Below are positions 1 through 56,250 of a stretch of 56,250 nt of DNA, one piece after another (within the stretch, counting starts at the first letter, position 1; every line of letters begins with the position of its first letter). The DNA is from Parabacteroides sp. PM6-13 (GTDB lineage: Bacteria > Bacteroidota > Bacteroidia > Bacteroidales > Tannerellaceae): the NCBI RefSeq assembly GCF_029892605.1, contig NZ_JARXWF010000018.1:1-56250 (forward strand), read 5' to 3'. The notes below the pieces were generated by a model that saw nothing but the letters and a program-made list of their open reading frames with translations, was not told where the DNA came from and did not search any database. The translations under genes were made by a program, and so were the position numbers.

Positions 1-184
1 CGATGTCATCGACAATGGAGATGCGGTAGGGATAACGAAAAAGAGCCGTATCCAACGTAATCACCTCCGCCTGTAGGTGGATCTCTTCGGGGAAAATGAT
101 CTCTTCCCCGGAATGGCGACCTCCTCCGGAGGCGCAACTGCCCAAAAAGGCCAAAAATAGCAGGAATAAAATGGGTTGTTTCAT
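1..184 (-). CDS. Partial lipoprotein, N-terminal 61 residues only
   Basis: Read on the minus strand from an ATG at 184-182, this gives a short hydrophobic leader ending in a lipobox-like LGSC (Cys at residue 17). A Gly/Ser-rich linker follows, then a stretch resembling the first strands of Bacteroidetes six-bladed beta-propeller lipoproteins (IISIV/D-type strand near the window edge). The frame runs off the window with no stop. It should be an exported lipid-anchored protein. The beta-propeller assignment is a weak inference from about 60 residues. A good promoter lies at 235-266. Confidence 0.7.
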   Translation of the reverse strand, partial: MKQPILFLLFLAFLGSCASGGGRHSGEEIIFPEEIHLQAEVITLDTALFRYPYRISIVDDI

Positions 185-234
185 AGGGTGATTAAGAAGC
201 TGTTTTGAATTTTATGAAATAATTTATTATTGGG

Positions 235-266
235 CAAAGGTAAATGTGATTTGACAAATTGTCAAA
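235..266 (-). promoter_or_regulatory. Bacteroidetes-type promoter of the 1-184 lipoprotein gene
   Basis: On the minus strand a TTTG (266-263) is followed after 20 nt by TACCTTTG (242-235), matching the -33/-7 consensus. The -33 box is one arm of the 17-nt palindrome that opens dispersed repeat copy 1, so repeat and promoter overlap. Confidence 0.6.
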
Positions 267-381
267 AACGCGGGAGTATTTTTCCAAAAACGTAGGGGTA
301 TTTAAAATTAGTCCCGCGAGTAACACTTTTTAACGTATCATATTGTAAGGCAAAAGGGCGGTTTTGCTTACATTTTGTATT
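242..381 (+). repeat. Dispersed structured repeat, copy 1 of 3
   Basis: About 130-140 nt shared with 30352-30482 and 49803-49942, all in the same orientation. It opens with the perfect palindrome TTTGACAAATTGTCAAA (250-266). A first hairpin follows whose arms are CGCGGGAGTA (269-278) and TAGTCCCGCG (309-318), 9 of 10 paired. The central block (277-354) is almost invariant between copies. It closes with a second hairpin, TGTAAGGCAAAA pairing with TTTTGCTTACA. No long ORF is shared between the copies. Confidence 0.9.
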
Positions 382-394
382 TGGGTGTTTTTGG

Positions 395-440
395 GGGAAA
401 GGAGAAGGGAGAAGGGAGAAAGGAAGAAAGGGAGAAAGGG
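395..440 (+). repeat. Heptad purine repeat (left arm)
   Basis: Tandem 7-mers of the type GGAGAAG/GGAGAAA, followed by less regular G/A tracts. The complementary C/T heptads lie at 1010-1066, so the two tracts bracket the two foldback elements between them. Confidence 0.7.
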
Positions 441-509
441 TTGGCACAGGTGGCGCTGGGGTTATATTCAAATTGGAGGAAAATTGAAGATTTTACAACC
501 ATAAAGAAT

Positions 510-714
510 ATAAAAGTAGTGACAAAATTTCTCCTCCTTAGCAAAGGAGGAGTACGGCGAGGTACGAGCCGGGAGGTGGTTTGATCTTATGTATATATGT
601 CTATTTGCCAACAACATACCATACACAAAAAGTTACGCCAAACCACCTCCCCCTCTCTGCGTTCGGGTACTCCTCCTTTGCTAAGGAGGAGAAATTTTGA
701 TACTATTTTATCAC
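510..714. repeat. Foldback element with 62-nt inverted arms
   Basis: Arms 522-583 and 639-700 are inverted copies of equal length. The outer 34 nt pair almost perfectly, the next 15 nt do not match, and the inner 13 nt (GGGAGGTGGTTTG against CAAACCACCTCCC) pair again. Each arm also contains its own palindrome, CTCCTCCTTAGCAAAGGAGGAG-like. Weaker complementarity continues to about 510 and 714. A 55-nt AT-rich loop separates the arms. No coding capacity is convincing. It is likely a miniature non-autonomous element. Confidence 0.75.
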
Positions 715-744
715 TAAGAAACCTCCCTATCTTCCAAAATTTGA

Positions 745-980
745 TTTCAAAAGCGAGCGCAGTGAGCGGCCGCAGGCCTCTCTTTTGCCGGCAGTTTCAA
801 CTGCCGGTTGATGAAATTCCGACCTGTCCGGATACCGCTCTGGGTTTTAACCTGCTTAAAAGCAGTATGGCAGGGGTTGAAACCCACAGAGGTAAAGGCT
901 TTGCCTACATCTTAAAACCGTTCGATAAATCGAACGGCAAAAGAGAGGCCTATGGCCACTCGCTGCGCTCGCTTTGGAAA
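745..980. repeat. Foldback (MITE-like) element with internal hairpins
   Basis: Arms 751-790 and 935-974 are 40-nt inverted repeats with 4 mismatches. Between them lie further hairpins: CCGGCAGTTTCAACTGCCGG (788-807), GGGTTTTAACC...GGTTGAAACCC across 842-885, and CCGTTCGATAAATCGAACGG (918-937). The whole 230 nt could fold into a branched structure. ORFs crossing it on both strands are by-products of the palindromic sequence. Confidence 0.75.
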
Positions 981-1009
981 ATCTTCCCATCTTACAAAAT
1001 CTGAAGACG

Positions 1010-1066
1010 CCCCCTTCTCCCTTCTCCTTTTTCCTTTCTCCTCGTTCCTTTCTCCTCGTTCCCTCG
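1010..1066 (+). repeat. Heptad pyrimidine repeat (right arm)
   Basis: Tandem 7-mers of the type CCTTCTC, CTTTCTC and CTCGTTC. The reverse complement resembles the purine heptads at 395-440. With that tract it encloses the two foldback elements. Confidence 0.7.
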
Positions 1067-1134
1067 TAAATCTTCCGCCAAAAGCTGCTCGCCATCTTGT
1101 CGGCAAAAAGGATGAGATAACCGAATAATTTATA

Positions 1135-1142
1135 TAAATTTG
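1135..1142 (+). promoter_or_regulatory. Possible -7 box for the GNAT-like gene
   Basis: TAAATTTG matches TAnnTTTG and lies 17 nt before the ATG at 1160. No clear -33 TTTG is present, so the call is tentative. Confidence 0.4.
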
Positions 1143-1159
1143 CCGTAAAATAAAAGTCA

Positions 1160-2299
1160 ATGAGTATAGAGGTTAAAGAAGTCACTACACGGAAGGAACT
1201 AAAAGACTTTGTGAAATTTAATATCGATTTGTATAAAGACAACGCCTATGCGGTGCCTGAGTTGATATCGGATGAAATGGAAATTCTGGACAGGAAGAAA
1301 AATCCGGCATTCGAAGTGTGTGATGCTATTTGTTTTCTGGCCTATAAAGAGGGCAAAATCGTTGGGCGAATCGCGGGCATCATCAACCATCCCAGCAATG
1401 AGGTGTGGAAAGAGAAAAACGCGCGTTTTGGCTTTGTTGATTTTATCGATGACCCGGAAGTATCAGCCGCATTGTTTGCTGCCGTTGAGAAGTGGGCGCT
1501 ATCGAAAGGCATGGAGGCGTTGCATGGCCCGTTGGGCTTCACCGATATGGACAACGAAGGCATGTTGGTGGAGGGTTTCGACCAGTTGAGCACCATGGCT
1601 ACGATCTACAACTATCCCTATTATCCCGAGCACATCGAGCGCCTGGGCTTTGTGAAAGACCAGGACTGGCATGAGTTCAAGATCTATATCCCGGAGGAGG
1701 TACCCGAAAAGCATCTGCGCATTGGGGAGCTGGTGAAAAAGAAATATGGGCTCCAGGTAAAGAAATTCAAGAATGCCAAAGAGGTGATGCCTTATGCGCA
1801 AAAGATATTCAAGGCATTGAATGCTGCCTTTGCACCGCTCTACGGGTTTGCACCGCTGACCCAGAAGCAGATCGATTATTATGTCGCTAAATATATCCCC
1901 CTGCTTCGCTTCGAGTTGGTCACGGTTATTCTCCGTGAAGAGGATGATGAGGTGGTCGGGTTCGGTATTTCGCTGCCCAATATGTCGAAGGCCTTGCAAA
2001 AAGCGAATGGGCGTATGCTGCCGTTTGGCTGGTTTTATCTGTTGAGAGCATTGATGTCGAAGCCTAAACTGGTCGACCTCTACCTGGCCGGTGTGTTGCC
2101 CGAATACCAGAACAAAGGGGTGAATGCCTTGTTGTTTAATGACCTGATCCCGATTTATAAACGCTTAGGCGTGCCCTATGCCGAAAGCAATCCGGAACTG
2201 GAGACCAATAGCGCCGTACAGGCACAATGGGACTATTTCCGCAAAGAACACCATAAGACGCGGCGGGCATATATAAAGAGAATGAAGAATAAAGAATGA
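1160..2299 (+). CDS. GNAT-superfamily N-acetyltransferase-like protein
   Basis: A 379-aa soluble protein of a conserved Bacteroidetes family usually annotated as an acetyltransferase. The N-terminal third has GNAT-like features: FLAYKEGKIVGRIAGI (about 54-70) resembles the central strands, and a second acetyltransferase-like half covers about 240-370 with GVLPEYQNKGVNALL, which resembles the acyl-CoA pyrophosphate loop. The substrate is unknown. The last residues (RMKNKE) and the stop are encoded inside a run of 7-bp repeats (2278-2305), so the C-terminus may have been reshaped by repeat insertion. It is followed after 56 nt by parE. Confidence 0.75.
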   Translation: MSIEVKEVTTRKELKDFVKFNIDLYKDNAYAVPELISDEMEILDRKKNPAFEVCDAICFLAYKEGKIVGRIAGIINHPSNEVWKEKNARFGFVDFIDDPEVSAALFAAVEKWALSKGMEALHGPLGFTDMDNEGMLVEGFDQLSTMATIYNYPYYPEHIERLGFVKDQDWHEFKIYIPEEVPEKHLRIGELVKKKYGLQVKKFKNAKEVMPYAQKIFKALNAAFAPLYGFAPLTQKQIDYYVAKYIPLLRFELVTVILREEDDEVVGFGISLPNMSKALQKANGRMLPFGWFYLLRALMSKPKLVDLYLAGVLPEYQNKGVNALLFNDLIPIYKRLGVPYAESNPELETNSAVQAQWDYFRKEHHKTRRAYIKRMKNKE

Positions 2300-2305
2300 A
2301 GAATC
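2278..2305 (+). repeat. Heptad repeat overlapping the end of the GNAT-like gene
   Basis: Units AGAATGA, AGAATAA, AGAATGA and AGAATCA in exact 7-nt register. They encode the last residues and stop of the upstream gene, then continue into the intergenic region. Confidence 0.7.
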
Positions 2306-2355
2306 AAAGATCGCTTAACCGAAGGCGTAAAAGCAATTAAGAGTGAATATTTTTT

Positions 2356-4218
2356 ATGAATGAATTGAATGACATGTTGCAGAACGAAACTGCGTACAAT
2401 GATGAAGATATAAAAACCTTAGACTGGATGGAGCATATCCGCCGGCGCCCCGGTATGTATATCGGTAAACTGGGCGATGGCAGTTATGCGGACGATGGCA
2501 TCTATGTCTTATTGAAAGAGGTGCTCGATAACTCCATCGACGAATACATGATGGGCTACGGGAAGACGATCGAGGTGACCATAGAAGAGGGCACCGTTGC
2601 CGTGCGCGACTATGGGCGCGGTGTGCCCTTGGGCAAGGTGATCGACGTATCCAGCAAAATGAATACAGGCGCCAAATACGATAGCAAAGCATTCAAGAAA
2701 TCGGTCGGTCTGAACGGGGTGGGTATCAAGGCGGTCAACGCGTTGAGCAGCTATTTCCAGATCACCAGCTACCGCGATGGCGAAGGGAAGCAGGCGGAGT
2801 TTAGCCGGGCGATCCTGACCGAAGAAAAAGATATTAAGCATACCGAAGAGAGTAATGGCACGATGACCTACTTCGTGCCCGACAAAGAGATCTTCCGCGA
2901 CTACCAATACAAAGAGGAATTCATTGAGAATCTATTGAAAAACTATGTATTCCTCAATTCCGGCTTGACAATCCTCTTCAATGGGAAGAAGTTTTATTCG
3001 CGCAATGGGTTGGTGGATCTGTTGAACGAGAATATGACCACCGATGCCCTCTATCCGATTATTCACCTGAAGGGGGAAGACATCGAGGTGGTGATCACGC
3101 ATAGCAACCAGTACGGAGAGGAGTATTATTCGTTTGTCAACGGGCAACATACCACGCAGGGCGGGACACACCTTTCGGCCTTCCGCGAGTCGTTGGGACG
3201 CGTTATCAAGGAGTATTACACAAAAAACTTTGAATATTCGGATATCCGCGCGGGTATCGTGGCGGCTATCAGCGTGAAAGTGGAAGAACCGGTCTTCGAG
3301 AGCCAGACGAAAACCAAATTGGGTTCCAAAGATATGGGGCCGCAAGGGCCGACGGTGGCTAAGTTTATCGGCGACTTTATCAAGAAAGAGCTTGACAACT
3401 ACCTGCATAAAAACCCGGATACCTCGGAAGCGATGCTGAAGAAGATCACGGAATCGGAGAAGGAGCGCAAAGCGATTGCGGGTGTCACCAAACTGGCGCG
3501 TGAACGAGCCAAGAAGGCAAGCCTGCACAACCGGAAGCTGCGCGATTGCCGTTTGCACCTGAACGATGCGAAGGGCGACAAGAAAGAGGAGACCTGCATC
3601 TTTATCACCGAGGGTGACTCGGCCAGCGGATCGATCACCAAAAGCCGTGATCCGAACCTGCAGGCGGTGTTCAGCTTGCGTGGGAAGCCGCTTAATAGCT
3701 TCGGACTGACCAAGAAGATCGTCTACGAAAACGAAGAGTTCAACCTGCTTCAGGCAGCACTCAATATCGAAGAGGGCCTGGAAGGGCTGCGCTACAATAA
3801 GGTGATCATTGCCACGGATGCCGACGTGGATGGGATGCATATCCGCCTGTTGTTGATCACCTTCTTCCTGCAATTCTTCCCCGACCTGATCAAAGGGGGG
3901 CATGTGTATATCCTGCAAACACCTTTGTTCCGCGTGCGCAATCGCCAGAAGACCTGGTATTGCTATTCGGAAGAGGAACGCCAGGCGGCGATCAAGGCAG
4001 CGGGCAAGAATCCGGAGATCACCCGATTCAAAGGGTTGGGTGAGATATCACCGGATGAGTTCCGCAACTTTATCGGACCCGATATGCGCCTCGACCCCGT
4101 TACCATGAAGAAAGAGGACTCCGTAAAAGATATGCTTGAGTTCTATATGGGCAAAAACACCATGGAACGCCAGGTGTTTATCATCGATAACCTGGTTGTA
4201 GAAGAAGATATAGCATGA
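2356..4218 (+). CDS. parE: DNA topoisomerase IV subunit B
   Basis: A 620-aa type IIA topoisomerase ATPase subunit. It hydrolyses ATP to drive strand passage by the A subunit, decatenating chromosomes. The N-terminal GHKL ATPase shows EVLDNSIDE (55-63, Glu and Asn for ATP/Mg), DYGRG (85-89) and [13 protein letters not shown] (118-130). The transducer domain contains the QTKTKLG lysine motif (317-323). The Toprim domain shows EGDSASG (419-425) and DADVDG (488-493). Its length suits the Bacteroidetes ParE type rather than full GyrB. The partner parC is not in the window. The stop overlaps the coaD start (ATGA at 4215), implying coupled translation. Confidence 0.93.
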
Positions 4219-4676
4219 TTAAACGTATCGCGCTTTTCCCCGGCACATTCGACCCGTTCACCGTTGGACATCAATCCCTGGTGAGACGGGGGCTGGAACT
4301 GATGGATGAGATCATCATCGCCATTGGCATCAATGAGAAGAAGCAGACCTACTTTCCGTTGGAAAAGCGGTTGGAGGGTATCGAAAACTTATACCGGGAG
4401 GAACCGCGTGTCCGGGTGATGTCATATGATTCGCTGACGGTCGACTTTGCCGAACAGGTGGGCGCCCGCTTTATCCTGCGCGGAATACGGACGGTAAACG
4501 ATTTTGAATACGAAGAAAGTATAGCCGATGTGAACCGGAAACTCAGCGGAATCGAAACATTCCTGCTTTTCACCGAACCGGAACATACCCATATCAGTTC
4601 GAGTATCGTGCGCGAACTGTTGCATTACGGAAAAGACATATCCATGTTCGTCCCGAAAGAGACCGGACTTTATTGA
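4215..4676 (+). CDS. coaD: Phosphopantetheine adenylyltransferase
   Basis: A 153-aa cytosolic enzyme for the penultimate CoA step: ATP plus 4'-phosphopantetheine gives dephospho-CoA. The nucleotidyltransferase signature [10 protein letters not shown] (10-19) contains the T/HxGH motif. The [12 protein letters not shown] segment binds pantetheine, and [10 protein letters not shown] near residue 129 is the conserved ISSTxxR-like motif. The length is typical. The start overlaps the parE stop by 4 nt, and the S41 peptidase gene begins 19 nt downstream, so the three form one operon. Confidence 0.96.
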
Positions 4677-4695
4677 CCATTTAGGAATAAGAAAA

Positions 4696-6288
4696 ATGAA
4701 GAGAATCGTATGTATGTGCCTATTGGGCGCCATGGCTTTTTCGGCCTTGGCCCAGAACCAGAATAATATGAATGCGCGTAAGCTGCAACTGGCCCTCTAC
4801 GCTATTTCCAATCTATACGTCGATCCGGCGGATGAGAAGAAATTGGTAGAGGATGCCATCGTGGGCATGCTGGAGAAACTGGATCCCCATTCCAACTACA
4901 TGGATCCGGAAGAGACCAAAGAGATGACGGAACCTTTGCAGGGCAATTTCGATGGCATCGGCATTCAGTTCAATATGTTGACCGACACGCTGTATGTGAT
5001 ACAGGTGATTCCCGGCGGACCGTCGGAGAAGGTAGGGCTGATAGCGGGCGACCGGATCATTCTGGTTAACGACACCTTGGTGGCCGGTGTGAATATGAAA
5101 ACCAACGATATCATGAAGCGCCTGCGGGGAAAGAAAGGCACGGAGGTGACGGTCGACGTACAACGTGGACGTGATAGTGAATTGTTGAAGTTCCGCATTA
5201 TCCGCGATAAGATTCCGGTGTACAGCCTGGATGCTGCCTATATGGTCGATAAGACCACCGGGTATATCAAGTTGAACCGCTTTGCTCTTTCATCGATGGA
5301 GGAATACAAAGAGGCTTTCGCTAAACTGCAGAAGAAAGGCATGAAGGATTTGATCCTGGACTTGCAGGGCAATGGCGGGGGATACCTGAATGTGGCGATC
5401 GACCTGGCTGATGAATACCTGGATAAAGGTAAACTGATTGTCTATACCGAAGGCAACCAACAGCCCCGTGAAGAGGGAAAAGCAACCCCTCGTGGCGACT
5501 TTGAGCAAGGGAAACTGGTTGTTCTGGTCGACGAGGGATCGGCATCTGCCAGCGAAATCGTAGCCGGTGCGATCCAGGACTGGGACCGTGGTGTGATTGT
5601 GGGGCGTCGTACGTTCGGCAAAGGATTGGTGCAAAAACCTATCCCGCTGCCCGATGGTTCGATGATACGCCTGACCGTATCCCGCTATTTCACGCCGGCC
5701 GGTCGTTCGATTCAGAAACCCTATGAGAATGGCAAGGGCGAAGACTATGCCCACGACCTGATCGACCGCTATAACCGGGGCGAGCTGATGAGTGCCGACA
5801 GCATTCATTTCCCGGACTCGATGAAGTTTACCACCTTGGTAACCGACCGCGTGGTGTATGGCGGCGGTGGCATTATGCCCGATATCTTCGTGCCGGTCGA
5901 TACGACCAAGTCATCACTCTATCACCGCAAGGTGGTGGCTGCCGGCCTCGTCAACCGGGTGGCTATGAACTACCTGGATGAGAACCGCAAGGAGATGACG
6001 CGTAAATACAAAGACTTCAGTGTGTACAAAAAGGAGTTTGTCGTGCCGCAGCGTATGATCGACGAATTGATCCGGCTGGCCACAGAAGCAGATATCGAGT
6101 ACGACGAGGAGCAATTCAACCTGGCCAAGGAATTGATCACCCTGCAGCTAAAAGCCTTGGTTGCCCGCGATATGTATGAGATGAACGAATATTTCCAGAT
6201 CATCAACGACGAAAACGATAGTCTCCAGGCTGCCCTCCGACTTATTCATGAGGAAGGGGCGTATCAAAAAACGCTTGGCAATGATTAA
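4696..6288 (+). CDS. S41-family C-terminal processing protease
   Basis: A 530-aa exported CtpA/Prc-like serine protease. A signal peptide ends near AFSALAQ (about residue 20). A PDZ domain lies at about 85-165 (GIGIQF... to the VDVQRG strand). The S41 catalytic core follows, with GSASASE (281-287; Ser284 likely nucleophile) and FGKG (Lys309 likely general base). The 25-residue spacing matches characterised CtpA enzymes. It should cleave C-termini of periplasmic proteins; substrates are unknown. It sits in an operon with parE and coaD. A 7-bp-period inverted repeat follows its stop. Confidence 0.92.
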   Translation: MKRIVCMCLLGAMAFSALAQNQNNMNARKLQLALYAISNLYVDPADEKKLVEDAIVGMLEKLDPHSNYMDPEETKEMTEPLQGNFDGIGIQFNMLTDTLYVIQVIPGGPSEKVGLIAGDRIILVNDTLVAGVNMKTNDIMKRLRGKKGTEVTVDVQRGRDSELLKFRIIRDKIPVYSLDAAYMVDKTTGYIKLNRFALSSMEEYKEAFAKLQKKGMKDLILDLQGNGGGYLNVAIDLADEYLDKGKLIVYTEGNQQPREEGKATPRGDFEQGKLVVLVDEGSASASEIVAGAIQDWDRGVIVGRRTFGKGLVQKPIPLPDGSMIRLTVSRYFTPAGRSIQKPYENGKGEDYAHDLIDRYNRGELMSADSIHFPDSMKFTTLVTDRVVYGGGGIMPDIFVPVDTTKSSLYHRKVVAAGLVNRVAMNYLDENRKEMTRKYKDFSVYKKEFVVPQRMIDELIRLATEADIEYDEEQFNLAKELITLQLKALVARDMYEMNEYFQIINDENDSLQAALRLIHEEGAYQKTLGND

Positions 6289-6441
6289 TTGTTAATTATT
6301 AATTATGAATTGGAACGAAGTGGAAATCGCTTAGCCGAAGGGAAAGATCAAATATCTATTTCTGCTCCTCTCCCCTCCTTTTGAGCAGTTCCAAAACGTA
6401 AACAAATAATTAATCATTAACCATTAACAATTAATAATTAA
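6283..6441. repeat. Heptad-repeat inverted arms between the S41 protease and chromate transporter genes
   Basis: Left arm at about 6283-6312 (TTAATTG, TTAATTA, TTAATTA). Right arm at about 6405-6440, read on the minus strand as TTAATTA, TTAATTG, TTAATGG, TTAATGA. The left arm overlaps the protease stop. The middle holds ATCGCTTAGCCGAAGG (6326-6341), which nearly repeats ATCGCTTAACCGAAGG at about 2309. Confidence 0.6.
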
Positions 6442-6442
6442 G

Positions 6443-6982
6443 ATGTTCACTCTCTTCCTTACTTTCGCCAAAATTGGCCTGTTTACGATCGGTGGAGGCT
6501 ACGCGATGCTTCCATTGATCGAGCGTGAGGTGGTGCGCCGCGGGTGGATCACACAGGAGGAGTTTATCGATCTTTTCTCGGTGGCCCAGTCGCTCCCGGG
6601 CGTTTTTGCTGTCAATATATCCATCTTTGTGGGGTATAAGATACGGCGGTTGCCGGGCGCTATGGTCTGTGCCCTGGGTACCATTTTGCCCTCTTTCCTG
6701 ATTATATTATTCATCGCGCTCTTCTTCACACGCGTAGCCGACAATGAGATCGTCGAGCGAGTGTTTAAAGGCATACGTCCGGCGGTGGTGGCGTTGATTG
6801 CCGTGCCGGTGATTACCACGGCTCGCACGCTTGGATTGAAGGGGTGGATATTGCTTATTCCGGTGATTGCCGCGTCACTGATCTGGCTGGCAGGCTTCTC
6901 GCCTGTCTGGATTGTTTTGGCTGCCATACTGGGTGGTCTGGGGTATACCTTCCTCATCGGGGAGAAAATAAAGAAACATTGA
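6443..6982 (+). CDS. Chromate transporter, first half-domain protein
   Basis: A 179-aa inner-membrane protein of the CHR superfamily, short-chain type. The N-terminal FAKIGLFTIGGGYAMLPLIE motif is the family signature. Conserved GWIT and QSLPGVFAVN segments follow, then several hydrophobic helices. Short CHR proteins work as heterodimer pairs, and the second half begins one base after this stop. Chromate/sulfate efflux is the family role, but the real substrate here is unproven. It lies downstream of a repeat-rich 154-nt gap, so it may be transcribed separately from the S41 operon. Confidence 0.88.
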   Translation: MFTLFLTFAKIGLFTIGGGYAMLPLIEREVVRRGWITQEEFIDLFSVAQSLPGVFAVNISIFVGYKIRRLPGAMVCALGTILPSFLIILFIALFFTRVADNEIVERVFKGIRPAVVALIAVPVITTARTLGLKGWILLIPVIAASLIWLAGFSPVWIVLAAILGGLGYTFLIGEKIKKH

Positions 6983-6983
6983 T

Positions 6984-7535
6984 ATGATCTGGTTGGAACT
7001 CCTATATGTCTATTTGAAGATCGGCCTCTTTGGTTTTGGCGGGGGCTATGCGATGCTCTCGCTTATCCAGGCGGAGGTGGTCGATAAATATGGCTGGATC
7101 AGTCTGCAGGAGTTTACCGATATTGTCGCCATCTCCCAGATGACACCCGGCCCGATTGGCATCAACAGCGCCACCTATATCGGTTATACGGCGATCCATA
7201 ACGCGGGTTATTCCATGTCGGTCAGCGTGCTGGGCTCGGCATTGGCCACCTTTGCCGTATGCCTTCCTTCGTTTATCCTCGTATTGGTGATCTCCTATTA
7301 TTTTGTGCGCGTGAAGAACAACAAATATGTGGAAGCGGCTTTTGTCGGATTGCGCCCGGCTACGGTCGGCCTGATAGCGGCTGCCGCCCTGATGCTGATG
7401 AATCACGAGAACTTTATCGACTACAAGAGCTATATTATCTTCGCTGCCGCCTTTGGAATGACCTGGAAATTAAAGATTCATCCGATCCTGATGATCCTAT
7501 TGGCTGGGGTGGCTGGACTGGTTTTATATAGTTAA
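6984..7535 (+). CDS. Chromate transporter, second half-domain protein
   Basis: A 183-aa membrane partner of the preceding CHR protein. It carries LKIGLFGFGGGYAML and the QMTPGPIGINSATYIGY segment typical of the second CHR domain, followed by hydrophobic helices to the end. Its start is 2 nt after the previous stop, so the pair is probably co-translated and assembles as a heterodimer. Substrate specificity cannot be read from sequence. The methyltransferase gene follows after 20 nt. Confidence 0.88.
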   Translation: MIWLELLYVYLKIGLFGFGGGYAMLSLIQAEVVDKYGWISLQEFTDIVAISQMTPGPIGINSATYIGYTAIHNAGYSMSVSVLGSALATFAVCLPSFILVLVISYYFVRVKNNKYVEAAFVGLRPATVGLIAAAALMLMNHENFIDYKSYIIFAAAFGMTWKLKIHPILMILLAGVAGLVLYS

Positions 7536-7555
7536 GAATTAAGAGAAGCGTACAC

Positions 7556-8956
7556 ATGCAAGAAAAAATAGATCTCCCTGCCGATTTCGTGAAACGGATG
7601 AAAGAGCTGTTGTCGGATGAGTTTCCGGCTTTTGAAGAGGCATTGAATGATGCCTCGCCTGTCAGTATCCGGATCAATCCGGACAAACAAGCTCAAATGC
7701 CTGATATGAAACGGATTCCCTGGACAGAAACGGGGTATTACCTGCCTGAGCGGCTCTCGTTCACCTTTGATCCCTTGTTTCATGCCGGGACCTACTATGT
7801 GCAGGAGCCCTCTTCGATGTTTCTGGAGCAGGCGATCCGCCAATGGGTCGACAGGCCGGTCTGCTGCCTCGATCTTTGTGCCGCGCCGGGCGGAAAATCG
7901 ACACACCTGGCAGCAGTCCTACCCGAAGACAGCCTGTTGGTCAGCAACGAGGTGATCCGTAGTCGCAGCCATATCCTGGCGGAGAATATAGCCAAGTGGG
8001 GGAATCCAAACTCCATCGTCACCAACAACGACCCCGAAGAGATTGCACGGTTGGGCGCCTTGTTTGATGTGATCGTAGCCGATGTGCCCTGTTCGGGCGA
8101 AGGCATGTTTCGCAAAGATCCGGCCAGCATAGCAGAATGGAGCGTGGCAAACGTGGCCCTTTGCGCTGCCCGGCAACGACGTATCGTAGGAGATATATGG
8201 GAGGCGTTGAAGCCGGGGGGACTGTTAATATACAGCACCTGCACATACAACACGGAAGAGAACGAAGAGAATATCCATTTCTTTGCGGAAGAGCTGGGCG
8301 CCGAATGTCTGTCGCTTACTATTCCTGAGGCGTGGCAGGTGACAGGTGCCTTGATCCACGACCATCCGGTCTACCGTTTTCTGCCGCACAAAACCCAAGG
8401 AGAGGGATTCTTCCTGGCCGTTATGCGTAAGCCGGAAGGCGATCTTCCTGCCCGTCGCCCGGCCAAAGGGAAAGAAAAAAGAGAGAAAAACAATGCCCGT
8501 CAAGCCATTCCTCCCCAGGTGCGGGAATGGATAAACGATATTGAAGCGTTTGAACTGCATATAAATGGAGACATTATCCGGGCTGTTCCGACGGCTTATA
8601 AAGAAGAGATTCAATTACTAACGTCCAAACTACGAACGATCTCCGCCGGCATAACCCTCGGAGAGGTGAAAGGGAAAGATATTATTCCGGCGCATGCCCT
8701 GGCACTAAGCGTCAGACAAAACAAAAACCTCTTCCCGATCACGGAGGTGAGTTGGGAAGAGGCTATCGCTTATTTAAAAAAGGAAATACTTGTATTGCCA
8801 CCCGAGGCGGCGAAAGGTTATCACCTGATCAGCTACAAAGGCCATCCGTTGGGTTTTGTAAAGAACATCGGCAACCGGGCCAATAATCTCTATCCCCAGG
8901 AATGGCGCATCCGTAGCGGGTATATACCCGAAGAGATCAGACTCTTTCCAGCGTAG
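7556..8956 (+). CDS. RsmF/NOL1-NOP2-Sun family RNA cytosine-C5 methyltransferase
   Basis: A 466-aa SAM-dependent methyltransferase that makes m5C in RNA, most likely 16S rRNA. LDLCAAPGGKSTHLA (105-119) is the SAM-binding loop. DVPCSGEGMF (176-185) carries the release Cys179, and STCTY near residue 229 carries the catalytic Cys. A Lys-rich linker (about 302-316) precedes a C-terminal RsmF-type PUA-like domain. The 3' end overlaps the convergent pepD gene by 20 nt. The rRNA target is inferred from the family. Confidence 0.9.
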   Translation: MQEKIDLPADFVKRMKELLSDEFPAFEEALNDASPVSIRINPDKQAQMPDMKRIPWTETGYYLPERLSFTFDPLFHAGTYYVQEPSSMFLEQAIRQWVDRPVCCLDLCAAPGGKSTHLAAVLPEDSLLVSNEVIRSRSHILAENIAKWGNPNSIVTNNDPEEIARLGALFDVIVADVPCSGEGMFRKDPASIAEWSVANVALCAARQRRIVGDIWEALKPGGLLIYSTCTYNTEENEENIHFFAEELGAECLSLTIPEAWQVTGALIHDHPVYRFLPHKTQGEGFFLAVMRKPEGDLPARRPAKGKEKREKNNARQAIPPQVREWINDIEAFELHINGDIIRAVPTAYKEEIQLLTSKLRTISAGITLGEVKGKDIIPAHALALSVRQNKNLFPITEVSWEEAIAYLKKEILVLPPEAAKGYHLISYKGHPLGFVKNIGNRANNLYPQEWRIRSGYIPEEIRLFPA

Positions 8957-10391
8957 CTTTGAGGAAATCCCACACTTTGGCTACACTCGGGATATTCACA
9001 CGTTCATCGGGTGAATGCGGGAATTCCAGATCAGGACCGATCGACACCATATCCATCGTAGGATAAGCCCCCTGGATAATACCACATTCCAGGCCGGCGT
9101 GCATCACCTTCACGGCAGGTTTCCGACCGTACAGCGCTTCGTAGGTCGCTTGCATGGCCTGCAGGATGGGTGAATTGATGTTGGGTTGCCAGCCATTGTA
9201 AGCACCGCCCTCTTCTACGCGGGCACCTGCCAGGGCAAAGACACTCTCCAGGCTGGAGCATACGGCGGCTTTTCTTGTTTCGGAAGAGCTGCGTACCAAT
9301 ATTTTTACTTCGATCAAACCTTCGGACGACTTCACGATGGCCAGGTTGGAAGAGGATTCTACCGTTCCCGGGAAATCGCTCAACATGCTCAAGACGCCGT
9401 TGCGGCATCCTACAATCGCGTTGATCAACGCATCCTGTATCTCTTCAGGGATAAGCGTCGTCGGCAATTCCACCTTCTCAGCGGCAAAAGAAACACCGTC
9501 TTCTACGCCTGCAAATTCCGAACGATAAAGATCCTGGTAGTCGGAAACCAGTTCCCAGAACACATCCGCCTCGTCTTCAGGCAGGGTCACAATAGCAAAG
9601 GCCTCGCGTGGGATCGCATTGCGCAGCGAACCACCATCGACCGAAGCCAGACGAACACCGTAGTCCATCACCGCCTCTTTGAGAAAACGGAACAACAGCT
9701 TATTGGCATTGGCTCTGCCCAGGTGGATATCCACGCCAGAGTGTCCGCCTTTCAAACCGGTCAGGCTCAGCTTCACAGCGACATCACCTTCCGGGATATA
9801 TGGATCGTCTTTGTATTGGAATGATATATTCAAGTCGGCGCCACCGGCACATCCGACAAACAGTTCGCCCTCTTTTTCCGAGTCGCAGTTGATCATCGTT
9901 TCACCCTTCAGGAATCCGGGTTTCAATCCGAATGCGCCATCCATGCCTACCTCTTCATCGACGGTAAACAAAGCCTCTACCGGACCATGCGTCAACGAGT
10001 TGTCAGAGAGTACCGCCATCGCATAAGCGGCACCGATGCCATTGTCGGCACCCAACGTTGTATCGCGGGCGGTTACCCAATCGCCATCCACATAGGCGTC
10101 GATCGGATCTTTGCTGAAATCATGTGCCACCGAAGAGTTTTTTTGAGGCACCATGTCTAAGTGCGATTGCAAGATAACGGTTTTACGCCCCTCCATACCC
10201 GGAGTGGCCGGTTTACGAATCAATACATTACCGACTTCGTCCTGCAGCGTTTCCAAGCCAAGGCTCTTACCGAAGTCAACAACATAACGGGTTACAGCCT
10301 CCATTTGTCCTGTCGGACGAGGGATTTGTGTTAAGTCATAGAAGTAACCCCATACATGTTCGGGGGATAGATTTTTGATTTCAGCTGACAT
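8937..10391 (-). CDS. pepD: Aminoacyl-histidine dipeptidase (M20 family)
   Basis: A 484-aa cytosolic di-zinc dipeptidase that cleaves Xaa-His and other dipeptides. Motifs in order are LQSHLDMVPQ (zinc His/Asp), LGADNGIGAA (bridging Asp), DEEVGMDGAFGL (Glu general base and ligand), an internal dimerisation/lid domain, and HAGLECG near the C-terminus (zinc ligand region). The length is typical for PepD. The stop lies inside the convergent rsmF-like gene (20-nt overlap). The flippase-like gene lies 44 nt upstream on the same strand. Confidence 0.93.
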   Translation of the reverse strand: MSAEIKNLSPEHVWGYFYDLTQIPRPTGQMEAVTRYVVDFGKSLGLETLQDEVGNVLIRKPATPGMEGRKTVILQSHLDMVPQKNSSVAHDFSKDPIDAYVDGDWVTARDTTLGADNGIGAAYAMAVLSDNSLTHGPVEALFTVDEEVGMDGAFGLKPGFLKGETMINCDSEKEGELFVGCAGGADLNISFQYKDDPYIPEGDVAVKLSLTGLKGGHSGVDIHLGRANANKLLFRFLKEAVMDYGVRLASVDGGSLRNAIPREAFAIVTLPEDEADVFWELVSDYQDLYRSEFAGVEDGVSFAAEKVELPTTLIPEEIQDALINAIVGCRNGVLSMLSDFPGTVESSSNLAIVKSSEGLIEVKILVRSSSETRKAAVCSSLESVFALAGARVEEGGAYNGWQPNINSPILQAMQATYEALYGRKPAVKVMHAGLECGIIQGAYPTMDMVSIGPDLEFPHSPDERVNIPSVAKVWDFLKATLERV

Positions 10392-10435
10392 AAAAGTTCT
10401 CTTTAATGGTTTATATTGAACAGAGAGAAACTCTG

Positions 10436-11437
10436 TTACGCTTGTGTTTTATCATTATTCTTAATCAGAGGCAGAAACAGTATAGCTGCCAAGCCACATA
10501 AGCCGGTCCAGGCGGTCTGGATCGTATGCACCACCGCAGCAAAAGCAGCGGCATCGGTCTCTGCTACATTAAACAATACCAGGGTGGAGATGACCATAAA
10601 GTGCCAGGGGCCGATTCCGCCCTGCACAGGAATCGCCACGGCAATGCTGCTCATCGTAAAAGCAATCAATCCTTTGTGGAATCCCAGGTCGCGCGTAAAG
10701 TCAAACGCATAGAAGGTCACATAGAAATAAAGGAAATAGCAGGCCCAGATAATCACTGTCTGCACAAGAAATTTCGATTTATCCTCCAATAACCAAATGC
10801 TCTTTACGCCCTGCCATACGTTTTTCAGCATATCTTTCGCACGGCGTACCAGCGAGAAATTGCTCATATATTTGAACACAAACCAAACGGCGGCAATCAC
10901 GATTAACAGGCAAACATATACCCAGAGCGAGGTAAAGATGGAATGGAAACTATCGAGTAGTTCCGGATTGCGTGCAGAGAAGTTCGTAAAGAAACTCAGG
11001 TTTGAAAAGAAAAGAATAAACGTAATCAGCCCTACTACCACGACATCACTAATGCGGTCGATCAACAGGGTTCCGAACAGCTTCGTAAAAGGGATCTTAT
11101 CGTATTTGGTGACCACGCCACAACGCCACACCTCGCCCATACGCGGCAAGACAAGATTGACAGCATAGGTACCCAAGACAGCCACGACAGCACGCTTCTT
11201 ACTATGAGGCGCCTTCAGGGAATCGATCAATAAACTCCAGCGCAAACCACGAAAAACATTGGCAAGCAAACCAAAGAGAAGAGAAAAGGCGATCACTTCA
11301 TAACGAACACCACGGCGTATCACTTCCCAAATTGCTTTGATATCCATATTGCGGTAAATCAACCATAACAAAAGGCCCCCAAATACCAAGGGTATAACAA
11401 TCTTTAGTGAAGTGCGCAATGTACTCTTTAAATTCAT
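10436..11437 (-). CDS. Flippase-like / LPG-synthase-type membrane protein
   Basis: A 333-aa polytopic inner-membrane protein of the UPF0104/lysylphosphatidylglycerol-synthase TM family, with about eight hydrophobic segments. Family hallmarks include FRGLRWSLLID near residue 62, the LPRMGEVWRCG motif, and VQGGIGPWHF in the C-terminal half. Such proteins are proposed to move or sense lipids; there is no fused synthetase domain. I chose the ATG at 11437 because the longer frame to 11485 would extend past the candidate promoter at 11483-11511. A small hairpin (10419-10437) overlaps the stop, just before pepD. Confidence 0.82.
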   Translation of the reverse strand: MNLKSTLRTSLKIVIPLVFGGLLLWLIYRNMDIKAIWEVIRRGVRYEVIAFSLLFGLLANVFRGLRWSLLIDSLKAPHSKKRAVVAVLGTYAVNLVLPRMGEVWRCGVVTKYDKIPFTKLFGTLLIDRISDVVVVGLITFILFFSNLSFFTNFSARNPELLDSFHSIFTSLWVYVCLLIVIAAVWFVFKYMSNFSLVRRAKDMLKNVWQGVKSIWLLEDKSKFLVQTVIIWACYFLYFYVTFYAFDFTRDLGFHKGLIAFTMSSIAVAIPVQGGIGPWHFMVISTLVLFNVAETDAAAFAAVVHTIQTAWTGLCGLAAILFLPLIKNNDKTQA

Positions 11438-11466
11438 TCGAGCAAGGTTGTTATTAGATTTTGTTG

Positions 11467-11511
11467 TACTTTTGTACGCCCGCAAAGATAAACATTATAT
11501 TTGAATACAAA
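11467..11511. promoter_or_regulatory. Face-to-face -7 boxes of rsmA (+) and the flippase-like gene (-)
   Basis: TACTTTTG on the plus strand (11467-11474) and TATCTTTG on the minus strand (11490-11483) point towards each other only 8 nt apart. The minus promoter has a TTTG (11511-11508) at 17-nt spacing. The plus promoter has only a TTG at 16 nt. Transcripts from the two would overlap by a few nucleotides. Confidence 0.5.
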
Positions 11512-11532
11512 CATTTTACTCCCAAAAGAGCA

Positions 11533-12330
11533 ATGAGAACGGTCAAACCCAAAAAGTCACTCGGACAACATTTTCTCAAAGATATGCAGATTGCCCGTCG
11601 CATTGCAGAGACACTGGAGAACTATAAAGAACAGCCTGTTTTGGAGATCGGACCGGGCATGGGCGTACTCACTCAATTCCTGTTGGAAGAGGGACACGAT
11701 CTGACAGTGGTGGAGCTCGACTGGGAATCGGTCGACTACCTGCGGGAACATTTCCCGGCACTCGAAGGAAAGATTCTGGCAGACGATTTCCTGCAATTGG
11801 ATTTAAGCCGCCTTTTCGATCGTCCTTTTTGCGTGATTGGCAATTACCCCTATAACATCTCCAGCCAGATATTCTTTAAGGTACTCGATTACAAAGACAT
11901 TATTCCCTGCTGTTCGGGTATGATCCAGAAGGAGGTAGCCGAACGGCTGGCCGCCGGCCCGGGAAGCAAAACATATGGCATTCTGAGCGTACTGATACAA
12001 GCCTGGTACGATGTGGAATATCTATTTACGGTAAGCGAGCAGGTGTTCGACCCACCCCCAAAGGTAAAAAGCGCCGTCATTCGTATGACGCGCAACGAAC
12101 GAACCAGCCTGGGTTGCGACGAGAAACTCTTTAAGACAGTGGTGAAAACCTCTTTCAATCAACGAAGAAAAACCCTTCGCAACTCTATGAAACCACTGTT
12201 GGGAAAAGATTGTCCGGATTACGCGTTGCCTATTTTCGACAAACGCCCCGAGCAACTATCCTTTGAACAATTTATCGAACTAACAAAAATAGCGGCAGCA
12301 CACCTTGCTACCACACGCGATGAGCAATAG
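11533..12330 (+). CDS. rsmA: 16S rRNA (adenine(1518)-N(6)/adenine(1519)-N(6))-dimethyltransferase
   Basis: A 265-aa KsgA enzyme that dimethylates the two adenines of the 3' helix of 16S rRNA as a late 30S maturation check. KKSLGQHFL starts the family signature. LEIGPGMGVLT is the SAM loop and GNYPYNISSQI the NPPY-like catalytic motif. The C-terminal domain has PPPKVKSAV and FNQRRKTLRNS. I start at ATG 11533 (MRTVKPKKS) because the upstream frame lies before or within the -7 box at 11467. mgtE begins 27 nt after the stop, probably in the same operon. Confidence 0.95.
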   Translation: MRTVKPKKSLGQHFLKDMQIARRIAETLENYKEQPVLEIGPGMGVLTQFLLEEGHDLTVVELDWESVDYLREHFPALEGKILADDFLQLDLSRLFDRPFCVIGNYPYNISSQIFFKVLDYKDIIPCCSGMIQKEVAERLAAGPGSKTYGILSVLIQAWYDVEYLFTVSEQVFDPPPKVKSAVIRMTRNERTSLGCDEKLFKTVVKTSFNQRRKTLRNSMKPLLGKDCPDYALPIFDKRPEQLSFEQFIELTKIAAAHLATTRDEQ

Positions 12331-12357
12331 CTGTCTCTTCTAAATTTACGTAAAGCG

Positions 12358-13713
12358 ATGATTGAACTAACAAAAGAATTCCTCGAAAACGTTGAACGGC
12401 TGATAGCCGATAAAGACGAGAAGCAGATCAAAGCGATTCTGGAAGAATTGCACCCTGCGGATATCGCCGAAATATATGAAGAATTGAATCTTCAGGAAGG
12501 TGCTTACCTCTATCCGTTGATGGAAGAGGATACGGCAGCCGAGGTATTGATGGAGCTCGACGAGGATGCCCGTCATCGCCTTTTGCGCGAACTGCCACCC
12601 GAACTGATCGCGCGTCGGTTTGTGGACAACCTGGAGACCGACGACGCCGTAGATCTTATCCGCGAACTGCCGGAAGAGAAACAGGAAGAGGTGCTCTCGC
12701 ATATTGAAGACGTGGAGCAGGCAGGTGATATTGTCGATCTGTTGAAGTATGATGAAGACACTGCCGGGGGGTTGATGGGTACGGAGATGATCGTGGTGAA
12801 CGAGAACTGGAGCATGCCCAAATGTATCGAAGAGATGCGCCTGCAAGCGGAAGAGATGGATGAGATCTATTATGTCTATGTGATCGACGATGATGAGCGC
12901 CTTCGCGGTGTCCTTCCGTTGCAGCGACTGATCACCAACCCTTCGGTTTCGAAGATCAAGCATGTGATGAAAAAAGATCCGATTGCCGTACACGATAACG
13001 ACAGCATCGAAGAGGTGGCGCAGGCTATTGAAAAGTATGACCTGGTAGCTCTGCCGGTTATTGATAGCATCGGGCGGCTGGTTGGACGCATCACCATCGA
13101 CGACGTGATGGATGAGATACGCGAACAACACGAGCGTGACTACCAGTTGGCGTCCGGTATCTCGCAGGATGTGGAGACCTCCGATAATATATTCCAGCAA
13201 ACAGCTGCGCGTCTTCCCTGGCTTCTGATCGGTATGATTGGCGGACTGGGCAACTCGGTTATCCTCGGCGGGTTTACAAACAGCATCGCTTCGAATCCGA
13301 AGGTAGCTCTCTTTATTCCGCTGATCGGGGGAACGGGGGGGAATGTCGGTATACAATCGTCGGCTATCGTGGTGCAAGGTCTTGCTAACAAATCGCTCCG
13401 GCCGGAGAATATCTGGACACAGGTACTGAAGGAATCGGTCGTTTCACTGATCAACGCCAGCATTATCAGCCTGGTGGTTTTCATCTATAACTTCTTCACA
13501 CTGGGCGACCGCGTCATCACGACCTCCGTATCGCTTAGCCTTTTTGCCGTCGTGATGTTTGCCAGTTTGTTTGGTACGCTGGTTCCTATGACGCTCGAAA
13601 AATTGAAGATTGATCCCGCCTTAGCGACCGGACCGTTTATCACCATTACGAATGACATTATCGGTATGATGATCTATATGTTTATCGTCGCCTCGCTGAC
13701 AGGTGTCATTTAA
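12358..13713 (+). CDS. mgtE: Magnesium transporter MgtE
   Basis: A 451-aa Mg2+ channel/transporter. The N-terminal MgtE superhelical domain (about 1-125) has repeated ELPPE and LPEEKQEE motifs, then two CBS domains (about 130-255), including VVNENWS and HDNDSIEEVAQ. The C-terminal domain has five membrane helices with the signature GGTGGNVGIQSS near residue 325. Mg2+ bound to the cytosolic domains closes the pore in characterised homologues. It is co-directional with rsmA at 27 nt. A 131-nt gap with a new promoter precedes the next gene. Confidence 0.95.
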   Translation: MIELTKEFLENVERLIADKDEKQIKAILEELHPADIAEIYEELNLQEGAYLYPLMEEDTAAEVLMELDEDARHRLLRELPPELIARRFVDNLETDDAVDLIRELPEEKQEEVLSHIEDVEQAGDIVDLLKYDEDTAGGLMGTEMIVVNENWSMPKCIEEMRLQAEEMDEIYYVYVIDDDERLRGVLPLQRLITNPSVSKIKHVMKKDPIAVHDNDSIEEVAQAIEKYDLVALPVIDSIGRLVGRITIDDVMDEIREQHERDYQLASGISQDVETSDNIFQQTAARLPWLLIGMIGGLGNSVILGGFTNSIASNPKVALFIPLIGGTGGNVGIQSSAIVVQGLANKSLRPENIWTQVLKESVVSLINASIISLVVFIYNFFTLGDRVITTSVSLSLFAVVMFASLFGTLVPMTLEKLKIDPALATGPFITITNDIIGMMIYMFIVASLTGVI

Positions 13714-13793
13714 GAGGTACCCATCTATCTACAAATTATAACCACCAACCGCTTTTTAGTAACAAAAATGAAGTAAATTAACAAAATAAACGA

Positions 13794-13801
13794 TACATTT
13801 G
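13794..13801 (+). promoter_or_regulatory. -7 box of the paaK-like operon
   Basis: TACATTTG matches TAnnTTTG and lies 43 nt before the paaK-like ATG. No convincing TTTG is seen at -33. Confidence 0.45.
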
Positions 13802-13844
13802 CAACTGAAATTCAAGATTTGCTCACAAGATAACAAAAAATAGC

Positions 13845-15146
13845 ATGAATTACTGGCAAAAAGATATCGAGACCATGGATCGCGATAGCCTGGACAAGCT
13901 GCAAGTGGAACGTTTGAAAAAGACCATCGCCCAAGCAGCTAATTCTCCTTTCTACAAAAAGCGGTTTGCGGAGAAAGGGATAACACCCGATTCTATTCAG
14001 TCATTGGAAGACCTGAAGAAACTACCTTTCACCACCAAAGACGATCTGCGCAACAATTACCCCTTTGGCTTGGCGGCTATTCCCCTGAAGGAATGCGTCC
14101 GCCTGCATTCATCCAGTGGAACGACCGGCAACCCGACCGTGGTGCTTCATTCCGCCAAAGACCTGGAGGAATGGGCTAATCAGGTGGCTCGTTGTATGTA
14201 TATGGTAGGCTTGCGCGATACGGATGTGTTTCAGAACACCTCGGGCTACGGTATGTTTACCGGAGGATTGGGCTTCCAGTATGGCGCCGAGAAACTGGGA
14301 GCGCTGACCGTTCCTGCGGCAGCCGGAAACTCCAAACGCCAGATAAAATTCATCAAAGATTTCGGAACGACCTGCCTGCATATTATCCCCAGCTATGCCT
14401 CGCGCCTGGCGGAGATCATGTATGAAGAGGGGATCGATCCCAAACGTGACACCCAACTGAAAACGATCTGCATCGGAGCCGAACCACATTCGGAAGAACA
14501 ACGCTTGCGCATCGAACAGTTATTGGGCGTCAAGGCGTACAATTGCTTCGGTATGTCGGAAATGAACGGGCCGGGCGTTGCTTTTGAATGTCAGGAGCAG
14601 AAAGGTCTGCATATATGGGAAGACTACGTGATTGTGGAACTGGTAAATCCGGAGACCTTGGAACCCGTTGCGGAAGGCGAAACCGGCGAATTGGTATTGA
14701 CAACAATCAACCGGGAGGCGATGCCGCTTATCCGCTATCGCACGCGCGACCTTACCTCGCTGATCCCGGGCGCTTGTGCCTGCGGACGTACTCACAAACG
14801 CATCACCCGCTTCAAAGGACGTAGCGATGATATGATCATTCTCAAAGGGGTGAACCTCTTCCCGATCCAGATCGAAACGATCCTGATGCAATTCCCCGAG
14901 TTAGGAGGTAATTATCTGATCACACTGGAAACAATCAAAAACAGTGACGAGATGCTTATCGAAGTAGAACTGAGCGATCTCTTCACCGATGATTATAGCG
15001 TATTGCAACGTCTGACCAAGACGATCACCCGTCAATTGAAAGACGAGCTACTTCTCACACCACGTCTGAAGCTGGTAGCCAAAGGCTCTCTCCCTGTACA
15101 GGAAGGCAAAGCGGTACGAGTGAAAGACTTGCGTAAGTTAAACTAA
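13845..15146 (+). CDS. Phenylacetate-CoA ligase family enzyme
   Basis: A 433-aa AMP-forming aryl-CoA ligase, PaaK type. The ATP/phosphate loop SSGTTGNPTV sits near residues 90-99, GMSEMNGPG near 229 is the core adenylation motif, and the RYRTRDL and KGRSDDMIILKG motifs mark the C-terminal lid. Together with an ACT-domain gene downstream, this is the usual Bacteroidetes pairing that works with indolepyruvate ferredoxin oxidoreductase to interconvert aryl acids and aryl-CoA. The oxidoreductase is not in the window. Substrate (phenylacetate, indoleacetate or related) is inferred, so I withhold the symbol. Confidence 0.88.
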   Translation: MNYWQKDIETMDRDSLDKLQVERLKKTIAQAANSPFYKKRFAEKGITPDSIQSLEDLKKLPFTTKDDLRNNYPFGLAAIPLKECVRLHSSSGTTGNPTVVLHSAKDLEEWANQVARCMYMVGLRDTDVFQNTSGYGMFTGGLGFQYGAEKLGALTVPAAAGNSKRQIKFIKDFGTTCLHIIPSYASRLAEIMYEEGIDPKRDTQLKTICIGAEPHSEEQRLRIEQLLGVKAYNCFGMSEMNGPGVAFECQEQKGLHIWEDYVIVELVNPETLEPVAEGETGELVLTTINREAMPLIRYRTRDLTSLIPGACACGRTHKRITRFKGRSDDMIILKGVNLFPIQIETILMQFPELGGNYLITLETIKNSDEMLIEVELSDLFTDDYSVLQRLTKTITRQLKDELLLTPRLKLVAKGSLPVQEGKAVRVKDLRKLN

Positions 15147-15151
15147 ACAAC

Positions 15152-15232
15152 AATTATGAATTATGAATTATGAGAAAGAGCTCAGGAATGCATAATTTAT
15201 AATTCATAATTCATAATTCATAATTCATAATT
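15152..15232. repeat. Heptad-repeat hairpin between the paaK-like and ACT genes
   Basis: Left arm is AATTATG three times (15152-15172). Right arm is CATAATT-type units six times (15191-15232). The arms can pair over at least 21 nt around an 18-nt loop. The repeat ends 3 nt before the ACT start codon. Confidence 0.8.
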
Positions 15233-15235
15233 AAC

Positions 15236-15661
15236 ATGACAGTCCATCAGATCTCCATCTTCTTAGAAAACAAATACGGGAAACTAACAGAGGCGCTTGC
15301 CCTGTTGGGTAAGGACAATATCCGTATTATTGCCTCCACCATTGCCGACACAACGGAGTATGGCATCATGCGTATGATCGTGAGTGATCCGCAAAAGGCC
15401 TACACGATCTTCAAAGAAAACAATGTATCGGCCAACCTGACAGATGTATTGGCCATTGCGACCGATTCACACGCGGGCAGCTTTGCCGAAACGATTTGCC
15501 ATTTCACACAGGCGGGCTTAAGCATCGAATATATGTATAGCTTCTCAGTGAAAGAGAAAGCGATACTGGTGTTGCGCACCAACAACCGGGAGACGGCACG
15601 TGAAGTGATCCGTCGGCAGAACCTCGGTTATATCTGTGAAAGCGATTTGATTAACCTTTAA
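15236..15661 (+). CDS. ACT-domain amino-acid-binding protein
   Basis: A 141-aa cytosolic protein made of two ACT modules (about 1-68 and 72-141). The first begins with a QISIFLENKYGKLTEAL strand-helix, where the glycine/lysine turn is the usual ligand loop. ACT proteins of this type accompany PaaK-like ligases and are thought to sense aromatic amino acids. The start ATG directly follows the heptad hairpin, so translation could be affected by RNA folding. The 46-aa membrane peptide gene follows after 12 nt. Confidence 0.85.
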   Translation: MTVHQISIFLENKYGKLTEALALLGKDNIRIIASTIADTTEYGIMRMIVSDPQKAYTIFKENNVSANLTDVLAIATDSHAGSFAETICHFTQAGLSIEYMYSFSVKEKAILVLRTNNRETAREVIRRQNLGYICESDLINL

Positions 15662-15673
15662 CACAAGTAAAAT

Positions 15674-15814
15674 ATGTTTGGCATAAATGATCCGGGCATT
15701 TGGATCGCCTACCTGATGGCGATCGGTTGCGTGGTGTTTTCCGTTTGGTTCGGAATAACCCATTGGAATAAAGAGAGTGATGACAATGATAACCCTGAAG
15801 AACCGGAAGCATGA
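15674..15814 (+). CDS. Small single-pass membrane peptide, symporter accessory type
   Basis: A 46-aa ORF with ATG at 15674. It has a short N-terminus (MFGINDPGIW), one hydrophobic helix (about 9-28, IAYLMAIGCVVFSVWFGITH), and an acidic tail rich in Asp, Asn and Glu. The stop overlaps the symporter start as ATGA at 15811, so the two are translationally coupled. Tiny one-helix proteins directly upstream of sodium:solute symporters are a known family of symporter small accessory proteins, and topology, size and position all fit. Function is inferred. Confidence 0.8.
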   Translation: MFGINDPGIWIAYLMAIGCVVFSVWFGITHWNKESDDNDNPEEPEA

Positions 15815-17358
15815 GTAATTTAGTATTAGGCATTATTGTCATCATCTATATGTTCCTGATCGCCTTGTTTGGCTATATCGGGTATAAACGCACCAAAGAC
15901 GCGAGCGATTTCCTATTGGGAGGCCGCAAAACCAATCCGATCGTTATGGCTTTGTCCTACGGGGCTACCTTTATCTCCGCTTCCGCTATTGTCGGGTTCG
16001 GGGGTTATTCGGCCACCTTCGGGATGGGTATACAATGGTTATGTATGCTGAACATGCTGATGGGGGTGATTGTCGCCTTCATCTTCTTCGGACGCCGCAC
16101 CCGGAAGCTGGGTGCGAAGCATGGTGCCCGTACCTTCGCGCAGTTATTGGGATTGCATTATAAGTCGCGCACCATACAGGTATTTATCGCGGCGATCATC
16201 TTTATCGGTATGCCGCTCTATGCCGCCGTGGTAATGAAAGGGGGCGCTGTCTTTATCGAACAGATCTTCCAGATCGACTTGGATCTAGCATTGCTTATAT
16301 TTACCCTGATTGTAGCCGCTTATGTGATTACCGGCGGTTTGAAGGGAGTGATGTACACCGATGCGATGCAGGCGTTGATTATGTTTTCCTGCATGGCCTT
16401 TATGCTCTTCTGGTTCTACCAGACATTGGATATGGGCTTCACCGAAGCCAACCGTGAACTGACCGCCCTGGCGCCTCACGTGCCGGAGCGCTTCAAAGCA
16501 TTGGGACATCAGGGATGGACAGCCATGCCGATGGCGGGATCTCCGCAATGGTACACCTTGGTTAGCTCATTGATCCTGGGGGTTGGTATCGGATGTCTGG
16601 CACAGCCGCAATTGGTGGTTCGCTTTATGACGGTAGAAAGCACCAAGCAATTGAACCGCGGCGTGATGATCGGCTGCCTGTTTATCTTCTTCGTCGTAGG
16701 TGTTATCTATCATATCGGGCCTCTTTCCAACCTTTATTTCTGGGAACACGACGGCAAGGTGGCGGCAGATATGGTGAACGATATGGACAAGATCATCCCG
16801 TTGTTTATCGACCGAGCCATGCCCGACTGGTTTGGAGCGGTCTTTATGCTCTGCATCCTGTCGGCAAGTATGTCGACCCTGAGCGCGCAATTCCATACGA
16901 TGGGAGGTGCTTTCGGTGCCGATATATTCCCGAAACTGGGACGCCGCAAAGGGGAGAATTCCTCGATCGGCGTACGTACCGGTGTGCTTTTCGCCATCCT
17001 ATTGAGTTATATCATCTGTTATGTGCTTAGCGCAAACATCATTGCCCGTGGGACAGCGCTCTTTATGGGTGTCTGCGCGGCTACCTTCCTGCCGGCCTAC
17101 TTCTCGGCCCTCTATTGGAAAAAAGCTACCCGCCAGGGGGCTTTAGCCAGTTTAGGTGTCGGAGCGTTTGCCAGTATCTTCTGCATGGTCTTCCTGCATA
17201 AGGCGGAAGCAGCACCGATCGGCTTGTGCAACTGGCTGTTTGGCAAAGAGGTATTGATCGATGTCTACCCTTGGTTCGCCATCGACCCGATCGTTTTCGC
17301 CCTGCCTCTATCGGTTCTTACGATTATTATCGTTAGCCTCACAACACAAAGAAAATGA
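15811..17358 (+). CDS. Sodium:solute symporter family transporter
   Basis: A 515-aa inner-membrane SSS/PutP-superfamily protein with about 13 hydrophobic helices. Recognisable segments include DFLLGGRKTNP, SYGATFISASAIVGFGGYSA (Na+/substrate region) and SASMSTLSAQFHTMGGAF (Na2-site region in TM8-9). The likely role is Na+-driven uptake of a small organic solute. Neighbouring paaK and ACT genes hint at an aromatic or organic acid, but this is a guess from context. It is coupled to the 46-aa peptide. It ends directly at a strong hairpin shared with the convergent kinase gene. Confidence 0.9.
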   Translation: MSNLVLGIIVIIYMFLIALFGYIGYKRTKDASDFLLGGRKTNPIVMALSYGATFISASAIVGFGGYSATFGMGIQWLCMLNMLMGVIVAFIFFGRRTRKLGAKHGARTFAQLLGLHYKSRTIQVFIAAIIFIGMPLYAAVVMKGGAVFIEQIFQIDLDLALLIFTLIVAAYVITGGLKGVMYTDAMQALIMFSCMAFMLFWFYQTLDMGFTEANRELTALAPHVPERFKALGHQGWTAMPMAGSPQWYTLVSSLILGVGIGCLAQPQLVVRFMTVESTKQLNRGVMIGCLFIFFVVGVIYHIGPLSNLYFWEHDGKVAADMVNDMDKIIPLFIDRAMPDWFGAVFMLCILSASMSTLSAQFHTMGGAFGADIFPKLGRRKGENSSIGVRTGVLFAILLSYIICYVLSANIIARGTALFMGVCAATFLPAYFSALYWKKATRQGALASLGVGAFASIFCMVFLHKAEAAPIGLCNWLFGKEVLIDVYPWFAIDPIVFALPLSVLTIIIVSLTTQRK

Positions 17359-17420
17359 TGAATTATGAATTATGAATTATGATTTGACCTGTCATCTCAT
17401 AATTCATAATTCATAATTCA
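17359..17420. terminator. Bidirectional hairpin made of heptad repeats
   Basis: A perfect 24-bp stem (17359-17382 with 17397-17420; units of TGAATTA type) and a 14-nt loop fill the gap between two convergent genes. There is no U tract beyond the stem, so intrinsic termination is uncertain. The position suits a 3'-end block for both transcripts. Confidence 0.65.
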
Positions 17421-17424
17421 TAAT

Positions 17425-18507
17425 TTATTTAAGGAAGTTGTCCATCACTTCCGCATGCTCTTCCAAGCTCTGAAGCAGCTTGAATTGTGCTTTGGTGCGC
17501 ACCAGGTTATGCTCCGGATAATGAATTTTGTAATAGGTATCGCCGTTGATGTAGTCGGTCAGGAAACGAACTGTCTGCATATAGGTGAGCAAACGTCCGC
17601 CATAAGCCAATAAGGATATTTCCAACGGAGTCAGGAATGATCTTGCTTTCTCCAGATATCCTTTCGCGTATGCCTCAAAAACAGGCAGGTTCACCCCTAC
17701 CCGATCCAGATCCTTGTCGTCTTCCGCCCCGGTATTCGCACCCGTACGGATGAAATCCCCAATATCAGAAAGCACGAATCCCGGCATCACGGTATCCAGA
17801 TCGATCACGCAAAGCACTTTCCCATCCTCGTCGAACAGGATATTATTCACCTTCGTATCGCAATGGTTCACCCGTTTCTTCAATTTACCCTCGCGATAAA
17901 GTTCTTCCTGGATGCACATCGCCTTGGCACGTTTCTCGATCTCTCCGATCAACTCCTGCACATCCGCCACACGACCGGCCGCATCTACCGCAACAGCCTC
18001 GCGGAATTGCTGCAGGCGAAACTCCATATTGTGGAAATTGGGAATGGTTTCCCCTAAAGCGCCTTCCGGGATATCGGCCAACATCGACTGGAAATCGCCG
18101 AAAGCCAGCCCTGCCTCGTACGACTTCTCCGGTGTTACCTCTTCGTAGCTCTTGCTATTGGCAATCAACAGACAGACACGCCAGTAGCTATCACCATCGA
18201 AATAATACAGTTTATCGTCTTTGGTCGGCAGGAAGGTCAATACCTTACGATCGATATCCATCTCCCCTCTCCCCTCCAGCTTCCGGCGGATATGGGTCGT
18301 CACGATATGGATATTCTGTTGCAACATATCCACATTCGTAAAGATCTGATGATTGATCCGCTGCAGGATATACTTCGTTTGCCCGTCGTCGGTAGTTACT
18401 TTCAAGGTGTCATTGATATGTCCGTTTCCAAACGGTTCGGCATTCACCGCCTTCCCCTCCAGCGGAAACTGGTCGAGGATCTGTAAGAGTTCTTCTTTTG
18501 TTTTCAT
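17425..18507 (-). CDS. APH-fold kinase, N-acetylhexosamine 1-kinase-like
   Basis: A 360-aa aminoglycoside-phosphotransferase-fold kinase. The N-lobe has FGNGHINDTLKV and YILQRIN (ATP Lys region). The catalytic loop is NHCDTKVNNILFDEDG, and CVIDLDTVMPG supplies the Mg-binding Asp. The closest known type is NahK, which phosphorylates GlcNAc/GalNAc at C1 in hexosamine salvage. Related Bacteroides proteins are often mislabelled as mucin desulfatase. Substrate is inferred only from family resemblance. It stands alone on the minus strand between hairpins. Confidence 0.8.
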   Translation of the reverse strand: MKTKEELLQILDQFPLEGKAVNAEPFGNGHINDTLKVTTDDGQTKYILQRINHQIFTNVDMLQQNIHIVTTHIRRKLEGRGEMDIDRKVLTFLPTKDDKLYYFDGDSYWRVCLLIANSKSYEEVTPEKSYEAGLAFGDFQSMLADIPEGALGETIPNFHNMEFRLQQFREAVAVDAAGRVADVQELIGEIEKRAKAMCIQEELYREGKLKKRVNHCDTKVNNILFDEDGKVLCVIDLDTVMPGFVLSDIGDFIRTGANTGAEDDKDLDRVGVNLPVFEAYAKGYLEKARSFLTPLEISLLAYGGRLLTYMQTVRFLTDYINGDTYYKIHYPEHNLVRTKAQFKLLQSLEEHAEVMDNFLK

Positions 18508-18615
18508 GTATTTTAGTCTTTAGCATTTGGTCGAATAACAATGACAAAGATAGTTTTTTTAGTCGAGAGAGAATACCGTTAAGTGTTTTTTGGGAACGAT
18601 AGCCCAAATAAAACA

Positions 18616-19497
18616 TTACCCCCAAAGAGCCGAATTGCTGTTTAAATCGTCCGCAATGGTGGTGAATGCTGTAATCAGCTTATAATCTTTCTCCAACGAA
18701 GCCACTAATTTCTTTGTAGAGCTATAATAATTCAGATAGGGCTTTGAGACGGTTATCATAAACTGATGTCCATATAATTCAATGCGTAAACGTCTCGTTA
18801 TATCTTCCGGCAAAGAGATCAACACGTTTCTTATCGGTTCTGTTATAACCTCCCAGACTTCGGCAAACTCATCATCCGGCACCGGCGTATCAGAGGGCTC
18901 CTTTGCGGATTCCAGCAGTTGATCCTCATTCTTTTTCACCAATGCAGGAACCCAGACTGTTATCCGCGTATCATAACGCTTGGCAATATTTGCGACAAAC
19001 ATAACCCCCAGGAAAACCACATCATCAGGATCCTCCATATCTTTCGCTTTTTTCGTTGCTCTAATATTCGCAATAGAATAAAACGCTTTCCCGACAGATC
19101 CCTCTATTAATTCAAAGCTATTGTATTTGTCGTAATCGGTCAGGGAGGTATTCTGATTGGCTACATTTTCGGGGATTCCTTTACGCGCTTTATAGGCTCC
19201 TTCCCCCAGCAAGCCATTTAAGATCGTCGGAATGACCGTACCCGATATTGCCCCGTCCGTTTTCCGAAAAAAATAACTCAGAAAAACTTCGGTGATAACG
19301 AACACACCTCCTAATATAATAGAATTGAATGCCTGATCAGCCAAACACCCAATGATTACACAAATAAGCATCAGCGAATATAAAATACTTCTGCGGATTA
19401 ATCTTCTCCGTTTCTTTTTATCCTGTCGAGCTTCAAATTCTTGTAAGGGTTGCTGTACTAAGAGCATCAGCTCGTCAAAAGTCGGTTTCGTTTTCAT
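18616..19497 (-). CDS. Unknown membrane protein
   Basis: A 293-aa protein I do not recognise. A charged N-terminus (KTKPTFDEL, then RQDKKKRRRLIRR) precedes two adjacent hydrophobic helices (about 47-67 and 72-90, joined by a short loop), followed by a soluble domain of about 200 residues. The domain has strands such as GVMFVANIAKR and an acidic linker (EPSDTPVPDDEFAE). This resembles Bacteroidetes DUF3137-type proteins, which have a helix pair followed by a soluble domain, but that is tentative. I start at ATG 19497 because the upstream frame has no promoter or good start context. Confidence 0.65.
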   Translation of the reverse strand: MKTKPTFDELMLLVQQPLQEFEARQDKKKRRRLIRRSILYSLMLICVIIGCLADQAFNSIILGGVFVITEVFLSYFFRKTDGAISGTVIPTILNGLLGEGAYKARKGIPENVANQNTSLTDYDKYNSFELIEGSVGKAFYSIANIRATKKAKDMEDPDDVVFLGVMFVANIAKRYDTRITVWVPALVKKNEDQLLESAKEPSDTPVPDDEFAEVWEVITEPIRNVLISLPEDITRRLRIELYGHQFMITVSKPYLNYYSSTKKLVASLEKDYKLITAFTTIADDLNSNSALWG

Positions 19498-19561
19498 GAT
19501 TTTATTGTTTTCAGTTAGTAAGTCAGAGTTTGTTGAAAGCAAATGTAAAAAAATATCACAA

Positions 19562-19603
19562 AAAAAAGAGGTTTTGGCCAATAAAACCAAAACCTCTTTT
19601 TTA
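19562..19603. terminator. Intrinsic terminator after rpmE2
   Basis: AGAGGTTTTGG and CCAAAACCTCT form an 11-bp stem with A tracts on the left and T tracts on the right, so it can act in both directions. On the minus strand it ends the rpmE2 transcript. Confidence 0.85.
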
Positions 19604-19647
19604 TTGTATGTTACCGACTGTTATGCCGGCAAAGACAAATCAATCAA

Positions 19648-19902
19648 TTATTTCTTGTTGCGGTTGCCATAACGGCTCATGAACTTATCAACACGTCCGG
19701 CGGTGTCAACCAATTTAGCTTTACCGGTATAGAACGGGTGAGAAGTATTGGAGATTTCTATTTTTACCAATGGGTAAGTAACGCCATCGATTTCAATAGA
19801 TTCCTTTGCATTGATCGTTGAACGAGTGATGAATACATCTTCGTTTGACATGTCCTTAAATGCAACCGGACGATAGTTTTCAGGATGAATACCTTTTTTC
19901 AT
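19648..19902 (-). CDS. rpmE2: 50S ribosomal protein L31 type B
   Basis: An 84-aa ribosomal protein of the 50S central protuberance. It begins with [17 protein letters not shown] and contains [16 protein letters not shown], the type B signature. The zinc-binding CxxC of type A L31 is absent, as expected for the zinc-independent form. It is monocistronic, with its own promoter at 19967-19997 and a terminator at 19562-19603. Confidence 0.97.
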
Positions 19903-19966
19903 TGCTTTATATCTGTTTAATTTATACTTCTGTTTTTAGCAGTCTGGTAACCGGTAAATTGGGTTG

Positions 19967-19997
19967 CAAAGGTATCGATTCCATTTGAACAAACAAA
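19967..19997 (-). promoter_or_regulatory. Promoter of rpmE2
   Basis: On the minus strand TTTG (19997-19994), a 19-nt spacer and TACCTTTG (19974-19967) match the Bacteroidetes sigma consensus fully. It lies about 65 nt before the start codon. Confidence 0.8.
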
Positions 19998-20090
19998 GAA
20001 AAGCGATTTATTTTTTCTTTACTTCCTGATTTTGTGTTATTTTAATGGTTTATTTTATGTTATATGACATGTTTTTAGCGTGATTCTTCT

Positions 20091-20098
20091 TATCTTTG
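20091..20098 (+). promoter_or_regulatory. -7 box of fba
   Basis: TATCTTTG matches TAnnTTTG and lies 39 nt before the fba ATG. The box also shows that the longer frame starting at 20096 is not the true start. Confidence 0.6.
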
Positions 20099-20137
20099 TT
20101 CCAGTTTTTAAATCACCAACATAATAATCATACTACA

Positions 20138-21145
20138 ATGGTAAGTTACAAAGATTTAGGTCTTGTGAACACAAAAGAAATGTTCAAAAAGGCTATGGAA
20201 GGCAAATACGCTATTCCTGCTTTCAATTTCAACAACCTGGAGCAAATGCAAGCAATTGTTCAGGCGGCAGTAGAAACCAAATCTCCCGTGATCCTTCAGG
20301 TATCAAGCGGCGCGCGTAAGTATGCCAACCAGACTCTTCTCCGTTACCTGGCTGAAGGAGCTGTTGCCTATGCAAAAGAATTGGGATGTGAACAACCGCA
20401 AATCTGTCTGCACCTGGACCATGGCGACTCTTTTGAACTTTGCAAAAGCTGTATCGATACCGGTTTCTCTTCTGTGATGATCGACGGTTCTCATCTTTCT
20501 TATGATGAAAACGTTGCCCTGACCAAGAAGGTAGTTGAATATGCTCACCAATTCGATGTAACAGTAGAAGGCGAATTAGGCGTATTGGCTGGCGTGGAAG
20601 ACGAAGTAAGCTCTGACCACCACACCTACACCGAACCGGACGACGTGGTTGACTTCGTTACCAAAACCGGTTGCGACTCTTTGGCTATCTCTATCGGTAC
20701 CTCTCATGGAGCTAATAAATTCACGCCGGAACAGTGTACCAAAGACGAGAACGGCAACCTGGTTCCTCCTCCATTGCGTTTCGACATCCTCGAAGAGATC
20801 GAAAAGAGAATTCCTGGATTCCCTATCGTATTGCACGGTGCTTCTTCTGTTCCACAGGAAGAGGTAGCTACCATCAACCAATATGGCGGTGCTATGAAAG
20901 ACGCGATCGGTATTCCGGAAGAACAACTGCGCAAAGCAGCCGCTTCTGCCGTATGTAAGATCAATATCGACTCTGACAGCCGCTTGGCTATGACTGCTGC
21001 TGTTCGTGAAGTATTAGCAACCAAACCGGGTGAGTTCGACCCACGTAAATACTTGGGTGCAGCTCGCGACAACGCGAAGAAGCTCTACAAGCACAAAATC
21101 GAAAACGTGCTTGGCTCAGGCAGCAAATGCTCTTGCCAGGGTTAA
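20138..21145 (+). CDS. fba: Class II fructose-bisphosphate aldolase
   Basis: A 335-aa zinc-dependent aldolase that interconverts fructose 1,6-bisphosphate with DHAP and glyceraldehyde 3-phosphate in glycolysis and gluconeogenesis. Motifs include HLDHGDSFE (catalytic Asp and zinc His), DGSHLSYDEN, VEGELG (ligand Glu) and LHGASSVP (zinc His and phosphate loop). SIGTSHG binds the other phosphate. I start at ATG 20138 (MVSYKDLG) because the upstream residues fall at the promoter. It is monocistronic with its own terminator. Codon use looks optimised, as expected for a highly expressed gene. Confidence 0.96.
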   Translation: MVSYKDLGLVNTKEMFKKAMEGKYAIPAFNFNNLEQMQAIVQAAVETKSPVILQVSSGARKYANQTLLRYLAEGAVAYAKELGCEQPQICLHLDHGDSFELCKSCIDTGFSSVMIDGSHLSYDENVALTKKVVEYAHQFDVTVEGELGVLAGVEDEVSSDHHTYTEPDDVVDFVTKTGCDSLAISIGTSHGANKFTPEQCTKDENGNLVPPPLRFDILEEIEKRIPGFPIVLHGASSVPQEEVATINQYGGAMKDAIGIPEEQLRKAAASAVCKINIDSDSRLAMTAAVREVLATKPGEFDPRKYLGAARDNAKKLYKHKIENVLGSGSKCSCQG

Positions 21146-21176
21146 TCCGAATCAGGATATAAACGTTATTAAGATA

Positions 21177-21207
21177 AAAGCCCGTGAGCGATCTCACGGG
21201 CTTTTTT
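21177..21207. terminator. Bidirectional terminator between fba and acd
   Basis: A 13-bp stem, AAAAGCCCGTGAG with CTCACGGGCTTTT, closes on a CGAT loop and is followed by a T tract. A flanking A tract lets it act for the convergent acyl-CoA synthetase gene as well. Confidence 0.92.
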
Positions 21208-21222
21208 ATGTTTTGGCGTTGT

Positions 21223-23280
21223 TTATTTCTCGATACGGATACGGGCATCCACCGCAAACAATCCTTTTTCGGTTGAAAGCAACGGATTGATATCCATCTC
21301 CTTAATCTCTGTCGCAAAACGAAGCATTGTAGAAAGGCGCACAATAATGTCGGCATACTGCTGCTCATCGACCCCTTTCTGCCCGCGTGTTCCTTTGATA
21401 ATATCGTATCCACGTAAAGAACGAATCATCGAGAAGGTCTCTTCATAGGAAAGCGGAGCCAAACCATAAGAGACATCTTTCAATACCTCTACGAAAATAC
21501 CTCCCAAACCGCAAAGCACCACATGCCCGAAGCGCTCTTCATATTTCGCTCCCAGGAACAATTCCTGCCCTTTCAGCATCGGCTGGATAAGAATACCTGT
21601 TACCTCCGGCAGTTTCATCATCCGATCGATCTCTAACAACAGATGCTCTTCACTTCGAATGTCCAAAGCCACCCCGCCGATATCGCTCTTATGCACAGGG
21701 CCTACCACCTTGGCAACCACCGGATAACCCACCGTTTTCGCAAAAGCAGTCAATTCTTCCCGATCCGACGAAGTAAACTCTTCCGCTAAAGGGATATTGG
21801 CAGCTTTCAATAATACGCGCACATTCTCAGGGCTCAAATAGCCATTCGGCAGCGTGTCGATAATGCGACGTATCTCCGGTATATCCACGCCATACAGCTG
21901 AATATCCGCGCCTGCCGGCTTGGGCGTATTGATAATCCGGGAAAGCGCCGCTCCCAGGGTCACCTCATCCGAGAAGTTCACATGTCCCTTCTTCACAAAG
22001 GCTTTCGTTTCGGGACCTGCCGTAACGATAGAAGGAAGAACCGGTAAGATCGGTTTTTTACATTCTTCCATCTTCTTATGCAACACTTCATAGGCGTCAT
22101 ACACCTTCACCAGTCCCGGGTTACCGAAGATAACCATCATCTGATCGATCTGATCGAGCCTATGTTCGCAAAAATCGATGGCTGCTGCCAGGTGTTCCGG
22201 TGTTCCCGTTCCGACAATATCGATCGGGTTGCCCACGGCCGCTCCGGGGAAAAGCTGTGATTTGAGTTCAGCTGCCAATTTTCCTTCGATAGGAGGCACG
22301 TTCAGATCACCTTTCGACAAGGCGTCGGCCAGCATCACCGCCGGTCCGCCGGCATGCGTAATGATCGCGCAATTCTTGCCCTTCACCTCTTTCAGGGTAA
22401 AGATACTGGCGACCGTGGTCAACTCCTCACGGCTGTAACAGCGCACAATACCCGCCTTACGGAACAAGGCCTCCACCGCTGAGTCCGAACTGGCAATCGC
22501 TCCGGTATGCGACGAAGCGGCACGCTGTCCGCTATCGGTGCTTCCCGACTTGATAGCTGCGATCTTACATCCTTTGCGTATCAACGAAGAGGCATGGAAC
22601 AACAATTTATCAGGATCTTTCACCTGCTCGATATAAAGCATCTTTATTTTGGAGGAGAGAACCGGATCAAAGGTCTTGTCCATATGGGCCAATACCTCTT
22701 CCACCCCAATCTGTTTGGAGTTACCCACCGTCCATACGGAAGCGAAACGCAAGCCTTTGGGCAACGCCGATTCCATAATAAAGAGAGCCGTTCCGCCCGA
22801 ACTGGAGATAAAATCAACTCCTTCAGGGTGAAACTCCGGAACAGGCCGGGTGAACACCCCATGGTAGTTCACATTCATCACACCGATACAGTTGGGACCA
22901 ATCAGCGAGGCTCCTCCCCTATTGGCAGCTTCCAACATCTGGTTTTCAAGCACAGCCCCCTCTTTGGTCTCTTCACCGAATCCGGCAGAGATCACAATGA
23001 TGGATTTCACATTTTTCTGGTTTACCAATACATCGACTGTTTCCGGACAGGCTGATGCCGGAATAGCCACGATAGCCAGATCGGCTTCCGGCACTTCGTT
23101 GACCGACGGATAAGCTTTGATGCCCTGTACATCCGCCTCTTTCGCGTTCACCGCGTAGATCGTTCCTTTATACTTCCCGTCTAATAAGTTGCGCATCAGA
23201 CGGCCACCCGGCTTATGCACATTGTTGGATGCCCCAACGACAATAATGCTTTGCGGGTTAATTAATCCTTGGTTAATCAT
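21223..23280 (-). CDS. Acetate-CoA ligase (ADP-forming), fused alpha-beta subunits
   Basis: A 685-aa single-chain ACD. It converts acyl-CoA, ADP and Pi into acid, CoA and ATP by substrate-level phosphorylation. The CoA-binding Rossmann domain is at about 1-130 (IIVVGASNNVHKPGG), followed by succinyl-CoA-ligase-like domains with SSHTGAIAS. His258 there aligns with the phosphorylated histidine of archaeal ACD. An ATP-grasp domain occupies about 470-685 (VAKVVGPVHKSDIGGV, GQELFLG). The specific acyl group is unknown. pta and ackA occur 12 kb away, giving the cell two ATP-yielding routes from acyl-CoA. Confidence 0.88.
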   Translation of the reverse strand: MINQGLINPQSIIVVGASNNVHKPGGRLMRNLLDGKYKGTIYAVNAKEADVQGIKAYPSVNEVPEADLAIVAIPASACPETVDVLVNQKNVKSIIVISAGFGEETKEGAVLENQMLEAANRGGASLIGPNCIGVMNVNYHGVFTRPVPEFHPEGVDFISSSGGTALFIMESALPKGLRFASVWTVGNSKQIGVEEVLAHMDKTFDPVLSSKIKMLYIEQVKDPDKLLFHASSLIRKGCKIAAIKSGSTDSGQRAASSHTGAIASSDSAVEALFRKAGIVRCYSREELTTVASIFTLKEVKGKNCAIITHAGGPAVMLADALSKGDLNVPPIEGKLAAELKSQLFPGAAVGNPIDIVGTGTPEHLAAAIDFCEHRLDQIDQMMVIFGNPGLVKVYDAYEVLHKKMEECKKPILPVLPSIVTAGPETKAFVKKGHVNFSDEVTLGAALSRIINTPKPAGADIQLYGVDIPEIRRIIDTLPNGYLSPENVRVLLKAANIPLAEEFTSSDREELTAFAKTVGYPVVAKVVGPVHKSDIGGVALDIRSEEHLLLEIDRMMKLPEVTGILIQPMLKGQELFLGAKYEERFGHVVLCGLGGIFVEVLKDVSYGLAPLSYEETFSMIRSLRGYDIIKGTRGQKGVDEQQYADIIVRLSTMLRFATEIKEMDINPLLSTEKGLFAVDARIRIEK

Positions 23281-23314
23281 ATCATTTTGCTCGTTTAGAT
23301 AGTTCGATATGGGA

Positions 23315-23322
23315 CAAATATA
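23315..23322 (-). promoter_or_regulatory. -7 box of the ADP-forming ligase gene
   Basis: TATATTTG on the minus strand matches TAnnTTTG, 34 nt before the start codon. A TTTG lies only about 13 nt upstream, shorter than usual. Confidence 0.45.
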
Positions 23323-23500
23323 CTATTTTCTTTGTCAAAAGAAGCGTTTTTAACCCGTTTTATATCCATTCTGTCAGATGTTAAAAAACACAGATGATAA
23401 TCACCAAGCAAAAGGCAGTCTTGATTTTCATTTTGTAAGTAAAAAGCCTATTTTCTTTACAAAACAATATAGTCAAAAGAGAGATCGATCGATTGAACCG

Positions 23501-25174
23501 CTACATAAACAGAATCAGAATCAGCTGGGCGGTGATCACCCGCGTAAACATCGAGAGGGGGTAGACCGTGGCATAGGAGACAGCGGGTTCATCGCCTTCG
23601 ACGGTGGAATTGGCAAAGGTGAGCGCCATCGGGTTGGCCATACTTCCGCAAAGCATGCCCACATTCTGCGCGTAATCGAGACGGAACAGGCGGGAAGCGG
23701 CTATGCCGACCAGCATCACAGGCACCACGGTCAAGGCAAACCCCAGGGCAATCCAAAGAAGTCCTTCCGGGCGAAAAACGGTTTCAAAGAAATGCGCTCC
23801 CGAGTCGATACCCAAGCCCGCCAGGTAGATCACAATGCCCAACTGCCGCAACATCAGGTTGGCACTCATGGTGGTGTAGGTTGCCAGATGCAAACGCGGT
23901 CCGAAGGCTCCCATCAGAATACCCACGATGATCGGCCCACCGGCAATACCGAGCTTCACCGGCATACTGATGCCCGGCAGGCTAATCGGAATGGCTCCCA
24001 ATACGACACCCAACGTAATACCGATAAAAACAGCCAAGAGGTTGGGACTATCCAACCGTTTGACCTCATCGCCCAGTATCTTCCCCACGTTCGCCACTGC
24101 TGCCGCTTCACCGACAATGGTCAGGCGGTCGCCAATCTGCAAACGCAAATCGCGGGAGGCCAACAGATCGATACCGGCACGGTTCACCCGGGTGATATTG
24201 ATACCATATAGATTGCGTAGGCGCAATGTGCCGAGCTTCACCCCGTTTACCTTCTCCTGGGTCACCACGATGCGCCGCGACACCAGCTTGCGATCCACCG
24301 CGTCCCAGTCGATATCCTCCCGGTTCCAATCCGCGCTCTCCTGCCCGCCAAACAGGGCACGTATGATATCCAGATCCTCTTTGGAAGAGATCACGAGCAA
24401 ATGATCACCTTCGTGCAGTTGGGTCTCCGAGGTCGGAATGCTGACACTGCCATCGCGCCAGATACGGGAGATCACAAATTTCAGCTTACCCGAACGCATC
24501 ACCTCCTGAATACTCTTCTCGTAAATCGCCGGGTTAGACACATTAAACTCCGTCACCGTCGCTTTGGGTGCTTTTTTCATTTTATTTTTTTCCGCCTCCT
24601 CTTCAGAGAAAAACATTTTTTTCAGAAAGACAATCGCCAAGATAACCCCTACGACTCCCAGCGGATAGGCCACCGCACAGCCCAATGCCATCTCGGTCAC
24701 ACCCCGCGCATTCTCCGGCTCCAGCTGATAGAGCGTTTGCTGGGCAGCCCCCAGTACAGGCGTATTGGTCACCGCCCCGGACAGAATACCAACCATAGTC
24801 GGCAGCGAAACAGAGGTGATTTTACTAAAAAGAATAGTCAATAACAATCCAAGGAAGATAACACTCAATGCCATCAGATTGAGTTGCATACCCCCCTTCT
24901 TGAGCGAGCCGAAGAAACCCGGCCCGACCTGTAAGCCTAAGGAATAAACAAAAAGAATGAGTCCGAAGCTCTGAGCGAAATAGAGCATATTCTTGTCGAC
25001 CGTCACCCCGAAATGCCCGGCAATGATCCCCGCGAAAAAGACAAAGGTAATGCCCAGCGAAATACCAAATATCTTCACCCGAGCAAACAACAACCCTACC
25101 GCCGAAACCAACGACAAGGCCACAACCGCCTGCAACATAGGCGAATCAAACAGCGAAGCCAATATATTCTCCAT
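23501..25174 (-). CDS. YidE/AspT-type putative transporter
   Basis: A 557-aa inner-membrane protein of the aspartate:alanine exchanger (AAE) family. The N-terminal five-helix duplication domain contains FVYSLGLQVGPGFF and SGAVTNTPVLGAA. Two RCK-C/TrkA-C ligand domains lie at about 200-290 and 300-380. A second helix domain holds LCGSMANPMALTFAN near the C-terminus, mirroring the first. Substrate unknown; related proteins exchange dicarboxylates or amino acids. It is monocistronic between the SusD terminator and the acd promoter region. No strong terminator follows it, only an AT-rich hairpin near 23431-23464. Confidence 0.88.
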   Translation of the reverse strand: MENILASLFDSPMLQAVVALSLVSAVGLLFARVKIFGISLGITFVFFAGIIAGHFGVTVDKNMLYFAQSFGLILFVYSLGLQVGPGFFGSLKKGGMQLNLMALSVIFLGLLLTILFSKITSVSLPTMVGILSGAVTNTPVLGAAQQTLYQLEPENARGVTEMALGCAVAYPLGVVGVILAIVFLKKMFFSEEEAEKNKMKKAPKATVTEFNVSNPAIYEKSIQEVMRSGKLKFVISRIWRDGSVSIPTSETQLHEGDHLLVISSKEDLDIIRALFGGQESADWNREDIDWDAVDRKLVSRRIVVTQEKVNGVKLGTLRLRNLYGINITRVNRAGIDLLASRDLRLQIGDRLTIVGEAAAVANVGKILGDEVKRLDSPNLLAVFIGITLGVVLGAIPISLPGISMPVKLGIAGGPIIVGILMGAFGPRLHLATYTTMSANLMLRQLGIVIYLAGLGIDSGAHFFETVFRPEGLLWIALGFALTVVPVMLVGIAASRLFRLDYAQNVGMLCGSMANPMALTFANSTVEGDEPAVSYATVYPLSMFTRVITAQLILILFM

Positions 25175-25208
25175 CCTTAGTGTTCTGTGTTAGAGGGTGT
25201 AAAGATAC

Positions 25209-25243
25209 GCAAAAAGGGCTATCCTTTCGGATAGCCCTTTTAA
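25209..25243. terminator. Terminator after the SusC/SusD operon
   Basis: AAAAAGGGCTATCC and GGATAGCCCTTTT form a strong stem with a TTTC loop and flanking A and T tracts. On the minus strand it lies 21 nt beyond the susD-like stop. Confidence 0.88.
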
Positions 25244-25263
25244 ATTATATTGATAAATGCCTA

Positions 25264-26757
25264 TTACCAACCCGGGTTTTGAGCATTTTTCAAATTCGGA
25301 TTCAATTGAATATCAATACTCGGAATAGCCCATACGAACTTATCAGCTCCCGCAGCTACCTGTTTGTCTTTGTTGCCGGGAATAACAGCATCGTCTTTTT
25401 GCGCTGCCCCTCTACTCAGAGGCATATTCCAACGTTTCAGGTCAGACAAGCGAACACCTTCTCCCATTAACTCTTTGGTACGCTCCTCTTTCACAGCGTC
25501 CAAACTTAATGCACTTATTTCTTCCAACCCACGTGCTACTCTCAGTTCATTTAAACGTTTCAAGCCTGCTGCGTTTGAATTATGAACGGCGGCTTCTGCT
25601 ACGATCAGGTATAATTCAGCCGATCTGAATAACATCGGATAATGTCTGGTATCACCGGATGCTGAGAAACGAGTGGTCCGGGGGTATTTATTGAACACAT
25701 AAAGATCTGTATATACGGCAGCCTCAATTTGCACATCGGCATTCAATAAATAAGCAGCTTTACGGTGGTCTCCATCACCATACAGATCAACAACCCATTG
25801 TTCCGGCAGATAATCAGGCATATATGTCTTTTCACTATTAGAATAAGAGGTATAGTTTCCATTTGTATTCATACCTTCTTTTACCTCATCACCATATAGA
25901 TGCATGATGATTTCCGTTCCTTGATCGTCTACCCACAAGGCAACAAAATCTTCCTCTGTTGTTGTTAACGGATATTTGCTCGAAGAAATCACTGACTCGG
26001 CAGCAGTTATCGCCTTATCCCATTGGTGGGTATAGAGGTACATTCTGGCTTCAAAAGCGGTTGCTGCATCGGGAGTAAAACGCATATTCGATCCACCGGC
26101 CAATGCGGTGGCAGTCGCTTTATCCCAGTCTACTTTAGCAAACTGAGCTTTTGCAGCAGCTATGTCGGCAAAGATTTGATCATATACCTCTTGAACAGAA
26201 GAGCGAGGCGGTTTATTATCAATATCAAATTCTAATAAGACGGGCACACCCGGATCGCTGGCAGCTGATGCCGGTTCGTAATCTTTCGCAAATCTTTCAA
26301 TCAATCTGGAATAAGCAATAGCCCTCATCATGTATGCTTCTCCTAAATACTGCGCCATCAAATTTTCTTCACTTTCATTTTCAAGGGTGACCGTTTCGTG
26401 ATTGGCAATGATATTATTGACATTGGTTATAAGCAGATAGGCAAATTCCCATTGAGCTTCCAGGTCATAGTCAGTGGAATTGAAGTTATCCCAGCTATAA
26501 GGAAGTCCATATCGGTTACCATACGAGAGTGTCGCGTGGAAAATATCTGATTGTATATCCTGGGTCATCATGTGGCGGCCATACGTTCCAGCTCTAAGTA
26601 TAGAATAGGATCCGTCAGTCAGTTTTCTAACGTCAGACACCGTTTGCATCCCCTGTGACAATTCTATTTCAGAATAAGGGAAGCGATCCAGATCACAGGA
26701 ATTAAATCCCAATGATACAGCTGCAGCCGTTAGTGTAATTAATATAATCTTTTTCAT
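25264..26757 (-). CDS. SusD/RagB-family nutrient-binding lipoprotein
   Basis: A 497-aa surface lipoprotein that forms the lid of the SusC channel and binds substrate. A signal peptide with a FNSC lipobox (Cys21) is followed by the SusD-like N-terminal domain, TPR-like helices (AYMMRAIAYSRLIERFAKDY and similar), and the C-terminal RagB/SusD domain with RSAELYLIVAEA and LNELRVARGLEEI. I start at ATG 26757; the upstream in-frame TTG is less likely. Glycan-binding residues cannot be assigned. No glycoside hydrolase or regulator is adjacent, so the substrate is open; peptides or glycans are both possible. Confidence 0.92.
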   Translation of the reverse strand: MKKIILITLTAAAVSLGFNSCDLDRFPYSEIELSQGMQTVSDVRKLTDGSYSILRAGTYGRHMMTQDIQSDIFHATLSYGNRYGLPYSWDNFNSTDYDLEAQWEFAYLLITNVNNIIANHETVTLENESEENLMAQYLGEAYMMRAIAYSRLIERFAKDYEPASAASDPGVPVLLEFDIDNKPPRSSVQEVYDQIFADIAAAKAQFAKVDWDKATATALAGGSNMRFTPDAATAFEARMYLYTHQWDKAITAAESVISSSKYPLTTTEEDFVALWVDDQGTEIIMHLYGDEVKEGMNTNGNYTSYSNSEKTYMPDYLPEQWVVDLYGDGDHRKAAYLLNADVQIEAAVYTDLYVFNKYPRTTRFSASGDTRHYPMLFRSAELYLIVAEAAVHNSNAAGLKRLNELRVARGLEEISALSLDAVKEERTKELMGEGVRLSDLKRWNMPLSRGAAQKDDAVIPGNKDKQVAAGADKFVWAIPSIDIQLNPNLKNAQNPGW

Positions 26758-26778
26758 ATTTGTCAATGTGTTTAGTAA

Positions 26779-29700
26779 TTAAAATGTTAACTCCACTCCT
26801 ATAGAGAATTGTTTCGTATTCGGATTTACTCCTAATGTCAGGTTGTTATCCACCTCAGGGTCTGGTCCGGTGTAGTTTGTAATGGTAAACAAGTTACGAG
26901 CAACACCATAAATCCGGGCTCCACGAATAATACCTGTTTTATTCAACAGGGATTTCGGCAGGTCATAAGCCAGCGTTAAATTCTTCAAGCGCATAAAAGA
27001 TGCATCTTCAATCAGTCTGGAGTCAAACTGTGTAAATTGGTATTGCGTACTTGGGAATCTTGTCTGATCTCCTGGTTGTTGCCAGAAATCATTCACCACT
27101 CTTGATTGATTGAAACCATTGAAAGACTGCGGGTTTTCGAAGAAATATTTATCATTATTAATCAAATATTTACCTAACTGATACGTAAAGTCTGCTTGCA
27201 ATGATAAACCTTTGTAACCTACATTGAAACCGATACTACCCTGTACAGGAGCGTAATATTTCTTGCCTGTATTCTGAATAGTAGCGTCGCTCATCGATGT
27301 TGAGACCCTATTCGGATCTTTAGTCGGCACCGTTGGGTCTTCTCCCGCCAGATACCATTGAGGCTGTCCTGTTTCTGAATTTACACCAGCCCAGATAGGA
27401 TAAGCAAAAGATACCGGATTGCCTACTGACCAATAAACACCATAGTTTGGCATATACCAATATTGTCCATCATTGGTTGCTTCCGGGAATAATTGGGTAA
27501 TTTCCTGTTTGTTATAACCAATTCGGAAATAGGGGCTAAAATTAAAGTCGCTTGTCTTCACTACATCGGCATCAATAGAAACTTCAATCCCTTTATTGTT
27601 CAATTTAGCCGTATTTTTCATTACTTCCGATACCCCAGAGGTATAAGGATAAGGTACAGCTACCAACACATCTGAGTTGTTTTTGTTATAGAACTCCACT
27701 TCGACTTTTAAACGTTCATCAAACAGACCGGCATCAACAGCAACAGTAAATAATGCCTGTTTTTCCCAACCCATATACGGATTACCTACTTTAGAAATGG
27801 CCCAACCGCTGCTTTTCATATAGTCGGCATTGAATGAAGCATTCGCATAATAGTTTTCATAACTAGTGCCAAGCAAGGAATAATAGGCATAGTTATCACC
27901 GATATCGGAAATACCCTGTGTACCGTATGAACCCTTAATATCAAGATGTGATAAGAAATCTACACCATCCATAAAAGCTTCTTCTTTCATTTTCCACATA
28001 GCTCCGACGCTCCAGAACATACCGCTACGATTATCCTTCGGGAAGCGCGATGTTTGGTCATTACGCAAAGAGAAATCCAAGAAATACCTATTGTTGTAAT
28101 TGTATTCTGCGCGTCCGAAGAAAGATAAATAGGCATATTCCGTTTTGGTAGAACTTACCTCTTGAGCAGCTGTCGTATGACTCAACAATGTCAGGCGGTC
28201 ATCCTGTAGACCTTCGCCATATCCATAGAAACGGCTATAGTAATATCCGATCCATTCGTGTCCTCCCAAAACGGAGAAATTATGAAGTGAATTGATCTTC
28301 CATTTATATTCAGCCGTATTGGTGAATGTGAAAGTGGTTGCGCGATAAAAGTCTTCTTGTATATATCCATTATTCGGAGCACCTGCATAAGACGGTAATC
28401 TTTTTTGTGTAACACGTCTGTCATATACATCTGTCGCTAACTGAGTTCTGATTTTCAGATTTTCAATCGGATTTAACTCAAGGAAAGCATTTCCGTTCAA
28501 GGTTATCCTATTATTGTCATAGGGGTTTTTGTCTGTTAAATAGGTGGTAGAGTATCTGTTCCATCCGGGAATCAATCCATAATACTCCTCACCGTTTTCG
28601 TCGTACGGTGTGTAGAAAGGTTGCGCCAACACCGCTATACCACGGTTCGTACTATTTGTTCCGTAAGGACTTGATTCTGATTCGTCAAATCCACCCCCTA
28701 AATTCATACCAAAAGTCAACCAGTCAGTCAGGCGTCCGCTCATATTTGCTCTGACGGTGTAACGATCATATTTTGAACGAGCGGCAAGACCTTCTGAGCT
28801 GAAGAGACCAACAGAGGTAAAATAATTCAGTCTTTCGTTTCCTCCTGAGATCGACAAACTGGTTTCATACGTCGGAGCACTGTCTTTATAATAATATTTT
28901 CTCCAGTTTGTATTATTATGACCGTATGTGCTTTCAATGCGATCCGCTGTAGCTTCTGACTGCAATCCGGATTTTCTCCAGAATGCTAATAACTCAGATG
29001 TACTCATCAGGCTATCGAAAAATTCTGTATTAGCCATGCTGCTACTGGTGTATTGTCCTCTAAGGGTAATGGTTGGTTTAATGTCTTTACCTCTGACACC
29101 TTTTTTCGTTGTGATCACAATCACACCATTTGCTGCGCGAGCTCCATAAATAGAGGTCGCTGATGCATCCTTTAATACGGAGATCGATTCAAAGTCGGAA
29201 GCATTCATCGCCATAACAGCAGAAGAAGTAACAGGAGCTCCATCCATGATATACAAAGGAGCCGTACTGGCTTCCAGGGATCCGACACCTCTAATCTTAA
29301 TCGTAGAAACCTGGCTAGGTTCTCCGCTGGAGGTAAACACCTGCATACCAGCAACTTTCCCTTGCAAAGCATCGAAGACATTGGCTGTCGGCTTGTTCTC
29401 TATGACCGCTTTATCGACCACGGCTACAGAACCAACCACCGTTCCTACTTTCTTTTCTGAGCCATAACCTACTACGACTACGGCATCCAAAAGCTGAGAA
29501 GCTGTGTTTAGCACTACTTTCATGTTGTTGCGGGCAGGCAGTTCAGCGGTTTCCATCCCTAAATAAGAGATAACCAATGTAGCTCCCGTTGAGGCTACAA
29601 TCGAGAATTTCCCGTCACTGTCCGTAATTGTACCTGTATTGGTACCTTTTACCTGAACCGTAGCCCCAATAACCGGTTCACCATCTTCTGCCGAAGTAAC

Positions 29701-29787
29701 CGTACCGGTCACACTGCTAGTCTGAGCGTTTGTAATTCCTATCCCCATCACGAGGCATAGGAGTAAATAAGTCAATTTTTTCATCAT
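26779..29787 (-). CDS. SusC/RagA-family TonB-dependent outer-membrane transporter
   Basis: A 1002-aa outer-membrane importer. A signal peptide ends at GITNAQ, followed by a CarboxypepD_reg-like domain (about 24-100; GEPVIGATVQVKGT, GTITDSDGKF). A plug domain follows with the family motif KIRGVGSL and NGVIVITTKKG (near residue 222), then a 22-strand barrel ending in a terminal aromatic residue (IGVELTF). It imports large nutrients with the downstream SusD protein, powered by TonB. There is no STN domain, so anti-sigma signalling is unlikely. The 5' leader is long and no regulator gene is adjacent. Confidence 0.95.
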   Translation of the reverse strand: MMKKLTYLLLCLVMGIGITNAQTSSVTGTVTSAEDGEPVIGATVQVKGTNTGTITDSDGKFSIVASTGATLVISYLGMETAELPARNNMKVVLNTASQLLDAVVVVGYGSEKKVGTVVGSVAVVDKAVIENKPTANVFDALQGKVAGMQVFTSSGEPSQVSTIKIRGVGSLEASTAPLYIMDGAPVTSSAVMAMNASDFESISVLKDASATSIYGARAANGVIVITTKKGVRGKDIKPTITLRGQYTSSSMANTEFFDSLMSTSELLAFWRKSGLQSEATADRIESTYGHNNTNWRKYYYKDSAPTYETSLSISGGNERLNYFTSVGLFSSEGLAARSKYDRYTVRANMSGRLTDWLTFGMNLGGGFDESESSPYGTNSTNRGIAVLAQPFYTPYDENGEEYYGLIPGWNRYSTTYLTDKNPYDNNRITLNGNAFLELNPIENLKIRTQLATDVYDRRVTQKRLPSYAGAPNNGYIQEDFYRATTFTFTNTAEYKWKINSLHNFSVLGGHEWIGYYYSRFYGYGEGLQDDRLTLLSHTTAAQEVSSTKTEYAYLSFFGRAEYNYNNRYFLDFSLRNDQTSRFPKDNRSGMFWSVGAMWKMKEEAFMDGVDFLSHLDIKGSYGTQGISDIGDNYAYYSLLGTSYENYYANASFNADYMKSSGWAISKVGNPYMGWEKQALFTVAVDAGLFDERLKVEVEFYNKNNSDVLVAVPYPYTSGVSEVMKNTAKLNNKGIEVSIDADVVKTSDFNFSPYFRIGYNKQEITQLFPEATNDGQYWYMPNYGVYWSVGNPVSFAYPIWAGVNSETGQPQWYLAGEDPTVPTKDPNRVSTSMSDATIQNTGKKYYAPVQGSIGFNVGYKGLSLQADFTYQLGKYLINNDKYFFENPQSFNGFNQSRVVNDFWQQPGDQTRFPSTQYQFTQFDSRLIEDASFMRLKNLTLAYDLPKSLLNKTGIIRGARIYGVARNLFTITNYTGPDPEVDNNLTLGVNPNTKQFSIGVELTF

Positions 29788-30253
29788 AAATACACTCTTT
29801 TTATTAAACTTATATATAGATAATCTCTCTCTCCATTATTCTGACATAGTCTTAAAGAACTCCATTTGGTTTGTACTGCCGGTATAAACATCTTTAGATA
29901 TGTGTGATAAAGCAGATATTTATCCCTTATGTTAACCTTGAAAATCCTCATCGGACTGTCGGTAACTATCGCAAAAATAATAATTTTTTGTTTAAATAAA
30001 TATTTTGACGCATTATTTTGTTAAATTCTTTAAAAAAAATACGAAATTTAGCTTAGAGACTGACATTCCGAAGGTTTCTAATCGTAACTTGCCTTATTTA
30101 CAAGAAAAAAACAAAAAGAATTCCACCCCACTTTTCATCCGAAAAAGAAGAGAAGATAGCTTTGAGGTTATTTTATATAATAAGGTATAGAGAAAAGGGG
30201 CATAAGAGAGAGCCGAAATGCGGATAGGTGGGAAAGACTACTATTTTGACAAG
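29788..30253. other. Gene-free leader and spacer upstream of the susC-like gene
   Basis: A possible minus-strand -7 box, TATTTTTG, lies at 29979-29972, about 185 nt before the susC-like ATG, which implies a long leader. No -33 match and no riboswitch fold was recognised. The rest is AT-rich with no credible ORF. Confidence 0.4.
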
Positions 30254-30325
30254 TCTTTAAAGTCCTTAGGGTCATTAAGGTCTTTAAAGTCCTTAGGGTC
30301 CTTAAAGTCATTAAGGTCATTAAGG
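30254..30325 (+). repeat. 9-bp tandem repeat, eight units
   Basis: Eight exact-register 9-mers with consensus TCNTTARRG (for example TCTTTAAAG, TCCTTAGGG, TCATTAAGG). Because 9 nt is three codons, they create an artefactual Leu/Ser-rich reading frame. A diverged array of the same family lies in opposite orientation at 55393-55600. Confidence 0.85.
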
Positions 30326-30351
30326 TCGTTTTGCTTTACACCTTCACTAAG

Positions 30352-30482
30352 TGAATTTGACAATTTGTCAAAATCGCCCGACTATTTTTCCAAAAACATA
30401 GGGGTATTTAAAATTAGTCAGGCGAGTAACACTTTTTAACGTATCATATTGTAAAGCAAAATCGACTTTTTGCTTACAAAAT
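30352..30482 (+). repeat. Dispersed structured repeat, copy 2 of 3
   Basis: Same order as copy 1: palindrome TTTGACAATTTGTCAAA (30356-30372), first hairpin arms CGCCCGACTA and TAGTCAGGCG (9 of 10 paired), near-invariant core, and second hairpin TGTAAAGCAAAA with TTTTTGCTTACA. The stem bases differ from copy 1 but mostly keep pairing. It lies between the susC-like gene and murF. Confidence 0.9.
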
Positions 30483-30677
30483 GATAATCGAAGATAGCCC
30501 CTCGTTTATCCGTTTTTTTGCCTGTCAAATCCGAAATGGCTATCAGCTGCATAATACCCAAGAATACCTCAGCAAGACACAGCTTAACGCTCGCCCGACA
30601 TTCCGTCAGACGAGCCCGCGTTATGGTAAGATTTTTTCTTCTAAATAAGCCGAAGAGCGGAGAGAAGAGAAAAAGGC
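30483..30677. other. Unassigned spacer before the murF terminator
   Basis: About 195 nt with no convincing ORF, promoter or repeat. An imperfect GCTCGCCCGACATTCC and GTCAGACGAGCCCGC foldback is visible near 30590-30617. Confidence 0.3.
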
Positions 30678-30715
30678 AAAGGGTGGAAGAGGTTACAATA
30701 CCTCTTCCACCCTTT
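30678..30715 (-). terminator. Hairpin overlapping the end of murF
   Basis: A perfect 16-bp stem (30678-30693 with 30700-30715) and a 6-nt loop. The right arm on the plus strand is the last coding part of murF, and the stop codon falls at the stem-loop junction. A GCCTTTTTC tract follows on the minus strand. Confidence 0.7.
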
Positions 30716-31979
30716 CTAATGCCATGCCACGGGAGCCTTTGATAAGGATGGTGTAGCCTTGCAGGGGTTGTTCGCGCAGGGCAGCCATAAGGGCTTCGGT
30801 GGTCTGATAATGATTGTATTTTTCACCGCCTGTGCGTGAGAAGTGTTCGCCACAAAGGTAGATCTTATCGAATCCGCCCCATGCGAGCTGCTCCACGATC
30901 TCGGCATGAAGATTATCGCTCTCGGCTCCCAACTCGAACATATCGCCCAAGATCACCGCTTTAGGCGTGGCCGACATGCCGGCAAAGTTATCGAGAGCCG
31001 CTTTCATGCTGGTGGGATTCGCATTATAGGTATCGACCAACAGGGTGTTATGGGCTGTTTTCTTCAATTGTGAACGTTTATTGGAAGGCGCGTATCCTTC
31101 GATGGCACGGTTGATGCGCGCGGAAGGGATTTTGAAATAACGACCGATCGTGACGGCGGCCAGGGCATTATCTATATTGTAGTCGCCGATCAGTTGTGTC
31201 TCCACCACATTATTTTTTCCCTGTTGCTTCCATTGGAAGACCAGATAGGGATCGCTCCCGATAATCTGCCCGGAGGCAAACGAGCTATCGCCATAGCCAT
31301 AGGTGATCTGTTCGATCCCTTGAGCAATAGCGCGCAAGGGTTTGTCTTCTTTTTTGACAAAAACGATTCCTTTCGTCCGGCGTATGTAGTCGTAGAGCTC
31401 TCCTTTTGTTTTCAATACATTCTCGAACGACTCGAAGCCCTCCAGGTGGGCACGCCCCACATTGGTGATCAGCCCATATTCGGGTTGCGCAATCTCCACC
31501 AGCTCTTTGATATCGCCGGGATGGCTGGCGCCCATTTCGATCACCGCCATTTCATGTTCGTGGTTCAGGCGCAACAGCGTAAGCGGAACCCCGATCTGGT
31601 TATTCAGGTTTCCTTCCGTATATAATAGATTGAATTTCGTAGAAAGGACTGCGGCAATAAGCTCTTTGGTCGTGGTCTTGCCGTTCGTGCCGGTGATAGC
31701 AAGCACTGGCACCCCCACCGCTTTGCGATGACGCTGGGCTAAGAGTTGCAAGGCTTTAAGCACATCATCGACCAAAATGGTCCGCTCGTTCTGATAATAG
31801 TCAGGGTTGTCAATGACGGCATAATTACTTCCTCCGGCTAAGGCTTTCGCGGCATACTGATTGCCGTCGAACCGATCTCCTTTTAAGGCAAAGAAGATGG
31901 AACCACGGGGACAATGCCGACTATCCGTTGTAACAATCGGGTTGTGGATAAATAGTTCATAGAGTTCAGGTATTGACAT
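30693..31979 (-). CDS. murF: UDP-N-acetylmuramoyl-tripeptide--D-alanyl-D-alanine ligase
   Basis: A 428-aa ATP-dependent ligase that adds D-Ala-D-Ala to the UDP-MurNAc tripeptide, the last cytosolic step of wall precursor synthesis. The N-terminal domain has DSRHCPRGSIFFALKG. The P-loop is ITGTNGKTTTKE, with EMGASHPGDI and NVGRAHLEGF in the central domain, then DTYNANPTSMKAAL and GDMFELG in the C-terminal domain. I chose ATG 31979 (MSIPELY), because the longer frame lacks family residues. It is away from the usual mur/fts cluster, as in other Bacteroidales. Confidence 0.95.
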   Translation of the reverse strand: MSIPELYELFIHNPIVTTDSRHCPRGSIFFALKGDRFDGNQYAAKALAGGSNYAVIDNPDYYQNERTILVDDVLKALQLLAQRHRKAVGVPVLAITGTNGKTTTKELIAAVLSTKFNLLYTEGNLNNQIGVPLTLLRLNHEHEMAVIEMGASHPGDIKELVEIAQPEYGLITNVGRAHLEGFESFENVLKTKGELYDYIRRTKGIVFVKKEDKPLRAIAQGIEQITYGYGDSSFASGQIIGSDPYLVFQWKQQGKNNVVETQLIGDYNIDNALAAVTIGRYFKIPSARINRAIEGYAPSNKRSQLKKTAHNTLLVDTYNANPTSMKAALDNFAGMSATPKAVILGDMFELGAESDNLHAEIVEQLAWGGFDKIYLCGEHFSRTGGEKYNHYQTTEALMAALREQPLQGYTILIKGSRGMALERVEEVL

Positions 31980-32021
31980 AATCAAAATCCTCCGTATAAA
32001 TCTTTCGTTGTTATTTTCTGA

Positions 32022-32029
32022 CAAATGTA
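32022..32029 (-). promoter_or_regulatory. -7 box of murF
   Basis: TACATTTG on the minus strand, 42 nt before the ATG. No clear -33 element is visible. It is divergent from the folP promoter. Confidence 0.45.
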
Positions 32030-32084
32030 ACAAAACTTCATTCGATATAGTTCATTCTTCCGAAAGAAAGTTCTTTTTATAGGC

Positions 32085-32115
32085 TTTGTGTAGTGATTGG
32101 AAAATCGTACTTTTG
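32085..32115 (+). promoter_or_regulatory. Promoter of folP-cdaA
   Basis: TTTG (32085-32088), a 19-nt spacer and TACTTTTG (32108-32115) match the Bacteroidetes consensus. The ATG follows at 32132, giving a very short leader. Confidence 0.8.
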
Positions 32116-32131
32116 TGCAAAACGAAAAGAG

Positions 32132-32974
32132 ATGATTGATAAGACGCTCAATCTAAATGGCAAATTAGTTCCACTGACTACTCCGTTGGTTATGGGCATC
32201 CTCAATGTGACGCCCGATTCTTTTTATGCCGACAGCCGGAAGCAAACAGAGAAATCGATCGAAGAGCGCATCCAAACCATCTATCGGGAAGGGGGCGAGA
32301 TTATCGACCTGGGAGGCTATTCTTCTCGCCCGGACGCCGTAGAGGTGACCGCCAAAGAGGAGATGCAACGTCTGAGATTTGCCCTCGACATTATCAACAA
32401 ACACTATCCGGACGCCATCGTATCGGTCGACACTTTCCGTGCGGATATCGCTCGGGAATGTGTAGAGAAACATGGCGTAGCGATCATCAACGATATCTCC
32501 GGCGGAGAAATAGACAAGACGATGTTCCAGACGGTAGCCGAACTGAAAGTTCCCTATATCCTGATGCACATGCGGGGAACGCCTCAAACCATGCAGCAGT
32601 TCACCTCCTACCGGGATATGATGGAAGAGATCCTTCTCTACTTCTCCGAAAAAGTCGATCAACTGCGCCTGTTGGGCGTAAACGATATTATCCTGGACCC
32701 CGGTTTTGGCTTTAGCAAAACGGTGGAACAGAATTATGAGCTGATGGCTCATCTCGCTGAGTTTGCCTCGTTCGACCTGCCGCTATTGGTGGGCATCTCC
32801 CGCAAAAGCATGATCTACCGTTTCCTGGATGGGACACCTGCGGAGAGCCTCAACGGAACCTCCATACTCAACACCTACGCCCTGTTGCACGGCGCCAATA
32901 TTCTCCGTGTGCACGACGTAAAAGAAGCGGTCGAGGCCGTTAAAATCGTTAAACAATTGGTAATTGATAGTTGA
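32132..32974 (+). CDS. folP: Dihydropteroate synthase
   Basis: A 280-aa TIM-barrel enzyme joining pABA to the pterin pyrophosphate in folate synthesis; the sulfonamide target. GILNVTPDSFY is the first signature and LGGYSSRPDA the second (the usual DxGGxSxRP region). SVDTFRADIA, NDISGG and DPGFGFSKT complete the substrate loops. I start at ATG 32132 because the upstream frame crosses the promoter. The last residues (VIDS) and stop lie within a 7-bp-period repeat that runs on to 33002. cdaA follows at 32 nt, probably in the same operon. Confidence 0.95.
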   Translation: MIDKTLNLNGKLVPLTTPLVMGILNVTPDSFYADSRKQTEKSIEERIQTIYREGGEIIDLGGYSSRPDAVEVTAKEEMQRLRFALDIINKHYPDAIVSVDTFRADIARECVEKHGVAIINDISGGEIDKTMFQTVAELKVPYILMHMRGTPQTMQQFTSYRDMMEEILLYFSEKVDQLRLLGVNDIILDPGFGFSKTVEQNYELMAHLAEFASFDLPLLVGISRKSMIYRFLDGTPAESLNGTSILNTYALLHGANILRVHDVKEAVEAVKIVKQLVIDS

Positions 32975-33002
32975 TAATTCTTCATTCATAATTCATAATT
33001 AG
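32958..33002 (+). repeat. Heptad repeat overlapping the end of folP
   Basis: Degenerate 7-mers (AATTGGT, AATTGAT, AGTTGAT, AATTCTT, CATTCAT, AATTCAT) in register across the folP stop and the gap to cdaA. Only one arm is present, so no long hairpin forms. Confidence 0.55.
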
Positions 33003-33006
33003 CACC

Positions 33007-33792
33007 ATGTGGATAGACTTCGGCATAAAAGACCTTATTGATGTATTGATGGTAGCCTTTTTCCTCTACCAGATCTATAAACTGATGAAGAATTCCGGTT
33101 CCCTGGCATTGTTCAGCGGCATCGTTTCATTCTTAGTCATTTGGATTCTAATCTCCCAGGTATTGGAAATGAAGCTAATGGGGTCTATCCTGGATAAGTT
33201 TATCAGTGTCGGCTTCCTGGTTTTGGTCATTTTGTTTCAGGACGAGATACGACGTTTCCTATTAGCCGTCGGTTCACATAAAGGTTGGAAATTCATCAGC
33301 AATCTCTTTTCGCGCAAAGGTGATGGTGAGGAGAGTAAGGTAAAATATGTTGCGCCGGTGGTATTGGCCTGCATGAATATGGCGCGCAAAAAGACCGGTG
33401 CCTTGATCGTTATCCAGCAGGATGTCGACCTTTCGGTCTATATTCATACCGGAGAGATGTTTAATGCGGATGTGAATGCGCGCCTGATAGAAAATATCTT
33501 CTTCAAAAACAGCCCCTTGCACGACGGTGCTATGATTATTGCCGACAACCGGATCAAGGCCGCCGGTTGTATCCTTCCCGTAGCTCAAAACGCTACGCTG
33601 CCCAAAGACATGGGACTTCGCCACCGTTCCGCATTCGGTATGTCGCTCGAAACAGACGCGCTTATCGTGATCGTTTCCGAAGAGAGAGGAAAAATATCGG
33701 TTGCACAAAACGGAAAAATAGCTGTGAATGTATCCGCAGAAGACCTTCAACAAATTCTTTCCGGCGAAAAGGAGGTGGTTAACTTTAGTTAA
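33007..33792 (+). CDS. cdaA: Diadenylate cyclase CdaA (membrane-bound)
   Basis: A 261-aa enzyme making c-di-AMP from two ATP. Three N-terminal membrane helices (about 10-27, 32-50 and 62-78) are followed by a linker helix and a DisA_N cyclase domain (about 110-255) with the catalytic DGA (173-175) and RHRSA (205-209) motifs intact. c-di-AMP usually controls K+ and osmolyte transport and wall homeostasis. No CdaR gene is adjacent, unlike Firmicutes. It is probably co-transcribed with folP, an arrangement common in Bacteroidetes. Confidence 0.92.
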   Translation: MWIDFGIKDLIDVLMVAFFLYQIYKLMKNSGSLALFSGIVSFLVIWILISQVLEMKLMGSILDKFISVGFLVLVILFQDEIRRFLLAVGSHKGWKFISNLFSRKGDGEESKVKYVAPVVLACMNMARKKTGALIVIQQDVDLSVYIHTGEMFNADVNARLIENIFFKNSPLHDGAMIIADNRIKAAGCILPVAQNATLPKDMGLRHRSAFGMSLETDALIVIVSEERGKISVAQNGKIAVNVSAEDLQQILSGEKEVVNFS

Positions 33793-33835
33793 ATCTTCTG
33801 AAATTGCCAACTTGCGTTGATAATTTATTGCTCAT

Positions 33836-33870
33836 TTTGCAAACTCAATATAGCAGAATGAGTACCTTTG
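33836..33870 (+). promoter_or_regulatory. Promoter of pta-ackA
   Basis: TACCTTTG (33863-33870) has a TTTTG upstream with 23-nt spacing, slightly longer than usual. The ATG of pta is 53 nt downstream. Confidence 0.6.
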
Positions 33871-33922
33871 TGGCCTAATCAGGCTTACTTTTATTAATAA
33901 ATATAAAAAAATCTCATTTGCC

Positions 33923-34936
33923 ATGGATTTAATGCAAGACATTATCGAACGCGCTAAAGCTAACAAACAACGCATCGTGCTTCCGGAAGGAACGGAAGAA
34001 AGGACCCTTATCGCAGCAGATCAGTTGCTGCGCGATGAAGTAGCTCACATTATTTTATTGGGAAACCCGGAAGAGATCACCGCCCTGGCGTCTCAGTACA
34101 AATTGGAAAACATTAACAAAGCAACGATTGTCAATCCGCACAACCATGCCAAAAAAGAGGAATACACCCAATTATTGGTCGAACTTCGCCAGAAAAAGGG
34201 CATGACTCCCGAGAAAGCAGCGGTGTTGGTAGAAGATCCTTTGTATTTGGCCTGCCTGATGATCAAAGCAGGTGATGCCGACGGTGAAATCGCAGGTGCT
34301 CAGAACACGACCGGAGATGTGTTGCGTCCCGCGCTTCAGATTATCAAAACAGCACCGGGTATCAGCGTTGTTTCCGGCGCCTTCCTGATGTTCGTTCAGG
34401 ACAAGAGCTACGGAAAAGATGGCGTATTGGTATTTGCCGACTGCGCTGTGATGCCGAATCCGAATGCAAAAGAGCTGGCGGAGATTGCTGTTGCCACGGC
34501 ACGCACTGCACGTGACATCGTAGGTGTAGACCCACGCGTAGCTATGCTCAGCTTCTCAACCAAAGGAAGCGCATCGCACGAGATGGTAGACAAGGTAGTA
34601 GAGGCGACTCGTCTGGCACAGGAAATGGCCCCGGAATTTAAGATCGATGGCGATTTGCAGGCGGATGCTGCGCTGGTTGCTTCTGTCGGATCGAAGAAAG
34701 CGCCGGGAAGCGAAATAGCCGGCCAGGCCAATGTATTGGTATTCCCTTCACTCGAGGTGGGTAACATTGCCTATAAATTGGTTCAGCGCCTGGGCAATGC
34801 CGAAGCGGTAGGTCCGATCCTGCAAGGCATGGGAGCACCGGTGAACGACCTGTCACGCGGTTGTTCCGTAGATGATATTTACAAAATGGTAGCGATTGCC
34901 AGCAACCAGGCAATAGGACTCAAATCAGCTCAATAA
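33923..34936 (+). CDS. pta: Phosphate acetyltransferase
   Basis: A 337-aa short-form Pta that converts acetyl-CoA and Pi to acetyl phosphate and CoA. It matches the PTA_PTB catalytic domain throughout: RIVLPEGTEERTL near the start, GAQNTTGDVLRPALQII in the middle, MLSFSTKGSA (phosphate binding) and GDLQADAALV. The long N-terminal regulatory domains of E. coli Pta are absent. ackA follows after 28 nt. Together they produce ATP and acetate in fermentation and can run in reverse. Confidence 0.96.
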   Translation: MDLMQDIIERAKANKQRIVLPEGTEERTLIAADQLLRDEVAHIILLGNPEEITALASQYKLENINKATIVNPHNHAKKEEYTQLLVELRQKKGMTPEKAAVLVEDPLYLACLMIKAGDADGEIAGAQNTTGDVLRPALQIIKTAPGISVVSGAFLMFVQDKSYGKDGVLVFADCAVMPNPNAKELAEIAVATARTARDIVGVDPRVAMLSFSTKGSASHEMVDKVVEATRLAQEMAPEFKIDGDLQADAALVASVGSKKAPGSEIAGQANVLVFPSLEVGNIAYKLVQRLGNAEAVGPILQGMGAPVNDLSRGCSVDDIYKMVAIASNQAIGLKSAQ

Positions 34937-34964
34937 ACAACGGATCTAAAACAATCAAAATAGA

Positions 34965-36167
34965 ATGAAGATATTAGTATTAAATTGCGGAAGTTCTTCC
35001 GTGAAGTACAAACTGTACGACATGGATAGCCAGGATGTCATGGCACAGGGAGGTGTTGAAAAATTAGGTTTACCGGGATCATTCCTGAAATTCACCCTGC
35101 CGAACGGCGAGAAGGTCGTATTGGAAAAGGATCTACCCGAGCACACGATTGCCATCGAGTTTATCTTGAGCATTCTCACCGATGAGAAATATGGTTGCAT
35201 CAAATCATATGAAGAGATTGATGCCGTAGGTCACCGTGTCGTTCATGGCGCGGAAGAATTCAGCAGCAGCGTACGGATCACGCCGGAAGTAATCGGCAAA
35301 ATGGTGGAATGTATCGACCTGGCTCCTTTACATAATCCTCCCAATCTAAAAGGGATCCGTGCGATGGAAACCTTGTTGCCGGGCGTACCTCAGGTAGGTG
35401 TGTTCGACACGGCCTTCCATCAGACCATGCCCGACTACGCCTATATGTACGGACTTCCCTATTCCTATTATAAGAAATACGGCATACGCCGCTACGGTTT
35501 CCACGGGACGAGCCATCGCTACGTGTCGAAACGGGCTTGCGAAGTGTTAGGCGTGCCTTATGAAGAACAACGCATCATCACGGCTCACATTGGCAACGGA
35601 GGCTCTATCGCTGCCGTAAAGAACGGAAAGAGCATCGACACCTCTATGGGACTTACGCCGGTAGAAGGACTGTTGATGGGTACCCGTTGCGGTGATATCG
35701 ACGCCGGTGCACTGTCGTTCCTGATGGGCAAAGAAAACCTAGACGCGAATGGCTTGTCGGATCTGATCAACAAACGCAGTGGTGTTTGGGGATTGTCGGG
35801 TATTTCTTCCGATATGCGTGAGATAGAAGCAGCCGTAGCCGAAGGAGATCGCCGTGCCACACTGGCATTGAATGTCTACAACTACCGCATCAAGAAATAT
35901 ATTGGAGCTTATGCTGCCGCTATGGGCGGTTGCGACATCTTGGTATTCACCGGTGGTGTAGGCGAGAACCAGTGGGCGACACGCGAATATGTATGCCGTG
36001 ATATGGAATACATGGGCTTGAAATTCGATGTAGAGAAAAACGATGGAATGCGTGGGGAAGAGATGGTAATCAGCACGCCGGACAGTAAGGTAACGGTGAT
36101 TGTCGTGCCTACGGACGAAGAATATACGATTGCTTCCGATACGTTGGAAATCCTTCAGAATAACTAA
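34965..36167 (+). CDS. ackA: Acetate kinase
   Basis: A 400-aa ASKHA-fold kinase that makes acetate and ATP from acetyl phosphate and ADP. Signatures are VLNCGSSSVKYKL (5-17), GHRVVHG, FDTAFHQTMP (catalytic Asp), FHGTSHRYVS, HIGNGGS and DTSMGLTPVEG. GGVGEN near the C-terminus binds nucleotide. Length is typical. It is the second gene of the pta operon and ends before a clear intrinsic terminator. Confidence 0.97.
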   Translation: MKILVLNCGSSSVKYKLYDMDSQDVMAQGGVEKLGLPGSFLKFTLPNGEKVVLEKDLPEHTIAIEFILSILTDEKYGCIKSYEEIDAVGHRVVHGAEEFSSSVRITPEVIGKMVECIDLAPLHNPPNLKGIRAMETLLPGVPQVGVFDTAFHQTMPDYAYMYGLPYSYYKKYGIRRYGFHGTSHRYVSKRACEVLGVPYEEQRIITAHIGNGGSIAAVKNGKSIDTSMGLTPVEGLLMGTRCGDIDAGALSFLMGKENLDANGLSDLINKRSGVWGLSGISSDMREIEAAVAEGDRRATLALNVYNYRIKKYIGAYAAAMGGCDILVFTGGVGENQWATREYVCRDMEYMGLKFDVEKNDGMRGEEMVISTPDSKVTVIVVPTDEEYTIASDTLEILQNN

Positions 36168-36212
36168 TCCTTCTTCACAGCTTACAACAAAACATTAGGA
36201 TTAGTGTTTAAG

Positions 36213-36243
36213 CTGCTCTGGCCGATGCCGGAGCAGTTTTTTT
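36213..36243 (+). terminator. Intrinsic terminator of pta-ackA
   Basis: CTGCTCTGGC and GCCGGAGCAG form a 10-bp stem with one mismatch and a CGAT loop, followed directly by a seven-T tract. Confidence 0.9.
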
Positions 36244-36305
36244 ATGTTGACTTCTGACTTCTAAGAGGCGAAGCGGCTGATAACTTCTTGACTTCTTTGA
36301 CTTCT
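36243..36305 (+). repeat. GACTTCT-type heptad repeat
   Basis: TGACTTC, TGACTTC, then after an interruption CTTGACTTCTTTGACTTCT. This is an unpaired member of the 7-bp-period repeat family, located between the ackA terminator and the lpxH-like stop. Confidence 0.5.
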
Positions 36306-36333
36306 ACACGAGGAATACAGAGCAGGCCTCACG

Positions 36334-37104
36334 CTACGCTTCCTCTTCAAACTGCTTCAGGGCAAGCGTCTCGCCATCCCATTCCACATAAGAGAAAAGA
36401 TGCATCCAATCGCCAACCACCAATACGCGGGAGGTGCGGCTAAGCATCAGGTCGAGCATGATATGACGATGACCAAAAAGGAAGAAATTAATGTCAGGGT
36501 GGGTTTTCAGGTATTCTTTAGCAAAAGCAACCAGGTATTCCGCCTCTTCACCGGCATAGGTTTCACTGTTCTTTTCTTTGAGCCCCTTTTTGCGGCTGTT
36601 CAGCGACCAACCCAAGGCAAAACCAAATGTCCAGCGGGGATGAATGCCACCATACAGCCATTGAGCAAAGCGGTTACGGAAAAGCGCACGAATAAAACGA
36701 AAAGAACGGCTACGATAATCCACCTCATCGCCATGCGCCAAAAAGAAGTTCTTACCCAATAGCTCGACAGTGACCGGTTCCCGGTGGATAATAGCACCTA
36801 TCTCCTTCGGCAGATAGTCGAACATCCAGATATCATGATTGCCAATAAAGATGTGTATTTTTATGCCGCTGTCGGAGAGTTCCGCCAGCTTTCCGAGGAA
36901 ACGGGTGAAGCCTTTGGGCACCACATATTTGTATTCGTACCAGTAATCAAACATATCGCCCAATAACCAAACGGCAGAAGCATCCGCTTTGATACTATCC
37001 AACCAACGCACCAGCTTCTTTTCAACAGCCAATGGGTCTTTGTGGAACCGGGCGCCCAGGTGGGCATCGGCTGCGAAATAGATCTTCTTACACACACCTT
37101 CCAT
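36334..37104 (-). CDS. LpxH-type UDP-2,3-diacylglucosamine diphosphatase
   Basis: A 256-aa calcineurin-fold metallophosphoesterase, probably the lipid A pathway step that turns UDP-2,3-diacylglucosamine into lipid X and UMP. The metal-binding motifs are all present: DAH (13-15), GDMFD (48-52), GNHD (87-90), HGD (123-125) and GHRH near 212. A Trp/Tyr-rich insertion (WYEYKY) and hydrophobic cap region fit LpxH. Lipid A function is inferred from the family. It is followed upstream by a SufT-like gene 10 nt away on the same strand. Confidence 0.82.
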   Translation of the reverse strand: MEGVCKKIYFAADAHLGARFHKDPLAVEKKLVRWLDSIKADASAVWLLGDMFDYWYEYKYVVPKGFTRFLGKLAELSDSGIKIHIFIGNHDIWMFDYLPKEIGAIIHREPVTVELLGKNFFLAHGDEVDYRSRSFRFIRALFRNRFAQWLYGGIHPRWTFGFALGWSLNSRKKGLKEKNSETYAGEEAEYLVAFAKEYLKTHPDINFFLFGHRHIMLDLMLSRTSRVLVVGDWMHLFSYVEWDGETLALKQFEEEA

Positions 37105-37114
37105 GACGATCCGT

Positions 37115-37432
37115 TTAGAGGAAACCCAGTTCCAGTTTGGCCTCTTCCGTCATCATATTCTTATCCCAGGGCGGTTCGAAAACCAGATTAACATCGACGC
37201 TCTTCACCCCTTCTACCGATTCGACCCGCATGCGCACATCTTCCACAATGAAGTCAGCGACCGGGCAACCGGGTGCCGTGAGGGTCATATCGATCGTCAC
37301 ATGCTTATCGTCATCGATCTCTATCTTATATATCAATCCTAAGTCGTACACATTCACCGGTATCTCCGGGTCGTACACCGTCTTCAGCATCGATACGATC
37401 TTTTCTTCTGTCTGGAGGAATTCGTTATCCAT
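37115..37432 (-). CDS. SufT/MIP18-family iron-sulfur assembly factor
   Basis: A 105-aa DUF59 protein. The conserved DPEIPVNVYDLGLIY (about 19-33) and the TLTAPGCPVADFI loop with its reactive Cys are clear. Such proteins help mature Fe-S proteins. It lies 10 nt upstream of the lpxH-like gene on the minus strand and 39 nt downstream of radC. No other suf genes are near, so its client is unknown. Confidence 0.88.
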   Translation of the reverse strand: MDNEFLQTEEKIVSMLKTVYDPEIPVNVYDLGLIYKIEIDDDKHVTIDMTLTAPGCPVADFIVEDVRMRVESVEGVKSVDVNLVFEPPWDKNMMTEEAKLELGFL

Positions 37433-37471
37433 AACCTTATCGTTTTATACATGCAAAGATATAATTTATTA

Positions 37472-38170
37472 TCACAATCGCCCCTCATCGGCATAGCTGT
37501 AATAGCTGTTGTCGGCTATAATGATATGATCCAACAGGGTGATACCTATCAGCTGTGCGGATTTCTTCAGGCGTTCAGTCAACAGATCATCGTGGGGGCT
37601 TGCTACCCTGTTTCCGGAAGGATGGTTGTGGTAAAGAACAATGCCGGAAGCCAGGCTGATGATAGCCTCTTTGAGGATCAAGCGCAGATCGGCCACCGTT
37701 TCCGTTGTCCCACCCTGGCTGACCTTCACCTTCCCGATCACCTTTCCCGCGCGGTTGGTCAGCGCTACCCACAATTCTTCGTGGGGCAGATCGCAGAGCA
37801 GGGGATGCATCAACTGATAAGCATCCTGGCTGCATCGGATAAGTGATCGTTGTTGCACATCCGAAGCCCCACGGCGTTTGCCCAGTTCCAGGGCGGCAAT
37901 AATCGCCACCCCTTTGGCCTCTCCTATTCCTTTGAATGTAGCGACAAGCTCTTTCACTGTCAGCTTTCCCAGGCTATTCAGATTATGATCCACGTAAAGC
38001 AGTATCCGTTTAGCCAGATCCACCGCCGACTCTTCCGCATGCCCCGAACCGATCAGAATGGCAAGCAGTTCCGCGTCCGTGAGCATAGCGGCGCCTTTGG
38101 AAAGCATCTTCTCCCGTGGGCGGTCTTCTTCCGCCCATTTCTTGATAGAAATAGACTGGTTTGTTTTCAT
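37472..38170 (-). CDS. radC: RadC-family JAB-domain protein
   Basis: A 232-aa protein with an N-terminal helix-hairpin-helix-like region (about 25-100, LLAILIGSG and FKGIGEAKGVAI) and a C-terminal JAB/MPN metalloprotease-like domain with HNHPSG (181-186) and the upstream catalytic Glu (EELWV). Historically linked to DNA repair, although its biochemical activity is unproven. It is in a minus-strand run between efp and the SufT-like gene, with short gaps, so co-transcription is possible. Confidence 0.9.
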   Translation of the reverse strand: MKTNQSISIKKWAEEDRPREKMLSKGAAMLTDAELLAILIGSGHAEESAVDLAKRILLYVDHNLNSLGKLTVKELVATFKGIGEAKGVAIIAALELGKRRGASDVQQRSLIRCSQDAYQLMHPLLCDLPHEELWVALTNRAGKVIGKVKVSQGGTTETVADLRLILKEAIISLASGIVLYHNHPSGNRVASPHDDLLTERLKKSAQLIGITLLDHIIIADNSYYSYADEGRL

Positions 38171-38217
38171 AGTAGGTGTTGGTTTTAATTTGTAAAAAAA
38201 CGAGATCTCTCCGTCGA

Positions 38218-38784
38218 TTACTCTTTCGAGCGGCCGACATACGAGCCGTCACGGGTATCGATTTCGATCTTTTCGCCTTCGTTGATGAAAAGAGGAACGC
38301 GCACTTCAGCACCTGTCTCAACCGTAGCCGGTTTCAAAGTGTTGGTAGCCGTGTCTCCCTTTACGCCGGGTTCTGTATAGGTCACTTCCAATACCACATG
38401 TGCCGGAAGTTCACAAGTCAGGATCGTCTCGCTAGCAGCATGCACCATCGCTTCTACCATATCTCCCTCCTTCAGGAACTGAACACCGGTAATGCTTTCG
38501 CCCGGGATAGAGATCTGTTCGAATGTTTCCGGATGCATAAAGTTATGTCCCATTTCATCTTTGTAAAGGAATTGGTACGGACGGCGTTCGATACGCACCT
38601 CTTCTACCTTCACACCCGAGTTCCAGGTTTTATCCAACACACGCCCTGTGGTTACGTTTTTCAGTTTCGTACGCACAAAAGCCGGGCCTTTTCCTGGTTT
38701 CACATGAAGAAATTCAACGATAAAGAAATAGTTTCCATCAATATCGAGACACATTCCGTTTCTAAAATCAGCTGTCGTTGCCAT
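38218..38784 (-). CDS. efp: Elongation factor P
   Basis: A 188-aa translation factor that rescues ribosomes stalled on polyproline. It has the three OB/KOW domains; the tip loop KPGKGPAFV carries Lys32, the usual site of modification or action. [17 protein letters not shown] and the C-terminal [11 protein letters not shown] are family-typical. No epmA/epmB genes are nearby, so the modification type is unknown. It has its own promoter at 38828-38858. Confidence 0.96.
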
Positions 38785-38827
38785 ATAAGTCTATTATATT
38801 TTAAATGAATAATTTTCAGATAGGCTG

Positions 38828-38858
38828 CAAAGGTAGTGTATTCCTGCTAAATACGCAA
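38828..38858 (-). promoter_or_regulatory. Promoter of efp
   Basis: On the minus strand TTG (38858-38856), a 20-nt spacer and TACCTTTG (38835-38828) match the consensus. The ATG is 44 nt downstream. Confidence 0.7.
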
Positions 38859-38904
38859 GAAGGAGAGCCGGTCGAAAAGCGAAAGAGATACCGTTTTAAA
38901 CAAC

Positions 38905-38936
38905 AAAAGGGGAACCGACATCACGTCGCCACCCCT
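38905..38936 (-). terminator. Terminator of the sigma/anti-sigma/Spy-like operon
   Basis: On the minus strand AGGGG...CGAC, loop, GTCG...CCCCT folds into a stem with small internal mismatches and is followed by TTTGTTG. It lies 58 nt past the Spy-like stop. Confidence 0.65.
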
Positions 38937-38993
38937 CCCTTAACTTAAACGCCAAAACTAAATCTAAACAAAAAACACAAATAATGATATCTT

Positions 38994-39497
38994 TTACTTA
39001 TTGTTATTCCTATTTTGCTCTCTCCGGTGTTCGTCGCCTCTTGGACCACCCTCTCTCATCAACTGCCGAGCGAACTTCATTTCCGCTTCCCGGTATTTGT
39101 AGAGTTTTTCCGGAGCAAGTATTTTCTTAAACCTTTCGTAATACTCTTTTTCCAGCTGCGCCTCTTTCATGGCTACTTCAGTACATACATCGGTAGCTTT
39201 TGTATATTCTTCCGGAGTTGGATTTTCTTTTTTCTCAATTCCTCGGGAATACATCCGGCACTCATGCCCTACTTCAAACTTTTTCCTGCGCAATTCATCA
39301 CATAACGGAATAAATGCCGCTGCTTCTTCCGGGGTCAACCCCATTTCTGCTGTAATGAACGCATTTCGCTTAGCCTCAAAAGCCTCTCGCATAGCATTTC
39401 TGTCATTCCGTTGTTTCTGATCATTTTGTTGCGCACTAAGATCAAAAGAGAATAACACAGAAATTGCGACAAATGTAACAATAAATATTTTATTCAT
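38994..39497 (-). CDS. Exported helical protein, Spy/CnrH-like
   Basis: A 167-aa periplasmic protein. A signal peptide ends near FDLSAQ (about 22). The mature part is almost entirely charged helix, with a LTPEEAAAFIPLCDELRRKK motif like the LTxxQ repeats of Spy and CpxP, and an RREQNRNNNK tail. Such proteins act as envelope chaperones or stress sensors. It is third in a set with an ECF sigma factor and an anti-sigma-like protein, which suggests envelope-stress control. Family placement is inferred from pattern only. Confidence 0.65.
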   Translation of the reverse strand: MNKIFIVTFVAISVLFSFDLSAQQNDQKQRNDRNAMREAFEAKRNAFITAEMGLTPEEAAAFIPLCDELRRKKFEVGHECRMYSRGIEKKENPTPEEYTKATDVCTEVAMKEAQLEKEYYERFKKILAPEKLYKYREAEMKFARQLMREGGPRGDEHRREQNRNNNK

Positions 39498-39545
39498 ACA
39501 AATAATATTACAAAAATATGTAAAAAGCCCTGTTTTATTATCATT

Positions 39546-39947
39546 TTATTCAGAAAACTGCATTTCTTCTGCCAAAATATAGCTTGCGTATGTGTTTTCT
39601 ATATAATCCCAATATTCCTCTTCTTCGTCATACGATTCTCCTTCCGGATAGAACGAGTCGGTTACGGTCGTGTGCACCAACAAAGAATCCGTAGTACCCC
39701 CTTCGTCCGTATCTGTTATTCCCACCAAGGCGCGGAAAAACAAAAGCAAACCTAAGAAGACGGCCGCCATATAAAGCCAGGGACGAATGCGAGCCATCAT
39801 GGTTACTTGCTTCGCCTCTTCAATCTGCTCCGGCTGTTCCGGCAGCTGACTCATAATCTGACTCGTTAGGTTCTCCAGGTAACCTTCAGGCACAGAAAAT
39901 GGATTCTTGTCCTTGAATTGATCCAGTTTGTTTTCTTTCTTTTTCAT
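39546..39947 (-). CDS. Small single-pass membrane protein, probable anti-sigma factor
   Basis: A 133-aa protein with a cytosolic N-terminus of about 55 residues (FSVPEGYLENLTSQIMSQLP is typical of Bacteroidetes anti-sigma-like proteins). One membrane helix follows (about 62-78, PWLYMAAVFLGLLLFFRAL), then a very acidic periplasmic tail (YDEEEEYWDY). It lies directly downstream of the ECF sigma gene and upstream of the Spy-like gene. The role as a sigma antagonist is inferred from position and topology; no zinc-binding HxxxCxxC motif is present. Confidence 0.65.
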   Translation of the reverse strand: MKKKENKLDQFKDKNPFSVPEGYLENLTSQIMSQLPEQPEQIEEAKQVTMMARIRPWLYMAAVFLGLLLFFRALVGITDTDEGGTTDSLLVHTTVTDSFYPEGESYDEEEEYWDYIENTYASYILAEEMQFSE

Positions 39948-39994
39948 AAGAAGCTATCTTTTCTGCATGTATGACAATCAACAAACGAAATGGT

Positions 39995-40546
39995 TTAAAC
40001 ATCTTTTACTAAAAACTCCTCGATTTTCTTCACCGCATGATGATAAGAGGCTTTTAGGGCACCAACCGATGTGCCCAGGATTTCAGACATATCATCATAC
40101 TTCATTTCTTCATAATATTTCATCTGAAACACAAGCCGCTGCTTTTCCGGCAGAGACAATATGGCCGCCTGCAGCTTCATCTGCGCTTCATCGCCATCAA
40201 AATACTCATCACCCTTCAGGCGTTCCAACAGAAAAACATCCGTATCATCGATGGACACATTATTTTGGGCGCGTTGCTTATTAAGGAATGTAATACATTC
40301 GTTAATCGCAATTTTATATAACCAGGTCGACAACTTGGCATCACCCCGGAAATAATTAATATTCATCCACGCCTTCAGGAAGGTGTTTTGCAGTAAGTCA
40401 TTCGCATCGTCATGATCCAATACCATCTTACGGATCTGCCAATACAACTTCTCCCCGTAAGCGCTCACCACCTTTGCGAAAGCATGCCTCTGCTGATCCG
40501 GATCACGCAACTGCTTCACAAGTTCATCTTCAATATATGGCTGCAT
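39995..40546 (-). CDS. ECF-family RNA polymerase sigma factor
   Basis: A 183-aa sigma-70 group 4 factor. Region 2 covers about 20-95 (DHDDANDLLQNTFLKAWMNI, FRGDAKLSTWLYKIAINEC). Region 4 covers about 125-180 (LPEKQRLVFQMKYYEEMKYDDMSEIL, then the SVGALKASYHHAVKKIEEFL helix-turn-helix). It presumably directs transcription of its own operon plus distant targets. The next two genes encode an anti-sigma-like membrane protein and an exported Spy-like protein, the usual sensor arrangement. Confidence 0.93.
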   Translation of the reverse strand: MQPYIEDELVKQLRDPDQQRHAFAKVVSAYGEKLYWQIRKMVLDHDDANDLLQNTFLKAWMNINYFRGDAKLSTWLYKIAINECITFLNKQRAQNNVSIDDTDVFLLERLKGDEYFDGDEAQMKLQAAILSLPEKQRLVFQMKYYEEMKYDDMSEILGTSVGALKASYHHAVKKIEEFLVKDV

Positions 40547-40589
40547 TATCTCTAATTTGGCATAAATATATACTTTTTAATTGAAGCAT

Positions 40590-40664
40590 GAGGAATAAAG
40601 AATGAAGAATTTTTAAGAGACAATTCCTCATTCTTCATTCTTTATTCATCATTCTTCATTTTTC
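40590..40664. repeat. Heptad-repeat hairpin overlapping the end of mazG
   Basis: Left arm GAGGAAT, AAAGAAT, GAAGAAT (40590-40610). Right arm is six ATTCNNN-type units (40623-40664). The right arm includes the mazG stop and the codons for its terminal NEE. Confidence 0.8.
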
Positions 40665-41434
40665 TTCGCCTCATTCCATATACGATCCATTTCCTCCAAA
40701 GGCATTTCCTTCAGGGATCGTCCGCATTGATTGGCGTAAGCTTCCAGGTAATTAAACCGCTTGATAAATTTTTGATTCGTACGTTCCAGGGCATTATCCG
40801 GATTGATCTTATACAGACGCGCTGCATTGATCAGGCTAAAGAAAAGATCGCCAAACTCATCCTCCATGCGATTTGCATCCATCGCAGCAATCTCGGCCTT
40901 CAACTCACCAATCTCCTCCTGCACTTTATCCCACACCTGTTCGCGTTCATCCCAGTCGAAGCCCACATTCCGGGCTTTATCCTGTATGCGGTGCGCTTTC
41001 ACAACCGAAGGAAGTGCCGCCGGCACCCCTTCCAAGACGGTCTTATTGCCACCTTTTTCTTTCAGTTTTATCTGCTCCCACGACTGCTCCACCTGTTGGG
41101 GAGTTTCGGCCTCGTCGGTACCGAACACGTGAGGATGGCGGAATATCAATTTCCGACATAAAGCGTCACACACCTCTTTGATATCGAAAGCCCCTTTTTC
41201 CTCGCCTATCTTGGCATAAAACACGATATGAAGCAGAAGGTCACCCAGTTCTTTTTTGATACTCTCGTTGTCATCTCGTATCAGAGCATCACAGAGTTCA
41301 TAAGTCTCTTCTATCGTATTGGAACGCAGGCTCTCATTGGTCTGCTTCCGATCCCACGGGCACTTCTCCCGCAGTTCATCCATAATGTCGAGTAGTTGCC
41401 CGAAGGCTTTCAACTGTTCTTCTCTTCGATCCAT
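40649..41434 (-). CDS. mazG: Nucleoside triphosphate pyrophosphohydrolase
   Basis: A 261-aa two-domain MazG that hydrolyses NTPs to NMP and PPi, clearing aberrant nucleotides. Domain 1 begins at REKCPWDRKQTNESL with the EETYE and KKELGDLLLH metal motifs. Domain 2 has FDWDEREQVWDKVQEEIGEL and EDEFGDLFF. I start at ATG 41434 (MDRREEQ), because the upstream residues come from the heptad repeat. The terminal KKNEE and stop also come from heptad repeat sequence at the other end. Confidence 0.93.
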   Translation of the reverse strand: MDRREEQLKAFGQLLDIMDELREKCPWDRKQTNESLRSNTIEETYELCDALIRDDNESIKKELGDLLLHIVFYAKIGEEKGAFDIKEVCDALCRKLIFRHPHVFGTDEAETPQQVEQSWEQIKLKEKGGNKTVLEGVPAALPSVVKAHRIQDKARNVGFDWDEREQVWDKVQEEIGELKAEIAAMDANRMEDEFGDLFFSLINAARLYKINPDNALERTNQKFIKRFNYLEAYANQCGRSLKEMPLEEMDRIWNEAKKNEE

Positions 41435-41446
41435 AACTTTTCTAGT

Positions 41447-41513
41447 GAAGAATGAGGAATGAAGAATGAAGAATTTTAAGAGATAATTCATCATTCTTCA
41501 TTCCTCACTCTTC
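41447..41513. repeat. Heptad-repeat hairpin between dsbD-like and mazG genes
   Basis: Four units on the left (GAAGAAT, GAGGAAT, GAAGAAT, GAAGAAT; 41447-41474) pair with four on the right (41486-41513) over 28 nt, with few mismatches and an 11-nt loop. The hairpin lies just upstream of the mazG start and touches the end of the dsbD-like gene. Confidence 0.85.
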
Positions 41514-41515
41514 AT

Positions 41516-43555
41516 TTATTTCTTGTATTGTTTCAACCCCTCCTGCAGGAATTGTAAATATTGCGGCACACGCTCATCAAACGCATAAGAAGGCGCAAGC
41601 GGCTTTCCTTCATTATCCAACAGGACATAGAAAGGCTGTGCATTAGCACCGAACTTACTCCGCTGCAGATAACTCCATTTATCCCCTACCGTTTTCAGTT
41701 TGCGCGTGCGTCCATATTCTTCAATCTCTATCGTTTCCGGCAAACGGGTCTTATCATCAACAAATAAGGTAATCAAGACATAATCATTCTCCAGCATCTG
41801 CTTCACGCGAGCATCCGTCCAGACCGATGCCTCCATCTTCCGGCAATTCACACAGCCATAACCGGAGAAGTCGATCATAACCGGCTTACCCACCCGCTTG
41901 GCATAGGCCATACCCGCTTCATAATCGTCGTAAGGCGCATGCACCTCATTATCATACAGGTTGAAATCCTGCGTATACAAGGGCGGAGCAAATGCGCTAA
42001 TAGCCTTCAGCGGCGCACCCCAAAGCCCCGGAACCATATAGATAGCAAAAGCAAAAGAGATAATAGCCATAAACAGACGCGGAACAGAGACATGTTTCAG
42101 GTCGCTATCGTGATTGAATTTAATCTTTCCTAACAGATAGAAGCCTAACAGGGCAAAAATAACGATCCACAATACCAGGAACACCTCCCGGTCGAGGATG
42201 CGCCATCCGTAAGCCAGGTCGGCAACTGAAAGGAACTTCAACGCCAACGCCAGTTCCAGGAATCCCAAAACTACCTTCACCGAATTCAGCCATCCGCCCG
42301 ACTTCGGCATACTCTGCAGCATGTGCGGGAAGATAGCAAAGACACTAAACGGAATAGCCAACGCCAGGGCAAAGCCAAACATACCAATGGCCGGTCCGAA
42401 CAGGGAACCCATGGCGGCCGCCTGCACAAGCAACGTACCGATAATCGGTCCCGTACAAGAGAAAGAGACCAATACCAAGGTGAAGGCCATAAAGAATATG
42501 CTCAACAGCCCCGTAGTCGAATCGGCCTTCTGGTCCATCTTATTTGTCCAGGAAGCAGGCAATACGATCTCGAATGCTCCAAAGAAAGAGACAGCGAAGA
42601 CCACCAACAACAGGAAGAACAATATATTAAATATCGCATTGGTCGAAAGATCATTCAACGCGCTCGCTCCAAATAAAGCCGTGATCAACAGACCCATCAC
42701 CAGATAAATCACAATGATGGCTATCCCATAGGTATAGGCGTCGCGTCGCGCTTTTTTCTTATCCTTCGTGCGCTTCAGGAAGAAGCTGACCGTCATCGGG
42801 ATCATTGGCCACACACAAGGTGTCAATAGCGCAATCAATCCTCCTAAAAAGCCGGCTAAGAATATCCATATCCAAGAGGTGTCCGTTGCCGATACAACCG
42901 GATCACCATACGCCTTCAGCTCTTCGACCACCGGTTCCCACAAACCACTATTGTCTGTCAAGCCGGAAACGACATCCGTTTGCTCTGCCGGTGCCAACGA
43001 GATCGGTTTGATCTCCACGACCTCTTCCTTGCCAGCTTCGGCGGTAACAGGCTCATCCACCGTCGGCTCTTCGATGGCTTCTGCTACAGCATCCATACGA
43101 ATTGATTTACGATCAAAAGCAAAGTCTATCCGATCGGGAGGCAGACAGGTCTCATCGTTACAAGCCATATATTCTACCTCACCTACCAATTTAAACTTCT
43201 TGGCATCGGTCACCTTTATCGGCTGCCGAAAAGAGAAAGAACCACTATACCAGCGAAGCTCCATCTCAAACATATCATCGTAAATCGTGGTCGGTTCAAC
43301 AGAAGGAGTCGGACTACCTATCAATTCCACCCCCTCTGCCGTTTCAAAAGTAAAAGAGGTAGAGACGGGTCCGCCCTCCGGCAGATTCATATCATATACA
43401 TGCCAACCCGGTTCACTGGAAACAGTAAAGACAAGTGTTTTTTCAGCCGTTCCCGGGTCGTCCAGTTCTATTTTCCATTTGATCGGATCCAATATTTGCG
43501 CCTGGGTCATGAAGGCGATAATAGAAAACAATAAAATGCCAGTTAACTTTTTCAT
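41516..43555 (-). CDS. DsbD-type thiol:disulfide interchange protein
   Basis: A 679-aa membrane reductant conduit. A signal peptide is followed by a DsbD-alpha-like periplasmic domain (about 20-150) with the ACNDETC cysteine pair. A linker rich in Glu/Pro/Val follows, then eight membrane helices (about 225-525) including LTPCVWPMIPMT and FSCTGPIIGT, each with a conserved Cys. The C-terminal thioredoxin domain has CVNC (568-571). It carries electrons from cytosolic thioredoxin to periplasmic proteins. Length and domain order match Bacteroidetes DsbD. The RluA-family gene lies 39 nt upstream. Confidence 0.92.
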   Translation of the reverse strand: MKKLTGILLFSIIAFMTQAQILDPIKWKIELDDPGTAEKTLVFTVSSEPGWHVYDMNLPEGGPVSTSFTFETAEGVELIGSPTPSVEPTTIYDDMFEMELRWYSGSFSFRQPIKVTDAKKFKLVGEVEYMACNDETCLPPDRIDFAFDRKSIRMDAVAEAIEEPTVDEPVTAEAGKEEVVEIKPISLAPAEQTDVVSGLTDNSGLWEPVVEELKAYGDPVVSATDTSWIWIFLAGFLGGLIALLTPCVWPMIPMTVSFFLKRTKDKKKARRDAYTYGIAIIVIYLVMGLLITALFGASALNDLSTNAIFNILFFLLLVVFAVSFFGAFEIVLPASWTNKMDQKADSTTGLLSIFFMAFTLVLVSFSCTGPIIGTLLVQAAAMGSLFGPAIGMFGFALALAIPFSVFAIFPHMLQSMPKSGGWLNSVKVVLGFLELALALKFLSVADLAYGWRILDREVFLVLWIVIFALLGFYLLGKIKFNHDSDLKHVSVPRLFMAIISFAFAIYMVPGLWGAPLKAISAFAPPLYTQDFNLYDNEVHAPYDDYEAGMAYAKRVGKPVMIDFSGYGCVNCRKMEASVWTDARVKQMLENDYVLITLFVDDKTRLPETIEIEEYGRTRKLKTVGDKWSYLQRSKFGANAQPFYVLLDNEGKPLAPSYAFDERVPQYLQFLQEGLKQYKK

Positions 43556-43594
43556 GTTCAGTCTACTAATGTTTGTTTTGCGTTTGTTTTGTGT

Positions 43595-44509
43595 TTATTT
43601 TGTCAAAGTATTAAATGTACTTGGTGTTTGTGTTTCAAAACTCATCTCCGCTCCTGTTCCCGGATGCACGAAGGTAAGCTTAGAAGCATGCAGCATCAGG
43701 CGGTCTGCCGGGTTATTTTCCGAACCGTTTCGTCGGTCTCCGACAACCGGATTTCCTAAAGCGCCTAATTGATTGCGAATCTGATTGTGCCGGCCGCTCT
43801 CCAGGCGAATCTCCAACAAAGAAAACATCTCATTGCTTTTGACCACCTTATAACGAGCAATAGCCTCATCACCATCATCTTCTGCCACAACAACCGATCG
43901 CAGATTCGTTTCATCAACTGCGTGAGAAGAATGCAACAAATCGCTCTCCTTCTCCGGGCGTCCTTCTACCACAGCCTTATAGACCTGCTCGGTCACCAAG
44001 CGGTTCCAACCCGATTGAAAAGACTCCTGAATACCGCGGTTCTTGGCAAAGACCATAACGCCCGAGGTATCTTTATCCAGGCGGTGCAACATAAATATCT
44101 TATTCCGGGGATCCATCTTCTTCACATAGTTGCTCAACAGATGAACTACCGTACGCTCTTTCTCGCGCACATTGGCAACCGAAAGCAATCCCTCTTTCTT
44201 GCGGACAACAATCAATTGATCATCTTCCCACAAAATACTCAACTGAGGATGATTGAACGCCACCTTTCCACGTTCATAACTGATACCAACCACATCTTTC
44301 GGTTCAAGAGGTGTATCAAATTGCGTGGTTACTTTTCCGTTTACAGATATCTGCCCATGCCCCAGCATCGCTTTCACAGAACTCTTACTCTGCTGATTGA
44401 GCTCCTGAAAAAGGAATGATAGTAGTGAGTTTTTTTCTTCAACAGTGACACGTCGCGCACGAGGGGGACGGTTCGGATTATATTCTTTCTTTGCAGATCT
44501 TCTTCCCAT
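43595..44509 (-). CDS. RluA-family pseudouridine synthase
   Basis: A 304-aa enzyme converting uridine to pseudouridine in rRNA or tRNA. A basic N-terminus (NPNRPPRARR) precedes an S4-like domain (about 25-85, SKSSVKAMLGHGQISVNG). The catalytic domain has HRLDKDTSGVMVFAK with the catalytic Asp, and LESGRHNQIRNQL near the end. The target position is not evident. It has a candidate -7 box at 44535-44542 and may be co-transcribed with the dsbD-like gene. Confidence 0.92.
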   Translation of the reverse strand: MGRRSAKKEYNPNRPPRARRVTVEEKNSLLSFLFQELNQQSKSSVKAMLGHGQISVNGKVTTQFDTPLEPKDVVGISYERGKVAFNHPQLSILWEDDQLIVVRKKEGLLSVANVREKERTVVHLLSNYVKKMDPRNKIFMLHRLDKDTSGVMVFAKNRGIQESFQSGWNRLVTEQVYKAVVEGRPEKESDLLHSSHAVDETNLRSVVVAEDDGDEAIARYKVVKSNEMFSLLEIRLESGRHNQIRNQLGALGNPVVGDRRNGSENNPADRLMLHASKLTFVHPGTGAEMSFETQTPSTFNTLTK

Positions 44510-44534
44510 ACATTATTTGTGATGATATAGCCTA

Positions 44535-44542
44535 CAAAGATA
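44535..44542 (-). promoter_or_regulatory. -7 box of the RluA-family gene
   Basis: TATCTTTG on the minus strand, 26 nt before the ATG. No -33 TTTG at normal spacing was found. Confidence 0.45.
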
Positions 44543-44674
44543 GAGGAAAATTAAATAGTATGTTTATCTGTTATATATTCTTAGGATTTTGTCGACATAC
44601 CCATACTTAGAGCCCGAAAAGACTTTAACGTGGATAACCCGTGCAGTATTCGTTTGCACCTCGCTATTCCCCGT

Positions 44675-44733
44675 AGTCCGAAAGGACTTCTACGTGGATA
44701 ACCCCGTGCAAGCCGTTCAGGCGCAGCTCGGGG
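44675..44733 (+). repeat. REP sequence, left outer copy
   Basis: Palindrome AGTCCGAAAGGACT (GAAA loop), followed by a conserved linker and a second hairpin closed by CCCCG/CGGGG. Confidence 0.85.
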
Positions 44734-44755
44734 TTGAAAGGAAGCTAACTCCTCC

Positions 44756-44771
44756 AACTCCGAAAGGAGTT
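44756..44771. repeat. REP palindrome, left inner copy
   Basis: AACTCCGAAAGGAGTT: 6-bp stem with a GAAA loop, touching the transposase stop codon. Confidence 0.8.
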
Positions 44772-45226
44772 CAACTATCCACCCAAAACCATTTTTCATC
44801 CAGATCCACCCCTTCTTCTTTAAAGAAACGCCTGATTTCCTCCTGAAAACTCTCTCGCTTATGATGCTCCTGTTGGTTTTTGATGTAGTCAATAAGAGTG
44901 TTTCGCTCTTTGTATGAATAGGTCAAGGCACAATACTTTATGCCCCAACCATCAAAACCTGGGAAGAGGCCTGATTCCTTCATCCACTTGCCAGAGGACA
45001 CCTTTATCTCTCTAATATAATCAGCCAAAGCGACTGAAGGGTGCAGGTCAGATAGAATATGAAGATGATCTTCCATGCCATTAATACGGAATAAAACACA
45101 TTTTTTGTTTTTGATAATACCCCAAATGTAGTTGTATAAATCAACTACATGTTTTTGGTTTATACTCTTTCGGCTTCCTTTCGTGCGGAAAACGATATGA
45201 TATAATATTTGTCGGTAGGCAGACAT
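44771..45226 (-). CDS. REP-associated tyrosine transposase (IS200-like Y1 HUH)
   Basis: A 151-aa single-strand transposase of the Y1 HUH family. The HUH motif is His54-Leu-His56 in MEDHLHIL. The catalytic Tyr is likely Tyr114 in LIDYIKNQQEHH. The length suits IS200/RAYT TnpA proteins. Unlike an ordinary IS200, it is flanked by REP-type palindromes in inverted orientation, and no TnpB follows. Catalytic residues look intact, so it could still act on REP DNA. Confidence 0.9.
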   Translation of the reverse strand: MSAYRQILYHIVFRTKGSRKSINQKHVVDLYNYIWGIIKNKKCVLFRINGMEDHLHILSDLHPSVALADYIREIKVSSGKWMKESGLFPGFDGWGIKYCALTYSYKERNTLIDYIKNQQEHHKRESFQEEIRRFFKEEGVDLDEKWFWVDS

Positions 45227-45262
45227 AGTTTAGGTTTATTTTAATGGTTAGTATTAACGTTA

Positions 45263-45278
45263 AACTCCTTTCGGAGTT
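45263..45278. repeat. REP palindrome, right inner copy
   Basis: AACTCCTTTCGGAGTT, the inverted counterpart of 44756-44771. Confidence 0.8.
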
Positions 45279-45300
45279 AAGTAAGGATTGGTCATATTTA

Positions 45301-45357
45301 CCTCGAGCTGCGACTTTGTCTTGCACGAGGTTATCCACGTAGTAGTCCTTTCGGACT
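45301..45357 (-). repeat. REP sequence, right outer copy
   Basis: Inverted copy of 44675-44733. It differs mainly in the loop of the second hairpin and by a paired C-G to T-A change in its stem. Confidence 0.85.
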
Positions 45358-45390
45358 TTCCGTTACATTCACATTATTCCAATCGAAAAA

Positions 45391-46263
45391 TCAAATCCTC
45401 TCCAACACTTTCTCGATAAGGCCGGTTAAGCTGTCTTTGTATTGCGTGTTCATTTCTTTGGCGACGCGTCCGGCAATGATGCAGCAGACTGTCAATGCCC
45501 GATGTCCCATCAGGGCGGCCAGGCCTGCCAAAGCGGAGCTCTCCATCTCAAAATTGGTAATCTGCCGGGATTGATAGGTAAAGGCTTCGATCTTTTTGTT
45601 CAGTGCGGGATCGGCTAAAGCGAGGCGCAACTCCCGTCCTTGGGCGCCGTAGAATCCATTGGTCGCAATGGTTACTCCCCGGACGATATCGTCTTGTGCG
45701 ATCTGCTCCGTCAAAGAGGGATTCGCCGGAACCACATAGGGCTGCAGCTCCTTAATTTTCCATTCCAACTGTTGCAACAAAGCTGCTTCAAACGCCTTGT
45801 CGCGTACAGCTTCATTTTTATCATAGAAATAGATCACCCCATCGAAACCGATCGACCGTTCGGCAGCCACGTAGGTCCCGATTGGAACAAAAGGCTGCAA
45901 GCCTCCGGAGGTACCGATCCGAACCAGCGTCAGTTGTCGGAACCCCGGCTTCACAGTTCGGCTTTCCAGATCGATATTCGCCAGGGCGTCGAGCTCTGTC
46001 AGGACAATATCGATATTATCCCCACCAATGCCATGGGAGACCACCGTAATGCGCTTCCCTTGGTAACGCCCCGTGATCGTATGAAACTCGCGACTGCTTA
46101 CGTCGCACTCCACCTCCTCAAAATAGGAGGCTATCGTTCCAACCCTTGCCGGATCGCCCACCAGGATCACCCGGTCAGCCAGTTGTTCAGGCTTCAAATG
46201 CAGATGGAAGGCACTTCCATCTGCATTGATTGGCATTTCTGAAGCGGGAATAACACGCGTCAT
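45391..46263 (-). CDS. Nucleoside phosphorylase (uridine phosphorylase-like)
   Basis: A 290-aa PNP/UDP-family enzyme that splits nucleosides with phosphate. VILVGDPARVG starts the phosphate-binding region, VSHGIGGDN and VRIGTSGGLQP are the family signatures, and FEMESSALAGLAAL near 238 is the ribose-binding Glu-Met-Glu motif. Uridine is the likeliest substrate, but purine use cannot be excluded. It starts 9 nt after the flotillin stop, last in the operon. The REP element lies just beyond its end. Confidence 0.88.
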   Translation of the reverse strand: MTRVIPASEMPINADGSAFHLHLKPEQLADRVILVGDPARVGTIASYFEEVECDVSSREFHTITGRYQGKRITVVSHGIGGDNIDIVLTELDALANIDLESRTVKPGFRQLTLVRIGTSGGLQPFVPIGTYVAAERSIGFDGVIYFYDKNEAVRDKAFEAALLQQLEWKIKELQPYVVPANPSLTEQIAQDDIVRGVTIATNGFYGAQGRELRLALADPALNKKIEAFTYQSRQITNFEMESSALAGLAALMGHRALTVCCIIAGRVAKEMNTQYKDSLTGLIEKVLERI

Positions 46264-46272
46264 AAACTACTC

Positions 46273-47253
46273 TTATTTAATCGGTTTATTCGGATTCTGT
46301 GCCGGCTTAGCGATCGAGTCGCGCATGCTGGTATCCGCTTCTATATTTTTCATTTTATAGTAATCCATAATCCCCAGGTTACCGCTACGGAAGGCTTCCG
46401 CCATAGCTTTAGGCACTTCGGCTTCGGCTTCGATCACCTTCGCGCGAGCCTCCTGCGCTTTTGCCTTCATCTCCTGCTCCATCGCAACAGCCATCGCACG
46501 ACGTTCTTCCGCTTTCGCCTGAGCAATATTCTTATCCGCCTGCGCCTGATCCATCTGAAGCACCGCACCGATATTCTTACCTATGTCGATATCCGCGATA
46601 TCAATAGACAAGATTTCGAAAGCCGTACCGGCATCCAGTCCTTTGCGTAATACCAGTTTAGAGATGGTATCCGGATTTTCCAATACGGTCTCATGGTTTT
46701 CCGAAGAACCGATCGACGACACAATACCTTCGCCTACACGAGCCAGGATAGTCTCTTCACCGGCACCCCCAACCAATTGTTTGATGTTGGCACGTACCGT
46801 TACACGCGCTTTGGCGATCAACTGAATACCATTCTTCGACACAGCCGTTACCGGAGGTGTATCGATTACTTTCGGGTTTACCGACATCTGCACCGCTTCA
46901 AACACATCACGTCCTGCCAGGTCGATCGCTGTTGCCATCTGGAACGATAGGTCGATGTTTGCTTTAGAGGCCGAAACTAAGGCATGCACCACACGCTCCA
47001 CATGACCACCGGCCAGGTAGTGTGCTTCCAGTTCGTCGCGTGTCAGCGATTTCAGTCCGGCTTTATGGGCTTCGATCATAGCGCGCGCGATCACTCCGGG
47101 AGGTACATTACGGATGCGCATCAGAAAGAGCTGAAGTAAAGATATATTTACCCCAGACACTTTGGCCGAGATCCACAACAGGAACGGCACATAGTAGAAA
47201 AACAAGATTAGCAGGAATATCGCTGCTATCAATAATACAATAGGCATGTACAT
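46273..47253 (-). CDS. floA: Flotillin-like protein FloA
   Basis: A 326-aa membrane-associated SPFH-type scaffold. One N-terminal hydrophobic hairpin (about 4-28) is followed by a conserved cytosolic domain with [19 protein letters not shown] and [18 protein letters not shown]. An Ala/Glu/Lys-rich coiled coil ([20 protein letters not shown] region) precedes a short tail. It organises membrane microdomains, usually with an NfeD partner, which is encoded directly upstream. Two starts are possible (47253 or 47247). Confidence 0.92.
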
Positions 47254-47281
47254 GTTTTTACTTTATTAATGATTAATACTA

Positions 47282-47758
47282 TTATTTTATCTCTTCATTT
47301 TTGGGCACAACGATCACATTATAACCGTCTACCCGAACCACCGTCACTTCGGTCTGCTCGTCGATAAACTCTTCACGCGACTTAGCCTCTACCGTGATCC
47401 CTTTTATCAATGCCTTACCGATAGGCGCCAGGCGCGAGAGTGTAAGGCCTTCGTCGCCCACCTCGATGCCCAACTCACGGGTAGAGGTGATCTTTGAATC
47501 AACATCCGCATGAAGGGCTACCTTCCGGAACGAATTGGAGCGCAACAGCCAAAAGAATATGGCAACAAAAACAACCGCCGAAACAACCAGGGTGATATGT
47601 CCGATCATCGGACTGATCGTATAGGCATAGATCACACCGCCAACAGCGAACAATCCTCCCCCTATACCGGCCAATGTGATGCCGGGCAATAGAAACACTT
47701 CTATCAGAATTAACGCGATGGACAATCCCATCAGAAAGGCAATAATGACTATATCCAT
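47282..47758 (-). CDS. NfeD-family membrane protein
   Basis: A 158-aa short NfeD. Four hydrophobic segments in the first 85 residues (LMGLSIALILIEVFLLPG, GGGLFAVGGVIYAY and others) lead to a soluble OB-fold domain with a GDEGLTLSRLAPIGKALI strand and VDGYNVIVVP at the end. The protease domain of long NfeD proteins is absent. It partners flotillin in membrane quality control and lies 28 nt upstream of floA in the same operon. Confidence 0.92.
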   Translation of the reverse strand: MDIVIIAFLMGLSIALILIEVFLLPGITLAGIGGGLFAVGGVIYAYTISPMIGHITLVVSAVVFVAIFFWLLRSNSFRKVALHADVDSKITSTRELGIEVGDEGLTLSRLAPIGKALIKGITVEAKSREEFIDEQTEVTVVRVDGYNVIVVPKNEEIK

Positions 47759-47771
47759 ACTTTAGATTTTA

Positions 47772-49217
47772 TTATCGTGTGTTGTTTTTTCTCAAATAGA
47801 GTATTTCCGCATTGCGCGCTTTCTTCTCCCAGCCTTCGGGTTGACTATACAATTGAGCCAATTGTTGTTCGCTTTGCAGGATCTGTGGTTGCAAACGCTG
47901 CTTTTGCGCGTTATCGCCCGCATGATATTCCTCGCGTAGCTCATCGAGCTTCTCTTCCAGCTCTTTAATCTGCCGGTTCAGCGCCACCACCTTCTCATAA
48001 ATGCTACGGGCTTCCGGACTCTGTATCTCTTCAAGCGTATAATAAACAAGGTCATTGGTGATAACAAACTCAAAATCCTTCTTGATTTCTTCCCGGCCAT
48101 AAGGTATCTCCTCGTAAGCCAGCTCGATCAGGTCGGCATAATCCTCTCCCTCTTTCCAGGTGACACGGATATCGGCCAGCATCGCCCGGGCTCTTTTCAT
48201 CTCGGTATCTTCGCTTTCCACGCGCTTGCGCTGCTCATTCGGGATAAACAGATACACACATACCTTATTTTCCGGCTGATAACGATCAGACACAAACCAG
48301 CCCAACTTCTTCGTATCGTCGAACACGATCATATAATCGTTAGCGAACGAATTATAGGGCATACCCAACTGCTCCGGCGTCAGATAGGTATCGCTGTTCA
48401 TATTGTAACGGGTCACAAAAATATCATAGCCACCCAACGAGCCGTTTCCTTTCGAGGCATAATAGATCGTCACCCCATCGGTCAATACAAAAGGATAATT
48501 ATCATCCCCGTCGCTATTGACATTCATGGGCAATTGCTTCTCATCACCCCAATGATCCATCAGGTAGGATTGGGTAAAAAGACAGAGCGCATTGTCGTCC
48601 GTCTCCCGGGCATAATAGATTTTATCACCCTTCTGATTCTTATAAACCACCGAGGGGACAGCCTGTTCCGCTTCGAAGAAATCAGCAAACAGCGTCAGCG
48701 ATCCACTCTCTTCACTCAGCGCATAAGCCTTCAGGAAACCCTCTTTATCGACTACCACGCTATCGATCACCTGCACATCTTCTACCTTATCCAACATCCG
48801 TTGCGCATTCTCCGCCCGGTTCTTTTTCAATTGGAAAGGCTCGACATCCTGCTTTTTCTTTGTCAACTGCCCGATATAGTCTTCATACATCTCCACGGAT
48901 TCCTCGAACCGGTAAAGCGCGAAATAGACCTCTGCCAAATAGCGGGAAGACTCCATCACCTTGCGACGCACACCGACCTGCAGATAGGTCTCTGCCTTCT
49001 CCAGATCACCGGTTTCATAACAGCACACCCCATACCAATGGTTATACGAGCCATTGTTGGGCGATTGTTTCACCAACCGTTCAAAGGCAGGTTTTGCCTC
49101 TTCGTATTTGCCTTCGTCATATAGTTTCTTGGCCTGATCCAGGCTCTGTGCCTGCACGGACGCACTGATACAGGCGACTCCCACTATGTATAATATCTTT
49201 TTAATAAAGCGGTTCAT
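47772..49217 (-). CDS. Exported TPR and PD40-like repeat protein
   Basis: A 481-aa secreted protein. Signal peptide ends near ASVQAQ (about 24). TPR helices span about 25-120 (LYDEGKYEEAKPAFERLVKQ, YGVCCYETGDLEKAETYLQVG). A WD40/PD40-like beta region follows (about 165-325, with YYARETDDNALCLF and YYASKGNGSLGGYDIFV, as in Bacteroidetes OmpA-associated proteins). A C-terminal coiled coil (RQIKELEEKLDELREEYH) ends it. No OmpA domain is present. It is the first gene of the operon with nfeD, floA and the phosphorylase. I prefer ATG 49217 because it begins a good signal peptide. Confidence 0.75.
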   Translation of the reverse strand: MNRFIKKILYIVGVACISASVQAQSLDQAKKLYDEGKYEEAKPAFERLVKQSPNNGSYNHWYGVCCYETGDLEKAETYLQVGVRRKVMESSRYLAEVYFALYRFEESVEMYEDYIGQLTKKKQDVEPFQLKKNRAENAQRMLDKVEDVQVIDSVVVDKEGFLKAYALSEESGSLTLFADFFEAEQAVPSVVYKNQKGDKIYYARETDDNALCLFTQSYLMDHWGDEKQLPMNVNSDGDDNYPFVLTDGVTIYYASKGNGSLGGYDIFVTRYNMNSDTYLTPEQLGMPYNSFANDYMIVFDDTKKLGWFVSDRYQPENKVCVYLFIPNEQRKRVESEDTEMKRARAMLADIRVTWKEGEDYADLIELAYEEIPYGREEIKKDFEFVITNDLVYYTLEEIQSPEARSIYEKVVALNRQIKELEEKLDELREEYHAGDNAQKQRLQPQILQSEQQLAQLYSQPEGWEKKARNAEILYLRKNNTR

Positions 49218-49251
49218 CGTTTCAGGTTCTAACATTTTGTTAAACTGCTTT

Positions 49252-49280
49252 CAAAGATAAGAATATTTTTATATGCACAA
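49252..49280 (-). promoter_or_regulatory. Promoter of the TPR-nfeD-floA-phosphorylase operon
   Basis: On the minus strand TTG (49280-49278), an 18-nt spacer and TATCTTTG (49259-49252). The start at 49217 gives a leader of about 28 nt. Confidence 0.6.
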
Positions 49281-49293
49281 TCCGTAGCGGTAT

Positions 49294-49719
49294 TCAAATA
49301 ACCCCCAACGCCCCTTTCAAATCCTCTACCATCTTCTGGTATTCTTCGTCTGTCAGATATACTTTTTGTGGATTCATCACAAACACACCACCATAATCCG
49401 GACCATCCACATACTTGGGTGCCAGGTGCATATGCAGGTGAGGCAATTTATCCGAATAGGCGCCATAATTGATTTTCGCCGGATTGAAGAGCTGCTTCAT
49501 CGCCCGGGCCACCCGATTGACATCTTCCATATAAGCCAATAACTCTTCGCCTTTTAACTCATACAACTCGACCGCATGCTCTTTATAGGCCACCACACAT
49601 CTTCCTTTATACGTTTGCTCCCGGAACAAAAAAACCGTTGAAGCCGGCAGGTCACATAGTTTAATCATCAGACTCTCCTGTGTTTGAATATCATCACAAT
49701 ATAGACATGTTTGTTTCAT
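49294..49719 (-). CDS. HIT-family protein
   Basis: A 141-aa histidine-triad nucleotide-binding protein. The N-terminus has CLYCDD, a possible zinc pair. The catalytic HLHMHLAPK motif (HxHxH) is complete. VFLFREQTYKGRCVVAYKEH is the usual first strand pair. HIT proteins hydrolyse AMP-linked compounds or dinucleoside polyphosphates; the substrate here is unknown. It is separated from the TPR gene by that gene's promoter. It is read away from the dispersed repeat copy 3 upstream. Confidence 0.9.
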   Translation of the reverse strand: MKQTCLYCDDIQTQESLMIKLCDLPASTVFLFREQTYKGRCVVAYKEHAVELYELKGEELLAYMEDVNRVARAMKQLFNPAKINYGAYSDKLPHLHMHLAPKYVDGPDYGGVFVMNPQKVYLTDEEYQKMVEDLKGALGVI

Positions 49720-49802
49720 GTTTTCGTTTTTTAGGTGTTTTACATCGGGTAAATGTAAGCAAAAACTGACAGATTACAAATTGGAAATCTTCGAATTGGG
49801 GA

Positions 49803-49942
49803 AAATGTAAATTTACAAATTGTCAAAATCGCACGACTATTTTTCCAAAAACGTGGGGGTATTTAAAATTAGTCCCGCGAGTAACACTTTTTAACGTATC
49901 ATATTGTAAAGCAAAATCCACTTTTTGCTTACACTTTGTATT
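49803..49942 (+). repeat. Dispersed structured repeat, copy 3 of 3
   Basis: Starts with a palindrome lacking one base (TTTACAAATTGTCAAA, 49812-49827). The first hairpin has arms CGCACGACTA and TAGTCCCGCG (8 of 10 paired). The core is nearly identical to copies 1 and 2, and the final hairpin is TGTAAAGCAAAA with TTTTTGCTTACA. It lies between divergent HIT and TtcA-like genes. Confidence 0.9.
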
Positions 49943-49987
49943 TTAATAATTCAGAGCGCGTGGTGCGAAAACAAACAGGAAAATCGC

Positions 49988-49995
49988 TATTTTTG
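49988..49995 (+). promoter_or_regulatory. -7 box of the TtcA-like gene
   Basis: TATTTTTG lies 22 nt before the ATG at 50018, directly after repeat copy 3. No -33 TTTG is apparent. Confidence 0.45.
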
Positions 49996-50017
49996 CTCTT
50001 CAATTCATCCTATTATT

Positions 50018-50773
50018 ATGGCAAAGGAAACGACGGAAGAACGCCTTGTGCGCAAGATAGACGCAAAGCTTATCAAGGCCATACGTACCTATGGACTTAT
50101 CAACGACGGCGACCGCATCTTGGTGGGGTTATCGGGCGGGAAGGACTCATTGGCGCTGGTCGAACTATTGGGCAGACGTTCTAAGATATTCAGTCCCCGG
50201 TTCACGGTGGTGGTAGCCCATGTGGTGATGGAAAATATTCCGTACGCCTCGGATATCGACTATCTGCGCTCTGTGGCTGAGGCACATGACCTTCCTTTTA
50301 TCGTGCACCGCACCTCGTTCGATCCTTCGACCGACAAACGCAAATCGCCCTGTTTTCTCTGTTCCTGGATGCGCCGCAAGGCCTTGTTCGACATAGCCAA
50401 AAAGGAGAAATGCAACAAGATAGCTCTGGGACATCACCAGGACGACCTATTGGAAACGCTTTTGATGAATATGACGCATCAGGGAGCGATTGCCACCATG
50501 CCTCCCCTACTCCGGATGGAGAAATTCCCCATGGATATTATCCGCCCCTTATGCTTGATTACAGAAAAAGAACTGATCGCCCTGGCGGCCGACCGGGCAT
50601 ACCGGAAACAGACGAAGAACTGCCCGTACGAAACCACGTCCAGCCGCTCCGACTTCAAAGAGATACTAAAACGCCTCGAGGAAATCAACCCCGAGGCGCG
50701 TTATAGTCTTTGGAAAAGCATGCATCATATCCAGCCGGATTACTTGCCGGCGCCTACGGCTTCGACTTTATAG
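50018..50773 (+). CDS. TtcA-like tRNA 2-thiolation / ATP-pyrophosphatase
   Basis: A 251-aa PP-loop enzyme related to TtcA, which makes 2-thiocytidine at tRNA position 32. SGGKDS (39-44) is the PP-loop. CFLC (Cys112, Cys115) with the later NCPYE Cys gives the three cysteines that bind a 4Fe-4S cluster. GHHQDDLLETLLMN is the family's conserved segment. I chose ATG 50018 (MAKETTEER), as the upstream frame runs through repeat copy 3. The 3' end overlaps the convergent TraB-family gene by 34 nt. Confidence 0.87.
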   Translation: MAKETTEERLVRKIDAKLIKAIRTYGLINDGDRILVGLSGGKDSLALVELLGRRSKIFSPRFTVVVAHVVMENIPYASDIDYLRSVAEAHDLPFIVHRTSFDPSTDKRKSPCFLCSWMRRKALFDIAKKEKCNKIALGHHQDDLLETLLMNMTHQGAIATMPPLLRMEKFPMDIIRPLCLITEKELIALAADRAYRKQTKNCPYETTSSRSDFKEILKRLEEINPEARYSLWKSMHHIQPDYLPAPTASTL

Positions 50774-51663
50774 CCCAACTTATCCAACTGATTCAGGATA
50801 CCCTCTTCCGCCACCAGGTGGGCAGCTCCTACAACAATCATACTCGCCTTGTCGGACATGATCCGCGGTAGTTGCTCCATCCATTTGGCGTTGCGATTAT
50901 CCAACAGGGCCTCTTTTCCCGCCAGGCCATACACATGACAGGGGTTGCTGGTATCATAATAGGAATCATTGTAGAGCTTATTCAGATTGCCGGAACGGTA
51001 ATCTTCGATAAAGGTTTTCATTTCATCAACCGCACCATCCATATGTTCAATGCTACACAACAGGCTCTCCATCTGCATCCGCTGTGGCGTTGCGTCGAAC
51101 AGCGCAAAGATCTGATCTTCCACCGTCTCCAAGCCGACAACCGGCTTGCCTGCCTCCTTGGCTACTTGCTGCATATAGGTATCAATACCGACAAAGGTGG
51201 TAGGGTTGTAGGTCGGATCGATCTGGGTGTACAACATTATCGCGATAGCGGGAGAGATCATACCGGGCTTCACACTGCCCATCTGATCGAGGCCTGCACC
51301 GATAAGCCCTTTAAGTCCTTCATCCAGGCGTTTGTATTCATCGTCGGACAATAATTTCTTATAGCTTTCCTCTTCCGGCAACATGGCGGCCTGCATCAAT
51401 TTCATTTGCGCCGATGCCATATCGAGCATATCGATCTCGCCCACTACCTGAGCCGTAGCCTGCATCGCATCGCGCAGTCCGGGAATGCTATCCACAAAGG
51501 TTTCCGGAAAGAGATGGAAGGTACCCAACACATACGAGGGGCTTTCCAGGCCATTCCCGGAGACTTCCCATAAGAGCGCCCCGTTGAAGCGGGAGTTGGT
51601 TTGAGCACTGGCCGAGAGGCCGAAACACACACAGAGAAGAATCAATAATACCTTTTTCATCAC
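50740..51663 (-). CDS. TraB/GumN-family protein
   Basis: A 307-aa exported protein. A signal peptide ends at GLSASAQ. GNGLESPSYVLGTFHLFPE is the first conserved GX2H-type motif of the TraB/PrgY/GumN family, and MSDKASMIVVGAAHLVAEEGILNQL near the C-terminus is the second. Related proteins may be metal-dependent proteases, but activity is unproven. The C-terminus is encoded within the convergent ttcA-like gene. Start may be 51663 or 51660. Confidence 0.88.
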   Translation of the reverse strand: MMKKVLLILLCVCFGLSASAQTNSRFNGALLWEVSGNGLESPSYVLGTFHLFPETFVDSIPGLRDAMQATAQVVGEIDMLDMASAQMKLMQAAMLPEEESYKKLLSDDEYKRLDEGLKGLIGAGLDQMGSVKPGMISPAIAIMLYTQIDPTYNPTTFVGIDTYMQQVAKEAGKPVVGLETVEDQIFALFDATPQRMQMESLLCSIEHMDGAVDEMKTFIEDYRSGNLNKLYNDSYYDTSNPCHVYGLAGKEALLDNRNAKWMEQLPRIMSDKASMIVVGAAHLVAEEGILNQLDKLGYKVEAVGAGK

Positions 51664-51754
51664 ATTGTTTTTTTAATGAGTATTCTTTTGTTTTATGCTT
51701 ACCTAATCTATTAGACGCATCCGCCTTTGAAATATCACAATCCTCCGTAAAAAA

Positions 51755-51790
51755 ATAAAAAAAGACAGATGAAACACTCCATCTGCCTTT
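51755..51790 (-). terminator. Terminator of the zeta-like operon
   Basis: On the minus strand GGCAGATG, loop, CATCTGTC, followed by a seven-T tract. It lies 38 nt past the stop of the 56-aa gene. Confidence 0.85.
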
Positions 51791-51828
51791 CCATTTTTCT
51801 TTTGCTTCTCAAAAAATATAGCTTGCTT

Positions 51829-51999
51829 TTAACATACAAATGATTCCAATTCGGCGGCTTTTACTCTGAATACTTTTCCGTTGCGAGAAAAAACGAGTTC
51901 CCCATCCTCTTTCTTCTTCTCTTTTACCAATCGCTGGAATGCTATTGTTGCTCCTTTTACTATATTCTCTTCGAATTCCTTTACTTCTTGTTCACTCAT
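51829..51999 (-). CDS. 56-aa partner of the zeta-like protein
   Basis: A 56-aa protein of unknown family. An acidic helix (MSEQEVKEFEENIVKG) is followed by a basic stretch (RLVKEKKKED) and two likely beta strands (ELVFSRNGKVFRVKA). The ATG at 51999 overlaps the zeta-like stop by 8 nt, so translation is coupled. A longer in-frame start at 52050 would overlap the zeta-like gene by 59 nt and is less likely. Position suggests an antitoxin, but it lies after the toxin-like gene, opposite to the epsilon-zeta order. Confidence 0.7.
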   Translation of the reverse strand: MSEQEVKEFEENIVKGATIAFQRLVKEKKKEDGELVFSRNGKVFRVKAAELESFVC

Positions 52000-52567
52000 A
52001 TTGTTCAAGTCTATTGTAAATAATCGGATTGAAAATCTCTTTTCGTTCATCCCTGAATCCTTTGGCTATAATCTCCATCGAAGTCATGGAATTGTCTGTT
52101 ATCATCCAATAGTCACTAACGGGTAGGTATAGTTTGAAGAGGTTTTTAATGCCTGAGGCATATCTCCGGCGCACAGTATTTTCCGGCACATTATGCCCTC
52201 CGGACTCTACACGCATCTTCACACGCTCAACAGCCAAATCCGGCGTATTCAACCAAAAATACAAAAGCGTAACATAATAACCTTCCCTTTGAGCCTCCCG
52301 AATCAGATTTGCAACAGACCGGGTGGCCAACGTAGTTTCCATAGCGAATGTCTCGCCTGCTGCTATTAACTCTTTAATACGTTTGTACATGATACGACTG
52401 GCTTCCACGGCTACGGCGATACTGTCTGCATTAAAAGGGGAAAGCCCCTTGGCTATCTCGTCGGAGTTCACAAACTCTTTACATTTCAGCATTTCTGGTA
52501 GAATTGTAAAGGATGCGGTTGTTTTACCTGCTCCGTTGCATCCAGCGATTATGTACAAATACGGCAC
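51992..52567 (-). CDS. Zeta-toxin-like P-loop kinase
   Basis: A 191-aa P-loop NTPase of the zeta toxin/PezT superfamily. Walker A is GCNGAGKTT (9-17). FVNSDEIAKGLSP supplies the catalytic-Asp region, METTLATRS is a substrate-binding segment, and GHNVPENTVRRRYASGIKN carries the Arg cluster of the lid. Zeta toxins phosphorylate UDP-sugars and block wall synthesis. Some chromosomal members have other roles. Translation starts at GTG (52567); no better ATG is in frame. The small partner gene follows with an overlap. Confidence 0.82.
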   Translation of the reverse strand: MPYLYIIAGCNGAGKTTASFTILPEMLKCKEFVNSDEIAKGLSPFNADSIAVAVEASRIMYKRIKELIAAGETFAMETTLATRSVANLIREAQREGYYVTLLYFWLNTPDLAVERVKMRVESGGHNVPENTVRRRYASGIKNLFKLYLPVSDYWMITDNSMTSMEIIAKGFRDERKEIFNPIIYNRLEQYE

Positions 52568-52590
52568 TACGTTGCTACTTTATAACGCGA

Positions 52591-52620
52591 CAAATATATA
52601 ACAATACTTTTAGTATGCAA
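52591..52620 (-). promoter_or_regulatory. Promoter and possible operator of the zeta-like operon
   Basis: On the minus strand TTG (52620-52618), a 19-nt spacer and TATATTTG (52598-52591). The spacer contains the palindrome ATACTAAAAGTAT (52604-52616), placed where a bound repressor would block RNA polymerase. Confidence 0.6.
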
Positions 52621-52714
52621 GCATTTTATTTCTCAAAAAAGGTGAAAATGCGCAGTTTTTGTACTTAAAACCGCAAGATTCGTCATGCGAACTGCGGGAG
52701 TTCGTTCAAAGTCA

Positions 52715-53839
52715 TCAAAAAAGGAGATCGCGCATAATGGTGTCGGAGAGAAAGATTCCGGCGCGGGAAAGACGGAGATTGTCACCCTCTTCAATCAATA
52801 ACCCCTGCCGACAAAAAGGGATAGCTTCTCGTTGGCAATGAGACAGATAAGACTCACCAAAGCGGGCAAGAACGGAAGAGTAAGAGAGGCCCCACATCGT
52901 GCGCAAACGGGTAATGATATAGTCATTATATTGCTCGGTCAGCGTCAGCCGTTCCACTTCAAAGTCCGGTTTCCCTTTTTCTATTCCTTGCAGATAACGG
53001 GGCAGAGAGGCGACATTCCAGCCACGCTCTTTCCCATTATAGGAATGGGCCGAAGGGCCTGCTCCCAGGTATTCCTTATCGTTCCAATAGGAGCTGTTGT
53101 GCTTAGAGAGATAACCCGGACGGGCAAAGTTGGATATTTCGTATGACTCATAGCCCGCCTCTGTCAAAGAATCGATAAGAGCAGAGAAGAGCTGCAGGCT
53201 CACCTCTTCGTCCACCGCCTGAGCCTTCCCCTCTTGCCACAGCCGATAAAGGGGAGTTCCCTCTTCATAAATCAGGTGATAGGCCGAGAGATGCGGAATA
53301 TCTAAGCGCAGAAAAGCCTCGAGGTTGGCTTGCCATTTCGCGGCAGTCTGCCCGGGTAGGCCGTAGATCAGGTCGATACTGAGATTCGTAAACCCATATT
53401 CGCGACAATGTTCTACCGCCTGAACAGCCTGTTCAGCCGTATGCCGCCGGTTCAGAAACAACAAATCATCCGCATCAAAACTCTGCACGCCCAGACTGAT
53501 CCGGTTAAAGGGCAAAGCAGAGAGGGATTTGACATAGACGGCGGTCATATCATCCGGGTTAGCCTCGAGTGTCACCTCTTTCAGATTGGACAAATCAAAA
53601 TGTTTCGTGATCGATTCAAAAAGGATAGCATAATCGGAAGCGCTCAACTGCGAAGGTGTCCCACCACCAAAATAGATTGTTTCCAACGGTTTTCCCTCCA
53701 GGTAATCGCATCGCAAGGCAATCTCATGGGTAAGCGCTTTCAGATAGGCCTCCTTATAAGACATATCCGTATTAGAAAAGAAATCACAATAAAGACAACG
53801 CTTGGCGCAAAAAGGAATATGTATATAAAGCCCGGCCAT
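52715..53839 (-). CDS. hemW: Radical SAM heme chaperone HemW
   Basis: A 374-aa HemN-like radical SAM protein. The cluster motif is Cys11-x3-Cys15-x2-Cys18 in IPFCAKRCLYCDFF. YFGGGTPSQL is the SAM-binding glycine motif, and SIDLIYGLPGQT follows. The fourth Cys of true HemN (CxxxCxxCxC) is absent, here Phe, which favours HemW, a heme-insertion chaperone, over coproporphyrinogen oxidase. Its start lies 3 nt after the stop of the CCA-enzyme gene, so the two are co-transcribed. Confidence 0.9.
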   Translation of the reverse strand: MAGLYIHIPFCAKRCLYCDFFSNTDMSYKEAYLKALTHEIALRCDYLEGKPLETIYFGGGTPSQLSASDYAILFESITKHFDLSNLKEVTLEANPDDMTAVYVKSLSALPFNRISLGVQSFDADDLLFLNRRHTAEQAVQAVEHCREYGFTNLSIDLIYGLPGQTAAKWQANLEAFLRLDIPHLSAYHLIYEEGTPLYRLWQEGKAQAVDEEVSLQLFSALIDSLTEAGYESYEISNFARPGYLSKHNSSYWNDKEYLGAGPSAHSYNGKERGWNVASLPRYLQGIEKGKPDFEVERLTLTEQYNDYIITRLRTMWGLSYSSVLARFGESYLSHCQREAIPFCRQGLLIEEGDNLRLSRAGIFLSDTIMRDLLF

Positions 53840-53842
53840 CGA

Positions 53843-55267
53843 TTACACCAGCCCCATCTGTTTGGCTTTCTCCATCATAAACCGATGAGCCGCTTCATAT
53901 TCATTCGGAATAACGCCATCGAGGATCGCGTTCTTGATGGCCTCCTTCAAGGTGCCCACAGGCTGGGAAGGGGGAAGGTGGAAGGTTTCCATAATCTCCT
54001 CACCCGATATGGGCGGCTGGAAATTACGCACACGATCTTTTTCTTCGATCTGCACCATCTTTTCACGCACCAGGCGGAAGTTATTCAGGAAACGCCGCAC
54101 TTTATCCGGGTTCTTGCTGGTGATATCGGCCTCACAGAGTTTCATCAGATCGTCGATATCATCGCCGGCATCAAACAAGAGGCGACGAATAGCCGAGTCG
54201 GTCACTTCATCATCCGCCAACGCAATAGGGCGCATGTGCAGGCTAACCATTTTCTGCACATACTTCATCTTCTCGTTCATCGGCAGCTTCATCCGGCGGA
54301 AGATAACGGGAATCATCTTCATACCCATAAAGTCATGATTATGAAAGGTCCAGCCAAGGCGGTTATCCCAGCGTTTGGTGGTCGGTTTGGCTATATCATG
54401 CAACAGGGCACTCCAGCGAAGCCACAGATCATCGGAGGTCTTACTCAAGCGATCCAACACCATTAGGGTATGGGCAAAATTATCTTTATGACCGATCCCC
54501 TCTTTGGTTTCGGTCTTCTTCAAGGCGGTCAACTCCGGCAGGATAATATCCAACAAACCACATTTATCTAACAACTCGAAACCAATAGAAGGTTTGGGCG
54601 CAAGAATAATCTTATTCAATTCGTCTATAATACGTTCTTTGGAGATGATCTCGATACGCTCTTTGTTCCGTTCGATCGCATCGAAGGTATCCGGATCGAT
54701 AAAGAAGCCCAATTGGGTAGCGAAGCGGATGGCTCGCATCATGCGCAACGGGTCATCGCTAAAGGTAATATCCGGATCGAGGGGGGTACGGATTGTCAGG
54801 GTCTCCAAGTCGTCTAAACCATCAAAAGGATCGACCAATTCCGCATAGCGATCTTTGTTCAGGCAAAAGGCCATGGCATTGATCGTGAAGTCACGCCGGT
54901 TCTGATCATCGGCCAGGGACCCATCCTCCACAATGGGCTTGCGGCTGTCGCGACTATAGGACTCCCTGCGGGCACCGACAAATTCCAGTTCTATATCACC
55001 CAGCTTCACCTGCGCCGTACCGAAATTCTTAAACACAGAAAGGGAGGCAGAGCGCCCCAGTTTGGCAGCCACCGCTTTAGCTAAAGCTATGCCGCTGCCC
55101 ACGGTTACAATATCAATATCTTTCGAAGGACGGCGCAAAAAGATATCCCGGACATATCCGCCAATCACATATGTTTCCAGTTGTAATGCATCAGCCACCT
55201 CCGACACCAGACGGAATGCCTTTGTAGAAAGATGTTTCTCTATTTCTTCCTGTTCTATATAATACAT
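53843..55267 (-). CDS. CCA tRNA nucleotidyltransferase with HD domain
   Basis: A 474-aa class II poly(A) polymerase/CCA-adding family protein that repairs or builds tRNA 3' ends. The nucleotidyltransferase head has [12 protein letters not shown] and DIDIV (catalytic Asp pair). [11 protein letters not shown] and [20 protein letters not shown] form the neck. An HD domain follows with [14 protein letters not shown]. The HD domain suggests added phosphatase/phosphodiesterase activity, as in bacterial CCA-HD enzymes. Promoters lie at 55294-55390. Confidence 0.92.
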
Positions 55268-55293
55268 GTATTAATTTCTTCTCTTTTGAGGTA

Positions 55294-55390
55294 CAAAGAT
55301 AATGAAAGCTGAGCGCAATCAAGCTTGCTTGAATTGCCAAAGCGCATCCTATCTTATGCAAAGATAATGAAAGCAGCGCGCAGCGCCAAA
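55294..55390 (-). promoter_or_regulatory. Tandem promoters of the CCA enzyme-hemW operon
   Basis: Two TATCTTTG boxes on the minus strand (55301-55294 and 55366-55359) lie in a direct repeat of CAAAGATAATGAAAGC. The upstream one has TTTG (55390-55387) at 20-nt spacing; the downstream one lacks a clear -33 box. Confidence 0.6.
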
Positions 55391-55392
55391 AG

Positions 55393-55600
55393 ACTCTAAG
55401 AACTTTAACGACCTTACAGACTTTAAGACCTTTAAGGATCTTAGGAGCCTTAAGGGCTATACGCCTCCTTCAGTATAATAAAGGATCTTAGGGGCTTTAA
55501 TGACCTTAAAGGATTTAAGGACGTCAAGGACTATAACAGCTTTAACAACCTTAGGAATTTCAAGATTCTTAGGGTTCTTAGGAACTTTAAGCACTTCAAC
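55393..55600 (-). repeat. 9-bp tandem repeat array, about 21 units
   Basis: Degenerate 9-mers in register: about eight at 55393-55464, a short irregular break, and thirteen at 55484-55600 (for example GATCTTAGG, GACCTTAAA, AACTTTAAG). On the minus strand they resemble the plus-strand array at 30254-30325. The apparent Leu-rich ORF here is an artefact of the 9-nt period. Confidence 0.75.
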
Positions 55601-55601
55601 T

Positions 55602-55795
55602 GGCTGAAAGCCACCCCAGCCCTAAAGGGGGCGAGTTCCGGAGGAACGATGATAAAAGCCCATGGGTAAGCAGGCTGAAAGTCTGCGCCACCCTGGGTAT
55701 CACGACAATACAACAAGTGAGTTCTGAAGGAACGATAGATATTCGTGATACGCGACAAGTATAATCAACCGGGAAAATCCGCTGACCCTTAATGA
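55602..55795. repeat. REP-like palindrome cluster
   Basis: Several small hairpins in a row: GGCTGAAAGCC, GTTCCGGAGGAAC (55636-55648), GTTCTGAAGGAAC (55722-55734) and an ATCACGA...TCGTGAT foldback (about 55700-55750). The two GAGTTC(C/T)G(G/A)AGGAACGAT blocks are half-copies of each other. It resembles REP clusters of Bacteroidetes but differs from the REPs around 45 kb. Confidence 0.6.
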
Positions 55796-55813
55796 CCTCC
55801 AACCCCTTTAAAC

Positions 55814-55851
55814 CAAAAAAAGAGCCTGTTCAATTAAGAACAAGCTCTTTT
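55814..55851 (-). terminator. Terminator of the rRNA operon
   Basis: On the minus strand AAAAGAGCTTGTTC and GAACAGGCTCTTTT form a 14-bp stem with one mismatch, followed by further Ts. It lies just past the 5S rRNA. Confidence 0.92.
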
Positions 55852-55860
55852 CAGATTAAA

Positions 55861-55970
<110 letters not shown>

Positions 55971-56033
55971 ATGCCTTTTAATGGTTAATGGTTAATTACC
56001 ATACACACATTGTAGTATAACATCTTGGACTCA

Positions 56034-56060
56034 ATAAAGTAAACTGTTTCGCTTTACTTC
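56034..56060 (-). other. Processing-type hairpin in the 23S-5S spacer
   Basis: AAAGTAAA (56036-56043) pairs with the CTTTACTT region (56051-56058) around a short loop. Likely involved in folding or processing of the pre-rRNA. Confidence 0.4.
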
Positions 56061-56089
56061 CATAAAAAGTATATAAACCTATATCAGAA

Positions 56090-56250
56090 AAGTCACGGGC
56101 TATTAGTAACGCTCGGCTACATACATTACTGCACTTACACCTGCGTCCTATCAAAGTCGTAGTCTACAACAACCCTTAAGGGAGATCTAATCTTGAGGCT
56201 GGCTTCGTACTTAGATGCTTTCAGCACTTATCCAATCCGAACGTAGATAC
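56090..56250 (-). rRNA. rrl: 23S ribosomal RNA, partial (3' end)
   Basis: The plus strand is the antisense of the 23S 3' end: the minus strand reads GTATCTACGTTCGGATTGG (56250 side), GCATCTAAGTACGAAGCC, CTCAAGATTAGATCTCCC and GAGCGTTACTAATAGCCCG. It continues beyond the window. The 3' terminus is approximate. Confidence 0.95.

Follow-up and report, generated by a model that had tools for sequence, protein, structure and literature searches.

Three copies of one repeat

What kind of element recurs three times in this stretch of a Parabacteroides sp. PM6-13 contig, and is it kept as a folded RNA, as DNA bound by a protein, or as DNA that moves? The window, i.e., the whole stretch analysed (56,250 nucleotides), had been described from its letters alone as holding three copies of a structured repeat at 242–381, 30352–30482, and 49803–49942, and direct reading confirmed them at these positions, all on the + strand. 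A repeat search without prior bias returned one three-copy family in the window (239–382, 30345–30488, and 49800–49943), with copies 2 and 3 showing 80% and 88% identity to copy 1, respectively. The parts ascribed to the copies were also found, namely a palindrome (TTTGACAAATTGTCAAA), two 10-nt arms, a near-identical core, and a second inverted repeat, GTAA(A/G)GCAAAA...TTTTGCTTAC in the window copies. The claimed pairing of the arms was likewise recovered, copies 1 and 2 having 9 standard pairs each and copy 3 having 8. The window copies have no long ORF inside and, as had been claimed, none encloses a transposase-like ORF. The features read in the window are the following:

250..267, +: left end palindrome of copy 1, TTTGACAAATTGTCAAAA, read from the sequence
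269..290, +: 22-bp unit 1 of copy 1, CGCGGGAGTA TTTTTCCAAAAA, whose first 10 nt are the left stem arm of the sequence-only reading
291..312, +: 22-bp unit 2 of copy 1, CGTAGGGGTATTTAAAATTAGT, which varies least among the units in the PM6-13 genome
313..334, +: 22-bp unit 3 of copy 1, CCCGCGAGTAACACTTTTTAAC, running into the tail
322..345, +: conserved tail of copy 1, AACACTTTTTAACGTATCATATTG, with few changes in the strains PFB2-10 and PF5-6
345..371, +: second inverted repeat of copy 1, GTAAGGCAAAA...TTTTGCTTAC
30356..30485, +: copy 2, with units from about 30375, 30397, and 30419 and the tail at 30428–30451
49813..49942, +: copy 3, with units from about 49830, 49852, and 49874 and the tail at 49883–49906
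44771..45226, −: IS200-like Y1 transposase gene (Pfam Y1_Tnp, E 2e-20)

Copy 3 is flanked by two ORFs that diverge, one with a HIT domain (−) and one of the PP-loop family, whose start is at 50018 (+). Near copy 1, two long imperfect inverted repeats were noted, at 513–555/667–709 (43 nt, 93%) and 745–809/916–980 (65 nt, 78%), which are another MITE-like palindrome. At its end, the contig carries a 5S rRNA gene and part of a 23S rRNA gene (55859–56250, −).

Family size and taxonomic range

The PM6-13 genome was searched in full (4,036,338 bases, 4.04 Mb, in 39 contigs). Allowing up to three mismatches, a core pattern matched 85 places, and a tail pattern matched 94, versus 0 for the reversed-pattern control in each case; therefore, the repeat seen three times in the window is far beyond chance. 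The union of both patterns gives 99 copies, three of them in the window, and the 40 best copies are 89–100% identical to copy 3.

A BLAST search with copy 3 matched three of the 60 nearest genomes, all of the same genus and PM6-13 included. In this genus, the tail pattern counted 73 copies in Parabacteroides sp. PFB2-10 (G004) and six in G001, which is probably Parabacteroides sp. PF5-6, and none in G002 and G003. An exact 24-mer found 33 stretches among the GTDB genome contigs, where records of PM6-13 itself may be left out, with 32 from PFB2-10 and one from PF5-6, and an HMM scan of raw PFB2-10 sequence (1.19 Mb) gave 84 element hits.

In the search of the family, the tail pattern with up to three mismatches was present in 8 of 123 genomes. 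Seven tail loci from other genera were read; six, all from the genus labelled g14, showed the same plan with different letters, and the plan was absent from the other (L144). The g14 plan consists of the left end TATCAAAATGTCA, units such as GTATAGCGACTAATTGGGATTA, and the tail TAATATTTTTTAAC, and a TATCAAAATGTCA-like left end recurs among the aligned g14 copies (loci L404 and L397 were left out of alignment A4). A pattern derived from g14 was run on 28 chosen genomes and matched nine of them, all among the 26 from g14 (control 0), with no match in the single genomes of g11 and g15. A sequence model built from 28 g14 copies found at least 73, 48, 16, and 12 copies in genomes G084, G086, G087, and G081, respectively, these being lower bounds as 150 of the 1498–2520 candidates per genome were scored. 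Across 393 genomes of the order, a similar pattern gave, besides PM6-13, 16 single matches, at or below the reversed-control level. Carriage by plasmids, phages, or viruses was considered and rejected, as BLAST of copy 3 against plasmid and phage collections and two exact patterns run on viral contigs gave no match.

A phased array of 22-bp units

The copies in the PM6-13 genome follow a common plan: an end palindrome (TTTGACAwwTTGTCAAAA), three 22-bp units, the tail AACACTTTTTAACGTATCATATTG, which overlaps unit 3, and the inverted repeat GTAAAGCAAAA...TTTTGCTTAC. The element comes in a trimmed form of about 130 bp, with TTTGACA/TGTCAAA-like ends and approximate limits, and a longer form of about 180 bp, with a AATGTTAA-like left end and TTAACATTT at the right. 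The distance from left to right end was 61 in 51 of 53 left-end hits. In PFB2-10, 38 of 73 copies are of an A form, similar to that of PM6-13, and 35 of a B form, most of the latter with the longer outline (~180 bp) and the right end TTAACATTT. Copies of G001 are built from CTATATATAG-type units and have four of them per array, versus three elsewhere.

When each set was compared with itself at lags from 8 to 39, lag 22 was the best in all five sets (85 copies from PM6-13; 36 A and 37 B copies from PFB2-10, split by a stricter rule than the one giving 38 and 35; 6 from G001; and 20 of 30 loci from g14, the remaining ones being on the other strand). In G001, the centres of the dyads follow each other at 11 bp, as some do in the other sets. 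As 22 bp corresponds to two helical turns, we infer from the letters that the units look like an array of putative binding sites that a protein would reach from a single side of the helix. Such phased arrays, with the 11-bp dyad spacing of G001 and the strong conservation of core and tail, also speak for the main rival to a mobile element, namely a host-owned array bound by a nucleoid or regulatory protein and kept by selection, in which close arrays would be redundant and one of them lost, leaving a minimum distance between those that stay.

Other arrays were noted in PFB2-10. At L269 (~13.9–14.7 kb), a variant has similar ends, at a distance of 174 and not 61, and carries GACAGTACTGTC palindromes at its centre, again about 22 bp apart. 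Near 11.9 kb of L264, at the site of PM6-13 copy L012, there is a GACAATTGTC-type palindrome array with a spacing of about 22 bp.

Stems and the possibility of a structured RNA

The arm changes between the window copies had been taken as compensated and as a sign of selection on structure. This claim failed on an alignment of 80 of the 99 PM6-13 copies (A2), drawn from 85 tail-matched copies in the fetched loci after omission of the divergent L065, L067, L089, L090, and L232. In the first stem, 70.1% of the cells formed standard pairs, versus 68.2 ± 0.8% after shuffling the 3' letters, and 7 of 500 shuffles reached the observed value; five pairs had any double change, versus 4.3 in the shuffles, and the covariation score was reached by 4 of 500. 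This weak excess is of a size that relatedness alone can give, according to the warning of the tool itself. The first stem pairs better than slid versions of it, as an ancestral inverted repeat would. In its commonest arm combinations, one or two positions stay mismatched; of the combinations listed, those of the subfamily with the right arm TACCCGCAGG have 4–7 of 10 positions paired. RNAalifold gave −1.8 kcal/mol for the 80 copies, leaving out the first stem and with 0 of 9 pairs compensated. The second stem, with 92.9% of its cells paired, is near invariant and had no two-sided changes. For the left end palindrome, pairing was 0.736 versus 0.694 when shuffled, the highest of 500 shuffles being 0.718 (this test and the listing of arm combinations also omit the truncated L231).

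A family of structured regulatory RNAs would account for the two inverted repeats in every copy, and it draws some support from the slight surplus of pairing in the first stem and from the B-type copies of PFB2-10, 32 of which (alignment A1, 32 of 35, with L198, L199, and L212 left out) keep a double change in 4 of 26 predicted pairs. Against it stand the lack of any compensated pair among the 80 PM6-13 copies, the tail stem without double changes, and a search of the window against Rfam, in which rRNA gave the only matches at gathering score. A many-copy alignment without compensation, which the sequence-only reading had named as evidence against itself, is thus largely what was obtained as far as RNA is concerned; we consider this explanation most improbable, and it was dropped.

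Intergenic sites, gain, and loss

By a crude ORF caller, 83 of 85 PM6-13 copies lie outside ORFs, and the 61 copies with both neighbours called sit between divergent (26), tandem (28), or convergent (7) genes. A second crude caller placed 76 of 97 hits in gaps, and 28 of 28 g14 loci were intergenic; therefore, the copies are mostly, perhaps always, intergenic. Regarding orientation, nine of ten copies are on the + strand in the first 400 kb of contig C1, the PFB2-10 contigs are mixed, and no rule was apparent along the replichore or with GC skew, as judged by eye. In three g14 genomes (L406, L411, and L412), the element lies just upstream of the start of one and the same ORF (MAISFYAEDIELP...), which we take to be YbeY-like.

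The 1.19 Mb fetched from PFB2-10 contained both flanks for eight of the 85 PM6-13 copies, and seven of these sites were aligned (L067 was left out). The element was absent at the PFB2-10 counterparts of L012, L017, L025, L080, and L096, and an element of the PFB2-10 type was present at those of L030 and L097. Only L017 and L080 resemble single gains or losses, because the alleles at L012, L025, and L096 differ by several hundred bases and other repeats. Conversely, 3 of 84 PFB2-10 hits could be placed on fetched PM6-13 stretches: for elements 42 and 70, the PM6-13 site was empty, and the third site was the shared L097. Altogether, seven of nine distinct sites aligned between both species are not shared. 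A check for empty sites and target-site duplications, proposed from the window, thus gave a positive answer for the former and no clear duplication in the alignments. Matching of the flanking proteins on both sides gave six sites (L028, L036, L043, L050, L070, and L097) at which the element is found in both species. At those shared sites that were read, the core version is specific to the species, suggestive of later homogenisation or replacement.

These sites weigh on the host-owned array in both directions. The six sites occupied in PM6-13 as well as in PFB2-10 and, for three genomes of g14 (L406, L411, and L412), the position upstream of one ORF start agree with it, while the seven of nine aligned sites not common to both species, and copy numbers that vary within the genus from 0 by pattern (G002 and G003) to 84 hits in 1.19 Mb (PFB2-10), argue against it.

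Short, non-coding, and dispersed in many copies (99 copies of ~130–180 bp), the element shares these features with MITEs, and we file it as a MITE-like intergenic repeat. The copy number, the mostly intergenic sites, the empty sites in the sister species, and the 22-bp array all support a MITE-like or protein-bound element. Hence, this part of the interpretation first drawn from the window is supported, and the part that invoked selection on a folded structure is not.

A minimum distance between copies

The copies keep apart from each other. In PM6-13, none of the 76 gaps within contigs is shorter than 7 kb, versus 13.6 expected (0 of 5000 simulations as low), and three are shorter than 12 kb, versus 22 expected. 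In PFB2-10, a single gap below 4 kb was found among 77 loci, versus 14.1 expected (0 of 1000 as low), once hits within 1 kb had been merged; the only closer hits are two tail-only fragments, which have no 22-bp units and whose distances to full copies are 34 and 68 bp. The g14 tests covered G084, G086, and G087. In G084, which is a single contig, 0 of 72 gaps are shorter than 7 kb, versus 7.4 expected (P 0.0002), and none is shorter than 10 kb, versus 10.3 expected (0 of 5000 as low), and in G086, 0 of 44 gaps are shorter than 7 kb, versus 3.9 expected (P 0.008); G087, with 15 gaps, holds too few copies for a verdict either way. Expectations for PFB2-10 come from sites drawn at random in the gaps between ORFs, and those for PM6-13, G084, G086, and G087 from uniform placement over intergenic and genic DNA alike. 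The limits of 4 and 7 kb were chosen after the first lists had been seen, and that of 7 kb was reused unchanged on G084 and G086. Other repeat families of PFB2-10 (3–11 loci each) were too rare to serve as a spacing control.

Copies are enriched at contig ends in PM6-13, with 9 of 99 at 800 bp or less from an end, versus 1.0 expected, so the assembly breaks at some of them; we cannot see how such breaks would leave an empty zone of several kb in the interior of contigs.

Spacing over longer distances differs among genomes. It is evener than random in PFB2-10 and PM6-13 (CV 0.41–0.68 and 0.60, versus 0.84–0.94), as a host-owned array would have it, and random in G084 (CV 0.99 versus 0.98), where the large gaps are as irregular as chance and do not point to any rule of coverage. 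The common feature is therefore a minimum distance and not an even grid. Taking all its evidence together, the host-owned array is the main rival, and we regard it as possible but rather doubtful.

Another way to a minimum distance would be an ordinary MITE without immunity, with later recombination between copies removing the close pairs. The copies are indeed alike enough to recombine, as shown by the 40 best ones, and the gain and loss between species agrees with it. However, deletion would take direct pairs only, and inverted pairs are missing too, below 3.4 kb in PFB2-10, 7 kb in PM6-13, and 10 kb in G084, while neighbours at 3.5–20 kb occur in both direct and inverted order. The absence of both kinds of close pairs is evidence against a spacing that comes from recombinational deletion alone, and we hold this explanation to be unlikely.

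Search for a moving enzyme

The minimum distance, found in PM6-13, PFB2-10, G084, and G086, is a feature of target-immune transposons, for which a transposase was looked for. A scan of 1.65 Mb (1.19 Mb of PFB2-10, about a third of that genome, and 0.46 Mb of PM6-13, about a ninth) revealed neither an autonomous long copy with separated ends nor a transposase bracketed by copies. In the copy-rich PFB2-10, there was no match to the integrase core (rve, PF00665) and no full-length IstB, so these searches left no candidate for a partner of the IS21, Mu, or Tn7 type. PM6-13 has one IS21-like pair, which was rejected as the source, since the best E value of the element model across L315, L349, L316, L348, and L350 was 0.66.

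Y1 genes are present in five of five genomes of the genus, one of them in the window, and three of the eight Y1 loci of the two species (L335, L336, and L340) have an element at a distance of up to about 1.3 kb, versus about 1.1 expected by chance as reckoned from the densities. Both facts would fit REP/REPIN sequences moved by a RAYT (Y1) transposase, an explanation that we weighed together with ends of known insertion sequences. Nevertheless, at these three loci, the Y1 genes are bracketed by palindromic repeats of their own, from three different REP-like families, and the element stands on one side only, which led us to reject it as the REP that brackets a RAYT gene. The flanks read around the Y1 gene of the window hold no array either and, as above, no transposase was bracketed in the 1.65 Mb scanned. 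A RAYT-driven origin, or one from known insertion sequence ends, is thus very unlikely.

Comparison with known systems

The closest known system is the BrickBuilt MITE of Porphyromonas gingivalis, an intergenic element in which a 23-nt minisatellite separates a leader from a tail, with 1 to 22.8 copies of the unit, lengths of 84–991 nt, 19 loci, and 12-nt terminal inverted repeats of the IS5 type, GAGACCTTTGCA (PMC4596501). Both are intergenic, non-coding, dispersed, and lineage-restricted elements of Bacteroidales, whose leader and tail enclose tandem units that each span about two helical turns, and both show gain and loss, between strains in the case of BrickBuilt (PMC4596501). They differ in the unit (22 bp versus 23 nt) and its number (three, or four in G001, versus a variable one), as well as in the larger copy number and the minimum distance found here. 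In a pattern search, the 12-nt IS5-type repeat was found in 0/85, 0/73, and 0/6 copies (0/164). The copies are therefore not members of BrickBuilt, because they have no BrickBuilt end, a period of 22 bp, and a near-fixed number of units.

Regarding spacing, the cis-immunity of Mu in vivo is strongest at about 5 kb from its ends and weakens over the range from 5 to 25 kb (PMC7350765). The avoidance of several kb around a resident element is similar to the target immunity of Mu, Tn7, and Tn3 as treated there (PMC7350765); unlike these, which are autonomous, the elements described here have 130–180 bp, with no transposase or helper ATPase detected. With REP, BIME, and REPIN sequences, they share the nature of high-copy, extragenic, palindromic DNA, yet REPs are described as palindromes of 20–40 bp, and the Y1 genes that we read have other repeats around them. 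The open-access literature yielded no account of the element described, nor of MITEs that keep a minimum distance, and the word "immunity" does not occur in one review (PMC10969869).

A tentative model and its meaning

We tentatively favour, at a little less than an even chance, short non-coding and non-autonomous mobile DNA elements that carry a putative protein-binding array and spread with target immunity. These elements belong to the Parabacteroides lineage and would be moved in trans by a transposase system, for which the 22-bp array would be the binding site. Such a system, if endowed with target immunity, would refuse targets at up to several kb from a resident array; target immunity gives an exclusion zone, and a minimum distance is the trace expected of transposition under it. 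At shared sites, core versions may later have been homogenised or replaced within each species.

In a broader sense, it is possible, and we propose it with some reserve, that an undescribed system of transposition or chromosome binding reads the 22-bp array and enforces a spacing of several kb in two genera of gut Bacteroidales. The sequence of the array would be swapped between species while its period and tail stay, so that the recognition protein and its sites may co-evolve.

High-copy intergenic repeats are usually catalogued by their sequence, and the present case indicates that their placement carries a mechanistic signal as well. If the exclusion is due to target immunity, these non-coding elements would bear an immunity footprint at the scale of the genome, with an unknown transposase behind it; in the case of selection, they would represent a spaced chromosome-binding site in gut bacteria.
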